DNA from: Candidatus Gastranaerophilales bacterium
GTDB taxonomy: Bacteria > Cyanobacteriota > Vampirovibrionia > Gastranaerophilales > Gastranaerophilaceae
Reading direction: 5' to 3'
Length of the DNA: 40,460 nucleotides
NCBI GenBank assembly: GCA_944322955.1
Contig: CALUQQ010000022.1
Span: 1 to 40,460, forward strand
The notes below the pieces were generated by a model that saw only the letters and a program-made list of their open reading frames with translations, was not told where the DNA came from and did not search any database. The first letter of the stretch is position 1, and every line of letters begins with the position of its first letter. Of this stretch, positions 1-40,460 are shown piece by piece. A program made the position numbers and the translations under genes.

Positions 1-604
1 TAATCGGCAGCGGCAGTAAATATGCAAATACTCCCAGTGCTACCGTTACAAGAATTTCTCCCGCAAAAATGTTCGCAAAAAGTCGGATTGCAAGGCTTAA
101 AGGTCTTGTAATCATTTCCAAAAGTTCCACAAGCCCCATTATTATCCCTGTAAAACTGAATTCGTGCAGGAAAAATTTAAATCCTTTTTTCTTCAAACCC
201 ATGCCGACATAATAGATTAAAACAATAATCGCCATTGCGGCCGTCAGGTTCAAATCGTTTGTCGGAGAAGCCAATTCCCCGCTTTTTAAATGTATAATTC
301 TTAAAGGCAATTGTCCCATAAGGTTTGCTATTAATATAAATAAAAACAGTGACGCAACCAGCGGAACATGTTTTCTGTTATCAGACGGTATCATAGTATC
401 CAGAACTCCCCAGAAAAATTGCATCATGCTTTCCGATATTGCCTGAAGTTTACCCGGAATTATTGAGAGATTTCTTGTCGCTATGAATGCAAAAATAAGT
501 ACAACAGCCATTGCAAACCACATAGTAAATATGGTGTCCAGATTGAATGAAAAACCATGCCCGTTGATTACTGTATTATAGACCCAATGTCCGGTTTCAC
601 TCAT
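1..604 (-). CDS. atpB: F0F1 ATP synthase subunit a (5' part, runs off the left edge)
   Basis: Membrane subunit a of F-type ATP synthase, which forms the proton or sodium half-channels against the c-ring. I translated the minus strand from the ATG at 604 to the window edge: about 201 codons with no stop. Several long hydrophobic segments are visible. The family signature RPLSLAIRLFANIFAGE is intact and carries the essential stator Arg. An upstream stretch (LASPTNDLNLTAAMA) matches the usual pre-helix region. The start is supported by AAGGAGAG just upstream and a TTGCTA-17-TAAAAT promoter at 627-655. The C-terminus lies outside the window. The rest of the atp operon would be expected further left, which cannot be seen. 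The coupling ion cannot be read from this subunit alone. Confidence 0.93.
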   Translation of the reverse strand, partial: MSETGHWVYNTVINGHGFSFNLDTIFTMWFAMAVVLIFAFIATRNLSIIPGKLQAISESMMQFFWGVLDTMIPSDNRKHVPLVASLFLFILIANLMGQLPLRIIHLKSGELASPTNDLNLTAAMAIIVLIYYVGMGLKKKGFKFFLHEFSFTGIIMGLVELLEMITRPLSLAIRLFANIFAGEILVTVALGVFAYLLPLPI

Positions 605-626
605 TTTTCTCTCTCCTTATGAATTT

Positions 627-655
627 ATTTTAACTCGGTAAAAAAAAATTAGCAA
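627..655 (-). promoter_or_regulatory. Predicted promoter of atpB
   Basis: Minus-strand TTGCTA (655-650), a 17-nt spacer, then TAAAAT (632-627). The predicted transcription start is near 620, leaving room for the AAGGAGAG ribosome binding site before the ATG at 604. The TTGC-type -35 recurs at several other genes in this window. Confidence 0.5.
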
Positions 656-705
656 ATATTTTTTGTTTATAATAAAATAATTCTTGAATGTTATATGAGG
701 GCGAA

Positions 706-1425
706 ATGGAGCTTATTACCCTTACAGAAGTTGATTCAACGAATAATTACTCAAAGAAAAAATTGGAAATTTTTTCTGATAGAACTGTTGTGCGCGCATT
801 AAGGCAAACTTCCGGAAAAGGCAGATTAAACCGCAGGTGGGTTGATTTGGGCGGGGAAAATTTATTTTTTTCAATAATTTTAAAGCCGTCAGATAAATTT
901 TGTGATGTTTATGCAAATCTTACCCAGTATATGTCTGTTGTGCTTTCAAAATTGCTGGAAGAATACGGTTTGATGCCGCAAATCAAGTGGCCGAATGACG
1001 TTTTGATTGACGGTAAAAAAATCGCGGGGATTCTCTCGGAAACTGTTATGCAGGGGGCTAATTTTAAAGGACTTATACTCGGCGTCGGGATTAATCTTAA
1101 TGCTGAATTAAAAGATGTTAGTGCTATCCCTGATAAAATTATTACTGCGCTTAATCTTGAACTTTCAAAAAAAATTGATGCGGATGAATTTTTGAATAAA
1201 CTTTTGGATAAATTTTTCAGTAAATACGACGAATTTTTGGAAAAAGGTTTTGAATTTATCAAATCTGATTATATAAAAAGAGCATGCTTTTTGGATAAAG
1301 AAGTGTGTGTTCAGCTTATAAATGAAACAAAACATGGGATTGCAAAGTCCGTAAACAAATCCGGCGAGCTCATTTTGGAAGATAATGGAAAAGAATTCTC
1401 GCTCACAATCGGTGATATATTATAA
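706..1425 (+). CDS. birA: Biotin--[acetyl-CoA-carboxylase] ligase, class I (no DNA-binding domain)
   Basis: Activates biotin with ATP and transfers it to a lysine on biotin acceptor domains. Visible motifs: an N-terminal EVDSTNNYSKK segment, the biotin-loop GKGRLNRRW (matching the usual GRGRxxRxW), IKWPNDVLIDGKKIAGIL in the core, and LGVGINLN. At about 239 aa there is no room for an N-terminal winged helix, so it should be a ligase only and not a biotin-operon repressor. I chose the ATG at 706 because GAGGG lies 5 nt upstream; the frame also allows an ATG at 688, which has no Shine-Dalgarno. It ends 18 bp before a gene encoding a biotin-carrying decarboxylase subunit, its obvious substrate. 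Confidence 0.9.
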   Translation: MELITLTEVDSTNNYSKKKLEIFSDRTVVRALRQTSGKGRLNRRWVDLGGENLFFSIILKPSDKFCDVYANLTQYMSVVLSKLLEEYGLMPQIKWPNDVLIDGKKIAGILSETVMQGANFKGLILGVGINLNAELKDVSAIPDKIITALNLELSKKIDADEFLNKLLDKFFSKYDEFLEKGFEFIKSDYIKRACFLDKEVCVQLINETKHGIAKSVNKSGELILEDNGKEFSLTIGDIL

Positions 1426-1443
1426 CGAAAGGAAATATAAAAT

Positions 1444-3225
1444 ATGACAAAAAAACTTATCAAAGTTATGGATACTTCGTTCAGGGACGGGTTTCAATCC
1501 GTTTACGGTGCAAGAGTTTTTGTGGAGGATTTTTTACCCGCCTTGCAGTCAGCTGTCGCGGCAGGGATTAATCATTTTGAAGTCGCCGGCGGCGCAAGAT
1601 TTCAATCCCCGATTTTTTATTGCAATGAAAATGCGTTTGAGACAATGGATAAAATCAGAGCAGCTGCAGGACCCGACGTAAATCTTCAATCTTTGGCGCG
1701 CGGGGTGAATGTAGTAGGGCTTGATTCCCAGCCGAGAGATATTATTAATCTTCATGCCAAAATGTTTAAAAAGCACGGTGTGACAACTGTTCGTAACTTT
1801 GATGCGTTGAATGATGTCAATAATCTTATTTATTCAGGGCAGTGCATAAAAGATAACGGCTTAAAACATGAAGTTACAATCACCATGATGGAGCTTCCGA
1901 TTGGCTGTACAGGCGCGCATGATGTTGAGTTTTATGTGAAAGTTTTGAAAAATATTCTTGATGCAGAAATTCCGTTTGATTCAATTGCTTTTAAAGATGC
2001 TTCAGGAACTTCTGCTCCCAGAAAGGTTTATGAAACCATTAAACGCACAAGAGAAATTCTCGGTACAGGGGCTCATATAAGATTTCATTCGCATGAAACT
2101 GCGGGCACGGCACTTGCAGCATATCTTGCAGCACTTGACGGAGGGGCAGACGGTATTGATTTGTCTATGAAACCTGTATCTGGCGGTACTGCCCAGCCTG
2201 ATATTGTTTCAATGTGGCATGCTTTGAAAGGCACTGAATACGATTTGGGTATTGATATTGAAAAAATTCTTGAAACAGAAGAAATATTTAAAGACTGTAT
2301 GAAGGATTATTTCCTTCCGCCTGAAGCACTGGCAGTTAATCCTATGATTATTCAGTCACCACTGCCGGGCGGTGCTTTGACTGCTAACACACAAATGCTC
2401 AGAGATAACGGAATTATGGATAAATACCCCGAGATAGTTTCTGCAATGAAAGAAGTTGTTGAAAAAGGCGGGTTTGGAACATCTGTTACTCCGGTTTCAC
2501 AATTCTATTTCCAACAAGCCTTTAATAACGTTATGTTCGGTAAGTGGAAAAAAATTGCAGAAGGCTATGGGAAAATGGTTCTCGGCTATTTTGGCAAAAC
2601 TCCGTGTGAGCCTGACAGCGAAGTCGTTAAACTTGCCTCTGAACAGTTGAAACTTCAGCCGACAACCGAGTGTGTCGTTGACATTAACGACAAAGACCCG
2701 AATAAAGGTATTGAGGCTGCGCGTAAAATGCTTAATGATGCAGGACTTGTAGAAACTGAAGAAAATATCTTTATTGCTGCAGCGTGTAAAGAAAAAGGAA
2801 TTTTGTTCCTTGAAGGTAAAGGCACAATCGGTGTCAGAAAAAATGAACAAAAATCAGAAACTTCTGAATCTTCTGCAAACGGTTATACTGTTACCGTTAA
2901 CGGCAAAAAATATGCGGTTGCGCTTGAAGGTGAAAAGGCAACTGTTAATGGAAAACTTTATGATTTTTCAATAAAATCCGGAATTGAAGCTAAACAATCC
3001 GTCGGCGGAGAGGGTACTCCCGTTAAGGCGGCACTTCCTGGAACCGTTTTAAAGGTTCTCGTTGAAGAAGGCGACACTATTCAAGAAGGTGATGTTCTGG
3101 CGGTTGTTGAAGCAATGAAAATGGAAACAGAAATTAAATCTCCTGTTGGTGGTACTGTTCAGTCAGTTGAAATAGAAGTCGGCGGTCATGTTCAAACAGG
3201 TCAGGTCCTAGTGACTGTAGTATAA
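1444..3225 (+). CDS. oadA: Biotin-dependent decarboxylase alpha subunit (oxaloacetate decarboxylase / PycB type)
   Basis: Carboxyltransferase plus biotin carrier subunit of a sodium-pumping decarboxylase, 593 aa, close to the usual OadA length. The N-terminal TIM-barrel carboxyltransferase has R14-D15 in a DTSFRDGFQS motif (canonical members read RDAHQS), K184 in AFKDASGTS, and the metal-binding HSH pair H215/H217. The C-terminal biotinyl domain has AMKM with acceptor K559, 35 residues from the C-terminus as usual. A likely Pro/Ala-poor linker precedes it (around 480-520). It lies 18 bp after birA and 20 bp before the beta subunit. This context favours oxaloacetate decarboxylase over pyruvate carboxylase subunit B. 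The first catalytic motif is unusual enough that the substrate should be treated as provisional. Confidence 0.82.
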   Translation: MTKKLIKVMDTSFRDGFQSVYGARVFVEDFLPALQSAVAAGINHFEVAGGARFQSPIFYCNENAFETMDKIRAAAGPDVNLQSLARGVNVVGLDSQPRDIINLHAKMFKKHGVTTVRNFDALNDVNNLIYSGQCIKDNGLKHEVTITMMELPIGCTGAHDVEFYVKVLKNILDAEIPFDSIAFKDASGTSAPRKVYETIKRTREILGTGAHIRFHSHETAGTALAAYLAALDGGADGIDLSMKPVSGGTAQPDIVSMWHALKGTEYDLGIDIEKILETEEIFKDCMKDYFLPPEALAVNPMIIQSPLPGGALTANTQMLRDNGIMDKYPEIVSAMKEVVEKGGFGTSVTPVSQFYFQQAFNNVMFGKWKKIAEGYGKMVLGYFGKTPCEPDSEVVKLASEQLKLQPTTECVVDINDKDPNKGIEAARKMLNDAGLVETEENIFIAAACKEKGILFLEGKGTIGVRKNEQKSETSESSANGYTVTVNGKKYAVALEGEKATVNGKLYDFSIKSGIEAKQSVGGEGTPVKAALPGTVLKVLVEEGDTIQEGDVLAVVEAMKMETEIKSPVGGTVQSVEIEVGGHVQTGQVLVTVV

Positions 3226-3245
3226 TTTAATAAGGAAATAATAAA

Positions 3246-4451
3246 ATGGATATAGCAGAAAGTTTAATAAAATTATGGAATTCAACAGGTATGGCAAATT
3301 TTATTCAGCCTGTAGATCCAAATATAACAAATGGATTTGAACAATTTTTACATCAATATGGATCTCCCATAATGCTTTTCGTATGTTTATTCCTGTTGTG
3401 GCTTGGAATTAAAAAGCAATTTGAACCGTTATTGCTGGTGCCGATAGCATTCGGCGGATTATTGTCTAACATTCCTGTGGCGGATATCGCAGGTCCCAAC
3501 GGATTTTTGGGAATTATTTATGAAGCCGGCATTCATAAAGGTTTGTTCCCGCTGATTATATTTATGGGAGTCGGCGCAATGACTGATTTCGGCCCTTTGA
3601 TTGCCAACCCTAAAACAGCGCTTTTAGGCGGTGCGGCTCAGTTCGGTATATTTGGTGCATTGCTTCTGGCATTATGTGTGTTCGGTTTTACGCTTCCGCA
3701 GTCCGCTGCTATCGGTATTATAGGCGGTGCTGACGGCCCGACATCTATTTATGTGACTTCTAAACTCGCACCGGAACTTTTGGGGGCAATCGCGGTTGCT
3801 GCTTATTCTTATATGGCGCTTGTACCGGTTATTCAACCGCCGATTATGAAGCTCTTAACTACAAAAGATGAACGTAAAATTCAAATGTCACAATTGAGAA
3901 ACGTTACAAAACGTGAAAAAATAGTTTTTCCGCTTGTTGTTCTTGGCCTTTGTATTATATTTTTGCCTGATGCGTGTCCTTTGATAGGTGCATTGACCTT
4001 TGGCAATTTATGCAAAGAATGTGGTGTTGTAGAAAGACTCTCAGATACCATGCAAAATGCTTTAATTAATATTGTAACGATTTTCTTGGGATTGTCTGTT
4101 GGTTCTAAATTATCAGCTGATCAATTTTTAACCTTGCAGACGTTATTTATACTTGTTTTAGGGGTTACGGCCTTTGCGCTTGCAACAGCCGGCGGTGTTA
4201 TTTTTGCAAAAGTTATGAACTGTTTTGAATACTTTATGCACAGGGTCTTTAAAAAACCGCTCAATTTGGTTAATCCTTTGATAGGGTCAGCAGGGGTATC
4301 TGCAGTTCCTATGGCTGCCCGTGTTTCAAATAAGGTCGGATTGGAAGAAAATGACCAAAATTATCTTTTGATGCATGCTATGGGGCCGAATGTCGCGGGA
4401 GTTATAGGATCAGGTGTCGCGGCTGGAATATTGCTTGCACTTTGCAGTTAA
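3246..4451 (+). CDS. oadB: Sodium-pumping decarboxylase beta subunit
   Basis: Integral membrane subunit that decarboxylates carboxybiotin and exports Na+. The 401-aa protein is strongly hydrophobic with about nine to eleven membrane segments. It carries the hallmark [10 protein letters not shown] (D163), followed by [16 protein letters not shown] and, near the C-terminus, the [15 protein letters not shown] segment of the family. It sits directly after the biotin subunit and is followed by a strong bidirectional terminator, so birA-oadA-oadB looks like a complete transcription unit. No gene for the small gamma subunit (usually about 80 aa, one membrane helix) is seen here; it may be elsewhere or dispensable. 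The family also includes methylmalonyl-CoA and glutaconyl-CoA decarboxylase beta subunits, but the OadA-type partner argues against those. Confidence 0.92.
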
Positions 4452-4453
4452 TA

Positions 4454-4482
4454 AAAAACTCCCCTTTTAGGGGAGTTTTTTT
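4454..4482. terminator. Bidirectional intrinsic terminator
   Basis: Perfect inverted repeat of AAAAAACTCCCC and GGGGAGTTTTTT around a short TTTTA loop. It lies between the convergent ends of the beta-subunit gene (4451) and the small minus-strand gene ending at 4488. T-runs on both strands suggest it serves both. Confidence 0.88.
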
Positions 4483-4487
4483 AATGG

Positions 4488-4895
4488 TTAAAAGCCTAAT
4501 GCTGCCGGCTGAATTGGTTCGATATCAAGATCTTTTTTCCCGATTTTCGTAATTATGTTTTTTACAAAATCAACCAGATCTTTTGAAACGTCGCCTTTTG
4601 TTGCATTTAATACTTTGGAATTTTTCGTACAATAGGTGTCAATTTCCTGTGCAGCTTTTTTTAATTCCGGATGATTTGACCGCAAAATATTGCTCAATTT
4701 AAATGCCGCAAAGCTTGTATCACCATTTTGATAGGTTTCGTCACTGATATTTGTAAGTTTTTTTATAACTTCACATTGTGTACGAAATGCTCTGCGCGTA
4801 CCAAATAAATTTCTTGCAGACGCTGCCTCTACTGCGTCTTCAATTGGAATTTTAATCCCAAAACTCGGGCTGTTGTTGATTGCTTGAATATTCAT
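4488..4895 (-). CDS. Small uncharacterised protein with N-terminal M-x-I...F tag
   Basis: 135 aa with no recognised domain. It begins MNIQAINNSPSFGIK and the remainder looks like a soluble, mostly helical protein rich in Lys, Asp and Asn, with no signal peptide or membrane segment. The start is well supported: AAGGAG sits about 7 nt before the ATG at 4895. The N-terminal pattern M-x-I, then a Phe at residue 12 followed by Gly, recurs in two otherwise unrelated proteins of this window (starts at 17316 and 35529). The gene stands alone between a terminator and the divergent purM, so context gives no function. Confidence 0.75.
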   Translation of the reverse strand: MNIQAINNSPSFGIKIPIEDAVEAASARNLFGTRRAFRTQCEVIKKLTNISDETYQNGDTSFAAFKLSNILRSNHPELKKAAQEIDTYCTKNSKVLNATKGDVSKDLVDFVKNIITKIGKKDLDIEPIQPAALGF

Positions 4896-4957
4896 ATATA
4901 CTCCTTTTTTTTCTAACCGCTAAAAGATATTTTTATAATACTCCTGAAAAAAAATTT

Positions 4958-4986
4958 TTGCTCTTTTTTTTATTTTTTTGTAATAA
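4958..4986 (+). promoter_or_regulatory. Predicted promoter of the purM operon (near-leaderless)
   Basis: TTGCTC (4958-4963), a 17-nt T-rich spacer, then TAATAA (4981-4986; a TAAAAT also overlaps at 4984-4989). The ATG at 4996 lies 9 nt downstream, so the transcript would start at or within a few bases of the start codon. No Shine-Dalgarno is present. The -10 match is weak. Confidence 0.35.
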
Positions 4987-4995
4987 AATGTTACT

Positions 4996-5904
4996 ATGGG
5001 TGTAATGTACGAAAATTCGGGCGTAAATCTGGCTGAGGCACATAAATTGGCCGGCAAACTTAATAATTTGGGTGGAAATTTTAATTTATTCAGCGGTGAT
5101 AAATTGTGTGGCGGCTTGAAAATTTCACATTGCTGCGATGGTATCGGAACTAAAATTATACCGTTATACAGCAGGAAATTGTATAAAAATATTGCTGTTG
5201 ATCTTGCAGCAGCTAATTTGAATGATATTGCGACGCAAAATGTACGTGCATTTGCTTTTCTGGATTATATTGCCGTAAATGAACTTGACAGTGCTGCTGT
5301 TTCTGAAATTATTTTTGAATTGAAAAAGATTTTGGCCGTGTATGACTGCGAATTGCTTGGAGGCGAAACTTCAGAAATGCCTGCAATTTTACGTGAAAAT
5401 ACTATTGATATATGCGGTTTTTTGACCGGTATAAAAAAGGACACTGTCTATTGTATCCGTGACGGAGATTGCGTGATTGGATTAACATCTAACGGAATTC
5501 ATGCAAACGGATTTTCTTTAATACGTAAACTTTATTCTCAAAAACTTTTGTCTGAAGATGAATTTATTGATTGTTTAAAACCTTCTTATATCTATTACGG
5601 GGTTTTAAGAAAATTGTGGGATAATAATTTTATAAAATCGGGTGCAAATATTACCGGCGGAGGAATTTTGTCAAACTTAAACCGTGTTATTCCTCAAAAT
5701 TGTACTGTAGATTTGGATTACAATAAAATTCCTTCTCAGAATATTTATAAAAAATTATATTCTATTTGCGGCGAAGAAATGTTCGAAGTTTTTAACTGCG
5801 GTGTCGGATTTTGTATTATTGCGGAAAAAAGCCGTCTGGATGATATATTTAATATTTGCAGTGAGTTTAATCCGTTTTTGTTAGGAAAGGTTGTGAAAAA
5901 ATGA
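4996..5904 (+). CDS. purM: Phosphoribosylformylglycinamidine cyclo-ligase (AIR synthetase)
   Basis: ATP-dependent ring closure giving aminoimidazole ribonucleotide in purine synthesis. Family landmarks in order: an N-terminal ENSGVNLAEA segment, CDGIGTKI (usually TDGVGTK), DLAAANLNDI, GGETSEMPA, GLTSNGIHANGFSLIRK and ITGGGILSNLNRVIP. At 302 aa it is shorter than typical PurM (about 345), mostly from trimming of the loop after the N-terminal motif. The ATG at 4996 and an in-frame ATG at 5005 are both possible; the promoter spacing favours 4996 as a leaderless start, and the GGGTG before 5005 is only a weak ribosome site. Its stop overlaps the purN start (ATGA at 5901-5904). Confidence 0.9.
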   Translation: MGVMYENSGVNLAEAHKLAGKLNNLGGNFNLFSGDKLCGGLKISHCCDGIGTKIIPLYSRKLYKNIAVDLAAANLNDIATQNVRAFAFLDYIAVNELDSAAVSEIIFELKKILAVYDCELLGGETSEMPAILRENTIDICGFLTGIKKDTVYCIRDGDCVIGLTSNGIHANGFSLIRKLYSQKLLSEDEFIDCLKPSYIYYGVLRKLWDNNFIKSGANITGGGILSNLNRVIPQNCTVDLDYNKIPSQNIYKKLYSICGEEMFEVFNCGVGFCIIAEKSRLDDIFNICSEFNPFLLGKVVKK

Positions 5905-6482
5905 CAAAAAAAATTGCTGTTATGGGCTCGGGCGAAGGAACAAATTTTCAGGCAATTGCGGAATATTTTAAGGATAAAGATGTAAAAATTGTTTGTCTTT
6001 CGGATAATTTGAATGCACGTATTCTTGAACGTGCCCAAAAAATCGGAATTGAAAATCATTATTTGCCTTTTGAAGAGAATGCAGCATATTTTGGCGCTAA
6101 GGACTTTGATTTGATTGTTCTTGCGGGTTATATGAGAATACTTCCTCCTGATGTTTTGGATTTGGGCAGGTTTATTAATTTACATCCGTCCCTTTTGCCG
6201 GCGTTTAAAGGAAAAGATGCAATTCAAAGGGCTTTTCTGGCTGGTGTTAAGGTCAGCGGTGTAACTGTTCATTGGGTTACGGATGAACTTGACGGCGGCA
6301 AAATTATTGCTCAATATCCGGTTTTGATTGAAAATTTAATGCATTTTGATGAATTTGAAGCGGAAATCCACAAAATTGAACATGTTTTGTACCCTATAGT
6401 TATTGAAAAATTATTAAACGATGAAGTTTTTGATTTTTCGGATTTGATTAGCGGTTGCGGAGGGTGCGGAAATTGTCGTTAA
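5901..6482 (+). CDS. purN: Phosphoribosylglycinamide formyltransferase
   Basis: Transfers formyl from 10-formyl-THF to GAR in purine synthesis. The 193-aa length is typical. Visible motifs: the N-terminal MGSGEGTNFQAI phosphate-binding loop, the catalytic INLHPSLLPAFKGKDAI segment with Asn and His, and VHWVTDELDGGKII with the conserved Asp. It starts within the purM stop codon (ATGA). The C-terminus ends in an odd Cys/Gly-rich tail (GCGGCGNCR). Those codons also carry the ribosome binding site and the start of purD, so the tail is probably dictated by the overlap and not a metal site. Confidence 0.94.
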   Translation: MTKKIAVMGSGEGTNFQAIAEYFKDKDVKIVCLSDNLNARILERAQKIGIENHYLPFEENAAYFGAKDFDLIVLAGYMRILPPDVLDLGRFINLHPSLLPAFKGKDAIQRAFLAGVKVSGVTVHWVTDELDGGKIIAQYPVLIENLMHFDEFEAEIHKIEHVLYPIVIEKLLNDEVFDFSDLISGCGGCGNCR

Positions 6483-7552
6483 AAATTTGTGTAGTCGGTT
6501 CAGGTGCCCGTGAAGAAGCAATAAAAGAGGCAGTTTCATCCTCACCTATGTGCGCAGGTCTTGTCAGTTCTTTTGATGATAATCCTGATTTGATAATTTT
6601 TGGACCTGAACAGCCGATTTGTGATGGACTTGTTGATTATTATAAATCTAAAGGTATTGCATGTATCGGCGTGGATAAAAAGTTTTCAAGGCTTGAAAGT
6701 TCAAAACTTTTTGCTAAAAAATTTATGGTTGATCACGGAATTAAATGCGCTAAACTTTTGCCGGTTGAATCCGATATTTTCCCGCAGGTTGTAAAAGCCG
6801 ACGGACTTTGTAAAGGTAAAGGGGTTAAAGTCGTGTATAACCGCACTGAAAAAGATAAATTCACACGTAAAATCCCGAAACCTTATTTCATCGAAGAATA
6901 TTTGGATGGCAGTGAAATTTCCGTTATGTCATATTTTAACGGTAAAAAACTCATTAATTTTTGCCCAGCAAGAGATTTCAAGCGTTTGACATCAGATATT
7001 AGATCTCCGAATACCGGCGGAATGGGAGCTTATTGTCCTGTTGATTTGTCTGATGCGCAGTTGCAAAAACTGCAAATATACCTTGATTTGCTGCAAAATG
7101 CTCTGATTTGTGAAGGCGCTGATTTTAATGGATTTATTTATTCAGGTTTAATCTGGTCACGCGATGACTGGTATGTGCTTGAATATAATGTCCGGCTTGG
7201 CGACCCTGAGTGTCAGGTAATCTTAAATCTTTTAGAGAATGATTTTTTGTCAATTCTTTTGAATAATGAAGCACCGGTTTACAAAAAAGGCTATTCAGCC
7301 TGTCTTACAATTGCTGCTGAAGGATATCCTGATTCTCCGATAAAAGGAAATGAAATTATTTTGCCGGATGATAACAGGGTTAAAGTTTATTTTGCGAGTG
7401 TAAGAGAGGGAAATGGACATTTATTTTCCGATGGCGGCAGGGTCTTGTCTTTATGTACAGTGTCTGAGGATCCTTTTCCGGTTTTGAAAAATTTCGCTGA
7501 AAAAATTCATATGAATCATAAAATTTTTAGAAATGATATAAACATTTTTTAA
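6473..7552 (+). CDS. purD: Phosphoribosylamine--glycine ligase (GARS), compact
   Basis: ATP-grasp ligase joining phosphoribosylamine and glycine. Motifs: VVGSGAREEAI at the N-terminus (usual GxGGREHAL), IIFGPEQPICDGL, FAKKFMVDHGI, VKADGLCKGKGV, EEYLDGSEISVMS, NTGGMGAYCPV, and YNVRLGDPECQVIL with the metal ligands. About 359 aa, versus roughly 420 in most bacteria; the C-terminal domain is shortened. I chose the TTG at 6473, which has GGAGG (6459-6463) 9 nt upstream and gives MSLKICVVGSG. A TTG at 6455 is also in frame but places extra basic residues before the Rossmann strand. The start overlaps the purN end by 10 bp. purM-purN-purD is a tightly coupled operon. Confidence 0.9.
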   Translation: MSLKICVVGSGAREEAIKEAVSSSPMCAGLVSSFDDNPDLIIFGPEQPICDGLVDYYKSKGIACIGVDKKFSRLESSKLFAKKFMVDHGIKCAKLLPVESDIFPQVVKADGLCKGKGVKVVYNRTEKDKFTRKIPKPYFIEEYLDGSEISVMSYFNGKKLINFCPARDFKRLTSDIRSPNTGGMGAYCPVDLSDAQLQKLQIYLDLLQNALICEGADFNGFIYSGLIWSRDDWYVLEYNVRLGDPECQVILNLLENDFLSILLNNEAPVYKKGYSACLTIAAEGYPDSPIKGNEIILPDDNRVKVYFASVREGNGHLFSDGGRVLSLCTVSEDPFPVLKNFAEKIHMNHKIFRNDINIF

Positions 7553-7561
7553 TATTTTGTG

Positions 7562-7567
7562 TATAAT
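7562..7567 (+). promoter_or_regulatory. Possible -10 element of glgC
   Basis: Perfect TATAAT 15 nt downstream of the purD stop and about 25 nt before the glgC ATG. A GAGGG ribosome site (7582-7586) follows. The -35 region (around 7539-7544, TAAACA) is poor, so glgC may also be read through from the purine operon. Confidence 0.4.
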
Positions 7568-7592
7568 ATGGATATAAAAATGAGGGATTTAT

Positions 7593-8828
7593 ATGTCAAT
7601 TGATGATGCATTGGTTATGATACTTGCAGGCGGTGAGGGCAAAAGACTTTATCCTTTGACAAAGGACAGAGCAAAACCCGCTGTTCCTTTTGGAGGCAGA
7701 TACAGAATAATTGATTTTGTTATCAATAATTTTGTTAATTCGGGTTTCTTTAAAATAAAAGTTTTGACTCAGTATAAATCTGATTCATTGAATAAGCATA
7801 TTACTCGCGGCTGGATGCTGTCTCCTTTTTTAAATCAGTATATCGACCTTGCACCGGCACAGATGCGTACAGGCAGCGATTGGTACAGAGGTACTGCCGA
7901 TGCGATTTATCAGAATATTTTTCATATTCTTGATGAAGATCCTAAATATGTATGTATTTTTGGCGGTGATCATATTTACAAAATGGATGTATCACAAATG
8001 TTGTGCTTCCATAAAAATAAAAATGCGGATTTGTCTATTTCGGCAATTCCTATTCCTGTTAAAGAGGCCTCCGAATTCGGAATTATTGAAGTTGACGATG
8101 ACTGGCGTCTCGTAAATTTTGTAGAAAAACCTAAAAATACGCCCAGAACAATTCCGGGTAACCCTGATATGTGTCTTGCTTCTATGGGAAATTACATCTT
8201 TAATAAAGAAATTCTCCTTGATGCGCTTGAACATGATGACAAGATAGAAAGTTCAAGTCATGATTTCGGGAAAAATATTATTCCGATGCTTTTGAATGAA
8301 GGCAAAAATATTTATGTTTATAATTTTTATGACAATTCTTTTTCCGGTATGTCCGATGCTGAACGTGGCTACTGGAGAGATGTAGGCAGTATTGATGCAT
8401 ATTGGCAGGCTAATATGGATTTATTACAGGCAGCGCCTGAGTTAGATTTGTATTCCAAAGATTGGCCTATAAGAACTTTTAACTATAATTATCCTCCTGC
8501 TAAATTTATTTGGCAGGAAGGCGACAGGGTCGGTATGGCAACAAATTCTATGGTATCTGAAGGCTGTATTGTGTCCGGCGGTGTGCTTTCGCATTGTGTT
8601 TTGTCGCCTAAAGTTCGTATTAACAGCTATTCTATGGTTTGTGACAGTATCTTAATGGAAAATGTAGAAGTAGGCAGATATTCTAAAATCAGAAAAGCTA
8701 TTATTGATAAAAATGTAAAAATTCCTCCAAATACCCGTATAGGCTACAGTTGGGAAGAAGATGTAAATAGAGGGTTCCATGTGTCGCCGGGCGGGGTTAC
8801 TGTTGTGCCTAAAGGTGCTATTTTATAA
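7593..8828 (+). CDS. glgC: Glucose-1-phosphate adenylyltransferase (ADP-glucose pyrophosphorylase)
   Basis: Makes ADP-glucose from glucose-1-phosphate and ATP, the committed step of bacterial glycogen synthesis. The 411-aa protein has the N-terminal nucleotidyltransferase signature LAGGEGKRLYPLTKDRAKPAVPFGG, RIIDFVINNFVNSG, GTADAIYQN, FGGDHIYKMD, FGIIEVDD, FVEKP and YWRDVGSIDAYWQAN. The C-terminal left-handed beta-helix follows (VSEGCIVSGG onward). Start supported by GAGGG 6 nt upstream. It follows the purine operon after 40 bp and has its own possible -10. A glucan-phosphorylase homologue at 26.9-28.6 kb may act on the same polymer. Allosteric effectors cannot be deduced. Confidence 0.95.
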   Translation: MSIDDALVMILAGGEGKRLYPLTKDRAKPAVPFGGRYRIIDFVINNFVNSGFFKIKVLTQYKSDSLNKHITRGWMLSPFLNQYIDLAPAQMRTGSDWYRGTADAIYQNIFHILDEDPKYVCIFGGDHIYKMDVSQMLCFHKNKNADLSISAIPIPVKEASEFGIIEVDDDWRLVNFVEKPKNTPRTIPGNPDMCLASMGNYIFNKEILLDALEHDDKIESSSHDFGKNIIPMLLNEGKNIYVYNFYDNSFSGMSDAERGYWRDVGSIDAYWQANMDLLQAAPELDLYSKDWPIRTFNYNYPPAKFIWQEGDRVGMATNSMVSEGCIVSGGVLSHCVLSPKVRINSYSMVCDSILMENVEVGRYSKIRKAIIDKNVKIPPNTRIGYSWEEDVNRGFHVSPGGVTVVPKGAIL

Positions 8829-8944
8829 TTTTTATTATGTGCTATATTGGTGTTGTTTAAATTTTCCTGCTTAATATTTATTAATATTCAGGGCTTTTAA
8901 GGCAATTCTGAAAGTTCACCGTATTTACATATTTGGGTAGAAAT

Positions 8945-9541
8945 ATGGCATCAATAAGTTCAATTCGTAATTTTTCTTTATCCCGTACTTATGACAAAAT
9001 AAGCCGGAAAGTTTCGCGTGTTGTTTTAAATAATATTGGCAGCCGTGAAAAATTGCCTACTATTTCAAATCCCAAAAATCTTAGAATAATTGATTGGATA
9101 GGTAAAAAACTATCTTCAGCTGAAAATCGTTTAATACTTGGTGCTTCTGCACTTTTATCCCAGCCTTTTATTGATGCCTCAAATAAAAATGTTGACAATG
9201 AAACACGTCATTATTCTATCTGCAGGACTATTGCAAAAATTATTGCAGGTACGCTCACTGGTTATTCTATCCGCAAACTTTGTATTAAATCTGTTGATGC
9301 CTTTACAAAATATGCTCATGAAATTAAGCCCGATGCAAGATTTAAAAAATTGAGAACTTTTTTGACACCTACTCTCAAATGTACCGCCGATGAACTTCAA
9401 CAGTATAAAAATACTATGGGTACAATAGCTGCACTCGGTGTTATGATATTTTCAAATTTTCTTATTGATGCTCCTTTGACCAAAGGTTTGACGAATTGGT
9501 TTACTAAACTTGGAGGTGTCCGCAATGATGAATCCAAGTAA
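8945..9541 (+). CDS. Uncharacterised membrane protein A (pair with 9525-10190)
   Basis: About 198 aa from the ATG at 8945 (an in-frame TTG lies at 8933); no family recognised. It begins MASISSIRNFSLSRTYDKIS with no typical signal peptide. Three moderately hydrophobic stretches can be seen: around residues 55-70 (LILGASALLSQPF), 85-105 (IAKIIAGTLTGYS) and 150-180 (TIAALGVMIFSNFLIDAPL). Lys/Arg-rich loops separate them. The last 17 bp overlap the next gene, so the two are translationally linked. The next protein also has three hydrophobic segments in a similar layout, so they may be partners or distant paralogues. Function unknown. Confidence 0.75.
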   Translation: MASISSIRNFSLSRTYDKISRKVSRVVLNNIGSREKLPTISNPKNLRIIDWIGKKLSSAENRLILGASALLSQPFIDASNKNVDNETRHYSICRTIAKIIAGTLTGYSIRKLCIKSVDAFTKYAHEIKPDARFKKLRTFLTPTLKCTADELQQYKNTMGTIAALGVMIFSNFLIDAPLTKGLTNWFTKLGGVRNDESK

Positions 9542-10190
9542 GATATTTGAAAATTTTAAAAATGCAATTTTAACAAAATACGGGCCGAATCCGGCAAAAA
9601 TGCTTATCTATACCGGCGTTTTGGGATGGTTTTTGTCATCTGCTGCTCAGGTTGTTGCGATTATTGTAAATGATAAAATTCCGAAAGAACAAAAAATGTT
9701 CCTTATTCCGCAGGAAATCGGCGACGGTGCCATCAACGTAATTTCCTTTTTCTGTGTAACTTCAGTTATTAAAAATTTTGCGTCGCGCCTTGTATCTTCA
9801 GGAAAGTTGGCAAGCCTTAAAACAAGACAATTTTTGACTGACTCTGGTATTAATATTAAGACTAAAAATGGCTGGAAAGTTCCGAAAAACTTTGATTTTT
9901 CAAAATTTAATATAAAAAATATGATGAATTTTGATCAAATTAAAGACGATTATAACAGTTTTAAAAACGGCGTTGACGTTGTTGCTATGACAATAGGCTC
10001 AATCCTTTCCTGCAATATTATTACACCTGTTCTGCGGAATAAATATGCTGCTAAAAGACAACAGCGTAACCTTGCTGAAATGAGCAGAATTTCTAATGAA
10101 AAAATAAAATACCCGAAAGGGATCTCTATGGACACGTATATTAAAATGACATCCGTTAAATATCCATCATCATCCGGTTTAAAAATATAA
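9525..10190 (+). CDS. Uncharacterised membrane protein B (pair with 8945-9541)
   Basis: 221 aa from the ATG at 9525, chosen because GGAGG (9512-9516) lies 8 nt upstream inside the end of the preceding gene; an upstream in-frame TTG at 9510 lacks such a site. It starts MMNPSKIFENFKNAI. Hydrophobic segments are LIYTGVLGWFLSSAAQVVAII (about 22-42), DGAINVISFFCVTSVI (about 66-81) and VVAMTIGSILSCNIITPVL (about 160-180). A short QEIGDGAIN motif precedes the second. No domain is recognised. The 3' end overlaps the convergent anti-sigma gene by 12 bp. Co-expression with membrane protein A is likely from the overlap. Confidence 0.78.
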   Translation: MMNPSKIFENFKNAILTKYGPNPAKMLIYTGVLGWFLSSAAQVVAIIVNDKIPKEQKMFLIPQEIGDGAINVISFFCVTSVIKNFASRLVSSGKLASLKTRQFLTDSGINIKTKNGWKVPKNFDFSKFNIKNMMNFDQIKDDYNSFKNGVDVVAMTIGSILSCNIITPVLRNKYAAKRQQRNLAEMSRISNEKIKYPKGISMDTYIKMTSVKYPSSSGLKI

Positions 10191-10715
10191 TATGGCAAGA
10201 AATCCGAACACAATAAGGCTTATCAGTACTGTGAATGCTCCGAGTAATTTGTAAAAGGGGTCTAATCCTATTTGTTGGTAATTTTTTTCAAGCTTGTTTA
10301 TGATTAATTTTGAATAATCATTTTTCCAGTCGGAACGAGTTTTTTCAAATGAATTATGCAGCATTTTTTTAAATTGGTACATATCTTCAAGATCTTTTCT
10401 GGCAAGAGGATTTGATATTGCTATTTTTTTAATTCTCAAAGATTCATTTGCATCAAGTTCATTATCTATATAGGCAGACAAATTATGTTTAAAATCTTCG
10501 TATTGTTTTGTGTAATATTGTTTGGGTTCTTCAAATTCATCAGATAGCGTCAGTATGTGTTTCATAATTTTTTTTGACTGCATGTATACTTCGCGGCATT
10601 CGGGACAATGTCTCAGATGTTCGTCCACGTATTCTTTCAGCCTGGAATTAAGTTTGTCTTCAACATAAAAACTCATTAGTGCAATTACCTGATTACATGT
10701 TAATTCATTTTGCAT
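10179..10715 (-). CDS. Zinc-finger (ZAS) anti-sigma factor, membrane anchored
   Basis: Predicted to bind and hold the ECF sigma factor encoded just upstream. The 178-aa protein has the ZAS pattern: C7, then H33-x3-C37-x2-C40 in EHLRHCPEC. A second region around residues 95-120 (LSAYIDNELDANESLRI) resembles the helix that begins such domains but lacks the Cys pair, so it looks like a degenerate repeat. A single C-terminal hydrophobic segment (about 157-177, LGAFTVLISLIVFGFLAILYF) anchors it with the ZAS domain in the cytoplasm. It begins 10 bp after the sigma gene ends, the usual sigma/anti-sigma arrangement. Start supported by an AGGGAAAT site upstream. The signal it senses is not evident. 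Confidence 0.85.
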   Translation of the reverse strand: MQNELTCNQVIALMSFYVEDKLNSRLKEYVDEHLRHCPECREVYMQSKKIMKHILTLSDEFEEPKQYYTKQYEDFKHNLSAYIDNELDANESLRIKKIAISNPLARKDLEDMYQFKKMLHNSFEKTRSDWKNDYSKLIINKLEKNYQQIGLDPFYKLLGAFTVLISLIVFGFLAILYF

Positions 10716-10725
10716 AATTTCCCTC

Positions 10726-11310
10726 CTAAATATATGATTTTAATCCTGTTTGAAGTTTGCCTCTTGCACGTGCAATGCGTGATTTTACTGTCCCTACACT
10801 TGAATTTGTTGCTTCTGCTATTTCTTCATAGCTGAGGCCTTGAAGTTCTCTTAAAATAATGGCTATCCGGAATTGTTCCGGCAGTTCTCTTATGGCATTT
10901 TTTATAATTTCTTCCAGTTCTGTTGAAAGACATTTCTCATGCGGTTTACATTTTTTGTCAGGTAATTGGGCTTTTATCGGATTTTCTTCATTTTCGTCGT
11001 CAATTGATATTGTGTCCGGCCGGCGTTGTTTTTTTCTCAATTCATCGTAAAAAAGATTTGATATGATTTGGTTCAGCCAGCTTTTAAAATTTTTTGGATT
11101 TTTAAGTGTGTGGATGTTTCTTGCCAGTTTCAAGAGAGCTTCTTGAGTTAAATCTGCCACGTTTTCGCGTTTTTTACTCAAATACGAAAATGCCGCAAAT
11201 ACGTTTTTTTGTTCGCGTCGTATCAGCTCTTCAAGAGCCTTAAGGTCGTCTTTCTGGGATAAAACCACAAGTTCTTCCAGTGACATTTTTTTGTATTGCT
11301 GACCTGTCAT
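10726..11310 (-). CDS. RNA polymerase sigma factor, ECF (sigma-70 family)
   Basis: 194-aa extracytoplasmic-function sigma factor. Region 2 is visible as YLSKKRENVADLTQEALLKLARNI (-10 recognition around DLTQEALLK), with FKSWLNQIISNLFYDELRKKQR following. Region 4 is LPEQFRIAIILRELQGLSYEEIAEATNSSVGTVKSRIARARGKL, a helix-turn-helix for the -35. A charged linker of about 40 residues joins them. AAGGAGAAAAT sits immediately before the ATG. The gene leads an operon with the ZAS anti-sigma protein. Its regulon cannot be inferred here; the upstream 160 bp is the first place to look for an autoregulated promoter. Confidence 0.92.
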   Translation of the reverse strand: MTGQQYKKMSLEELVVLSQKDDLKALEELIRREQKNVFAAFSYLSKKRENVADLTQEALLKLARNIHTLKNPKNFKSWLNQIISNLFYDELRKKQRRPDTISIDDENEENPIKAQLPDKKCKPHEKCLSTELEEIIKNAIRELPEQFRIAIILRELQGLSYEEIAEATNSSVGTVKSRIARARGKLQTGLKSYI

Positions 11311-11433
11311 TATTTTCTCCTTATTTAAATAGTACGTAAATTTCTCTGTGAATTTCTCATTCTTTGCTATATAATATGGGGATTATATTTTTTTCTTTAA
11401 AATAATATTCATTTACAGAGTATTGTTAATTAC

Positions 11434-11462
11434 TTGCATTTTCCTTGAATATTCATTAAAAT
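11434..11462 (+). promoter_or_regulatory. Predicted leaderless promoter of the TPR gene
   Basis: TTGCAT (11434-11439), a 17-nt spacer, TAAAAT (11457-11462), then 9 nt to the ATG at 11472. No Shine-Dalgarno lies between. The predicted transcription start is therefore within about 3 nt of the start codon. The rest of the 11311-11471 gap holds another TATAAT at 11370-11375 without a clear -35. Confidence 0.5.
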
Positions 11463-11471
11463 ATTGTTATT

Positions 11472-13058
11472 ATGGACAAATTGTTAGAAAAAAAGATTAA
11501 TAAAGAATTTAAAACTGGAAATGTAAAGTCAGCTATAGAATTATGCCAGATAGGCCTGCAAAATGACCCCACTAATGCGGATTTACACATAAGGCTCGGT
11601 GATTTGTTTCTGGCATGGCATTTGGATATATATAATTCTTGCCAGTATATTGATGAAGCAATTACCGAATATCAAAGAGCGCTGGAAACTTATATTGATT
11701 CTCCCGAAATTTATTTCAAAATTGGCCAGGCGGAATTTTATAAAGGTGATCTTGATAAGGCAATTAATTATCTTGATATGGCTATTGCTAAAGATGATAA
11801 ATTCGCTAAAGCCTATTATCTTCTTGCCGAAACCTATACCAGAAAAGCAAGATTTCTGGAGGCAGGTTTGAATGCTAAAAAGGCCATATCTTGTAAACCC
11901 TTTAGAAATTCCTGCGCGCATTATCTTTTATATTCGCTGTACCGTGTTTCTTCTTATAAATGTTTGAAAACAACATTTAAGGCCTACCGGGAACTTCTAT
12001 TATCCTGGCTTACGCTGCCTTTTGATTTTCAGGCTGTGAAAAATGTTATAAAATCGCTTTCTTATCTTAAATTTCTGCCGATACTTGTCAAAGGCTTTTA
12101 CAGAGTTCATACGCGCGGCTTGAATGATGCGATTGAAGTTTATGCGGAAGCTATTGAAAAGGCTCCTGGTTTTGTTCCGTTGTATTGTCTTTTAGGTGAT
12201 ATTTACAGAACAGTCGGACAGTTTGATAATGCAATAACAGAATACAAAATGGCAATCTGGCTTGATAGTTTGAATATTTCTGCCTACAGACATCTTTGTC
12301 AGGCCTATGAAGAACTTGGAGATTATGATAGTGCCGTTGAAATTTATGAAAAATTAATTCAAATTATGCCGAATATCCCGGAATTTCATTCAAATCTCGC
12401 AAATATTTTGTATATTAAAGGCGATTTGGACGGTGCGATATCTCATTTTCAATCGGCAGTTACACTGAATCCGAATAAACAATGGACGAGTGTTATTAAT
12501 CAGACGCTTGGATTTGTATTCCAAGAATCAAAAACGGATTTGAATGCGGCAATTAGTTCTTATCAGAGTGCTTATCTTTTGACACCGGAAGATATTGATA
12601 TCTACATAAATCTCGGAAGCGCTTTTTATGATAAAGAAGATTATAATAATGCACTTGCAGTTTACAGGAATGCATTGGATCTGGAACCGGAAAATGCACG
12701 AATTCACTGTAATCTCGGATTTTTATACTGGGGAAAAGGGGACATCGACGAAGCTATCAAAGAATACGAACTTGCCATTCATTATGATAATAATTATGAT
12801 ATTGCTTATAATAATTTGGGCGTTATTTATCTTGACGATTTAGGCAGAGTGCAAAAAGCAATGGAGCTGTTCAAAAAATCTGTAGAATGTAATCCGAATT
12901 ATGCACTTGCTCATTTTAATCTTGCAAGATGTATTTCGCTAACCGGCGACAAGATTGAAGCAGCAAAACTTTATCAAATCGCGCAGGATATAAATAAGGT
13001 TACGGGTGAAATTGATCCTCAGGATATTGTTGATAAAATTAACGGTCTTTTTGATTAA
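11472..13058 (+). CDS. Tetratricopeptide-repeat protein
   Basis: 528 aa built almost entirely of 34-residue TPR units; eight or more can be seen with the A-x-x-x-Y/L-x-x-A-I-x-x-Y-x-x-A-L pattern, for example IDEAITEYQRALE, LDKAINYLDMAIA, FDNAITEYKMAIW, YDSAVEIYEKLIQ, LDGAISHFQSAVT, YNNALAVYRNALD and IDEAIKEYELAIH. A non-repeat stretch (about residues 150-210) interrupts the array. There is no signal peptide or membrane helix, so it is likely a cytoplasmic scaffold. The next gene, 27 bp downstream, is a small basic protein and probably co-transcribed. Partner proteins are not deducible. Confidence 0.88.
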   Translation: MDKLLEKKINKEFKTGNVKSAIELCQIGLQNDPTNADLHIRLGDLFLAWHLDIYNSCQYIDEAITEYQRALETYIDSPEIYFKIGQAEFYKGDLDKAINYLDMAIAKDDKFAKAYYLLAETYTRKARFLEAGLNAKKAISCKPFRNSCAHYLLYSLYRVSSYKCLKTTFKAYRELLLSWLTLPFDFQAVKNVIKSLSYLKFLPILVKGFYRVHTRGLNDAIEVYAEAIEKAPGFVPLYCLLGDIYRTVGQFDNAITEYKMAIWLDSLNISAYRHLCQAYEELGDYDSAVEIYEKLIQIMPNIPEFHSNLANILYIKGDLDGAISHFQSAVTLNPNKQWTSVINQTLGFVFQESKTDLNAAISSYQSAYLLTPEDIDIYINLGSAFYDKEDYNNALAVYRNALDLEPENARIHCNLGFLYWGKGDIDEAIKEYELAIHYDNNYDIAYNNLGVIYLDDLGRVQKAMELFKKSVECNPNYALAHFNLARCISLTGDKIEAAKLYQIAQDINKVTGEIDPQDIVDKINGLFD

Positions 13059-13085
13059 ATATGAGGCAAATAAAAGGAGAAGCTT

Positions 13086-13454
13086 ATGCCAATATTGAGC
13101 GGAATTACGGATATAGGTACTGTTTGGATTAAAAAAGTTGACAGGCGTGGAAATTTAATTCAAAAACGTGTTCAAAAAAACGGAATTCAATACGATACTT
13201 TTTTTCGGCAAAAAGACGGCAAACCCAAAATAACCCTGCGGACAAATTTGCATAAAAACCAGCAAATAGTGTATGTTTATTCAAATAATAAGCGCGCAGC
13301 GAATGTTGAAAATGTTAAAAATAAGAGCTTGGCCGGTCGTTTGTATGTAAAATATCTGCAAAAAGTATCAGGATTTTTAAATAAAAATTTCAATAATATC
13401 ACGGAAAATTTGCTCGCTAAGCATCTTGAAAAAATGGAAGAAATCCTGTTGTAA
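13086..13454 (+). CDS. Small basic uncharacterised protein
   Basis: 122 aa, rich in Lys and Arg, with no recognised domain. The N-terminal half (MPILSGITDIGTVWIKKVDRR) reads like alternating beta strands (GNLIQKRV, IQYDTFF, PKITLRT, QQIVYVY). The C-terminal half is helical (LAGRLYVKYLQKVSGFLNKN). AAGGAG lies a few nt before the ATG. It follows the TPR gene by 27 bp in the same direction, so they are probably one operon. Its stop lies only 4 bp from the stop of the convergent sensor-kinase gene, with no hairpin in between. Function unknown. Confidence 0.72.
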   Translation: MPILSGITDIGTVWIKKVDRRGNLIQKRVQKNGIQYDTFFRQKDGKPKITLRTNLHKNQQIVYVYSNNKRAANVENVKNKSLAGRLYVKYLQKVSGFLNKNFNNITENLLAKHLEKMEEILL

Positions 13455-13458
13455 TAAT

Positions 13459-15219
13459 TTATATGTTAATTGTGCTTTTAACCGGCAGGGTAAAACCAAA
13501 TGTAGAACCTTCTCCGGGTTTTGAATTCACAAAAACCTTGCCGCCATGATGTTTTTCAATTGCTGTTTTTACAAGATGAAGCCCAAGCCCTGTACCTTTT
13601 ATAGTGTGGGTGTCATTTTCTACCCGGTAAAATCTGTCGAAAATTTTCTTTTGATGTTCAGCAGATATTCCGCAGCCCTCATCTTGAACAGTCACCACAA
13701 TATTATTTTCAGAGCCTCTGTAGACCCGTACATAGATTTTTTTACCTTCAGGTGAATATTTTATTGCATTAGATAAAAGGTTTCTTAAAGCGCGTTCTAT
13801 GCTGTCATAATTAAATGATATTTCCGGCATGTTATCTTCTCTTGTGATTTCTATTGTAAGATGTTTTTCTTGTGCAAGTATGCTGATTTGGTTAACGCAA
13901 TTTTCTACAAGCAGTGTTATATCGTTATAGGATTTTTCAAGTTCTACATCAGAATCCAGTCTTGAAAAATCAAGAATATCGTTTACCATGTTTTGCAATC
14001 TGATAATTTCGTTATTAAGTGTCCCGATAAATTCTTTCTGGGTTTCATAATCAAATTCGTTCCCCATTGTGTAAAGCGTGTCTATGTAGCTTCTTAAAAC
14101 CGTAACCGGCGTCCTTAATTCGTGGGATACATTTGAAATGAATTGAGATTTCATCAAATCCATTTCTGTTTCTCTTGTAACATCAATTAAGACAATTATA
14201 TATCCTACGTATTCACCGCTTCTTGTATACATAGGCGAAATTATTGATTTGATTATTCGTTTGTCGACAGTAATATTAAATGTAACATATTTATTTTGGC
14301 TTGACTTAAATTCTTCAATTTTATCCCTAAAACAGAAGTTACCCTCTGTATCAATATAATTTTGAATGGAGGTATTAAGCATTTGGTTCTCTTCAACTTC
14401 AAGCAGGTTTTGCGCATGGTTATTTACGAGAACTACAGTATCGTTGTTATCACATACAACAACGCCGTTTGCAATACTCATTAAAACAGCTTCAAGCTTG
14501 TTGCGCTCAAGGGTTAATTGTTCTATATTTTGTTCTTCATACAAATGCAATCGGGATGACATATCATTGAAAGAGTTGAAAAGCTCCTGCACTTCGTTGC
14601 TTACATTTTCCCCTTCAATTTTGTAACCGAAGTTTCCTGATGAAATTTTTTGCACTCCGTCATGAAGTATTCGAAGTTCACGCGTTATGAGGTAGGTGTT
14701 TATTAAAATTACAAAGGCAAAAACAAGCCATGCAACCGCAAATACAAATAAAAGCGAGGCACGTGTGGTTGATGAAATCTGGCTTATTATGTTACCGGAA
14801 AGTCCAACTGTGACAGACCCTATCGGGGAATTGCTAATCATATCCGTCAAAGGTGAACTGACCGTGATATTGGGCTTTTGGGCACTTTTGTGCGATTCAT
14901 TTTGGCCTGAATATATTATTTTCCCCTCATTATCTGTGAATTGTATAAAAACAATATCATTATGACTTTTTAAAATCGTGTCGGTATGTTTTTTTAATGT
15001 GTTATATATTTCATTTTTTGGCAAATTTTTGGTTAGTTCATTGCTTTCAATAGCAAGTGTTTTAGAGATTACCTGACCGAAATTGTGATAGCCTTCATTG
15101 AGTTTTTTCTGGATATTAAGTACAGAAAAAACAGCAATTGCCATGATAAGCAGGGTGCTTAAAATAAGACCGAATACAATCAGTCGGTTTTGAGTTGTTA
15201 AACTTACCTTTTTATTCAT
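13459..15219 (-). CDS. Membrane sensor histidine kinase (HAMP-PAS-HisKA-HATPase)
   Basis: 586-aa sensor of the PhoR/ResE/WalK kind. Order: membrane helix about 13-34; an extracytoplasmic sensor region about 35-150; membrane helix about 154-178; a HAMP domain about 178-232; a PAS domain about 240-345; a dimerisation/phosphoacceptor helix with H366 in SHELRTPVTVL; and an ATPase domain with RALRNLLSNAIKYSPEG (N box), VQDEGCGIS (G1) and GTGLGLHLVKTAIEKHHGG (G2). No response regulator gene is adjacent, so it is an orphan here. A promoter with TTGCTC-17-TATAAT ends 6 nt before the ATG, predicting a leaderless mRNA. Its -35 lies inside the end of the upstream flavoprotein gene. Confidence 0.93.
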   Translation of the reverse strand: MNKKVSLTTQNRLIVFGLILSTLLIMAIAVFSVLNIQKKLNEGYHNFGQVISKTLAIESNELTKNLPKNEIYNTLKKHTDTILKSHNDIVFIQFTDNEGKIIYSGQNESHKSAQKPNITVSSPLTDMISNSPIGSVTVGLSGNIISQISSTTRASLLFVFAVAWLVFAFVILINTYLITRELRILHDGVQKISSGNFGYKIEGENVSNEVQELFNSFNDMSSRLHLYEEQNIEQLTLERNKLEAVLMSIANGVVVCDNNDTVVLVNNHAQNLLEVEENQMLNTSIQNYIDTEGNFCFRDKIEEFKSSQNKYVTFNITVDKRIIKSIISPMYTRSGEYVGYIIVLIDVTRETEMDLMKSQFISNVSHELRTPVTVLRSYIDTLYTMGNEFDYETQKEFIGTLNNEIIRLQNMVNDILDFSRLDSDVELEKSYNDITLLVENCVNQISILAQEKHLTIEITREDNMPEISFNYDSIERALRNLLSNAIKYSPEGKKIYVRVYRGSENNIVVTVQDEGCGISAEHQKKIFDRFYRVENDTHTIKGTGLGLHLVKTAIEKHHGGKVFVNSKPGEGSTFGFTLPVKSTINI

Positions 15220-15225
15220 ATATAA

Positions 15226-15254
15226 ATTATACCATTATTTATCCGCGTGAGCAA
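15226..15254 (-). promoter_or_regulatory. Predicted leaderless promoter of the sensor kinase
   Basis: Minus-strand TTGCTC (15254-15249), a 17-nt spacer ending in TGG (an extended -10), TATAAT (15231-15226), then 6 nt to the ATG at 15219. The -35 lies within the last codons of the upstream flavoprotein gene. No Shine-Dalgarno precedes the ATG. Confidence 0.55.
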
Positions 15255-16615
15255 ATAGTTCTTGCAACATGAACACCTGATGCGGAAGCTTGGATTAAAC
15301 CTCTTGTGACTCCTGCACCGTCACCAATTGCAAAAAGATTTTTCACACCTTCAGTTTCCAGTTCATCGGTTAATTTTACTCTTGCAGAGTAGAATTTAAC
15401 TTCAATACCGTATAACAGAGTATAGCGTGAGGCTGTACCCGGAGCAATTTTATCAAGCGCAAACAGCATTTCTTTAATACTTGTCAATTGTCTGTAGGGA
15501 ATTACAAGGCTTAAGTCGCCTGGAGTTGCACAGGTTAAGGTTGGCGTTATAATGCTTGATTTAATTCTTTCCGGCGTTGAACGTCTGCCGTCAAGAAGGT
15601 CGCCGAATCTTTGAACAAGAATTCCTCCGCCGAGCATATTTGCAAGGCTTGCAATATGCTGTCCGTACTGAATGGGTTCTTTAAACGGTTCCGTGAATTT
15701 TTCGCTTACAAGAAGCGCAAAGTTTGTGTTAGGAGTTTTAAAATTTGCATAACTATGTCCGTTAACAGTTGCAATACCGTTGTAATTTTCCTGAACAACT
15801 TCTCCGTTCGGGTTCATACAGAACGTTCTGACTTCATCCCCGAAGGTTGGCGAGTGATAAATAAGTTTTGATTCATAAAGCTTTGATGTCAAAGGCTCAA
15901 ACACAGGCGCCGGCAATTCAACGCGGACACCTACGTCAACTGCGTTATTTACCATACCAATTTTGTGGTCTGCAAATTCTTTCGTAAGCCAGTCTGCGCC
16001 TTCTCTACCAGGAGCTATAATTGTATATTCCGCGCAAATCGTTTCTCCGTTGCTTAATTTGATACCTTTTACCTGGTCCAATTCAACTATTAAGCTTTCG
16101 GCTGTCACATTATTCAAAATTGTAATTCTTTCATCAAGATAATCCTGCATTGCTTTCAAAACATCCAGACTTCTTTCTGTGCCGAGATGTCTGACAGGAG
16201 AATATACAAGTTTTAATTCAGCAAGAACTGCCTGGTGTTCAATATCCTGAAAAGTTTTGGTGTCTGTTCCGAAAACTTCCTCTGTCGCACCAAATTTTAA
16301 GTATAATTTATCTGCGTAATCAATTAATTCTTCGGTTTTTTGTCTTGGCATATAATCTACAAGATTTCCGCCAACATCCGGCGTTAGCGTTAATTTTCCG
16401 TCAGAGAAAGCTCCTGCGCCGCCCCAGCCGCATAATAGCCCGCATCGTTTACAGTTAATACATTTTGGTGAACCTTCTCTCAAGGGGCATTTTCTGTTTT
16501 CAATTTTTTGTCCTTTTTCAACTAAAATTACTTTCCAGTCCGGTTTTAATTTTGTTATCTCCAGCGCCGCAAAAATTCCTGCAGGGCCTGCTCCTATTAT
16601 TGCTACGTTATACAT
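15239..16615 (-). CDS. Uncharacterised FAD-dependent dehydrogenase (COG2509 type)
   Basis: 458-aa flavoprotein. The N-terminal Rossmann fold reads VAIIGAGPAGIFAALEI with the acidic end of strand 2 at ILVEKG. A Cys-rich stretch follows (CPLREGSPKCINCKRCGLLCGWGG), a pattern typical of this family, then GAFSDGKLTLTPDVGG. A second dinucleotide-binding segment is NLFAIGDGAGVTRGLIQASASGVHVA near the C-terminus, with the flavin-contacting Asp. The family is widespread in anaerobes but its substrate is not established. The Cys cluster could hold a metal or cofactor; that is inference. CGGAGAG precedes the ATG at 16615. The sensor kinase downstream has its own promoter, so they need not be co-transcribed. 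Confidence 0.88.
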   Translation of the reverse strand: MYNVAIIGAGPAGIFAALEITKLKPDWKVILVEKGQKIENRKCPLREGSPKCINCKRCGLLCGWGGAGAFSDGKLTLTPDVGGNLVDYMPRQKTEELIDYADKLYLKFGATEEVFGTDTKTFQDIEHQAVLAELKLVYSPVRHLGTERSLDVLKAMQDYLDERITILNNVTAESLIVELDQVKGIKLSNGETICAEYTIIAPGREGADWLTKEFADHKIGMVNNAVDVGVRVELPAPVFEPLTSKLYESKLIYHSPTFGDEVRTFCMNPNGEVVQENYNGIATVNGHSYANFKTPNTNFALLVSEKFTEPFKEPIQYGQHIASLANMLGGGILVQRFGDLLDGRRSTPERIKSSIITPTLTCATPGDLSLVIPYRQLTSIKEMLFALDKIAPGTASRYTLLYGIEVKFYSARVKLTDELETEGVKNLFAIGDGAGVTRGLIQASASGVHVARTICSRG

Positions 16616-16692
16616 TTTTCTCTCCGTTTTATTCTCAACCAGTTAAATATAACCTAAATATATTAATTTTAAAAGTCTTTGTGAAGATTTTG

Positions 16693-17316
16693 TTAACGGG
16701 GATTTTGTGCGGAAAAATTTATTTTTTCAAGTATGATTTTCGGTAATGTTTTATTTTTTGACGGTTTTGTATTAATTTGAATATTCATTTGCTGGTATTT
16801 GCCGAATTTTTCAAGTGTTGCAGATGAAAATGCCTCTCTTATGCGTAAATCAAGGTTATTTCCGATTCGTGCTATAGTTTCCCAATAATTTTTCTTGGCA
16901 TCGTCAAGATTTAATGAGTTTTGTGAATTTCCCAGATTGCATTCACGTTTTGCTAATCCTATGCGGCGTCCTGCTTCCGTAATTTTATCTGAGGATTTTC
17001 CGGTTATGATATAGCCTCTGCCATATTTGTCAAATATTATTTTAAAAAAGTCCGAAGGTGTCAGTTTTTTATCTGAGATTACACCGCAATATCCGTGAAA
17101 TGCACGTGCGTACTTGTAATCGTGATCCATAACAGCAAGCATTGCTGCGGGTTGTTTAAACTGAGGTTTGTCTTTCAAAGGACCAGCAAGACCGTTTATT
17201 ACTTCAAGACAGGTTTTTCGCACTATGTTTTTGTCCAAAATCTCTTTACCGTTTTGGAATACCCTGACAGGAATTACGCCTGTAAAATTTGTGTCGGACG
17301 CCCTATTTATTTGCAT
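16693..17316 (-). CDS. Uncharacterised protein with N-terminal M-x-I...F tag and PVRVFxNGKE motif
   Basis: 207 aa from the ATG at 17316, supported by AGGTG 6 nt upstream; an upstream GTG at 17325 is in frame but less likely. It begins MQINRASDTNFTGVIPVRVF, matching the M-x-I...F-[T/G] start seen at 4895 and 35529. The body contains NGKEILDKNIVRKTCLEVI and a mixed alpha/beta segment around YARAFHGYCGVIS and IIFDKYGRGYIITGK. No signal peptide or membrane helix. I recall similar starts in Gastranaerophilales proteins but cannot name the domain. It lies between the metalloprotease gene and the flavoprotein gene, each with its own gap, so context is not informative. Confidence 0.76.
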   Translation of the reverse strand: MQINRASDTNFTGVIPVRVFQNGKEILDKNIVRKTCLEVINGLAGPLKDKPQFKQPAAMLAVMDHDYKYARAFHGYCGVISDKKLTPSDFFKIIFDKYGRGYIITGKSSDKITEAGRRIGLAKRECNLGNSQNSLNLDDAKKNYWETIARIGNNLDLRIREAFSSATLEKFGKYQQMNIQINTKPSKNKTLPKIILEKINFSAQNPR

Positions 17317-17381
17317 AATAAACACCTTTTTTTATTTTTAAAACGGCTGAATAATAATTTTGCTACAGGCTTAGTAATTCT

Positions 17382-18689
17382 TTACAAACTATACTTATCT
17401 AAATTTTCGTTGTGTTTAATAATACTTATCAGTTCTTCTAAATCCGGTGTCATTTGAATTTTTCCTGCTAATCCGGCATATTCAAGGGCGGTATTATATT
17501 TTTTCATATTCATATAAATATATGCGAAATTGTAATATATTACAAATCTTTCATCATCGGTGTTTGCTGTGTTCAAAGCTGATTGGAGAGCTTTAAGGGC
17601 TTTTTTGTATTGTTTTATATCGGCATAGGAGCCAGCAAGATTGATGTATCCTGCTGAAATTTCCGGATTTGATTCAATATAATCTTGTGCTTCAGCTATT
17701 TTTCTTTTTGCTAAATCTTTTTTACTTCCAAGAACGACGGGCGTGTAAATTAAACTGTCTTTTTCCGGTGAATCCGTAATTGTAGGCTCAAGCATATACA
17801 ATAGTTCAAGTGTGTTGACATCGCTGCCTGATAGATAGTGGAAATCTTCCCGAAAAGGTGTGTAAATGCTGTTTTCTTTTGCCTGCCGGTACATCAGGTC
17901 GTCTGTACTGTAACTGTGCCCCATAATTCCGAGAGCATGTCCCATTTCGTGTAAAATGGTGTTGTAAACTTCTTTATCAGAAAAATATTCTCCCGCAGGA
18001 TTTTTATCATAAATTGTAATAGTCATATTTTTAAGTCTGTTACGCGTTATTAAAGGAGTGGTATATCCTACGACATATTTACATAAATTTCCGTTGCATA
18101 CGTTATCCGGAAGTTTTTCAAACAGGATAAGAATTTTTGCATCGGATTTTTGGCCTGTTGCAGCAAAGCTTACAAAATCTACAGACCTGTCCCATTGGCT
18201 GAGTGCACGGGATACTGCGGATTTATAGTAGTCAGGAAGGCTTTCAAGGCCGGCATTATCAATGTAAACTTTTAGAGGAAATGAGTTTTTATTCCATCTT
18301 ATAATATTTGTATCAAAGGGAGCTTGTTCTATGTAATTGCGACCGATGTTTTCATGAATATTTCTGCGCCATTCATTTATTTTAACTGTTGCCAGAATTT
18401 TTGCACCGTCATCTTTTGAATCGTTTGAAATGTTGTATATGGTTTTTTGAATTTTATACACCGGCTTTAATTCAGAAAGTGATTTTACAAAATAATATCT
18501 GTAATCAGTATTTGAAGGCTTTAATACAAGGGCTTTTTTTATAAATTCTGCAGCATTTTGATATTTACCTGCTCTATATAAAGACATCCCGCGCCAGAAA
18601 AATATTTTGGGAAGCATTATTACAAAAAAAGCGTAAACCGCAATAAGTGCAATAATCCATATCACAAAAAATCTAATTTTCTGGTTCAT
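17382..18689 (-). CDS. Membrane-anchored matrixin-like metalloprotease with TPR repeats
   Basis: 435 aa. An N-terminal hydrophobic anchor (about 8-27) is followed by a TPR-like pair (AGKYQNAAEFIKKALVLKP), then a zinc protease domain with H247-E-M-G-H251-A-L-G-I-M-G-H257 and the Met-turn DDLMYR (M266), the M10/metzincin pattern with all three His ligands and the catalytic Glu248. A C-terminal set of TPR repeats (residues about 325-420) has YINLAGSYADIKQYKKALKALQSAL. The catalytic domain should face the periplasm or outside. Its start overlaps the scpB end by 17 bp, making it the fourth gene of the condensin operon, an unexpected place for a protease. The pairing may simply reflect genome compaction. 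Confidence 0.87.
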   Translation of the reverse strand: MNQKIRFFVIWIIALIAVYAFFVIMLPKIFFWRGMSLYRAGKYQNAAEFIKKALVLKPSNTDYRYYFVKSLSELKPVYKIQKTIYNISNDSKDDGAKILATVKINEWRRNIHENIGRNYIEQAPFDTNIIRWNKNSFPLKVYIDNAGLESLPDYYKSAVSRALSQWDRSVDFVSFAATGQKSDAKILILFEKLPDNVCNGNLCKYVVGYTTPLITRNRLKNMTITIYDKNPAGEYFSDKEVYNTILHEMGHALGIMGHSYSTDDLMYRQAKENSIYTPFREDFHYLSGSDVNTLELLYMLEPTITDSPEKDSLIYTPVVLGSKKDLAKRKIAEAQDYIESNPEISAGYINLAGSYADIKQYKKALKALQSALNTANTDDERFVIYYNFAYIYMNMKKYNTALEYAGLAGKIQMTPDLEELISIIKHNENLDKYSL

Positions 18690-19191
18690 CCTCTATCCTT
18701 TTTTCCAAATCCAGCATTTTAGAAAGGGCTTTTGTGTCACCTTTGAGTTTGAAATATTCTGCGAATTTGGGTGTGGTTTTTAAGTTGTAGCTTCTGCCGT
18801 TTTTATCTTTTGTTCTTGAAATCAAGCCCTTTTCTAAAAGTTCCTGAACATGCTCATAAGCATTAGAACCGCGCATGTCTTTTAAAACGGTTTGTCTTAT
18901 CGGCTCTTTTAGGGCAATGACTGAAAGTGTCCTTAAAACTGCCGGCTTAAGTTCAACGGGGCAAAGTTTTTCAACTATATCCATATGTTCTTCTTTAACC
19001 TGCAGTATGTAGCCGTTTTCATCGTCAATTTCCAGCGCTCCGCCGCGTGAGGAGTAATCCATAATTAAATCAAGCAGCGCTTCTTCAACAGCTTCGGTAT
19101 CAGTTTCAAGAATTTCCGCGATTTCTTTCGCGGTTAAAGCTTTAGCTGTCGTGAATAAAACAGCTTCAATCCGTGATTTCAACTGTTCCAT
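18673..19191 (-). CDS. scpB: Segregation and condensation protein B
   Basis: Winged-helix subunit that dimerises and binds ScpA in the bacterial SMC complex. The 172-aa length is usual. Typical features: IEAVLFTTAKALTAKEIAEIL at the N-terminus, a central LRTLSVIALKEPIRQTVLKDMRG (family AxxQPxTxxEI-like helix) and LISRTKDKNGRSYNLKTTPKFAEYF at the end (usual GRPxxYxTTxxFLxxF). It begins 26 bp inside scpA and ends 17 bp inside the protease gene. Translational coupling would keep ScpA and ScpB stoichiometric. Confidence 0.92.
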   Translation of the reverse strand: MEQLKSRIEAVLFTTAKALTAKEIAEILETDTEAVEEALLDLIMDYSSRGGALEIDDENGYILQVKEEHMDIVEKLCPVELKPAVLRTLSVIALKEPIRQTVLKDMRGSNAYEHVQELLEKGLISRTKDKNGRSYNLKTTPKFAEYFKLKGDTKALSKMLDLEKRIEDEPEN

Positions 19192-20020
19192 TCTCAGCTC
19201 CTTCTTCGGCTATTTTTTGTGTTTCTTTTACAACGTATAAATCGGAATAAAATTCGTCCTGTTTTAAATCGTAATCAGTTTCTGCAGTTAAAAATAAAAG
19301 TGCTATATATGCGCTTATTTTATCCATGCCGAGCAGTGTTAATTCTTTTAATTCAATTTTTTCTTCGTGTTCAAAGATTTGAGATAAATTCTCTTTTAAC
19401 TTCAAAACGCAATCTTCAATATATTCTTCGTGTGCCAGATTTATAATGTCATCCGGCGTAAACCTTGAATAAGACTGAACACGGCGTTTTGCCCTTTCAT
19501 GCGCCTGTTGGAGCGACTGTTTTTTTTCTAATTTTTCATAAAATTGCAATTGTCGGATTAAATCCCGCAGGGTTACAACGCGGTTTCTGTTAAGCCTTAC
19601 GCTTGTACGTCTTTGCAGAACATCATCAATTGAGACAACATTGCTTGTAGGTATAAATTCTTCATCTTCTGGATATTCCACTATAAATCCGTCATCATCG
19701 TATTCAAGCCCTTGAGTGTAATCTGGTTCGCCGATTTGTAAAATTTCTTCATTTCCTTCCAGAACATTTGATTTTAATTTAAGTAGAACAGCTGCAAAAA
19801 GGAAAGTTCTGCCAGTTAAACGCAGATTTTGGGATTTCATCTCGCAGATATGCGCCAGATATTTATCAGTAACATCAATAATATCAACATTCCAAGGGTC
19901 AATCTTGCCGGCTTTTGCCATTGAAACAAGAATACCAATGCCTTCATCTTCGTTAGACTGCACTAATTCAGGGAGGGTTGTACTGTTTATATCGTAATGT
20001 ATTGCTGCCTCGTTATTCAT
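19166..20020 (-). CDS. scpA: Segregation and condensation protein A (kleisin)
   Basis: Kleisin bridging the SMC head and neck. The 284-aa length is near family average. Features: IGILVSMAKAGKIDPWNVDIIDVTDKYL (family core IxxLLxLIKKxKxDIxxIxIxxITxQYL), LTGRTFLFAAVLLKLKSNVL, an acidic middle segment (about 95-130) and a winged-helix C-terminus (ISAYIALLFLTAETDYDLKQDEFYSDLYV). It starts 8 bp before the smc stop and overlaps scpB by 26 bp, so smc-scpA-scpB are read as one coupled unit. That gathered arrangement is less common than scpAB with smc elsewhere. Confidence 0.92.
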   Translation of the reverse strand: MNNEAAIHYDINSTTLPELVQSNEDEGIGILVSMAKAGKIDPWNVDIIDVTDKYLAHICEMKSQNLRLTGRTFLFAAVLLKLKSNVLEGNEEILQIGEPDYTQGLEYDDDGFIVEYPEDEEFIPTSNVVSIDDVLQRRTSVRLNRNRVVTLRDLIRQLQFYEKLEKKQSLQQAHERAKRRVQSYSRFTPDDIINLAHEEYIEDCVLKLKENLSQIFEHEEKIELKELTLLGMDKISAYIALLFLTAETDYDLKQDEFYSDLYVVKETQKIAEEGAENGTVEITD

Positions 20021-23000
20021 CTTCTCTTAATTTAATCCCTGTAACTCTTGTGATGCCTTTTTCTTTTTGTGTAACACCAATTGTCCTATTAGCTGATTCT
20101 ATCATAGGTTTTCTGTGACTAACTACTATAAATTGCGTATCTTTTGACTGGTTCTGCACCATATGGGCGATGCGTTCAACATTCATTGTGTCAAGGCTTG
20201 CATCTACCTCGTCAAATGCGTAGAAAGGCGCAGGCATATAGCGTTGAATCGCAAATACAAATGCTAAAGCTGTTAAGGATTTTTCGCCGCCGGACATACT
20301 TTCAAGCCTTTGAAGCTTTTTATCTCTCGGCTGGGCTTCAATTGTAAGCCCGCCGGATAAGGGATCGTCCGGGTTCTCAAGCTTTAATTCGCCTTCGCCC
20401 TCTGATAATTGGTGGAAAACATCCTTAAAATTCTCATTTATGTTATTATAAGTTTTCATAAAGGTTTCTTTTTTAAGTTGTTCATAACCATGCATTCTGT
20501 CTAAGATTTCTTTTCTTTCTTTCGAGAGGGTTTCAATCTGGAGTTTTAATTCTTCCTGACGCGCAAGAACTTCTTCATACGCGGCAAGCGCGCGCATGTT
20601 AACATCACCTAATTCTTCCATTCTACGCTCCAGCCGCTGAATTTTTGATGTGATTTCGTCTATTGAAATGTTAACCGGTTCAAGCTTACTAATTTCAACG
20701 CCGGAATTTTCCAGTATTTCACGCGCTTGATCCATTTGCGGTTCAAGCTCTCTTCTGCGGGCTTTGAAAGATTCAATCTGTTCTGCAATACGCTCAATGT
20801 CGGTTGTTTTAATGTGTTTTTGTTTCTCCAGTTCGATTAAATCATTGTTAATCTCATCCCGCTCTTTAAGCAATTTACCAAGTTTTTCCTCAATTGCATC
20901 AATTTGTTCTTTCAAGCCTTCTATTTTTTGGTTTAAAACTTCAATATCCGCTTTGTATTTTTGTTTGTCTTCTTCAAGTTTCAGGTTGTTTTTTTTGATT
21001 GACTCAATTTCCTCGTTTTTGGTTTCAATCAAATTGACGTGGAATGTAATCTGGCGGTTAAGCTCATTCACATCATTATTGGCGTTCATAAGGTTTGTCT
21101 GCAGACGTTTTATATCAAATTCAACGCCTTCGGTTTTTTCTTTGAGTTCCTTTAAGTCCTTATCATTAATAAGTTTCTCAACCTCTTCAATTTGGGATTG
21201 AATAGATGAGATTTTTTCTAAGATTTGAACATGATTTTCTTCCATTTTATCAAGTTTTTTGCTCAAATCTTCAATTTTGGGAGCGGTAATTTTAATGAAT
21301 TCCGCTTTTTCTGACAAAATTGTTTCGCTTTGGTCGTAATTTTTATTCATACTGTCAAGTTCAATTTTTGACTTGCTATATTCACTCATTGAGTCGGAAT
21401 AATTTGTTCGGACAGTATCAAGTTTTTGTTCAAGTTCAGTTTTTTTCTTTTCAAGTGCGGACAATTTATCTTCCATATCTTTAAGCCTGATTTTAAAAGT
21501 TTCAAGCTCTGCGTCGTCATTCTGGCTGAAGCTTAAACCCGTACGTCTGACGGAACCGCCTGTGATTGAACCTGATTTTTCAAAAAGTTCGCCCTGTAAA
21601 GTTACCATACGGTATCTTCCGATAAGCTTTTTGGCGCATTCCATATCTTCAACAACAAGTGTGTCGCCAACTGCATAGAAAAACGCGTTAAGGTATTTAT
21701 CGTCAAAATCGACAAGATTTATTGCAAAATCAATTACACCCTTGTCTTTTGGCAATTGAAGTTTTGAGGGAGCACGCTGAACTTTATTCAGCGGAATAAA
21801 TGTCGCACGGCCGGCGTTTGATGACTTTAAAAGCTCAATTGCAACTGATGCCACATGTTCATCATCAACGACCAGATGTGCCATTCTGCCTCCAAAGGCT
21901 ACTTCCATTGCAGTTGAATATTCTTTATCTACCGTGCCGAGTTTTACAAGCGGCGCGTGAACACCTTTGAGGTTTGCGCCCATTATGGTGTCTATTGCTC
22001 GGCCGAAATTCGCATCTTCAAATGCCTGTTTTTTAGCTTCCATTGAGGAAATTTTTCTGTATGCCATCTGGATATTGTAATTCAGATCGTTGATTTCATT
22101 TTTAGTTGTATCAAGATCATGCAGTGTGTTTTGCTGGATAATTTTAAAATCATGTAATTCTTTTTCAAGCTGGTCAACAAGCTCTTTTTTTAAGGACTGG
22201 TTTTCGCTGAAATTCCGCTTCATTTCTTCAAGTTCCGAAAGCTTTGCCTTAGCTTCATCCAGTTCCTTTTGAAGATTTTTAAGCTCATTTTCAAGCGGCA
22301 GACGTTCTTTGATTAAGTTGTTTTCTCTGTCTTGAAGATTCTCAAGCTCTTTTCTTAACGTATTTCTGCGTTCGATATGCTGGTCTGCAGTCGCGTTTAA
22401 ACCGGTCATATCTTCAAGAATTTTCTTTAATTCTTCGTTTTTGTCTGCAATATTTTTTTCAATAAGTTTAATTTCATCGTTTTTTAGGTTAATTTTTAAC
22501 TTAAAATCTTCAATTTTGTGATTAAAAGTTTCTATGCCGTTTTTGGCGTTTTCAATTGAACGGAGCCCGTCGTGAATTTGTTTGTCAGCGTAAATTGTTG
22601 CATTATTTTTTCGGTCAATTTCGCCCTTTAATTCTTCTTCTTGTTTTTTTAGATTAATCTGCTGCTGTTCGCCTTCTTCTTTTAATTTGTCTGAAATTTC
22701 TTGATACTTTTGTTTAATCAGGCCCAAGCGTTCGTCCAAATCCTTGCTTTTAACTTCTTCTTCTTTTTTCTTTTTAGTAAATTCAAGGATATTTTCGTGT
22801 GCCTGTTCAAGATTTCTTTTTATGTCAAAAAAGCGGACAGTGTTTATCTGACCTTCAAGAGATGTTTTTTCTTCTCGAAGTTTCTGGTATTTAAGAGCCA
22901 CTTCGCGTTCTTCTTTTAGCTGCTCAAGGCGGGCATCAACTTCATTCAAGATAACGCTTGAACGTTCAACCCGCTGTTCAACTGTCGTTAATTCATTTGT

Positions 23001-23513
23001 AGCCTGCTCTATTCGTCTGTCAAAATCCGCAATGCCGGCAATTTCATCAATAATTTTACGGCGCTGTTTCGGAGAACAATTTGTAATCCCCATGACGTCA
23101 CCCTGCATCATGACATTATAGCTATTGGGGGTTACGTTGTATTTTTCAAGCACGGCATGGATATTTGAAAGCGTTGTAACACTGTCATTCAGGTAATAAG
23201 TACTTGCATAGCCTTGTGTGGATTTTCTTATACGTCTTGCAATACTTAAATCGCGTCCGCCTTCCATATCACCGAAAGTTACTTTTACCAGTGCATCGTT
23301 ACGTTTTGTGTAGGTGGAAATAAAGTGTGACAAATTCTCAGCACGAAGCTCACCGGCGTTCGCTAAGCCGAGTGCGAATAATATACTGTCAATTATGTTG
23401 CTTTTTCCCGAACCGTTCGGTCCTGATATTGTCGTAAAACCTTTTAACAACGGTATTTCGGATTTGTTGGCAAATGATTTGAAATTATCAATTTCAAGCT
23501 GTTTTATGTACAT
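20013..23513 (-). CDS. smc: Chromosome segregation protein SMC
   Basis: ATPase that compacts and segregates chromosomes; 1166 aa, full length. N-terminal head: DNFKSFANK and Walker A GPNGSGKSN at residues 31-39. Long coiled coils occupy about 165-500 and 670-1000. The hinge lies between (about 510-650), with GANLKGVHAPLVKLGTVD and SNAGRATFIPL. C-terminal head: ABC signature SMSGGEKSLTALAF and Walker B FYAFDEVDASLD, followed by the His-loop VVSHRKPMIESA. The ATG at 23513 has a TAGGAA site upstream. A TTGACA is present about 57-62 bp upstream, with only a modest -10 (TTCAAT). It leads the operon with scpA, scpB and a metalloprotease gene. Confidence 0.97.
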   Translation of the reverse strand: MYIKQLEIDNFKSFANKSEIPLLKGFTTISGPNGSGKSNIIDSILFALGLANAGELRAENLSHFISTYTKRNDALVKVTFGDMEGGRDLSIARRIRKSTQGYASTYYLNDSVTTLSNIHAVLEKYNVTPNSYNVMMQGDVMGITNCSPKQRRKIIDEIAGIADFDRRIEQATNELTTVEQRVERSSVILNEVDARLEQLKEEREVALKYQKLREEKTSLEGQINTVRFFDIKRNLEQAHENILEFTKKKKEEEVKSKDLDERLGLIKQKYQEISDKLKEEGEQQQINLKKQEEELKGEIDRKNNATIYADKQIHDGLRSIENAKNGIETFNHKIEDFKLKINLKNDEIKLIEKNIADKNEELKKILEDMTGLNATADQHIERRNTLRKELENLQDRENNLIKERLPLENELKNLQKELDEAKAKLSELEEMKRNFSENQSLKKELVDQLEKELHDFKIIQQNTLHDLDTTKNEINDLNYNIQMAYRKISSMEAKKQAFEDANFGRAIDTIMGANLKGVHAPLVKLGTVDKEYSTAMEVAFGGRMAHLVVDDEHVASVAIELLKSSNAGRATFIPLNKVQRAPSKLQLPKDKGVIDFAINLVDFDDKYLNAFFYAVGDTLVVEDMECAKKLIGRYRMVTLQGELFEKSGSITGGSVRRTGLSFSQNDDAELETFKIRLKDMEDKLSALEKKKTELEQKLDTVRTNYSDSMSEYSKSKIELDSMNKNYDQSETILSEKAEFIKITAPKIEDLSKKLDKMEENHVQILEKISSIQSQIEEVEKLINDKDLKELKEKTEGVEFDIKRLQTNLMNANNDVNELNRQITFHVNLIETKNEEIESIKKNNLKLEEDKQKYKADIEVLNQKIEGLKEQIDAIEEKLGKLLKERDEINNDLIELEKQKHIKTTDIERIAEQIESFKARRRELEPQMDQAREILENSGVEISKLEPVNISIDEITSKIQRLERRMEELGDVNMRALAAYEEVLARQEELKLQIETLSKERKEILDRMHGYEQLKKETFMKTYNNINENFKDVFHQLSEGEGELKLENPDDPLSGGLTIEAQPRDKKLQRLESMSGGEKSLTALAFVFAIQRYMPAPFYAFDEVDASLDTMNVERIAHMVQNQSKDTQFIVVSHRKPMIESANRTIGVTQKEKGITRVTGIKLREDE

Positions 23514-23601
23514 AAATTTATAAAATTCCTACCAAGTCTTATTTTAATTGAACTATAACTTTTTCAATATGTCAAAATATTAAATAAATCTTTACGTTTA
23601 T

Positions 23602-23630
23602 TTGCCCTGCCAATAAAAAAATGGTATTAT
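23602..23630 (+). promoter_or_regulatory. Predicted leaderless promoter of the toroid-protein gene
   Basis: TTGCCC (23602-23607), a 17-nt spacer ending TGG (an extended -10), TATTAT (23625-23630), then 6 nt (AACCTT) to the ATG at 23637. This predicts transcription starting at the ATG itself. It lies in the 123-bp gap between divergent smc and this gene. Confidence 0.55.
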
Positions 23631-23636
23631 AACCTT

Positions 23637-25511
23637 ATGGAAAACGGCATAACAGATTTTAGAGAGCTTAACGACAGAGAAAGAGAGTATTTTAAGCAGG
23701 ATTTTGGAGAAATTGCCAAACTTTTATCCGTAATCCGTAATTCACTCATTACCGGCAATCCTGTAGATTTGAAGGGGTTGGAACTTTCAAATTTTATTAA
23801 ATACAATCCCTCCGAAACGCTTACTTATATCACACTTTTTCAATCAGGGCAAAAATTTATACGCTATGGCAGTAAGCGCAATAATTTTGCAGCAACTCTT
23901 AATCGCGATATTGAAATGTTGAGAAAAAATAAAAAATTTACTCAATTTGATGTATCAGATGAAAACAATTGCCGTATCATGCTTGAATATATGACTGACA
24001 GGCGTAAAGTTGACAGGAATAAATTAAATCAAATTTATTTTAATGACGACAGGTTTGAAATCGGTATTAACGGACTTGAACTTAAAATGGGTGAAAAATC
24101 TTATTATTATATGCCGACTGATGCTGTTACGCTCAGCCACATAGGGATGAATCAGGTTTTTCAAACTCTTGCAAAAAGATCTCCTATAGGCAAAATTACC
24201 GACAAAATTTCGGAAAGGCTTGAACTTTTAAAATCGGATAAAAATGCAGAATTCTATTTGTTTAAAAGCCGTGCGTTTGTATCTTATAAAAACACCTGCA
24301 TTCCGCTTTATCGCGGTAATGTTTTGTATGATGAATTCGATGTGGATATTTTATATGATCAGCTGGTATCGTCTGTTAACTGGCTTATTAAAAATATGTA
24401 TGATGACGGCAGATTTTTGTATTACTATGATTGCTGCGACGATACGAGAAAAGATCATGAACACCCGTCACGCAAAGACGATAATCTTTATTATAATGAC
24501 CTTAGGCACTGCGGCGGTATAATTTCACTTGTCAGAATGTATCAGCTGACATCTGATAAAAAATATTCTGCCGCTGCTAAAAAAGCTCTTGACTGGAGTG
24601 TTTCAATTTCCCGTGAACATGATACCAAATGGGGCAAAGGATATTATGCATTTTGTAATGAAAAAGCAAAGCTCGGCGGAACGGGTGTTCTGCTTGTTGC
24701 AATGATGCAATATCGAATTTCAACGGGCGATCCCTCTTATGATGGATATATAAAAGGTTATGCCCGTCATCTTTTAAGCAGAATATGCCCGAGCGGTGAA
24801 TTTATGGGATATTATATTCATCCTAACTATCATGACGGTGAACCTTTGATTGTAATGACTGATTCAGAACGTAAAGAAACTTTTTCATTCTATTATCCCG
24901 GCGAAGCTCTCTTGGGACTTGCTCTTTTTGCTAATAATTTCCCGGATGAAATCTTAGCCGCTGAAGTTAAAAAAATGTCTGAAAAAGCTCTTGATTGGAT
25001 TATTGACGAACGCCCGAAAATTTATTCTGAATTATTTACAAAGCTTCCGTCTGACGCGTGGCTTATGCAGGCAATTGAAGAATGGACCAAAAATGAAGCA
25101 TTCCAAAAAGAAAATTATTTAAAATTTGTTTTTGATGATGCGCGTACTATGATTAACAAATGCTATAAACGTGATGATTCACCATATATTGATTATGAGG
25201 GCGGTTATTATTATGATTTGGGCGACCATTTTTATCCTGACGGTGCTCGTTCAGAAGGTCTTGTGGCAGCTTATTATCTTGCGGCAAGGCTTGGATGGGA
25301 TATCTTGGCGCAAAAAATTCTTGCCGCCTGTAAATTGACGGCTAAGTGCCAGTTTTTACTTTTTAATAATGAAATTAATTCTTATTCCCATAAAAATCCT
25401 GAAAAATCTGTCGGTGCAATTAGATTTAAAGCAACCCGCCAATGGGTTAGAGTTGATTCCATTCAGCATGTTTCGTGCTTTTTTGCAAGACTTTATGCGG
25501 CTTTAAAATAA
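23637..25511 (+). CDS. Alpha/alpha-toroid (six-hairpin) protein, possibly with an AMMECR1-like N-terminal domain
   Basis: 624 aa, cytosolic by appearance (no signal peptide). Residues about 260-620 look like a six-hairpin toroid, as in glycosidases, epimerases and prenyltransferases: repeated helical pairs with GGIISLVRMYQ, YSAAAKKALDWS, GGTGVLLVAMMQY, YPGEALLGLALF and EGLVAAYYLAARLG. Acidic and aromatic residues (YYYDCCDD, YYDLGDHFYPDGARSEG) could line an active cavity. Residues about 40-200 carry a segment FEIGINGLELKMGEKSYYYMP that resembles the C-terminal strand-loop-strand of AMMECR1 domains; this is a weak, shape-level match. Substrate unknown. Alternative: a divergent N-acylglucosamine epimerase-like fold alone. 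The predicted promoter gives a leaderless mRNA. Confidence 0.72.
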   Translation: MENGITDFRELNDREREYFKQDFGEIAKLLSVIRNSLITGNPVDLKGLELSNFIKYNPSETLTYITLFQSGQKFIRYGSKRNNFAATLNRDIEMLRKNKKFTQFDVSDENNCRIMLEYMTDRRKVDRNKLNQIYFNDDRFEIGINGLELKMGEKSYYYMPTDAVTLSHIGMNQVFQTLAKRSPIGKITDKISERLELLKSDKNAEFYLFKSRAFVSYKNTCIPLYRGNVLYDEFDVDILYDQLVSSVNWLIKNMYDDGRFLYYYDCCDDTRKDHEHPSRKDDNLYYNDLRHCGGIISLVRMYQLTSDKKYSAAAKKALDWSVSISREHDTKWGKGYYAFCNEKAKLGGTGVLLVAMMQYRISTGDPSYDGYIKGYARHLLSRICPSGEFMGYYIHPNYHDGEPLIVMTDSERKETFSFYYPGEALLGLALFANNFPDEILAAEVKKMSEKALDWIIDERPKIYSELFTKLPSDAWLMQAIEEWTKNEAFQKENYLKFVFDDARTMINKCYKRDDSPYIDYEGGYYYDLGDHFYPDGARSEGLVAAYYLAARLGWDILAQKILAACKLTAKCQFLLFNNEINSYSHKNPEKSVGAIRFKATRQWVRVDSIQHVSCFFARLYAALK

Positions 25512-25525
25512 CCTTATTAATTCAG

Positions 25526-25556
25526 CAAAAAAAAAACGGCCTTTTATAAGACCGTC
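25526..25556 (-). terminator. Intrinsic terminator of the MGMAASQAR-family gene
   Basis: On the minus strand a hairpin of ACGGTCTT, a TATA-type loop and AAGGCCGT (one G-U pair) is followed directly by ten T residues. It lies about 108 bp beyond the stop at 25664 and 15 bp after the convergent toroid gene. Confidence 0.8.
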
Positions 25557-25663
25557 GGAAAAAAGGGGAAATGTAGTGGTCTGACATAGCAGGCCAACAA
25601 AACTTTTGTGTAAAATCCGTCGAATTAAATCTAAATAAAGTACGCTTAAATCGGGTCGAAAGA

Positions 25664-26716
25664 TTAACCGAAAGTTTTGAATGTAGATTCGGTGTTCTTT
25701 TCGATGACTTTTTGTACAGCATCCATTTCGTTTGAAATGGCATCCTGTTCGGTATCAAGCTGTTTCAAGCGTAATTCAAGATTTTTATCCTGTGCCTGAA
25801 TAATCTCAATTTTGGCATTGATTTCTTGAATTGATTGATCATACTGATACTTGTCATATTCGTACTGGTTCATAGCATCATCGTATGCATCTTGGTCGGT
25901 CAATGTATTTGTTGTTAATGCGTATGTGACTTCATTAATAACATCGCCGTCATCATTTTTGTCATACATTGTGATGTTTATATATCTGCCTGTAGTATCT
26001 TTTTCCAATCTTGCTGTAACGCCTTTGACTTCTTCGGTTTCTTGTGCAGAACCCATAGTATATGCGTTAATGTTGGATTGTGATGTTCCGTCTTCTGAAT
26101 AGGTTGCGTTGTCAACTTGACTTTTTCTGTAGAAGATGGGTGACCAGGTATTTGTAGATGTGTTTTGTACATATCTTACGTACCAATCTTCATCATTTCC
26201 TCCGCAGTATTTTTTGTTTAATAAATCTTTATACTGTTCTTCTTCTTGTAGTAATTGTTTTCTTTGTGTTGGCGATAATGAAAGTAAATATTCATCATTG
26301 CCTTCGTAATTGCCGTCGTCAGGGTCAATGCCAGAATTGAGTGCCCTTAATTCTGTGGAACCGACATAGAAGTTGTTGGCTGCGTCTTTAGTCACAATAG
26401 CGGTACCTGCAGCAACAGGTGTAAAGTCATTTGTCCAGGAAGAAACGTAGCTTATTAAATATTCACCATTCGGCTGAGCAATCAATGAAGTGATAGAGTT
26501 TGAAAGATTGCCGTCTTCGAATGTGTAAACGGTTTTTGTATAATCCGCAACTGAAGGCGGTGTCGGAACCGTCATACCAAGCAGCTGGTTATAGTAGTTA
26601 GCTGATTGGTTGGACAACGTTGTTCTTTGCTGGTTGATCTGTTGACCTTCATATTCTACGTTTGTCTTTCTTGCTGTCAGACCTAAAAATCTTGCCTGTG
26701 ATGCCGCCATACCCAT
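25664..26716 (-). CDS. Uncharacterised coiled-coil protein of the MGMAASQARFLGLTARK family
   Basis: 350 aa. The N-terminus (MGMAASQARFLGLTARKTNVEYEGQ, then QQRTTLSNQSANYYNQLL) is a long amphipathic helix. The C-terminal about 70 residues form a coiled coil (INAKIEIIQAQDKNLELRLKQLDTEQDAI then EMDAVQKVIEKNTESTFKTFG). The middle 220 residues are acidic, Asn/Thr/Tyr-rich and probably beta-structured, with no Cys-rich motif. Helix ends flanking a variable centre recall flagellin and hook-associated proteins, and there is no Sec signal. I recall this N- and C-terminal signature as a recurring family in gut Melainabacteria and some other phyla, without an assigned function. GAAAGGAAA precedes the ATG; a strong terminator follows. 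It is monocistronic. Confidence 0.8.
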   Translation of the reverse strand: MGMAASQARFLGLTARKTNVEYEGQQINQQRTTLSNQSANYYNQLLGMTVPTPPSVADYTKTVYTFEDGNLSNSITSLIAQPNGEYLISYVSSWTNDFTPVAAGTAIVTKDAANNFYVGSTELRALNSGIDPDDGNYEGNDEYLLSLSPTQRKQLLQEEEQYKDLLNKKYCGGNDEDWYVRYVQNTSTNTWSPIFYRKSQVDNATYSEDGTSQSNINAYTMGSAQETEEVKGVTARLEKDTTGRYINITMYDKNDDGDVINEVTYALTTNTLTDQDAYDDAMNQYEYDKYQYDQSIQEINAKIEIIQAQDKNLELRLKQLDTEQDAISNEMDAVQKVIEKNTESTFKTFG

Positions 26717-26842
26717 GACTTTGTTTCCTTTCGTTTTTTCCTTGTGCTCATGTCTACGGCATTTGTATTTTTTTTCTTCAATTTTTGACTTAAAGTTTGT
26801 AATATTTTGTTACATTTAAAGCCGTAATACACTAATAACAAG

Positions 26843-26875
26843 AAAAAAAGAGATTACACATCGTAATCTCTTTTT
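26843..26875 (-). terminator. Intrinsic terminator of the glucan phosphorylase homologue
   Basis: Inverted repeat AAAGAGATTAC (26847-26857) and GTAATCTCTTT (26863-26873) around a 5-nt loop, with T-runs on both strands. It lies about 30 bp after the minus-strand stop at 26905 and before the promoter region of the next minus-strand gene. Confidence 0.85.
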
Positions 26876-26904
26876 AATGAAATAATATAAAAAGTCAATA
26901 TTTT

Positions 26905-28596
26905 TTATTTAATATTTGAGAAAGTCCAGGCATCAAATGTCGGAGTTTCTGAGATTTTCATCTCTTTTTTGGTTGTTCCGGCGCAGGAATCATCGTGTGC
27001 AATAGGTTTATATAATCTGTTATAATACTCTATAACCATACGATCAGAATTGAAGTAAGCTTCGGATGTTCTGATAGCCTGACGCATCATACGTGCCCAT
27101 TCGGGTTTGTTTTCGTAATATGTCGGAATAATTTGGTTTTCAATGATATTCATAATGCAATCGTGGTCTTTCCAGTGACGTTCTTCCCACGGCATTTCAT
27201 CATCAAGTTCAGGATATTCAACGGTGTAACCGTTAATGCCGTTAAATGTACCTTCAACAGTCCAGCCGTCATATATAGAAAGGTGAACTGCTCCGTTTGC
27301 GTTAGCGGACATACCTGATGTTCCTGAGGCTTCAAACGGTCTGAGCGGAGTATTTAACCAGATATCAGAACCGCGTTTAAGCATACCTGACAATTGCAGT
27401 TCATAACCAGGTAATACAACTACATTTTTCAATGTGTGTGATTGGTTAAGAAGTTTGTTGAACATTTCTTTGCCCATAACATCATCCGGATGGAATTTAC
27501 CGGCAAATATAATTTGAACTTTGTTTGAGTCAAGAAGTTTGTTAATTCTGTCTTTGTCCATCAAAATAAGCCAAGCACGCTTGTAATCAGCAAATCTTCT
27601 TGCCCAAGTGATTGTTAATACGTCAGGATCAAATCTTTTACCTGCAACGTTTGCGATATATTTAAACAGTTCGCATTTCATTTCGCGTTTAACTGCCAAT
27701 AATTGTTCCGGCGTGTGCGCTTCTTTTATACGTTCATCCTGCCAATAGTGAAGGTTTACGGCGTTAGTAATGGCACGGATAGGACATCTGCCTTCTACCC
27801 ACTCCCACATTTTGTTGGCAACAAGACCGTGTAATTGTGATACTGCGTTTGCAATCCGGCTCATTCTAAGCGCTGCAACAGTCAACGAGAAATTTTCTCC
27901 GCCTAAATTAACTGCTGTTTCTCTTGAACATCCTGCGAAAAATCCGCCTTCAAGAAGTGTATCTACCCAATGAACTTCGTTGCCAGCGGCAACAGGCGTG
28001 TGGGTTGTGAATACTGTTTTCTTTTTAACTTCTTCAAGATTACCGTTATATTGTCTTAAAAGTTCAAAAGCCGCAGGAAGCGCGTGGCCTTCATTCATAT
28101 GGATTACGTCAAAATTGTATCCGATTGCCTGCAGTATTCTGACACCGGCAACGCCGAGCACTGTTTCCTGTGCAATTCTTATTTTTTCATTACCGTCGTA
28201 AAGTTTGTAGGAAATGCTTTTTGCCCAGTCACTGTTTCCATCAATATCTGTTGTTAATAAATATACCGGACATGTTCCGAAAAGTTCCGGTTCTACCTTG
28301 AAGGCCTTTACCTTAACTTTTTCGCCGAAGATATCTACTTCCGTTGTAACACCAATATCATTCAAAAAATCATAATATTTTCTGATATATGCTACTTCAA
28401 CCTGTCCTTTGTGGTCAATTCTTTGATCGTAATAACCGTATGACCACAGCATTGTAACACCTACCATTGGTAATTGCAGATATCCTGCTGATAACATGTG
28501 TGATCCCGCAAGAAAACCTAAACCGCCGGAATATGTGCTTAATGACTGATCCATAGCGATTTCCATTGAAAAATATGCTACGTTTGGTAATGACAT
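26905..28596 (-). CDS. Alpha-glucan phosphorylase-family protein lacking the PLP-binding lysine
   Basis: 563 aa from the ATG at 28596 (MSLPNVAYFSMEIAM); an upstream in-frame GTG at 28644 is unlikely. It matches the short alpha-glucan phosphorylases (GT35): VAYFSMEIAMDQSLSTYSGGLGFLAGSHM at the N-terminus, HMNEGHALPA, FTTHTPVAAGNE, WARRFADYKRAWLIL, FAGKFHPDD and IWLNTPLRPFEASGTSGM. In this family the residue after that Met is the lysine forming the PLP Schiff base (EASGTGNMK in E. coli MalP, SGMKA in short forms). Here it is Ser430 (codon TCC, 27309-27307): GTSGMSANANG. The rest of the fold looks intact, so it may be a non-phosphorolytic glucan-binding or transferase protein. Likely linked to glgC-derived glycogen. 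Confidence 0.86.
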   Translation of the reverse strand: MSLPNVAYFSMEIAMDQSLSTYSGGLGFLAGSHMLSAGYLQLPMVGVTMLWSYGYYDQRIDHKGQVEVAYIRKYYDFLNDIGVTTEVDIFGEKVKVKAFKVEPELFGTCPVYLLTTDIDGNSDWAKSISYKLYDGNEKIRIAQETVLGVAGVRILQAIGYNFDVIHMNEGHALPAAFELLRQYNGNLEEVKKKTVFTTHTPVAAGNEVHWVDTLLEGGFFAGCSRETAVNLGGENFSLTVAALRMSRIANAVSQLHGLVANKMWEWVEGRCPIRAITNAVNLHYWQDERIKEAHTPEQLLAVKREMKCELFKYIANVAGKRFDPDVLTITWARRFADYKRAWLILMDKDRINKLLDSNKVQIIFAGKFHPDDVMGKEMFNKLLNQSHTLKNVVVLPGYELQLSGMLKRGSDIWLNTPLRPFEASGTSGMSANANGAVHLSIYDGWTVEGTFNGINGYTVEYPELDDEMPWEERHWKDHDCIMNIIENQIIPTYYENKPEWARMMRQAIRTSEAYFNSDRMVIEYYNRLYKPIAHDDSCAGTTKKEMKISETPTFDAWTFSNIK

Positions 28597-28664
28597 ATAA
28601 CCTATACCTTTCTTCTTATGTATAAAACGAAATTTTTTAAACACTCAATGTGAGATTTACTAAC

Positions 28665-28691
28665 AGCATACCACAAAATTTTTTCTGTCAA
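28665..28691 (-). promoter_or_regulatory. Possible promoter of the glucan phosphorylase homologue
   Basis: Minus-strand TTGACA (28691-28686), a 15-nt spacer ending TGG (an extended -10) and TATGCT (28670-28665). This gives a leader of about 60 nt before the ATG at 28596. The spacer is shorter than ideal. Confidence 0.4.
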
Positions 28692-28777
28692 AGCTTTTAG
28701 TGCGTAAAAATTTTATAATCCTTGAGAATTAGTTATTAATAGCTATCTGCGCCATTAAAAAATCTTAACATTTCATC

Positions 28778-30010
28778 TTAAACTGAGTATTTTTCAAGGA
28801 TTTTCTTAAGTGCAATTTTAACATGAGCATAATTTAATCCGCCCTGCATGTATGCAACATATGGCGGACGTATAGGGCCGTCAGCAGACAATTCAATAGT
28901 GGAGCCTTCAATAAAAGTTCCGCCTGCCATAATTATTTTGTCTTCATAGCCAGGAACATATTCCGGAATCGGTGTAACGTAGCCGTTTACGGGAGAGAGT
29001 GATTGAATTGTCCTGCAAAAATGTTCAAGCGGATCCGGCGCATTAAAAATTATGTTTTGAATTATGTCAGAGCGTTTGTCGTTGTACTTGGGATAAGAAT
29101 CAAATCCGATATCTTCAAAAACTTTTGCGGCCAGTACAGCGCCTTTTACCGCATCAGCCACAACTGAGGGGGCCATAAATAACCCTTGAAAAATAAGTCT
29201 GTGCTGGTTAAACATTGCACCGCCTTCATATCCTATGCCCGGTGCCGTAAGACGATTAGCTGCATGGGTTACAAATTTTTCTTTACCTGCTATGTACCCG
29301 CCGGCTTCAACTATTCCTCCTCCGGGATTTTTAATCAAAGAACCTGCTATCAAGTCGGCTCCGGCTTCCAACGGTTCAATTTTTTGGACAAATTCACCGT
29401 AACAGTTGTCGACGAAGCAGATACAATCAGGATTTTTGTGTTTCACTATACTGCATATTTCGCCTATTTCTTCTACCGTAAGTGATTTTCTCGTTGAATA
29501 TCCTTTTGAACGCTGGATTAAGACCATAGTAACAGTTTTATCTATTGCATTTTCTATTGCCTTAAAATCAGGTTCGTTGCCATTTTTTAATGGAATTTCA
29601 TCGTAATGTACACCATGTGCAATTAGCGAATCAGCTTTTGTTTCAGCGTCGCCTGCAGTCCCTATAACTTCCAGCATTGTGTCATAGGGTGTTCCTAAAA
29701 CTGAAATCAGCTTATCTCCGGGACGCAAATTCCCAAACAGGCAGCAGGCAAGCGTATGGGTTCCTGAGGCAAAATGCACGCGTACTATTGCTTTTTCTGC
29801 CTTAAATACATCTGCAAATACTTTATCCAGAACTTCCCGTCCCAGATCATCGTGTCCGTAGCCTGATACCGTATAAAAATGTTCCGGAGCTACCTTATTT
29901 TCCACAAAAGCATTCAAAACTTTTTCTTGGTTAAAATCCCTTATGTCATCTATATTTTCAAATTCTTTTTGCAAAAATTTTTCGGCTTGTTTTATCAAAT
30001 CTTTATTCAT
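28778..30010 (-). CDS. Methionine gamma-lyase / cystathionine beta-lyase-like PLP enzyme (COG4100)
   Basis: 410 aa from the ATG at 30010; an in-frame TTG lies at 30031. It belongs to the 'aluminium resistance' / Met_gamma_lyase PLP family: FYTVSGYGHDDLGREVLDKVFADVF at the N-terminus, VRVHFASGTHTLACCLFGNLRPGD, the Asp that contacts PLP in CFVDNCYGEF, and the Schiff-base lysine in LIAGSLIKNPGGGIVEAGGYIAG. The C-terminal part has YGAGGTFIEGSTIELSADGPIRPPYVAYMQGGLNY-like sequence (read here as MAGGTFIEGSTIELSADG). The family is commonly annotated as methionine gamma-lyase family protein, with poorly tested activity; sulphur amino acid breakdown is likely. No coupled neighbour; it is divergent from the VWA gene. 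Confidence 0.9.
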   Translation of the reverse strand: MNKDLIKQAEKFLQKEFENIDDIRDFNQEKVLNAFVENKVAPEHFYTVSGYGHDDLGREVLDKVFADVFKAEKAIVRVHFASGTHTLACCLFGNLRPGDKLISVLGTPYDTMLEVIGTAGDAETKADSLIAHGVHYDEIPLKNGNEPDFKAIENAIDKTVTMVLIQRSKGYSTRKSLTVEEIGEICSIVKHKNPDCICFVDNCYGEFVQKIEPLEAGADLIAGSLIKNPGGGIVEAGGYIAGKEKFVTHAANRLTAPGIGYEGGAMFNQHRLIFQGLFMAPSVVADAVKGAVLAAKVFEDIGFDSYPKYNDKRSDIIQNIIFNAPDPLEHFCRTIQSLSPVNGYVTPIPEYVPGYEDKIIMAGGTFIEGSTIELSADGPIRPPYVAYMQGGLNYAHVKIALKKILEKYSV

Positions 30011-30074
30011 AACATGTTTATGATATTGCAATAAATAATAAAGGTCAACCGGATTAGTTTACTGTTATGGTGAA

Positions 30075-30818
30075 ATGCATTGTGCTGTCATAAATAATTT
30101 ACATATGTTGAGGGTATTTTTAATACTTTTTTTAATGTTTTTTCAATTCTCACATGCAAGTGAGTATAATCTATACAGCCCTGATAACTATAAAATGGAT
30201 AAAAACGCTGATGAAAGAATATTATTTATACTTGATTTTTCAAACAGCATGTCTGAATACCTTGAAGGCGTTGAAAAAGTTGAGTTGATGATTAATACTA
30301 TGGCAAGAATTTTGCCGCTGATTCCTCCTGAAACATCCGTTGGATTGCGCATTTACGGTCATAAGTCCGGCATTACTGCAATGGATGCGTGCCGCGCCTC
30401 AACACTTCTTGTACCGGTTTCTAAATCCGGTGCAAATGCTGTTGAAAATTCTTTGCTTTCTGCCCGCCCAAAAGGAATGACGCCCATTACTTACTCGCTT
30501 AAACAGGCGGTGAAAAATGATTTTTTGGGTTTTTCCGGTCAAAAAAGAATAATTCTGCTGACTGACGGTGGTGAAAATTGTGACGAAAGTCCTTGTGAAT
30601 ATGCTATGGAGCTTATTAAAACCAGAAAAGATATTCATATTGATGTAATTGCATTCAACATAAATGATGAGGACGATTTGGCACAGTTAAAATGTGCAGC
30701 ACTTGTTACGAGCGGGAAATTTTATACTGCTAATACGGCTGCAGAGCTTATGAAAAATTTATCCGAAACCGTTAGTGCAAGGAAAGATGTTGATGCTAAA
30801 ATAATTACGAATTATTAA
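30075..30818 (+). CDS. Exported von Willebrand factor A domain protein
   Basis: 247 aa. An N-terminal signal peptide is seen (hydrophobic LRVFLILFLMFFQFSHA, cleavage probably after Ala about residue 28), with no lipobox. A single VWA domain follows: FILDFSNSMS with the MIDAS residues D54-x-S56-x-S58, a Thr in GMTPITYSL, and IILLTDGGENCDES for the third metal contact. Two Cys in NCDESPCE and one in QLKCAA could form disulphides. The start at 30075 or an in-frame ATG at 30105 (closer to the signal peptide) are both possible. It faces a convergent gene for an exported PLD protein 64 bp away. Such proteins often bind metals and partner proteins; the partner is not identifiable. Confidence 0.86.
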   Translation: MHCAVINNLHMLRVFLILFLMFFQFSHASEYNLYSPDNYKMDKNADERILFILDFSNSMSEYLEGVEKVELMINTMARILPLIPPETSVGLRIYGHKSGITAMDACRASTLLVPVSKSGANAVENSLLSARPKGMTPITYSLKQAVKNDFLGFSGQKRIILLTDGGENCDESPCEYAMELIKTRKDIHIDVIAFNINDEDDLAQLKCAALVTSGKFYTANTAAELMKNLSETVSARKDVDAKIITNY

Positions 30819-30882
30819 TTTTCTATATTTCATATATGCAGCTATCAGTGGGAAATTCCGGGATAATTATTTACTCGAAAAT

Positions 30883-32670
30883 TTATCTGCAGCCGGTATC
30901 TTTTGCGTCAATCAGACCGTCAAAATCATTATCAATGCCGTCCTCGCAGGACCCGATTGAATCTTTGCTTTCGGCTCTTGCGTTTCGGGTTAGGTATATA
31001 TCCGGAATTTTTGACCACAGATAAAGAAAATATGCTTTATATTTTTTTGCAAGTTTTGTATTTTTAATTATAAGCAAATTTTCATCATTTTTATTCTCTC
31101 CGCTGTTTGAAAAATTCATGGAGCCGGTGATTATATATTCATCATCTATAATAATTGACTTTGAGTGAAGTTTGCCGGCATAATTTTCGGTTTTTAGCGG
31201 GATATTATTCTGTCTTAAAACTTGATGTTTTGTATTGCGTGTCGTTACACTATTGGCATCTATTATGATTTTTACATCAACTTTTCTCTGTTTTGCCTTC
31301 ACAAGAGCTTTTGAAAGTTCATTATGCGTTATTAAAAAAGCCGGCATATATATGTATTTTTTTGCATTATCTATAAGTGGTATTATGTGCAAAGTAGTTT
31401 TATCGTAGGGTGAAAAATATACCTCAACAGTTGTATCGTTCAAAATAAATTTGCGCGGTAAATCAGGTTTTATCTTTTTATTATGAAAATTTCCGGCAAG
31501 CATCTGTTCAAATTCAGTTGTGTATAAGTTTGCTATTTCCTTTGAATTTATAATTACAATCGCATTCGCATTATAGTCGGAAAGGCCTGTAGCGCTTAAA
31601 TTCATTGAGCCGGTAAAAACTGTTTTGTTATCAAAAATAAAAAATTTGTTATGCATCAGCTGGTTTGTATAAGATGGTTCATCCTCCAGATAATCGTTCC
31701 GGCTTTCTCCTGCAAGCCGGACAATTCTTTCTGTTTCTTTGTAATAATTATTATTTTGTAAAAACGATTTGTCATAAACCATTCTTATTTTTACATTTCT
31801 TGCCGTTGCAAGTGCAAGTGCCTGATGAAGCTTGGCTATGTCATCCATACCGTAAACTGCTATATCTATTGATTTTTTTGCATTATTAATTTCGTTTAAA
31901 AGCGCAGAGCAGGCTGTTGTATTACACAATCTGTCCGGTTTAAGATTTTGGGTGTAATCGGTCAGTATAAGTTTTATATCTCCGGCAGAAATTATTTCTT
32001 GAGGGGTTGAAATAATTTTGTCGGGCATTTTATGCGAGGCCTTGTATTTATCCAAATGACAAAATTTGCACGGCAAAGCATCTTTCAGCAGCTGTTTTTT
32101 CGGGATTATAGTGTAGTCTGAGCTCATAAGTCCGTATTCGCAATCCAATTCGTGATACTTCCCGCTTTTTATATTGTAAATTACTAGATTTAATCCTGAT
32201 GATTTTTGCAGATTTTCGGTAAGTTTTTCTTTGAAAAATTCATTATTTTTTGCTGAAAATCCCGAATTTGTTAATAAATCTGAATATTTTTGTCCGTTTA
32301 TGTAAATTTCCGCGTATTTGCAGTCGTGTTTTGCATTGCCTGTAAATTTTATTTTAACTGGCGCAGACATTAGTGTATCAGCGGCAAATTTGTCTGCCAT
32401 GTAGCCGAGAGCAATAATTTCTTTAGCAGAAAGATTTAATTCATTTGCGAATTCCGGAGTTTTATCTTTATTTGCCCTTGAAAAGCTTACTGTGCCGGGT
32501 ATGCATATTGTTTCTCCGTCATCAATCACTCCGTTGTTATTTAAGTCGGCCTGCACTGTAACCGGATCGAGTATATTAAGCACAATAGGCATAATCTGTC
32601 TGCTTTGTATGTAAATCGTAAATCCGATAAATAATATTAAAATAAACGTTGCGGCAAGGTATTTTTTCAT
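30883..32670 (-). CDS. Exported multi-domain protein: SNase-like, Cys/His cluster, two PLD domains, Ca-binding tail
   Basis: 595 aa. N-terminal signal or anchor (YLAATFILILFIGFTIYI); a short EF-hand-like DLNNNGVIDDGE (42-53); an SNase-like region (about 88-142: MADKFAADTLMSAP, then AEIYINGQKYSDLLTNSGFS); a Cys/His cluster K171-Y-H173...C177...C201-x2-C204-H205, similar to Ada-type metal sites; two phospholipase D motifs, H340-N-K342...D347 and H502-S-K504...D509, each followed by GSMN; and a C-terminal CEDGIDNDFDGLIDAKDTGC loop typical of extracellular Ca-binding ends. Both HKD sites look complete. Likely a periplasmic or secreted nuclease or phosphodiesterase. It overlaps the deacetylase gene by 4 bp (ATGA), so the two are co-transcribed. 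Confidence 0.87.
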   Translation of the reverse strand: MKKYLAATFILILFIGFTIYIQSRQIMPIVLNILDPVTVQADLNNNGVIDDGETICIPGTVSFSRANKDKTPEFANELNLSAKEIIALGYMADKFAADTLMSAPVKIKFTGNAKHDCKYAEIYINGQKYSDLLTNSGFSAKNNEFFKEKLTENLQKSSGLNLVIYNIKSGKYHELDCEYGLMSSDYTIIPKKQLLKDALPCKFCHLDKYKASHKMPDKIISTPQEIISAGDIKLILTDYTQNLKPDRLCNTTACSALLNEINNAKKSIDIAVYGMDDIAKLHQALALATARNVKIRMVYDKSFLQNNNYYKETERIVRLAGESRNDYLEDEPSYTNQLMHNKFFIFDNKTVFTGSMNLSATGLSDYNANAIVIINSKEIANLYTTEFEQMLAGNFHNKKIKPDLPRKFILNDTTVEVYFSPYDKTTLHIIPLIDNAKKYIYMPAFLITHNELSKALVKAKQRKVDVKIIIDANSVTTRNTKHQVLRQNNIPLKTENYAGKLHSKSIIIDDEYIITGSMNFSNSGENKNDENLLIIKNTKLAKKYKAYFLYLWSKIPDIYLTRNARAESKDSIGSCEDGIDNDFDGLIDAKDTGCR

Positions 32671-33503
32671 AGGCTTAAATTCTTATAGTTAGTAATTTCA
32701 TAGCCGGATTGTTTTATTATGTATTCCAAGTTTTTGTCTAAGGTCAGCGAAAATTCCTCTGAGTGTGAATTTTTTACGGCTGATGCGCAAGGATGTATCA
32801 ACGCTTCTACAATAGCATCTTTATCAATATTTTTAAGTCCGTATTCAATAGTCTTTGCGTCCATCATGCCGGTATAGCCTACCCCGAGCAGGTAATCATT
32901 TGTTTTTAAATCGTAGTCGGCAAGAGTTTTTTTATTTATTTGGGTAAATGTATTTAGTATCAGAATTTTTATTACATTCAGTGGATAAGATAAATTAAGG
33001 TGTTTTTTTAAAGACGGAACCATATAAGGTAATTCCTTTTGCGTCCGGACAAACGGAATTTTGTATTCTTTTGCAAGTTTGCAGGTAATATTGAAAATTT
33101 CCGGTATTGCATGAGTGTGTACGTGTGAATCCAGATGGTCAATTGCGGTATATGAATTAACTTTTTCAATCTGCGCTCTGAATTCCTGTTCAATTTCCTC
33201 TAAAACAGCTTTTTTGTGTGAATTAAGAATAAAATACAAATATCCTTTGTTAAATTGACCGTTTTTATTAGTTAAAAACCTGCATTTAGTAAGGGATTTA
33301 CCTTCAATTATATTAAGATGAACACCGAGTCCTATACCCGGACATTCCGGAAGAATATCGTTAACGGCAGCAGAAAAGGCTTCTCCGTTAGCACAAATAC
33401 TTGCTGACATTAAAAAACCATTGTTATAACCTTCAAGTACTGCCTTGTTATATCCTTTTTTTATCCCGAAATCATCGGCATTCAGTATAAATTTTTTCCC
33501 CAT
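32667..33503 (-). CDS. YdjC/ChbG-family carbohydrate deacetylase
   Basis: 278 aa from the ATG at 33503, preceded by AAGGA at a proper distance (an in-frame ATG at 33518 is less well placed). Family landmarks: FILNADDFGIKKG (metal Asp11), IGLGVHLNIIEGKSL (His62) and AIDHLDSHVHTHAIP (further metal His). The family removes acetyl groups from sugar amides such as chitooligosaccharides; related members act on lipid-linked sugars. Its stop overlaps the start of the PLD gene (ATGA at 32667-32670). A lipid-sugar glycosyltransferase gene starts 45 bp away on the other strand, sharing the promoter region, which suggests work on an envelope sugar (inference). Confidence 0.88.
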   Translation of the reverse strand: MGKKFILNADDFGIKKGYNKAVLEGYNNGFLMSASICANGEAFSAAVNDILPECPGIGLGVHLNIIEGKSLTKCRFLTNKNGQFNKGYLYFILNSHKKAVLEEIEQEFRAQIEKVNSYTAIDHLDSHVHTHAIPEIFNITCKLAKEYKIPFVRTQKELPYMVPSLKKHLNLSYPLNVIKILILNTFTQINKKTLADYDLKTNDYLLGVGYTGMMDAKTIEYGLKNIDKDAIVEALIHPCASAVKNSHSEEFSLTLDKNLEYIIKQSGYEITNYKNLSL

Positions 33504-33512
33504 GAAAATTCC

Positions 33513-33541
33513 TTGCATTTCTTTTATCTATATTATAGTAT
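33513..33541 (+). promoter_or_regulatory. Predicted leaderless promoter of the glycosyltransferase
   Basis: TTGCAT (33513-33518), a 17-nt spacer, TAGTAT (33536-33541), then 7 nt to the ATG at 33549. No Shine-Dalgarno. The -35 sits just upstream of the ribosome-binding region of the divergent deacetylase gene, so the two promoters are packed together. Confidence 0.42.
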
Positions 33542-33548
33542 AAAAATA

Positions 33549-34508
33549 ATGAATGAATTTAAACCTGTATTAGCTTTAGTTATTCCGTGTTATAACGAAG
33601 AATTATGTATTGCTGCAACAGCCGGCCGGCTTCTGGAAGTTTTGCAGTCGCTTATTGATAAAAATAAAATCAGTGAAAAAAGTTATCTGTATTTTGTTGA
33701 TGACGGCTCATTTGATAATACTTGGAGCCTGATAACAGAGCTTCATAAAGCAAATTCTCAAGTAAAAGGAACAAAATTTATTAAAAATTTCGGAAACCAA
33801 AAGGCTCTTATTGCAGGATATGAAAGTGTCAGGGATATAGGCTGTGATTGTGCTGTTTCAATTGATGCTGACCTGCAGCAGGATGAAAATGCTATAGAAA
33901 CATTTGTGGATAAATTTCTGGAAGGGTTTGATATAGTATCCGGTATAAGAAACAGCCGCGATACGGATACTTTTTTCAAGAAGATTTCTGCAATTTTGTT
34001 TTATAAATTGATGTATATGCTAGGTGCGAAAATTCCGATGAATCATTCGGACTATAGGCTTGTAAGCAGGCGTGCGCTTTGTATAATGGAATTGTATCCT
34101 GAAAAATATCTTTTTTTAAGGGGATTTTTTAATGATGTAGGACTGAAAACAGCGTACGTGAATTTTGATGTAAAACCCAGAATGGCCGGCGAATCCAAAT
34201 TTAATTTTGTCAAACTCATGGGGCTGGCTCTTAACGGGATTACTTCATTCAGCGTAGTGCCGCTGCGCATAGTGTCCATACTCGGGTTTATTATGGCTGT
34301 GGTTAGCTTTTTGATTGGTGCCGAAACATTATTTGAAAAAATATTTTTTCATAATACACCGAACGGATGGGCTACAAATATATTGCTATTGTGCTTTTTC
34401 GGGGGTATACAAATCTGTTGTCTCGGGGTTATCGGAGAGTATGTAGGGCAAGTGTACAGAGAAGTTAAAGCACGCCCAAGATATATTAAAGATACAGAAT
34501 TAAAATAA
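33549..34508 (+). CDS. Polyprenyl-phosphate-type glycosyltransferase, GT2 (ArnC/GtrB/DPM1-like)
   Basis: 319 aa from the ATG at 33549 (an earlier in-frame TTG at 33513 overlaps the predicted -35). GT-A fold: LVIPCYNEELCIAATA, VDDGS (51-54 region), KNFGNQKALIAGYESV and the metal-binding DAD in SIDADLQQ. Two C-terminal membrane helices (about 228-262 and 272-302) follow the amphipathic GESKFNFVKLMGLALNGITSFS, as in ArnC, GtrB and dolichyl-phosphate mannose synthases. It likely transfers a sugar onto undecaprenyl phosphate at the inner membrane. The 3' end meets the convergent SRP RNA gene. The sugar is not deducible. Confidence 0.9.
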   Translation: MNEFKPVLALVIPCYNEELCIAATAGRLLEVLQSLIDKNKISEKSYLYFVDDGSFDNTWSLITELHKANSQVKGTKFIKNFGNQKALIAGYESVRDIGCDCAVSIDADLQQDENAIETFVDKFLEGFDIVSGIRNSRDTDTFFKKISAILFYKLMYMLGAKIPMNHSDYRLVSRRALCIMELYPEKYLFLRGFFNDVGLKTAYVNFDVKPRMAGESKFNFVKLMGLALNGITSFSVVPLRIVSILGFIMAVVSFLIGAETLFEKIFFHNTPNGWATNILLLCFFGGIQICCLGVIGEYVGQVYREVKARPRYIKDTELK

Positions 34509-34766
34509 AAAGCCGTGCCACTGTCTATCGAATTTACAAAATAAAATCTCTATAAACATCATCTCTTTTTAAAGATATCACACCCGCAAAGATTGTCTTA
34601 GTGCTGCTATGTTTCCATCCTGACACGGTTCGGCAGTTTGCGCCGCAATATGTTTAAACGTCATCAATTCTGTGTATATCAACAGTATTTTGCAAACCCT
34701 CACAACAGGCTCTGCACCCCGCATTCGCTTCGGGTCGAGAGATTGCAATTCCCCGTGGAGCACGGC
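34508..34766 (-). ncRNA. ffs: Signal recognition particle RNA, large bacterial type
   Basis: About 258 nt on the minus strand. Helix 8 is unmistakable (near 34605-34635): GAACCGTGTCAGG, a GGAA tetraloop, then AGCAGCACTAAG, matching the Ffh-binding core of B. subtilis scRNA almost base for base. The 5' end GCCGTGC (34766-34760) pairs with GCACGGC at the 3' end (34518-34512), closing the molecule, and T-rich sequence (34511-34501) follows as a terminator. The 5' portion (CGACCCGAAGCGAATGCGGGG and CCTGTTGTGAGGG) is positioned where the Alu domain would be. The size and end pairing resemble the 271-nt Bacillus RNA more than the 4.5S form. Confidence 0.88.
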
Positions 34767-34774
34767 TTAGTAAT

Positions 34775-34801
34775 ATTATAACATAAATAGTTATTATGCA
34801 A
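34775..34801 (-). promoter_or_regulatory. Predicted promoter of the SRP RNA
   Basis: Minus-strand TATAAT (34780-34775) preceded by TGT, giving a TGnTATAAT extended -10. The first base of the RNA (about 34766-34767) is 8 nt downstream. A TTGCAT lies at 34801-34796 with a 15-nt spacer. Confidence 0.6.
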
Positions 34802-34806
34802 GTATA

Positions 34807-35529
34807 TTAATCAATAATTTTTACGCTCAAAGTCGGTATATTGTTGTAAAAATACGGAAGATTTTCGCCGTCAGTTGTTATTGCTGTCCACAAAACGCCT
34901 TTTGGTGTGTTAGCAAGACGTTTTTCCAAATTTGAAGCAGTTTCCATTTTTGAAGTTTTTAAATTACTTATTTTACCCAAATCTCTTATATTTACGATGA
35001 CAGGCTTGCCGGTTGTTTTATTGTATTCAATTGCCCTGTCAAGAGCTTTGTGAACTTCTCTGGCTTGATGCCTTTTATTTGGGTATTTAATTTCAATAAC
35101 ATCAATACCGAGAGCCTGTGCATGCGACAGGAAAGCTTTCAAGTAGGTTTTTAATTTTATTTCATCCTTATCTGCAATTATTAGACCAGTTTTGATTTCG
35201 CCTTGAATCTGTTTTTTACTGTTTAGTAAAAGGCATTTTAAAGGGTAAAGTATTTTATCTTTTAAGTGAGCGCTGGTCATTTCTCCGAAATCGAGTTTGT
35301 TAAGTCCGGAATTTTTTCTGGAAATTTCGACAACTGATTTAGGTATGGTATTTTTAGCAGCCAATTTTTTTATACTGACAATTGCGAGTATTACTGCTGC
35401 AAGCCCAGCAATGTAATTTGCCTTGTTCTCTTTGATTGAAAATTTGGCTTTGTAGTTTTCATTTGCAGTATACATAAAAGGGCTTATAGTACTTGTAAAA
35501 TGTGGTATGGATACAGCGCTGATTTTCAT
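34807..35529 (-). CDS. Uncharacterised membrane-anchored protein with N-terminal M-x-I...F tag
   Basis: 240 aa, no recognised domain. It begins MKISAVSIPHFTSTISPFMY, sharing the M-x-I...F-T layout with the proteins starting at 4895 and 17316. One hydrophobic segment (about 38-54, NYIAGLAAVILAIVSI) is followed by a Lys-rich soluble part. The part around residues 110-185 alternates strands and helices (KTGLIIADKD, LGIDVIEIKYP, KPVIVNIRDLG) and ends in VLWTAITTDGENLPY. The pattern AFLSHAQALGIDVIEIKYP with KPVIVNIRDL recalls the edge strands of a P-loop NTPase, but no Walker A is present. TAAAAT lies 6 nt before the ATG. Function unknown; next to the SRP RNA on the same strand. Confidence 0.7.
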   Translation of the reverse strand: MKISAVSIPHFTSTISPFMYTANENYKAKFSIKENKANYIAGLAAVILAIVSIKKLAAKNTIPKSVVEISRKNSGLNKLDFGEMTSAHLKDKILYPLKCLLLNSKKQIQGEIKTGLIIADKDEIKLKTYLKAFLSHAQALGIDVIEIKYPNKRHQAREVHKALDRAIEYNKTTGKPVIVNIRDLGKISNLKTSKMETASNLEKRLANTPKGVLWTAITTDGENLPYFYNNIPTLSVKIID

Positions 35530-35662
35530 AATATTATTTTAAAACAGCGCATAATTTTTTTTGCTGTAATATTAAGTTTTTTAAAGATTGCTTTTGTATA
35601 TTAGCCAGGTAAGTCAATGCAATAAATTTTTAATAATCGTATTCTGCAATGAGGAGGTGAAA

Positions 35663-36061
35663 ATGACAGAACGATTACAGATATACCGCTGTGAAATTTG
35701 CGGAAATATTGTGCAGGTATTAATAGAAGGACATGGTGAGCTTGTTTGCTGCGGAGAACCTATGATGTTGTTAAGTCCTAAAGACAGTGAAAACGAAGGA
35801 TTAGAAAAGCATATTCCTGTATTTGAACAAAATGAAAACGGTGATTTAACCATTCGCGTTGGGTCTGTTCCGCATCCAATGATTAACGAACATTATATTC
35901 AATTTATAGAAACAATTTCAGATGACAAGAAAAAGGTTTATCTTGAATATTTAAATCCCGGCACTGATCCGGGAATTGAAATAAAAATGTATGACGATAA
36001 TATTACTGCCTATGAATACTGCAATATTCACGGACTGTGGGAGGGTAAAAATGATAAGTGA
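35663..36061 (+). CDS. dfx: Desulfoferrodoxin (superoxide reductase, 2Fe type)
   Basis: Reduces superoxide to peroxide without releasing oxygen, the anaerobe's alternative to superoxide dismutase. 132 aa from the ATG at 35663, chosen for the strong GGAGGTGAAA ribosome site. Centre I: C10, C13, C29, C30 (desulforedoxin Fe-Cys4). Centre II: E48-K49-H50, H71, H77, C120 and H123 (Fe-His4Cys), all ligands present including the catalytic Lys. Its end overlaps the ferritin start by 11 bp. Confidence 0.95.
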   Translation: MTERLQIYRCEICGNIVQVLIEGHGELVCCGEPMMLLSPKDSENEGLEKHIPVFEQNENGDLTIRVGSVPHPMINEHYIQFIETISDDKKKVYLEYLNPGTDPGIEIKMYDDNITAYEYCNIHGLWEGKNDK

Positions 36062-36554
36062 TAATGTAAAAAACATCTTGAATGAACAAATCAACAAAGA
36101 ATTCTATTCAGCGTATCTTTATCTCGCGATGTCGGCATATTTTGATGATATCGGGTTATATGGCTTTGCAAACTGGACAAGGGTTCAGGCAAAAGAGGAA
36201 GTTGATCATGGCATGATTATTTTTGAATATATGAATGACCGCGATACAAAAGTACAATTAAAACAAATTGATGCTCCTGATATGAATTTCACATCACCGC
36301 TTCAAGTTTTTGAAAAAATTCTTGATCATGAAAGATATGTAACATCTTCAATAGAGGCTATAGCAAATCTTTCAATGGACGAATGTGATCTTGCAACAAG
36401 AAATTTCATCAATTGGTATTTAAAAGAGCAGGTTGAAGAAGAAAAAAATGCACGTGATATTATTACAAATCTCAAACTTTTCGGTGACGAAAAGGCATCT
36501 TTGTATCTTTTAAATGAACAACTTGCAAAACGCAAATATCATAAACACGAATAA
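36051..36554 (+). CDS. Ferritin (iron storage, FtnA type)
   Basis: 168 aa from the ATG at 36051, which has GAGGG 5 nt upstream. Four-helix bundle with ferroxidase ligands E17 (NKEFYSAYLYLAM), E50-x2-H53 (KEEVDHG), and Glu residues in EQVEEEKNARDI. No haem-binding Met at the bacterioferritin position. It is translationally coupled to desulfoferrodoxin (11-bp overlap), linking superoxide removal with sequestration of iron released by oxidative damage. No regulator gene such as perR is seen next to it. Confidence 0.94.
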   Translation: MISDNVKNILNEQINKEFYSAYLYLAMSAYFDDIGLYGFANWTRVQAKEEVDHGMIIFEYMNDRDTKVQLKQIDAPDMNFTSPLQVFEKILDHERYVTSSIEAIANLSMDECDLATRNFINWYLKEQVEEEKNARDIITNLKLFGDEKASLYLLNEQLAKRKYHKHE

Positions 36555-36576
36555 ATATTTCAAATTTGTAAACAAT

Positions 36577-36605
36577 TTGTCTTTAACAGAATAATAATTT
36601 ATTAT
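36577..36605 (+). promoter_or_regulatory. Predicted leaderless promoter of the two-component operon
   Basis: TTGTCT (36577-36582), a 17-nt spacer, TATTAT (36600-36605), then 9 nt to the ATG at 36615. No Shine-Dalgarno precedes the ATG, so the message should begin at or within about 3 nt of it. Confidence 0.5.
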
Positions 36606-36614
36606 TATAGTGTT

Positions 36615-38201
36615 ATGGGTAAGATTGTAGTAGTTGATGATGAAAAAATGGTTACATCAGCCTTCAAAACTTTGCTGAAAGTTGAAGGACTTAACGACGC
36701 TGCATTTTTTAACAGTCCTAAAGAAGCTATAAGGTATTTACAAACAGAAACTCCGGACATAATCATTTCTGACTTTATGATGCCAGAAATGAACGGTTTG
36801 GAGTTTTTGACTGAGGCAAAAAAACTTCATCCGGAAGTGAGTATGATTCTTCTGACAGGTTATGCAGATAAAGAAAATGCTATCAAGGCTATTAACGAAA
36901 TAGGTCTGTATAAGTACATAGAAAAGCCTTGGGATAACGACGATTTGATTATTAATATTAAAAACGGCATTGAAAGAAGTCATCTTTTGTCAAATTTACG
37001 TGAAAAAATTGCTGAATTAGAAGATGCTAAAACAAAGCTTGAGAATTATTCGGAAAATTTGGAAAAAATGGTAAAGGAAAGGACCTCAGAATTATCCGAT
37101 GCAAACGCAAAGCTCAGCGGAATAATAAATTATTGTGCAGACGGAATAATTATCATTGACAATCTCGGTATCATTGAACAGGTAAACCCTGCGTGCGAAA
37201 ACATGACAGGGCTTTCATCTCAGGCACTTTGTCATATGAGATTACAGGAAATAGCATTTTCTGATAATGTTGATTTTAATAAGGCAGGCAAAAATAAAAA
37301 CGGCATTTTCGGACTCGGACCTGATAAATCTGAAATCCTTATCCGGAATTGTTTCATAAGAAATTCTCTGAGTGATAAAAATATACCAGTCGAAATTAAT
37401 TTTGCACTTATATCATCAGAGGGTAAACCAAGATATGTTGGTGTGATCCGTGATGTCAGTCTGCAAAAAGACACCGAAAGATTAAGGGATGATTTTATTG
37501 CCACACTTACTCATGACCTAAGAACACCTTTACTCGCGGCAATTCAAACACTTAAGTTTTTCCTCGACGGTTCTTTGGGCACTCTTGAAGATAAACAAAA
37601 AGTTCTTTTGTCAACCATGCTGCAGAGCAACGAGGATTTACTCGGGCTTGTCAACGCTTTATTGGAAGTTTATAAATTTGAAAGCGGTAAACTAACTCTT
37701 TGTAAAACAGTATTTGGCGCAAAGGATTTGATTAAGCAGTGTTATGAAGAATTAAAACCGCTTGCCGAGCATAAAAACATAGAGTTTGTTCTTAATTGTG
37801 AGATGGATGATAATATTGATATATATGCAGATAAGGCCGAAATTAAAAGGGTTATAATAAATCTTTGCGGTAATGCGGTAAATTATACTAACAAAAACGG
37901 TAAAATTGAAATATTTGTAAAAGCACAGGCAGGTGATTTTATATTTTCAGTATCCGATAACGGCAACGGGATTCCGAAAGAGGACATTCCCCATTTGTTT
38001 ATGAGATTTTCACAAGGTACAAGTAAGAAAAGATCAACAGGCACAGGTCTGGGCTTATATTTATCGCGGCAAATAGTAGAAGCTCATGGCGGCAAAATAT
38101 GGTTAGAGAGCAAAATGACAAAAGGAAGTGAGTTCAGTTTCCTTTTACCGAATACGGTTATAAAAAATTCAGTTAATGAAAGACAGGTTGTAAATGGCTA
38201 A
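36615..38201 (+). CDS. Receiver-PAS-histidine kinase (soluble hybrid with N-terminal REC)
   Basis: 528 aa with no membrane segment. Order: a receiver domain (1-120) with D53 in IISDFMMPEMNG and K104 in EKPWD; a coiled coil (about 125-170, REKIAELEDAKTKLENYSENLEKM); a PAS domain (about 170-285); a kinase phosphoacceptor H300 in TLTHDLRTPLL; and an ATPase domain with NLCGNAVNYTN, VSDNGNGIPKED and GTGLGLYLSRQIVEAHGG. An N-terminal receiver on a cytosolic kinase suggests it is itself an intermediate, taking phosphate from another kinase. It overlaps the next response regulator by 8 bp. It starts with a leaderless-type promoter. Confidence 0.92.
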   Translation: MGKIVVVDDEKMVTSAFKTLLKVEGLNDAAFFNSPKEAIRYLQTETPDIIISDFMMPEMNGLEFLTEAKKLHPEVSMILLTGYADKENAIKAINEIGLYKYIEKPWDNDDLIINIKNGIERSHLLSNLREKIAELEDAKTKLENYSENLEKMVKERTSELSDANAKLSGIINYCADGIIIIDNLGIIEQVNPACENMTGLSSQALCHMRLQEIAFSDNVDFNKAGKNKNGIFGLGPDKSEILIRNCFIRNSLSDKNIPVEINFALISSEGKPRYVGVIRDVSLQKDTERLRDDFIATLTHDLRTPLLAAIQTLKFFLDGSLGTLEDKQKVLLSTMLQSNEDLLGLVNALLEVYKFESGKLTLCKTVFGAKDLIKQCYEELKPLAEHKNIEFVLNCEMDDNIDIYADKAEIKRVIINLCGNAVNYTNKNGKIEIFVKAQAGDFIFSVSDNGNGIPKEDIPHLFMRFSQGTSKKRSTGTGLGLYLSRQIVEAHGGKIWLESKMTKGSEFSFLLPNTVIKNSVNERQVVNG

Positions 38202-38865
38202 GATAAGAGTTTTGATTGTAGAAGATCACGATATGGCTAGGATGGGATTATCGGTTATTTTGTCAAAAAATCCAGATATAGAAATTTTAGATATGTCGGC
38301 AGATGGTGAAGAAGGTGTTGAAAAAGCCTTGAAACTCAAACCGGATGTTGTAATTATGGATATCGGGCTGCCGACAATTGACGGAATTGAAGCAACCCGT
38401 AAAATTAAAAATTCTAATCCAGATATAAAAGTATTGATGTACACATCACGCGAAGAAGAAGACGATATATTTGATTCATTCAAGGCAGGTGCAGACGGAT
38501 ATATTACAAAAGGCGCCACCTCTGACCAGACTGTTGCGGCTGTTATTGCAGTATCTGAAGGTGCGGGATGGCTTGATCCTGCTATTGCGAAAATTGTTCT
38601 TACTAATATCAGAAAATCATCAGATGTTGAGAAAAAACGCGGTGTTATAAATTACAAGCTAGGCAAAAATTTATATGGGCTTACAGAACGCGAAATGGAA
38701 GTTCTTGCGTTAATTGTTGACGGGATGAGTAACCCGCAGATTTCAGAAAAGCTTGTTATTACACTGTCGACAACTAAAACCCATGTGCACAGCATTTTGC
38801 AAAAACTCTATGTGGAAAGCCGTTCAAAAGCCGTTGCAACCGCTATGAAAGAGGGTTTGGTTTAA
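38194..38865 (+). CDS. Response regulator, NarL/LuxR family
   Basis: 223 aa. Receiver domain with D56 in VVIMDIGLPTIDG, preceded by the acidic pocket VEDHD (10-13), and K around 105 (YITKGATS). A C-terminal LuxR-type helix-turn-helix follows (LTEREMEVLALIVDGMSNPQISEKL, then TTKTHVHSILQKLYVESRSKAV). The start overlaps the kinase gene by 8 bp, so it is the likely cognate regulator. An exported protein gene starts 1 nt after its stop. The DNA targets are not known. Confidence 0.94.
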   Translation: MAKIRVLIVEDHDMARMGLSVILSKNPDIEILDMSADGEEGVEKALKLKPDVVIMDIGLPTIDGIEATRKIKNSNPDIKVLMYTSREEEDDIFDSFKAGADGYITKGATSDQTVAAVIAVSEGAGWLDPAIAKIVLTNIRKSSDVEKKRGVINYKLGKNLYGLTEREMEVLALIVDGMSNPQISEKLVITLSTTKTHVHSILQKLYVESRSKAVATAMKEGLV

Positions 38866-38866
38866 G

Positions 38867-40216
38867 TTGAAAAAAGGCATTTTTCTGTTAGCGGCAATAT
38901 TATTTTTGAATTCAATCAGTGTGTCAGCTTTTTCTTTCAGAAAAAAGGAGGCGCGCGACAGAGAAGCTGAATATATTCACAATGTCTTAAAACAGGAAGA
39001 AAAAGAAAAATACGAGCGCAAAAAACTTGATTACAAGCCGTCCGGTTATATGACCGTTGAAGAATATGAAGCGCTTTCGGTTTACAGGGACAAATTCCAA
39101 GAAAAAATTGAAATTCCGAAAAAAGTGCGAGAATCAGATATGAAATACGTGCCGGTGCCGACTTATAGAATAGTTCGCTATAATGATCCGCCCGGCAGCC
39201 CTGAACTTAATATTACAAAAAAATTCTACAAAATGCGACAGTACAACGGACAGGGAATAACCTCACCGGATTTTTCGATAATGGTTTATCCTGTAGTTTA
39301 CTATTATCCGGACAGTGCCTCAACAGCATCTGATTTATTTGTAATCAAGCTTGAAGAAGACGGCTCAAACTTGAGTAAAATTTTAAAAGCTAATGTTAAA
39401 AAAAGATTTCCGGATCCTATTATTTCAACCGAAAAGTCCATTGATAACAGCTATGCGTTTAGAACGCTTACTCCGATTGATTTTTCATCAGACGGAACAA
39501 AGCTTCTTGTTAAAGAAAAAATCGGCAGCTCCCAAGACGGCATCTGGAAGACAAATGCAATAGTCTATGATTTTGACACACAAATGTCTTACAACCTTGT
39601 TGAATTGCGCGACTCAATTATATATTATTGGAAAGAAAACAAAGGCTTAAATCTTGATGAGGCGCGTTGGGATATTTATCCTTTAGGCTTTTTAAAGGAT
39701 GAACCGCATAGAATTGCAGCCTATGGATATGCTTATACAGGGAAAAAGCCTGTTTTCTTGGGGATTTGGAGTGTAGATTCTCATGGCGAACAATCCAGGC
39801 TAATGACTTTTGATCCGGAAAGTATTGAACTCAGTGTAAACGGATTCAAAATTGTTCAAGACGGTGTTGAAAAGCCTATTATATTAGAACAGGAAGAAAA
39901 AGCTCTTAAGAAAATGGAAGAGCAGACTGCAAAAGAAGCTAAAGAAAAAGAAAAAGCAGATTTCAAGCAGATGGAGCTTGAATATAAACAAAAAATAAAA
40001 CAGATGGATGCCGAATTTAAAGAACAGCGTAAAGATTTTCTGAAACAGCAGAATATCGGCGGCACAACAACATTCAATGAAGCTCCGACGGAATTCAGGG
40101 AAATTAAAATTAAACAGCTGCAAAAAGATATTAAAAAAGGCGAAAAAGAACTTGAAAAACAGTTAAAATATATTCAAAAACTTGATGAAAAACTGCAAAA
40201 AATGCAAAATTTATAG
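38867..40216 (+). CDS. Exported uncharacterised protein with C-terminal coiled coil
   Basis: 449 aa from a TTG at 38867 giving MKKGIFLLAAILFLNSISVSAFS, a clear signal peptide with cleavage near Ala22; no lipobox Cys. No ATG fits better and GAGGG lies upstream. Residues about 35-60 are charged, 85-300 look beta-rich (YPVVYYYPDSASTASDLFVIKLEEDGS, FRTLTPIDFSSDGTKLLVKEK, SVDSHGEQSRLMTFDPE), reminiscent of a TolB/WD40-type propeller without firm repeats. The last about 110 residues form a Lys/Glu-rich coiled coil (EEKALKKMEEQTAKEAKEK and later). It starts 1 nt after the response regulator's stop, so it is probably the third gene of that operon. Function unknown. Confidence 0.83.
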   Translation: MKKGIFLLAAILFLNSISVSAFSFRKKEARDREAEYIHNVLKQEEKEKYERKKLDYKPSGYMTVEEYEALSVYRDKFQEKIEIPKKVRESDMKYVPVPTYRIVRYNDPPGSPELNITKKFYKMRQYNGQGITSPDFSIMVYPVVYYYPDSASTASDLFVIKLEEDGSNLSKILKANVKKRFPDPIISTEKSIDNSYAFRTLTPIDFSSDGTKLLVKEKIGSSQDGIWKTNAIVYDFDTQMSYNLVELRDSIIYYWKENKGLNLDEARWDIYPLGFLKDEPHRIAAYGYAYTGKKPVFLGIWSVDSHGEQSRLMTFDPESIELSVNGFKIVQDGVEKPIILEQEEKALKKMEEQTAKEAKEKEKADFKQMELEYKQKIKQMDAEFKEQRKDFLKQQNIGGTTTFNEAPTEFREIKIKQLQKDIKKGEKELEKQLKYIQKLDEKLQKMQNL

Positions 40217-40222
40217 TTATAC

Positions 40223-40251
40223 TTGCCTAAAATGATTAAAATTGATATAAT
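40223..40251 (+). promoter_or_regulatory. Predicted promoter of the prepilin-like gene
   Basis: TTGCCT (40223-40228), a 17-nt spacer ending TGA (an extended -10) and TATAAT (40246-40251). The ATG at 40274 is 22 nt further on, with GGAG at 40260-40263 as a ribosome site. Confidence 0.6.
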
Positions 40252-40273
40252 ATACCAATGGAGCGATAAGTAC

Positions 40274-40460
40274 ATGTTGCATATAGAAAAATTATCGGAA
40301 ATTTTGAGAAGAAAGCAGTCTTTTAACCTTAAAAAAAGCGGATTTACGCTTGCAGAGCTTTTGGTAGCGCTTGTGGCAATAGCCGTAGTAGTAGGTATAA
40401 CGCTTCCGATAACATTAAACAAAATGGGTAAGGCAACTTACGCTTCATACTGGATGGGCT
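40274..40460 (+). CDS. Prepilin-like protein (type IV pilin / pseudopilin N-terminus), truncated by the window
   Basis: First 62 residues of an open frame running off the right edge. It has a leader of about 23 residues rich in Lys and Arg, then the prepilin peptidase site KKSG|FTLAELL with Gly23 before the cut and Glu at +5 (E28). The hydrophobic helix VALVAIAVVVGITLPITL follows, as in type IV pilins and type II secretion pseudopilins. It is preceded by an extended -10 promoter. Which system it belongs to cannot be told from the N-terminus. The mature domain lies outside the window. Confidence 0.85.
   Translation, partial: MLHIEKLSEILRRKQSFNLKKSGFTLAELLVALVAIAVVVGITLPITLNKMGKATYASYWMG

What the first reader, a model, noticed from the sequence alone, without database searches (positions are those of the whole stretch)
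25664..26716. MGMAASQARFLGLTARK family: flagellin-like layout without a known role
Long amphipathic N-terminal helix and a C-terminal coiled coil flank a variable acidic centre, the design used by flagellins and hook proteins, and there is no Sec signal. The gene is monocistronic with a strong terminator, as for an abundant structural protein. The ends are more ordered than the centre, suggesting selection on assembly.
Basis: partly seen in the sequence, partly recalled or inferred. Interest (0 to 1): 0.55.

Follow-up and report, generated by a model that had tools for sequence, protein, structure and literature searches.

The report
Cargo of a second flagellum-like exporter
This gene belongs to a large, undescribed protein family that looks like exported building blocks or cargo of a second, filament-less flagellum-type secretion machine in non-photosynthetic gut relatives of cyanobacteria, whose partial flagellar gene sets have so far been read as flagella or as their loss.

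Summary
The ORF is real but on the minus strand: 350 aa, own terminator, conserved ends, variable centre. The genome holds at least 11 members and no detected flagellin. AlphaFold (pLDDT 93) gives helix 2-47, a beta-rich centre and helix 275-349; the 22 best VIA-align rows are flagellar axial proteins, at modest Z 5.9-9.4, without sequence homology to flagellin. Of 194 class genomes 116 have the family; all 116 have the FlhA export gate, and none of the 54 without it does. 75 of 97 genomes of its taxonomic family have it but no flagellin. Sampled ones carry a separate FlhA clade (100/100); 13 checked have FlhB but no FlgH or MotB. A short hairpin copy lies 6.5-13 kb from that FlhA in 20 of 45 genomes. 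A sigma28-like promoter precedes 56 of 122 members against 6 of 647 control genes, but flagellin controls match it only in part. Best reading: late, exported subunits or cargo of a second, non-motility flagellar-type secretion system. Export, assembly and outer-membrane exit are undemonstrated.

The parts
25664..26716 (-). the family member: 350-aa protein, helix 2-47, beta-rich centre about 60-273, helix 275-349
   Evidence: translation; alignments; AF2 pLDDT 93.2
26567..26716 (-). codons for residues 1-50: conserved N-terminal helix (MGMAASQARFLGLTARK...)
   Evidence: mean identity 0.86 over 52 rows; G2, A5, S6, R9, A15, E21, Q25, N28, Q29, R31 invariant in 27 rows
25667..25936 (-). codons for residues 261-350, holding the conserved C-terminal helix (LDTEQ...KVIEKN.E.TFKTFG)
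   Evidence: mean identity 0.74 over 52 rows; helix 275-349
26753..26780 (-). sigma28-like promoter TGAAGAAA-N12-GCCGTAGA, 64 nt before the ATG (one mismatch in the TAAA box)
   Evidence: PWM score 7.0, below the 10-bit line and weaker than the 13.8-26.1 of 7 other own members
25527..25556 (-). intrinsic terminator (9-pair stem 25556-25535, then T-tract)
   Evidence: T-tract read
26845..26875 (-). terminator-like hairpin between the upstream phosphorylase-like gene and this gene; separates the transcription units

Best explanation
The gene encodes a late-class exported subunit or cargo of a second flagellar-type type III export system ('system B') of non-photosynthetic, mostly gut-dwelling relatives of cyanobacteria (Gastranaerophilales, inferred from the nearest named records). 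In the own genome system B has FlhA, FlhB, FliP/Q/R/O, FliF, FliH, a SpoA-domain ring protein and FlgB/C/F/G/E-like rod or hook proteins (FliE was confirmed in two related genomes); in the 13 genomes checked that have only system B I found no flagellin, FlgH or MotB. The family's core is a helical hairpin of about 109 aa. In the gut family f1, beta-rich or other domains sit between the two helices and the gene is multiplied (11 copies found in the own genome). A sigma28-like factor encoded next to flhB would switch on the scattered copies once the export gate is built; the unfolded proteins would pass through FlhA/B-FliPQR, and the paired end helices would stack on the rod as in flagellin, exposing the variable domain. 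Shown here: family, copy number, distribution with the gate, linkage in part of the genomes, two FlhA clades, promoter motif, predicted fold. Inferred: sigma28 control, export, stacking, surface exposure.
For: Distribution: 116 of 194 class genomes have the family, all 116 have FHIPEP, 0 of 54 without FHIPEP have it. 75 of 97 genomes of the own taxonomic family have it without flagellin, and 9 flagellin-bearing f5 genomes lack it, so it does not follow flagellin. Two FlhA clades: B 100/100, 15 rows. Of 24 genomes checked, 13 flagellin-less f1 ones have FlgH 0/13, MotB 0/13 and one FlhB match each; 9 with both FlhAs and the family have FlgH 9/9, MotB 9/9 and two or more FlhB matches. Linkage: short hairpin copy within 6.5-13.1 kb of FlhA-B in 20 of 45 genomes, all 20 among the 32 flagellin-less ones; a cluster of long member, MSYKND gene and hairpin near FliE-like ORF-FliF-ORF-FliH-FlhA is seen in 5 of 5 linked loci read. 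In the own genome a member is divergent to SpoA-FliO-FliP-FliQ-ORF-FliR, as in G187, G112 and G106 (SpoA and FliO seen). Promoter: TAAA-N14..16-GCCG before 56 of 122 members against 6 of 647 control genes; held-out PWM at 10 bits or more in 75 of 94 against 11 of 645 controls. A sigma-70-family factor, best model FliA/WhiG, lies beside the single FlhB gene in 4 of 4 f1 genomes read and beside the B-like FlhB of G002. Fold.
Against: No export or assembly was shown. No sequence homology to flagellin (hhalign probability 4%, 20 columns) and no Pfam match above cut-off. VIA-align Z 5.9-9.4 is within the range the tool gives for common helical arrangements (row 21 even has rmsd 25), and Foldseek has no match at E 0.001 or better. 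f5, f6 and f7 genomes have a B-like FlhA but no detected family member. The window gene's own promoter match has a mismatch and scores 7.0. The sigma factor scores 76 bits against the FliA/WhiG model, below its cut-off of 189.6; only the general sigma-70 model is passed. Flagellin promoters, the positive control, match only in part: 0 of 5 flagellin upstreams from f4 and f10; of 12 f1 flagellin genes read, 2 score 14 or more at 65-70 nt, 3 score 7-8 at 33-82 nt, one scores 10.6 but 268 nt away, 6 show nothing near. Of 13 different 109-aa copies outside f1, 2 reach 10 bits. Linkage is 0 of 13 in flagellin-bearing genomes. How a protein would cross the outer membrane without FlgH is unknown; FliI was not searched for; the ORF in the fliG position has no FliG match. 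G088 lacks a full-length FlhA.
Confidence: 0.68

Rival explanations
1. The long members are not axial subunits but soluble or injected effectors or adhesins that merely use the hairpin ends as export module; only the 109-aa hairpin and the early proteins build the structure.
For: Central domains vary widely (open frames from about 180 to 1006 aa) and one genome, G181, has 31 matches; late-type promoters are found on scattered genes but not on the FliE, FlgF, FliJ, SpoA, FlhB, MSYKND and C32-type hairpin genes tested (10 upstreams).
Against: The end helices are conserved along their whole length and are one long pair in the model, as for polymerising axial proteins; a short export signal would not need a conserved C-terminal helix ending in TFKTFG (inference).
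Confidence: 0.22
2. Cytosolic coiled-coil proteins (PspA-like scaffolds or regulators) that happen to be common in this class.
For: Only weak database matches, to coiled coils (PspA E 0.0026, 17.5 bits against a cut-off of 243; APG6_N E 0.037).
Against: Strict co-occurrence with FHIPEP, linkage and sigma28-like promoters; invariant N-terminal residues.
Confidence: 0.06
3. Relics of a flagellum that is being lost; the partial flagellar gene set has no function.
For: Published reading: MEL.A1 lacks filament, cap, junction, L and P rings, taken as possible ongoing reduction (PMC3787301, passages); partial sets in 6 of 9 Gastranaerophilales (PMC4040986, passages).
Against: The retained FlhA is a separate clade (100/100) that coexists with the flagellar FlhA, FlgH, MotB and flagellin in other genomes; 74 of the 75 flagellin-less f1 genomes keep an FHIPEP match at E 1e-213 or better.
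Confidence: 0.04

Closest known systems
Bacterial flagellin (Flagellin_N/C, FliC)
   Same: Long N- and C-terminal helices flank a variable, beta-rich centre; no Sec signal; several copies; sigma28-like promoters; best structural neighbours in the PDB are flagellins and other flagellar axial proteins.
   Different: No Pfam flagellin match and hhalign probability 4%; members outside f1 that I read are only about 109 aa; present in 75 f1 genomes without detected flagellin.
Flagellar basal body without filament in Buchnera (PMC8109811, abstract and outline read)
   Same: Basal-body and type III export genes kept, with no known motility role.
   Different: The abstract says that no secreted protein has been identified in Buchnera; here a multi-copy candidate substrate family exists, and the apparatus is a second FlhA clade that can coexist with a flagellar one.
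Partial 'flagellar' gene sets of gut Melainabacteria (MEL.A1; PMC3787301, PMC4040986; passages read)
   Same: The same group of organisms; their list of shared flagellum-related genes (two flhA, fliF, fliH, fliI, fliP, fliQ, fliR, flhB, flgC, flgG, flgE) overlaps system B.
   Different: There read as flagella or as loss of flagella; no secreted family or second system is described in the passages I saw.
Type III injectisome needle protein (SctF) and translocators
   Same: Layout only: a short helical hairpin with a proline-containing turn (DPDSP-like) and a neighbouring Gly/Ala/Ser-rich, moderately hydrophobic protein (highest 19-residue KD mean 1.3-1.7 in 5 sequences); the comparison is from memory.
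   Different: No type III family among the Pfam matches of 10 hairpins shown one by one; about 109 aa; FlhA-B scores closer to FlhA (696.9 bits) than to SctV (582.3) and is below both cut-offs; no usable model of the neighbour (pLDDT 34.6).

Membership tests
Flagellin (PF00669 family) | Sequence match to Flagellin_N or to a flagellin profile | tested here: not met
   Only APG6_N at E 0.037; no flagellin family among the 14 families matched by 11 own members; own genome 0 PF00669 matches; hhalign probability 4% against 5 class flagellins
Flagellin (PF00669 family) | Paired terminal helices flanking a variable domain | tested here: met
   H2-47, beta-rich centre, H275-349, pLDDT 93.2; the 22 top VIA-align rows are flagellar axial proteins, Z 5.9-9.4; arrangement level only
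Flagellin (PF00669 family) | No Sec signal | tested here: met
   KD19 at most 0.34 in the N-terminal part
Flagellin (PF00669 family) | sigma28-type promoter (consensus recalled) | tested here: inconclusive
   Family: 56 of 122 members strict, 6 of 647 controls. Window gene itself: one mismatch, score 7.0
Flagellin (PF00669 family) | Assembles into a filament outside the cell | not testable with these tools
   needs EM or proteomics
Flagellar rod/hook proteins (Flg_bb_rod, Flg_bbr_C) | Pfam match | tested here: not met
   not among the 14 families matched by 11 members
Injectisome needle or inner-rod proteins | Pfam match of the hairpins | tested here: not met
   10 of the 16 hairpins of A8 scanned one by one, no type III family at E 0.1 or better; all 16, where 25 of 32 matched families are shown
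Type III export apparatus (system B as such) | FlhA, FlhB, FliP, FliQ, FliR, FliF, FliH present in the own genome | tested here: met
   FHIPEP, FlhB, FliP/Q/R/H, FliF
Type III export apparatus (system B as such) | FliI-type ATPase | not tested
   not searched; fliI is in the shared list of PMC3787301 (passage)
Motile flagellum | Flagellin, L-ring FlgH and stator MotB | tested here: not met
   own genome 0, 0, 0; FlgH and MotB 0 of 13 flagellin-less f1 genomes
Injectisome with outer-membrane secretin | Secretin of the system | not tested
   no search left; a 122-aa ORF between FliQ and FliR has only a sub-threshold T2SS-T3SS_pil_N match (E 0.036)

The most novel reading that the evidence does not exclude
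System B is a contact-dependent secretion machine of these cyanobacterial sister lineages, evolved from a flagellum separately from the known injectisomes: the conserved 109-aa hairpin is its needle-like subunit, the neighbouring MSYKND protein (270-320 aa, Gly/Ala/Ser-rich, moderately hydrophobic) its tip or pore protein, and the sigma28-driven MGMAASQAR paralogues, the window gene among them, are the variable outer fibre or effectors presented to gut neighbours or host.
Probability: 0.2. Interest if true: 0.92.

Novelty: new variant of a known kind. Interest (0 to 1): 0.76.

Why it matters
Published genome papers read the flagellar gene sets of gut Melainabacteria as flagella or as their loss. 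The data here argue for a second, conserved flagellar-type export system with its own large family of candidate substrates, kept when the true flagellum is absent. That gives a testable answer to what filament-less flagellar basal bodies could be for in a common group of gut bacteria, points to undescribed surface or secreted proteins of that group, and offers a flagellin-like architecture without flagellin sequence for questions on how type III axial proteins arose.

Tried and rejected
Sequence and profile searches for a known relative: Pfam, NCBIfam, PHROGs, PDB sequences: only sub-threshold, mostly coiled-coil matches, and none at all for A4 in the PDB. Foldseek against PDB and viral models: no match at E 0.001 or better; phage PA14-domain proteins at rank 1 of the viral list (E 0.0014) were not followed. 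The MSYKND partner gave no usable AF2 model (pLDDT 34.6), so I did not search with it. Homology between the hairpins and MSYKND: hhalign probability 5%, rejected. A phylum-wide search (386 genomes) gave, outside the class, 5 genomes at E 1.7e-4 to 1e-3, taken as chance coiled-coil matches, not followed. An upstream alignment of 7 genes first suggested the promoter. The idea that the family tracks the flagellum was rejected by 75 f1 genomes with it and without flagellin and 9 f5 genomes with flagellin and without it. Paper searches for a second type III system or a secreted family in these bacteria; none of the listings or passages I saw describes one; I read no whole text, and most subscription journals are not held. 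Exceptions: G169 has one flagellin match but no type-A FlhA; G027 (88% complete) has flagellin but no FHIPEP. Rows dropped: only f1 genomes whose full-length hairpin and FlhA-B coordinates were both printed were used (45 of 97). In one search two of the controls are in truth family genes missed by my start motif (L173, L185), one of them among the 6 control hits. In one search, 12 of 14 fetched flagellin loci gave a readable start; upstream 300 nt were scanned there, 160 nt elsewhere.

Full report
What is there. The ORF at 25664-26716 lies on the minus strand and encodes 350 aa. It has no curated family: best Pfam match APG6_N at E 0.037, best NCBIfam match PspA at 17.5 bits against a cut-off of 243. 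A terminator-like site lies on either side of it on its own strand. The N-terminal 50 and C-terminal 90 residues are far better conserved than the centre (0.86 and 0.74 against 0.28-0.51, 52 rows).

Copies. The window lies in an unnamed 1.5-Mb, 78%-complete assembly of 138 contigs. A search of it gave 17 matches, which resolve into 11 different genes: five of the window gene's kind (C22, C63, C102, C64, C32) and six of a second kind (C89, C47, C18, C34, C2, C93; the last two cut at a contig end); the seventeenth match is inside the SMC gene at E 0.12. A twelfth, divergent 108-aa relative lies on C32. That the own genome is a Gastranaerophilales is inferred from these.

Minimal form. In families f4, f9 and f10 of the class the members that I read are about 109 aa: the N-terminal and the C-terminal helix region joined by a turn such as DPDSP or EPESP, with no centre. 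f1 genomes have a short copy too and longer ones with inserts; open frames up to 1006 aa occur, and G181 has 31 matches. A profile of 16 short forms, 11 of them from f1, matches the C-terminal helix of the window family at 98% (part of A8 belongs to the family by construction).

Fold. AlphaFold2 on the window protein with 51 relatives gives pLDDT 93.2 and pTM 0.62: helix 2-47, beta-rich centre, helix 275-349. In VIA-align, a second look at Foldseek's own list, the first 22 rows are flagellar filament, junction, cap, rod and hook proteins, Z 9.4 to 5.9 (row 21 with rmsd 25), and row 23 (MexAB-OprM) has 5.8; the tool warns that Z under about 13 for long helices may be a common arrangement. Foldseek has no match at E 0.001 or better; flagellins are at ranks 3, 4, 5 and 10. 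Sequence profiles show no relation to class flagellins. So: it works like a flagellar axial protein in layout; it is not a member of the flagellin family.

The export machine. The own genome has FHIPEP (FlhA) on C75 after FliF, an ORF in the fliG position without FliG match, and FliH; a SpoA-domain protein, FliO, FliP, FliQ, an ORF and FliR on C89, divergent to one of the family members; FlgF/G-, FlgG-, FlgB- and FlgC-like genes on C49; FliJ-, FliK- and FlgE-like genes on C131, the FliJ match sub-threshold; FlhB on C117 next to a sigma-70-family gene. FliE was confirmed by Pfam in the related genomes G112 and G191. The own genome has no Flagellin_N, FlgH or MotB_plug match.

Two systems. Over 29 FlhA sequences, 15 of type B (own genome; f1, f2, f4, f9, f10) form one group with support 100/100, apart from type A (8 rows, 85/88); f5, f6 and f7 have a sister of B, and f5 also an A-like copy (the program warns of long branches, and the root is unknown). 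Type B scores 696.9 bits against the FlhA model (cut-off 772.1) and 582.3 against SctV (cut-off 692.25). Of 24 genomes, 13 flagellin-less f1 ones have FlgH 0/13, MotB 0/13 and one FlhB match each; nine with A and B have FlgH 9/9, MotB 9/9 and two FlhB matches each (G056 three, with pieces); G015 (f5) is like the latter, G012 (f7) like the former, and neither has the family. The FlhB of G002 that lies beside the sigma gene is 48-50% identical to the single FlhBs of four f1 genomes and 35% to the other FlhB of G002.

Distribution. Family in 116 of 194 class genomes: 97 of 97 f1, 1 f2, 10 f4, 4 f9, 4 f10. FHIPEP in 140, and all 116 are among them; 24 have FHIPEP without the family (8 f5, 5 f6, 11 f7); 54 have neither. 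Flagellin in 50: 22 of 97 f1, 1 f2, 10 f4, 4 f9, 4 f10, 9 f5. Hence 75 genomes with the family and no flagellin, and 9 with flagellin and no family. Of those 75, 74 have an FHIPEP match at E 1e-213 or better; G088 has only weaker pieces. Genomes are related, so these are not independent events; at the level of taxonomic families, the five with type-B FlhA have the substrate family, and the three with a B-like sister do not.

Linkage. Among 45 f1 genomes for which both coordinates were printed, the short hairpin copy lies 6.5-13.1 kb from FlhA-B on the same contig in 20; all 20 are flagellin-less (20 of 32), and 0 of 13 flagellin-bearing ones are linked. One random copy would fall that near in about 2% of genomes (naive, relatedness ignored). 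In G112, G004, G118, G022 and G076 the order is long member, MSYKND gene, (90-aa ORF, not seen in G118), hairpin, then some kilobases away a FliE-like ORF (Pfam-tested in G112 only), FliF, ORF, FliH, FlhA. A member next to an MSYKND gene is also found in f2, f4, f9 and f10 loci. In the own genome this cluster is on C32 and FliF is at a contig edge of C75, so linkage cannot be read. The C89-type neighbourhood recurs in G187, G112 and G106 but not at the top locus of G136.

Promoters. An alignment of upstream regions showed a conserved TAAAG...GCCG. The test: TAAA-N14..16-GCCG within 160 nt upstream in 56 of 122 distinct family genes, 6 of 647 control genes of 150 aa or more in the same loci (one of the 6 is itself a missed family gene), 0.49 of 122 on average in shuffles. 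The gap is 16 in 50 and 15 in 6, and the bases after TAAA are G (54 of 56), then mostly TTT: TAAAGTTT-N12 or N11-GCCG, which is the FliA/SigD (sigma28) consensus as I recall it. A PWM trained on 28 of the 56 finds 75 of the 94 others at 10 bits or more, against 11 of 645 controls, at least two of which are family genes. The ten upstreams of FliE, FlgF, FliJ, SpoA, FlhB, MSYKND and C32-type hairpin genes that I tested score 3.3 or less. The window gene has TGAAGAAA-N12-GCCGTAGA 64 nt upstream, score 7.0; of 9 own members tested, 7 score 13.8-26.1, the window gene 7.0 and the C32 member 1.4. The positive control is mixed: of 12 f1 flagellin genes read, 2 score 14 or more and 3 score 7-8 at 33-82 nt, the other 7 have nothing near the start; 0 of 5 flagellins from f4 and f10 score. 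Of 13 different 109-aa copies outside f1, 2 reach 10 bits. The sigma gene beside FlhB has FliA/WhiG as its best model but below that model's cut-off (76 against 189.6 bits); it passes the general sigma-70 model in the two proteins tested and the Pfam region-4 model in three.

Reading. The pattern resembles the flagellar hierarchy: early structural genes without and late, many-copy genes with sigma28-type promoters, plus a sigma factor gene beside the export switch gene. The most likely role is therefore a late type III substrate with axial-protein layout. Whether the long members polymerise, decorate a short fibre or are released is open; I put about 0.45 on axial or surface-fibre subunit, about 0.22 on cargo or effector, and about 0.7 on export itself. 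The own assembly is incomplete, so the absence of flagellin, FlgH and MotB rests also on its five congeners at 97-99% completeness.

Known work. Di Rienzi et al. [quoted passage not shown] their list of shared flagellum genes has two flhA. Soo et al. (PMC4040986, passages) report complete sets in three of nine Gastranaerophilales and subsets in the rest. The Vampirovibrio paper (PMC4451040, passages) attributes prey spikes to a type IV system. The termite-gut genome paper (PMC5877343, passages) infers flagella and chemotaxis. Buchnera (PMC8109811, abstract and outline) keeps flagellar basal bodies without known secreted proteins. My searches listed no paper whose title or shown abstract describes a second type III system or this family.

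Noticed in passing
L019:1468-2940 (-) (G000:C97:14243-15250); also in 10 other f1/f2 genomes: A protein of about 490 aa with only the C-terminal (cytosolic) domain of FlhA, 152-182 bits, in flagellin-less and flagellin-bearing f1/f2 genomes: possibly an extra substrate-docking platform.
   Followed up: partly
L025:6930-7742 (-), L201:5867-6685, L100:1466-2410 and others: MSYKND family, 270-320 aa, conserved neighbour of the hairpin genes, Gly/Ala/Ser-rich middle, conserved ends, no Pfam match above cut-off in three tested, no usable AF2 model.
   Followed up: partly
L237:4070-4732 (-), L238:10357-11019, L239:2566-3213 (-), L240:8331-8999 (-), L241:9834-10616: FliA/WhiG-like sigma factor next to a B-type FlhB in five genomes of two taxonomic families.
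   Followed up: partly
L203:962-1786, L204:920-1738, L216:943-1767, L024:13144-14820: Other genes with high-scoring sigma28-like upstream sites (13.4-19.1 bits): possible further members of the regulon or further substrates.
   Followed up: no
L020:5670-6566 and 11743-12288; L222:9359-10195; L225:10355-10975; L240:16280-17095: Several prepilin-like proteins with nearly the same start (AFTLAEVLITLGIIG-type) close to the export genes.
   Followed up: no
G169: A genome with one flagellin match but no type-A FlhA, in a genus (g17) where other genomes score as type A (G167, G172, G185): looks like recent loss of the true flagellum with system B kept.
   Followed up: no
L232:5363-5944: Lytic transglycosylase (SLT domain, E 3e-35) inside the G191 system-B operon between FlgC and FliE.
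   Followed up: no
L023:6180-6548: 122-aa ORF with a signal-peptide-like start between FliQ and FliR, sub-threshold similarity to the secretin-associated T2SS-T3SS_pil_N domain (E 0.036).
   Followed up: no
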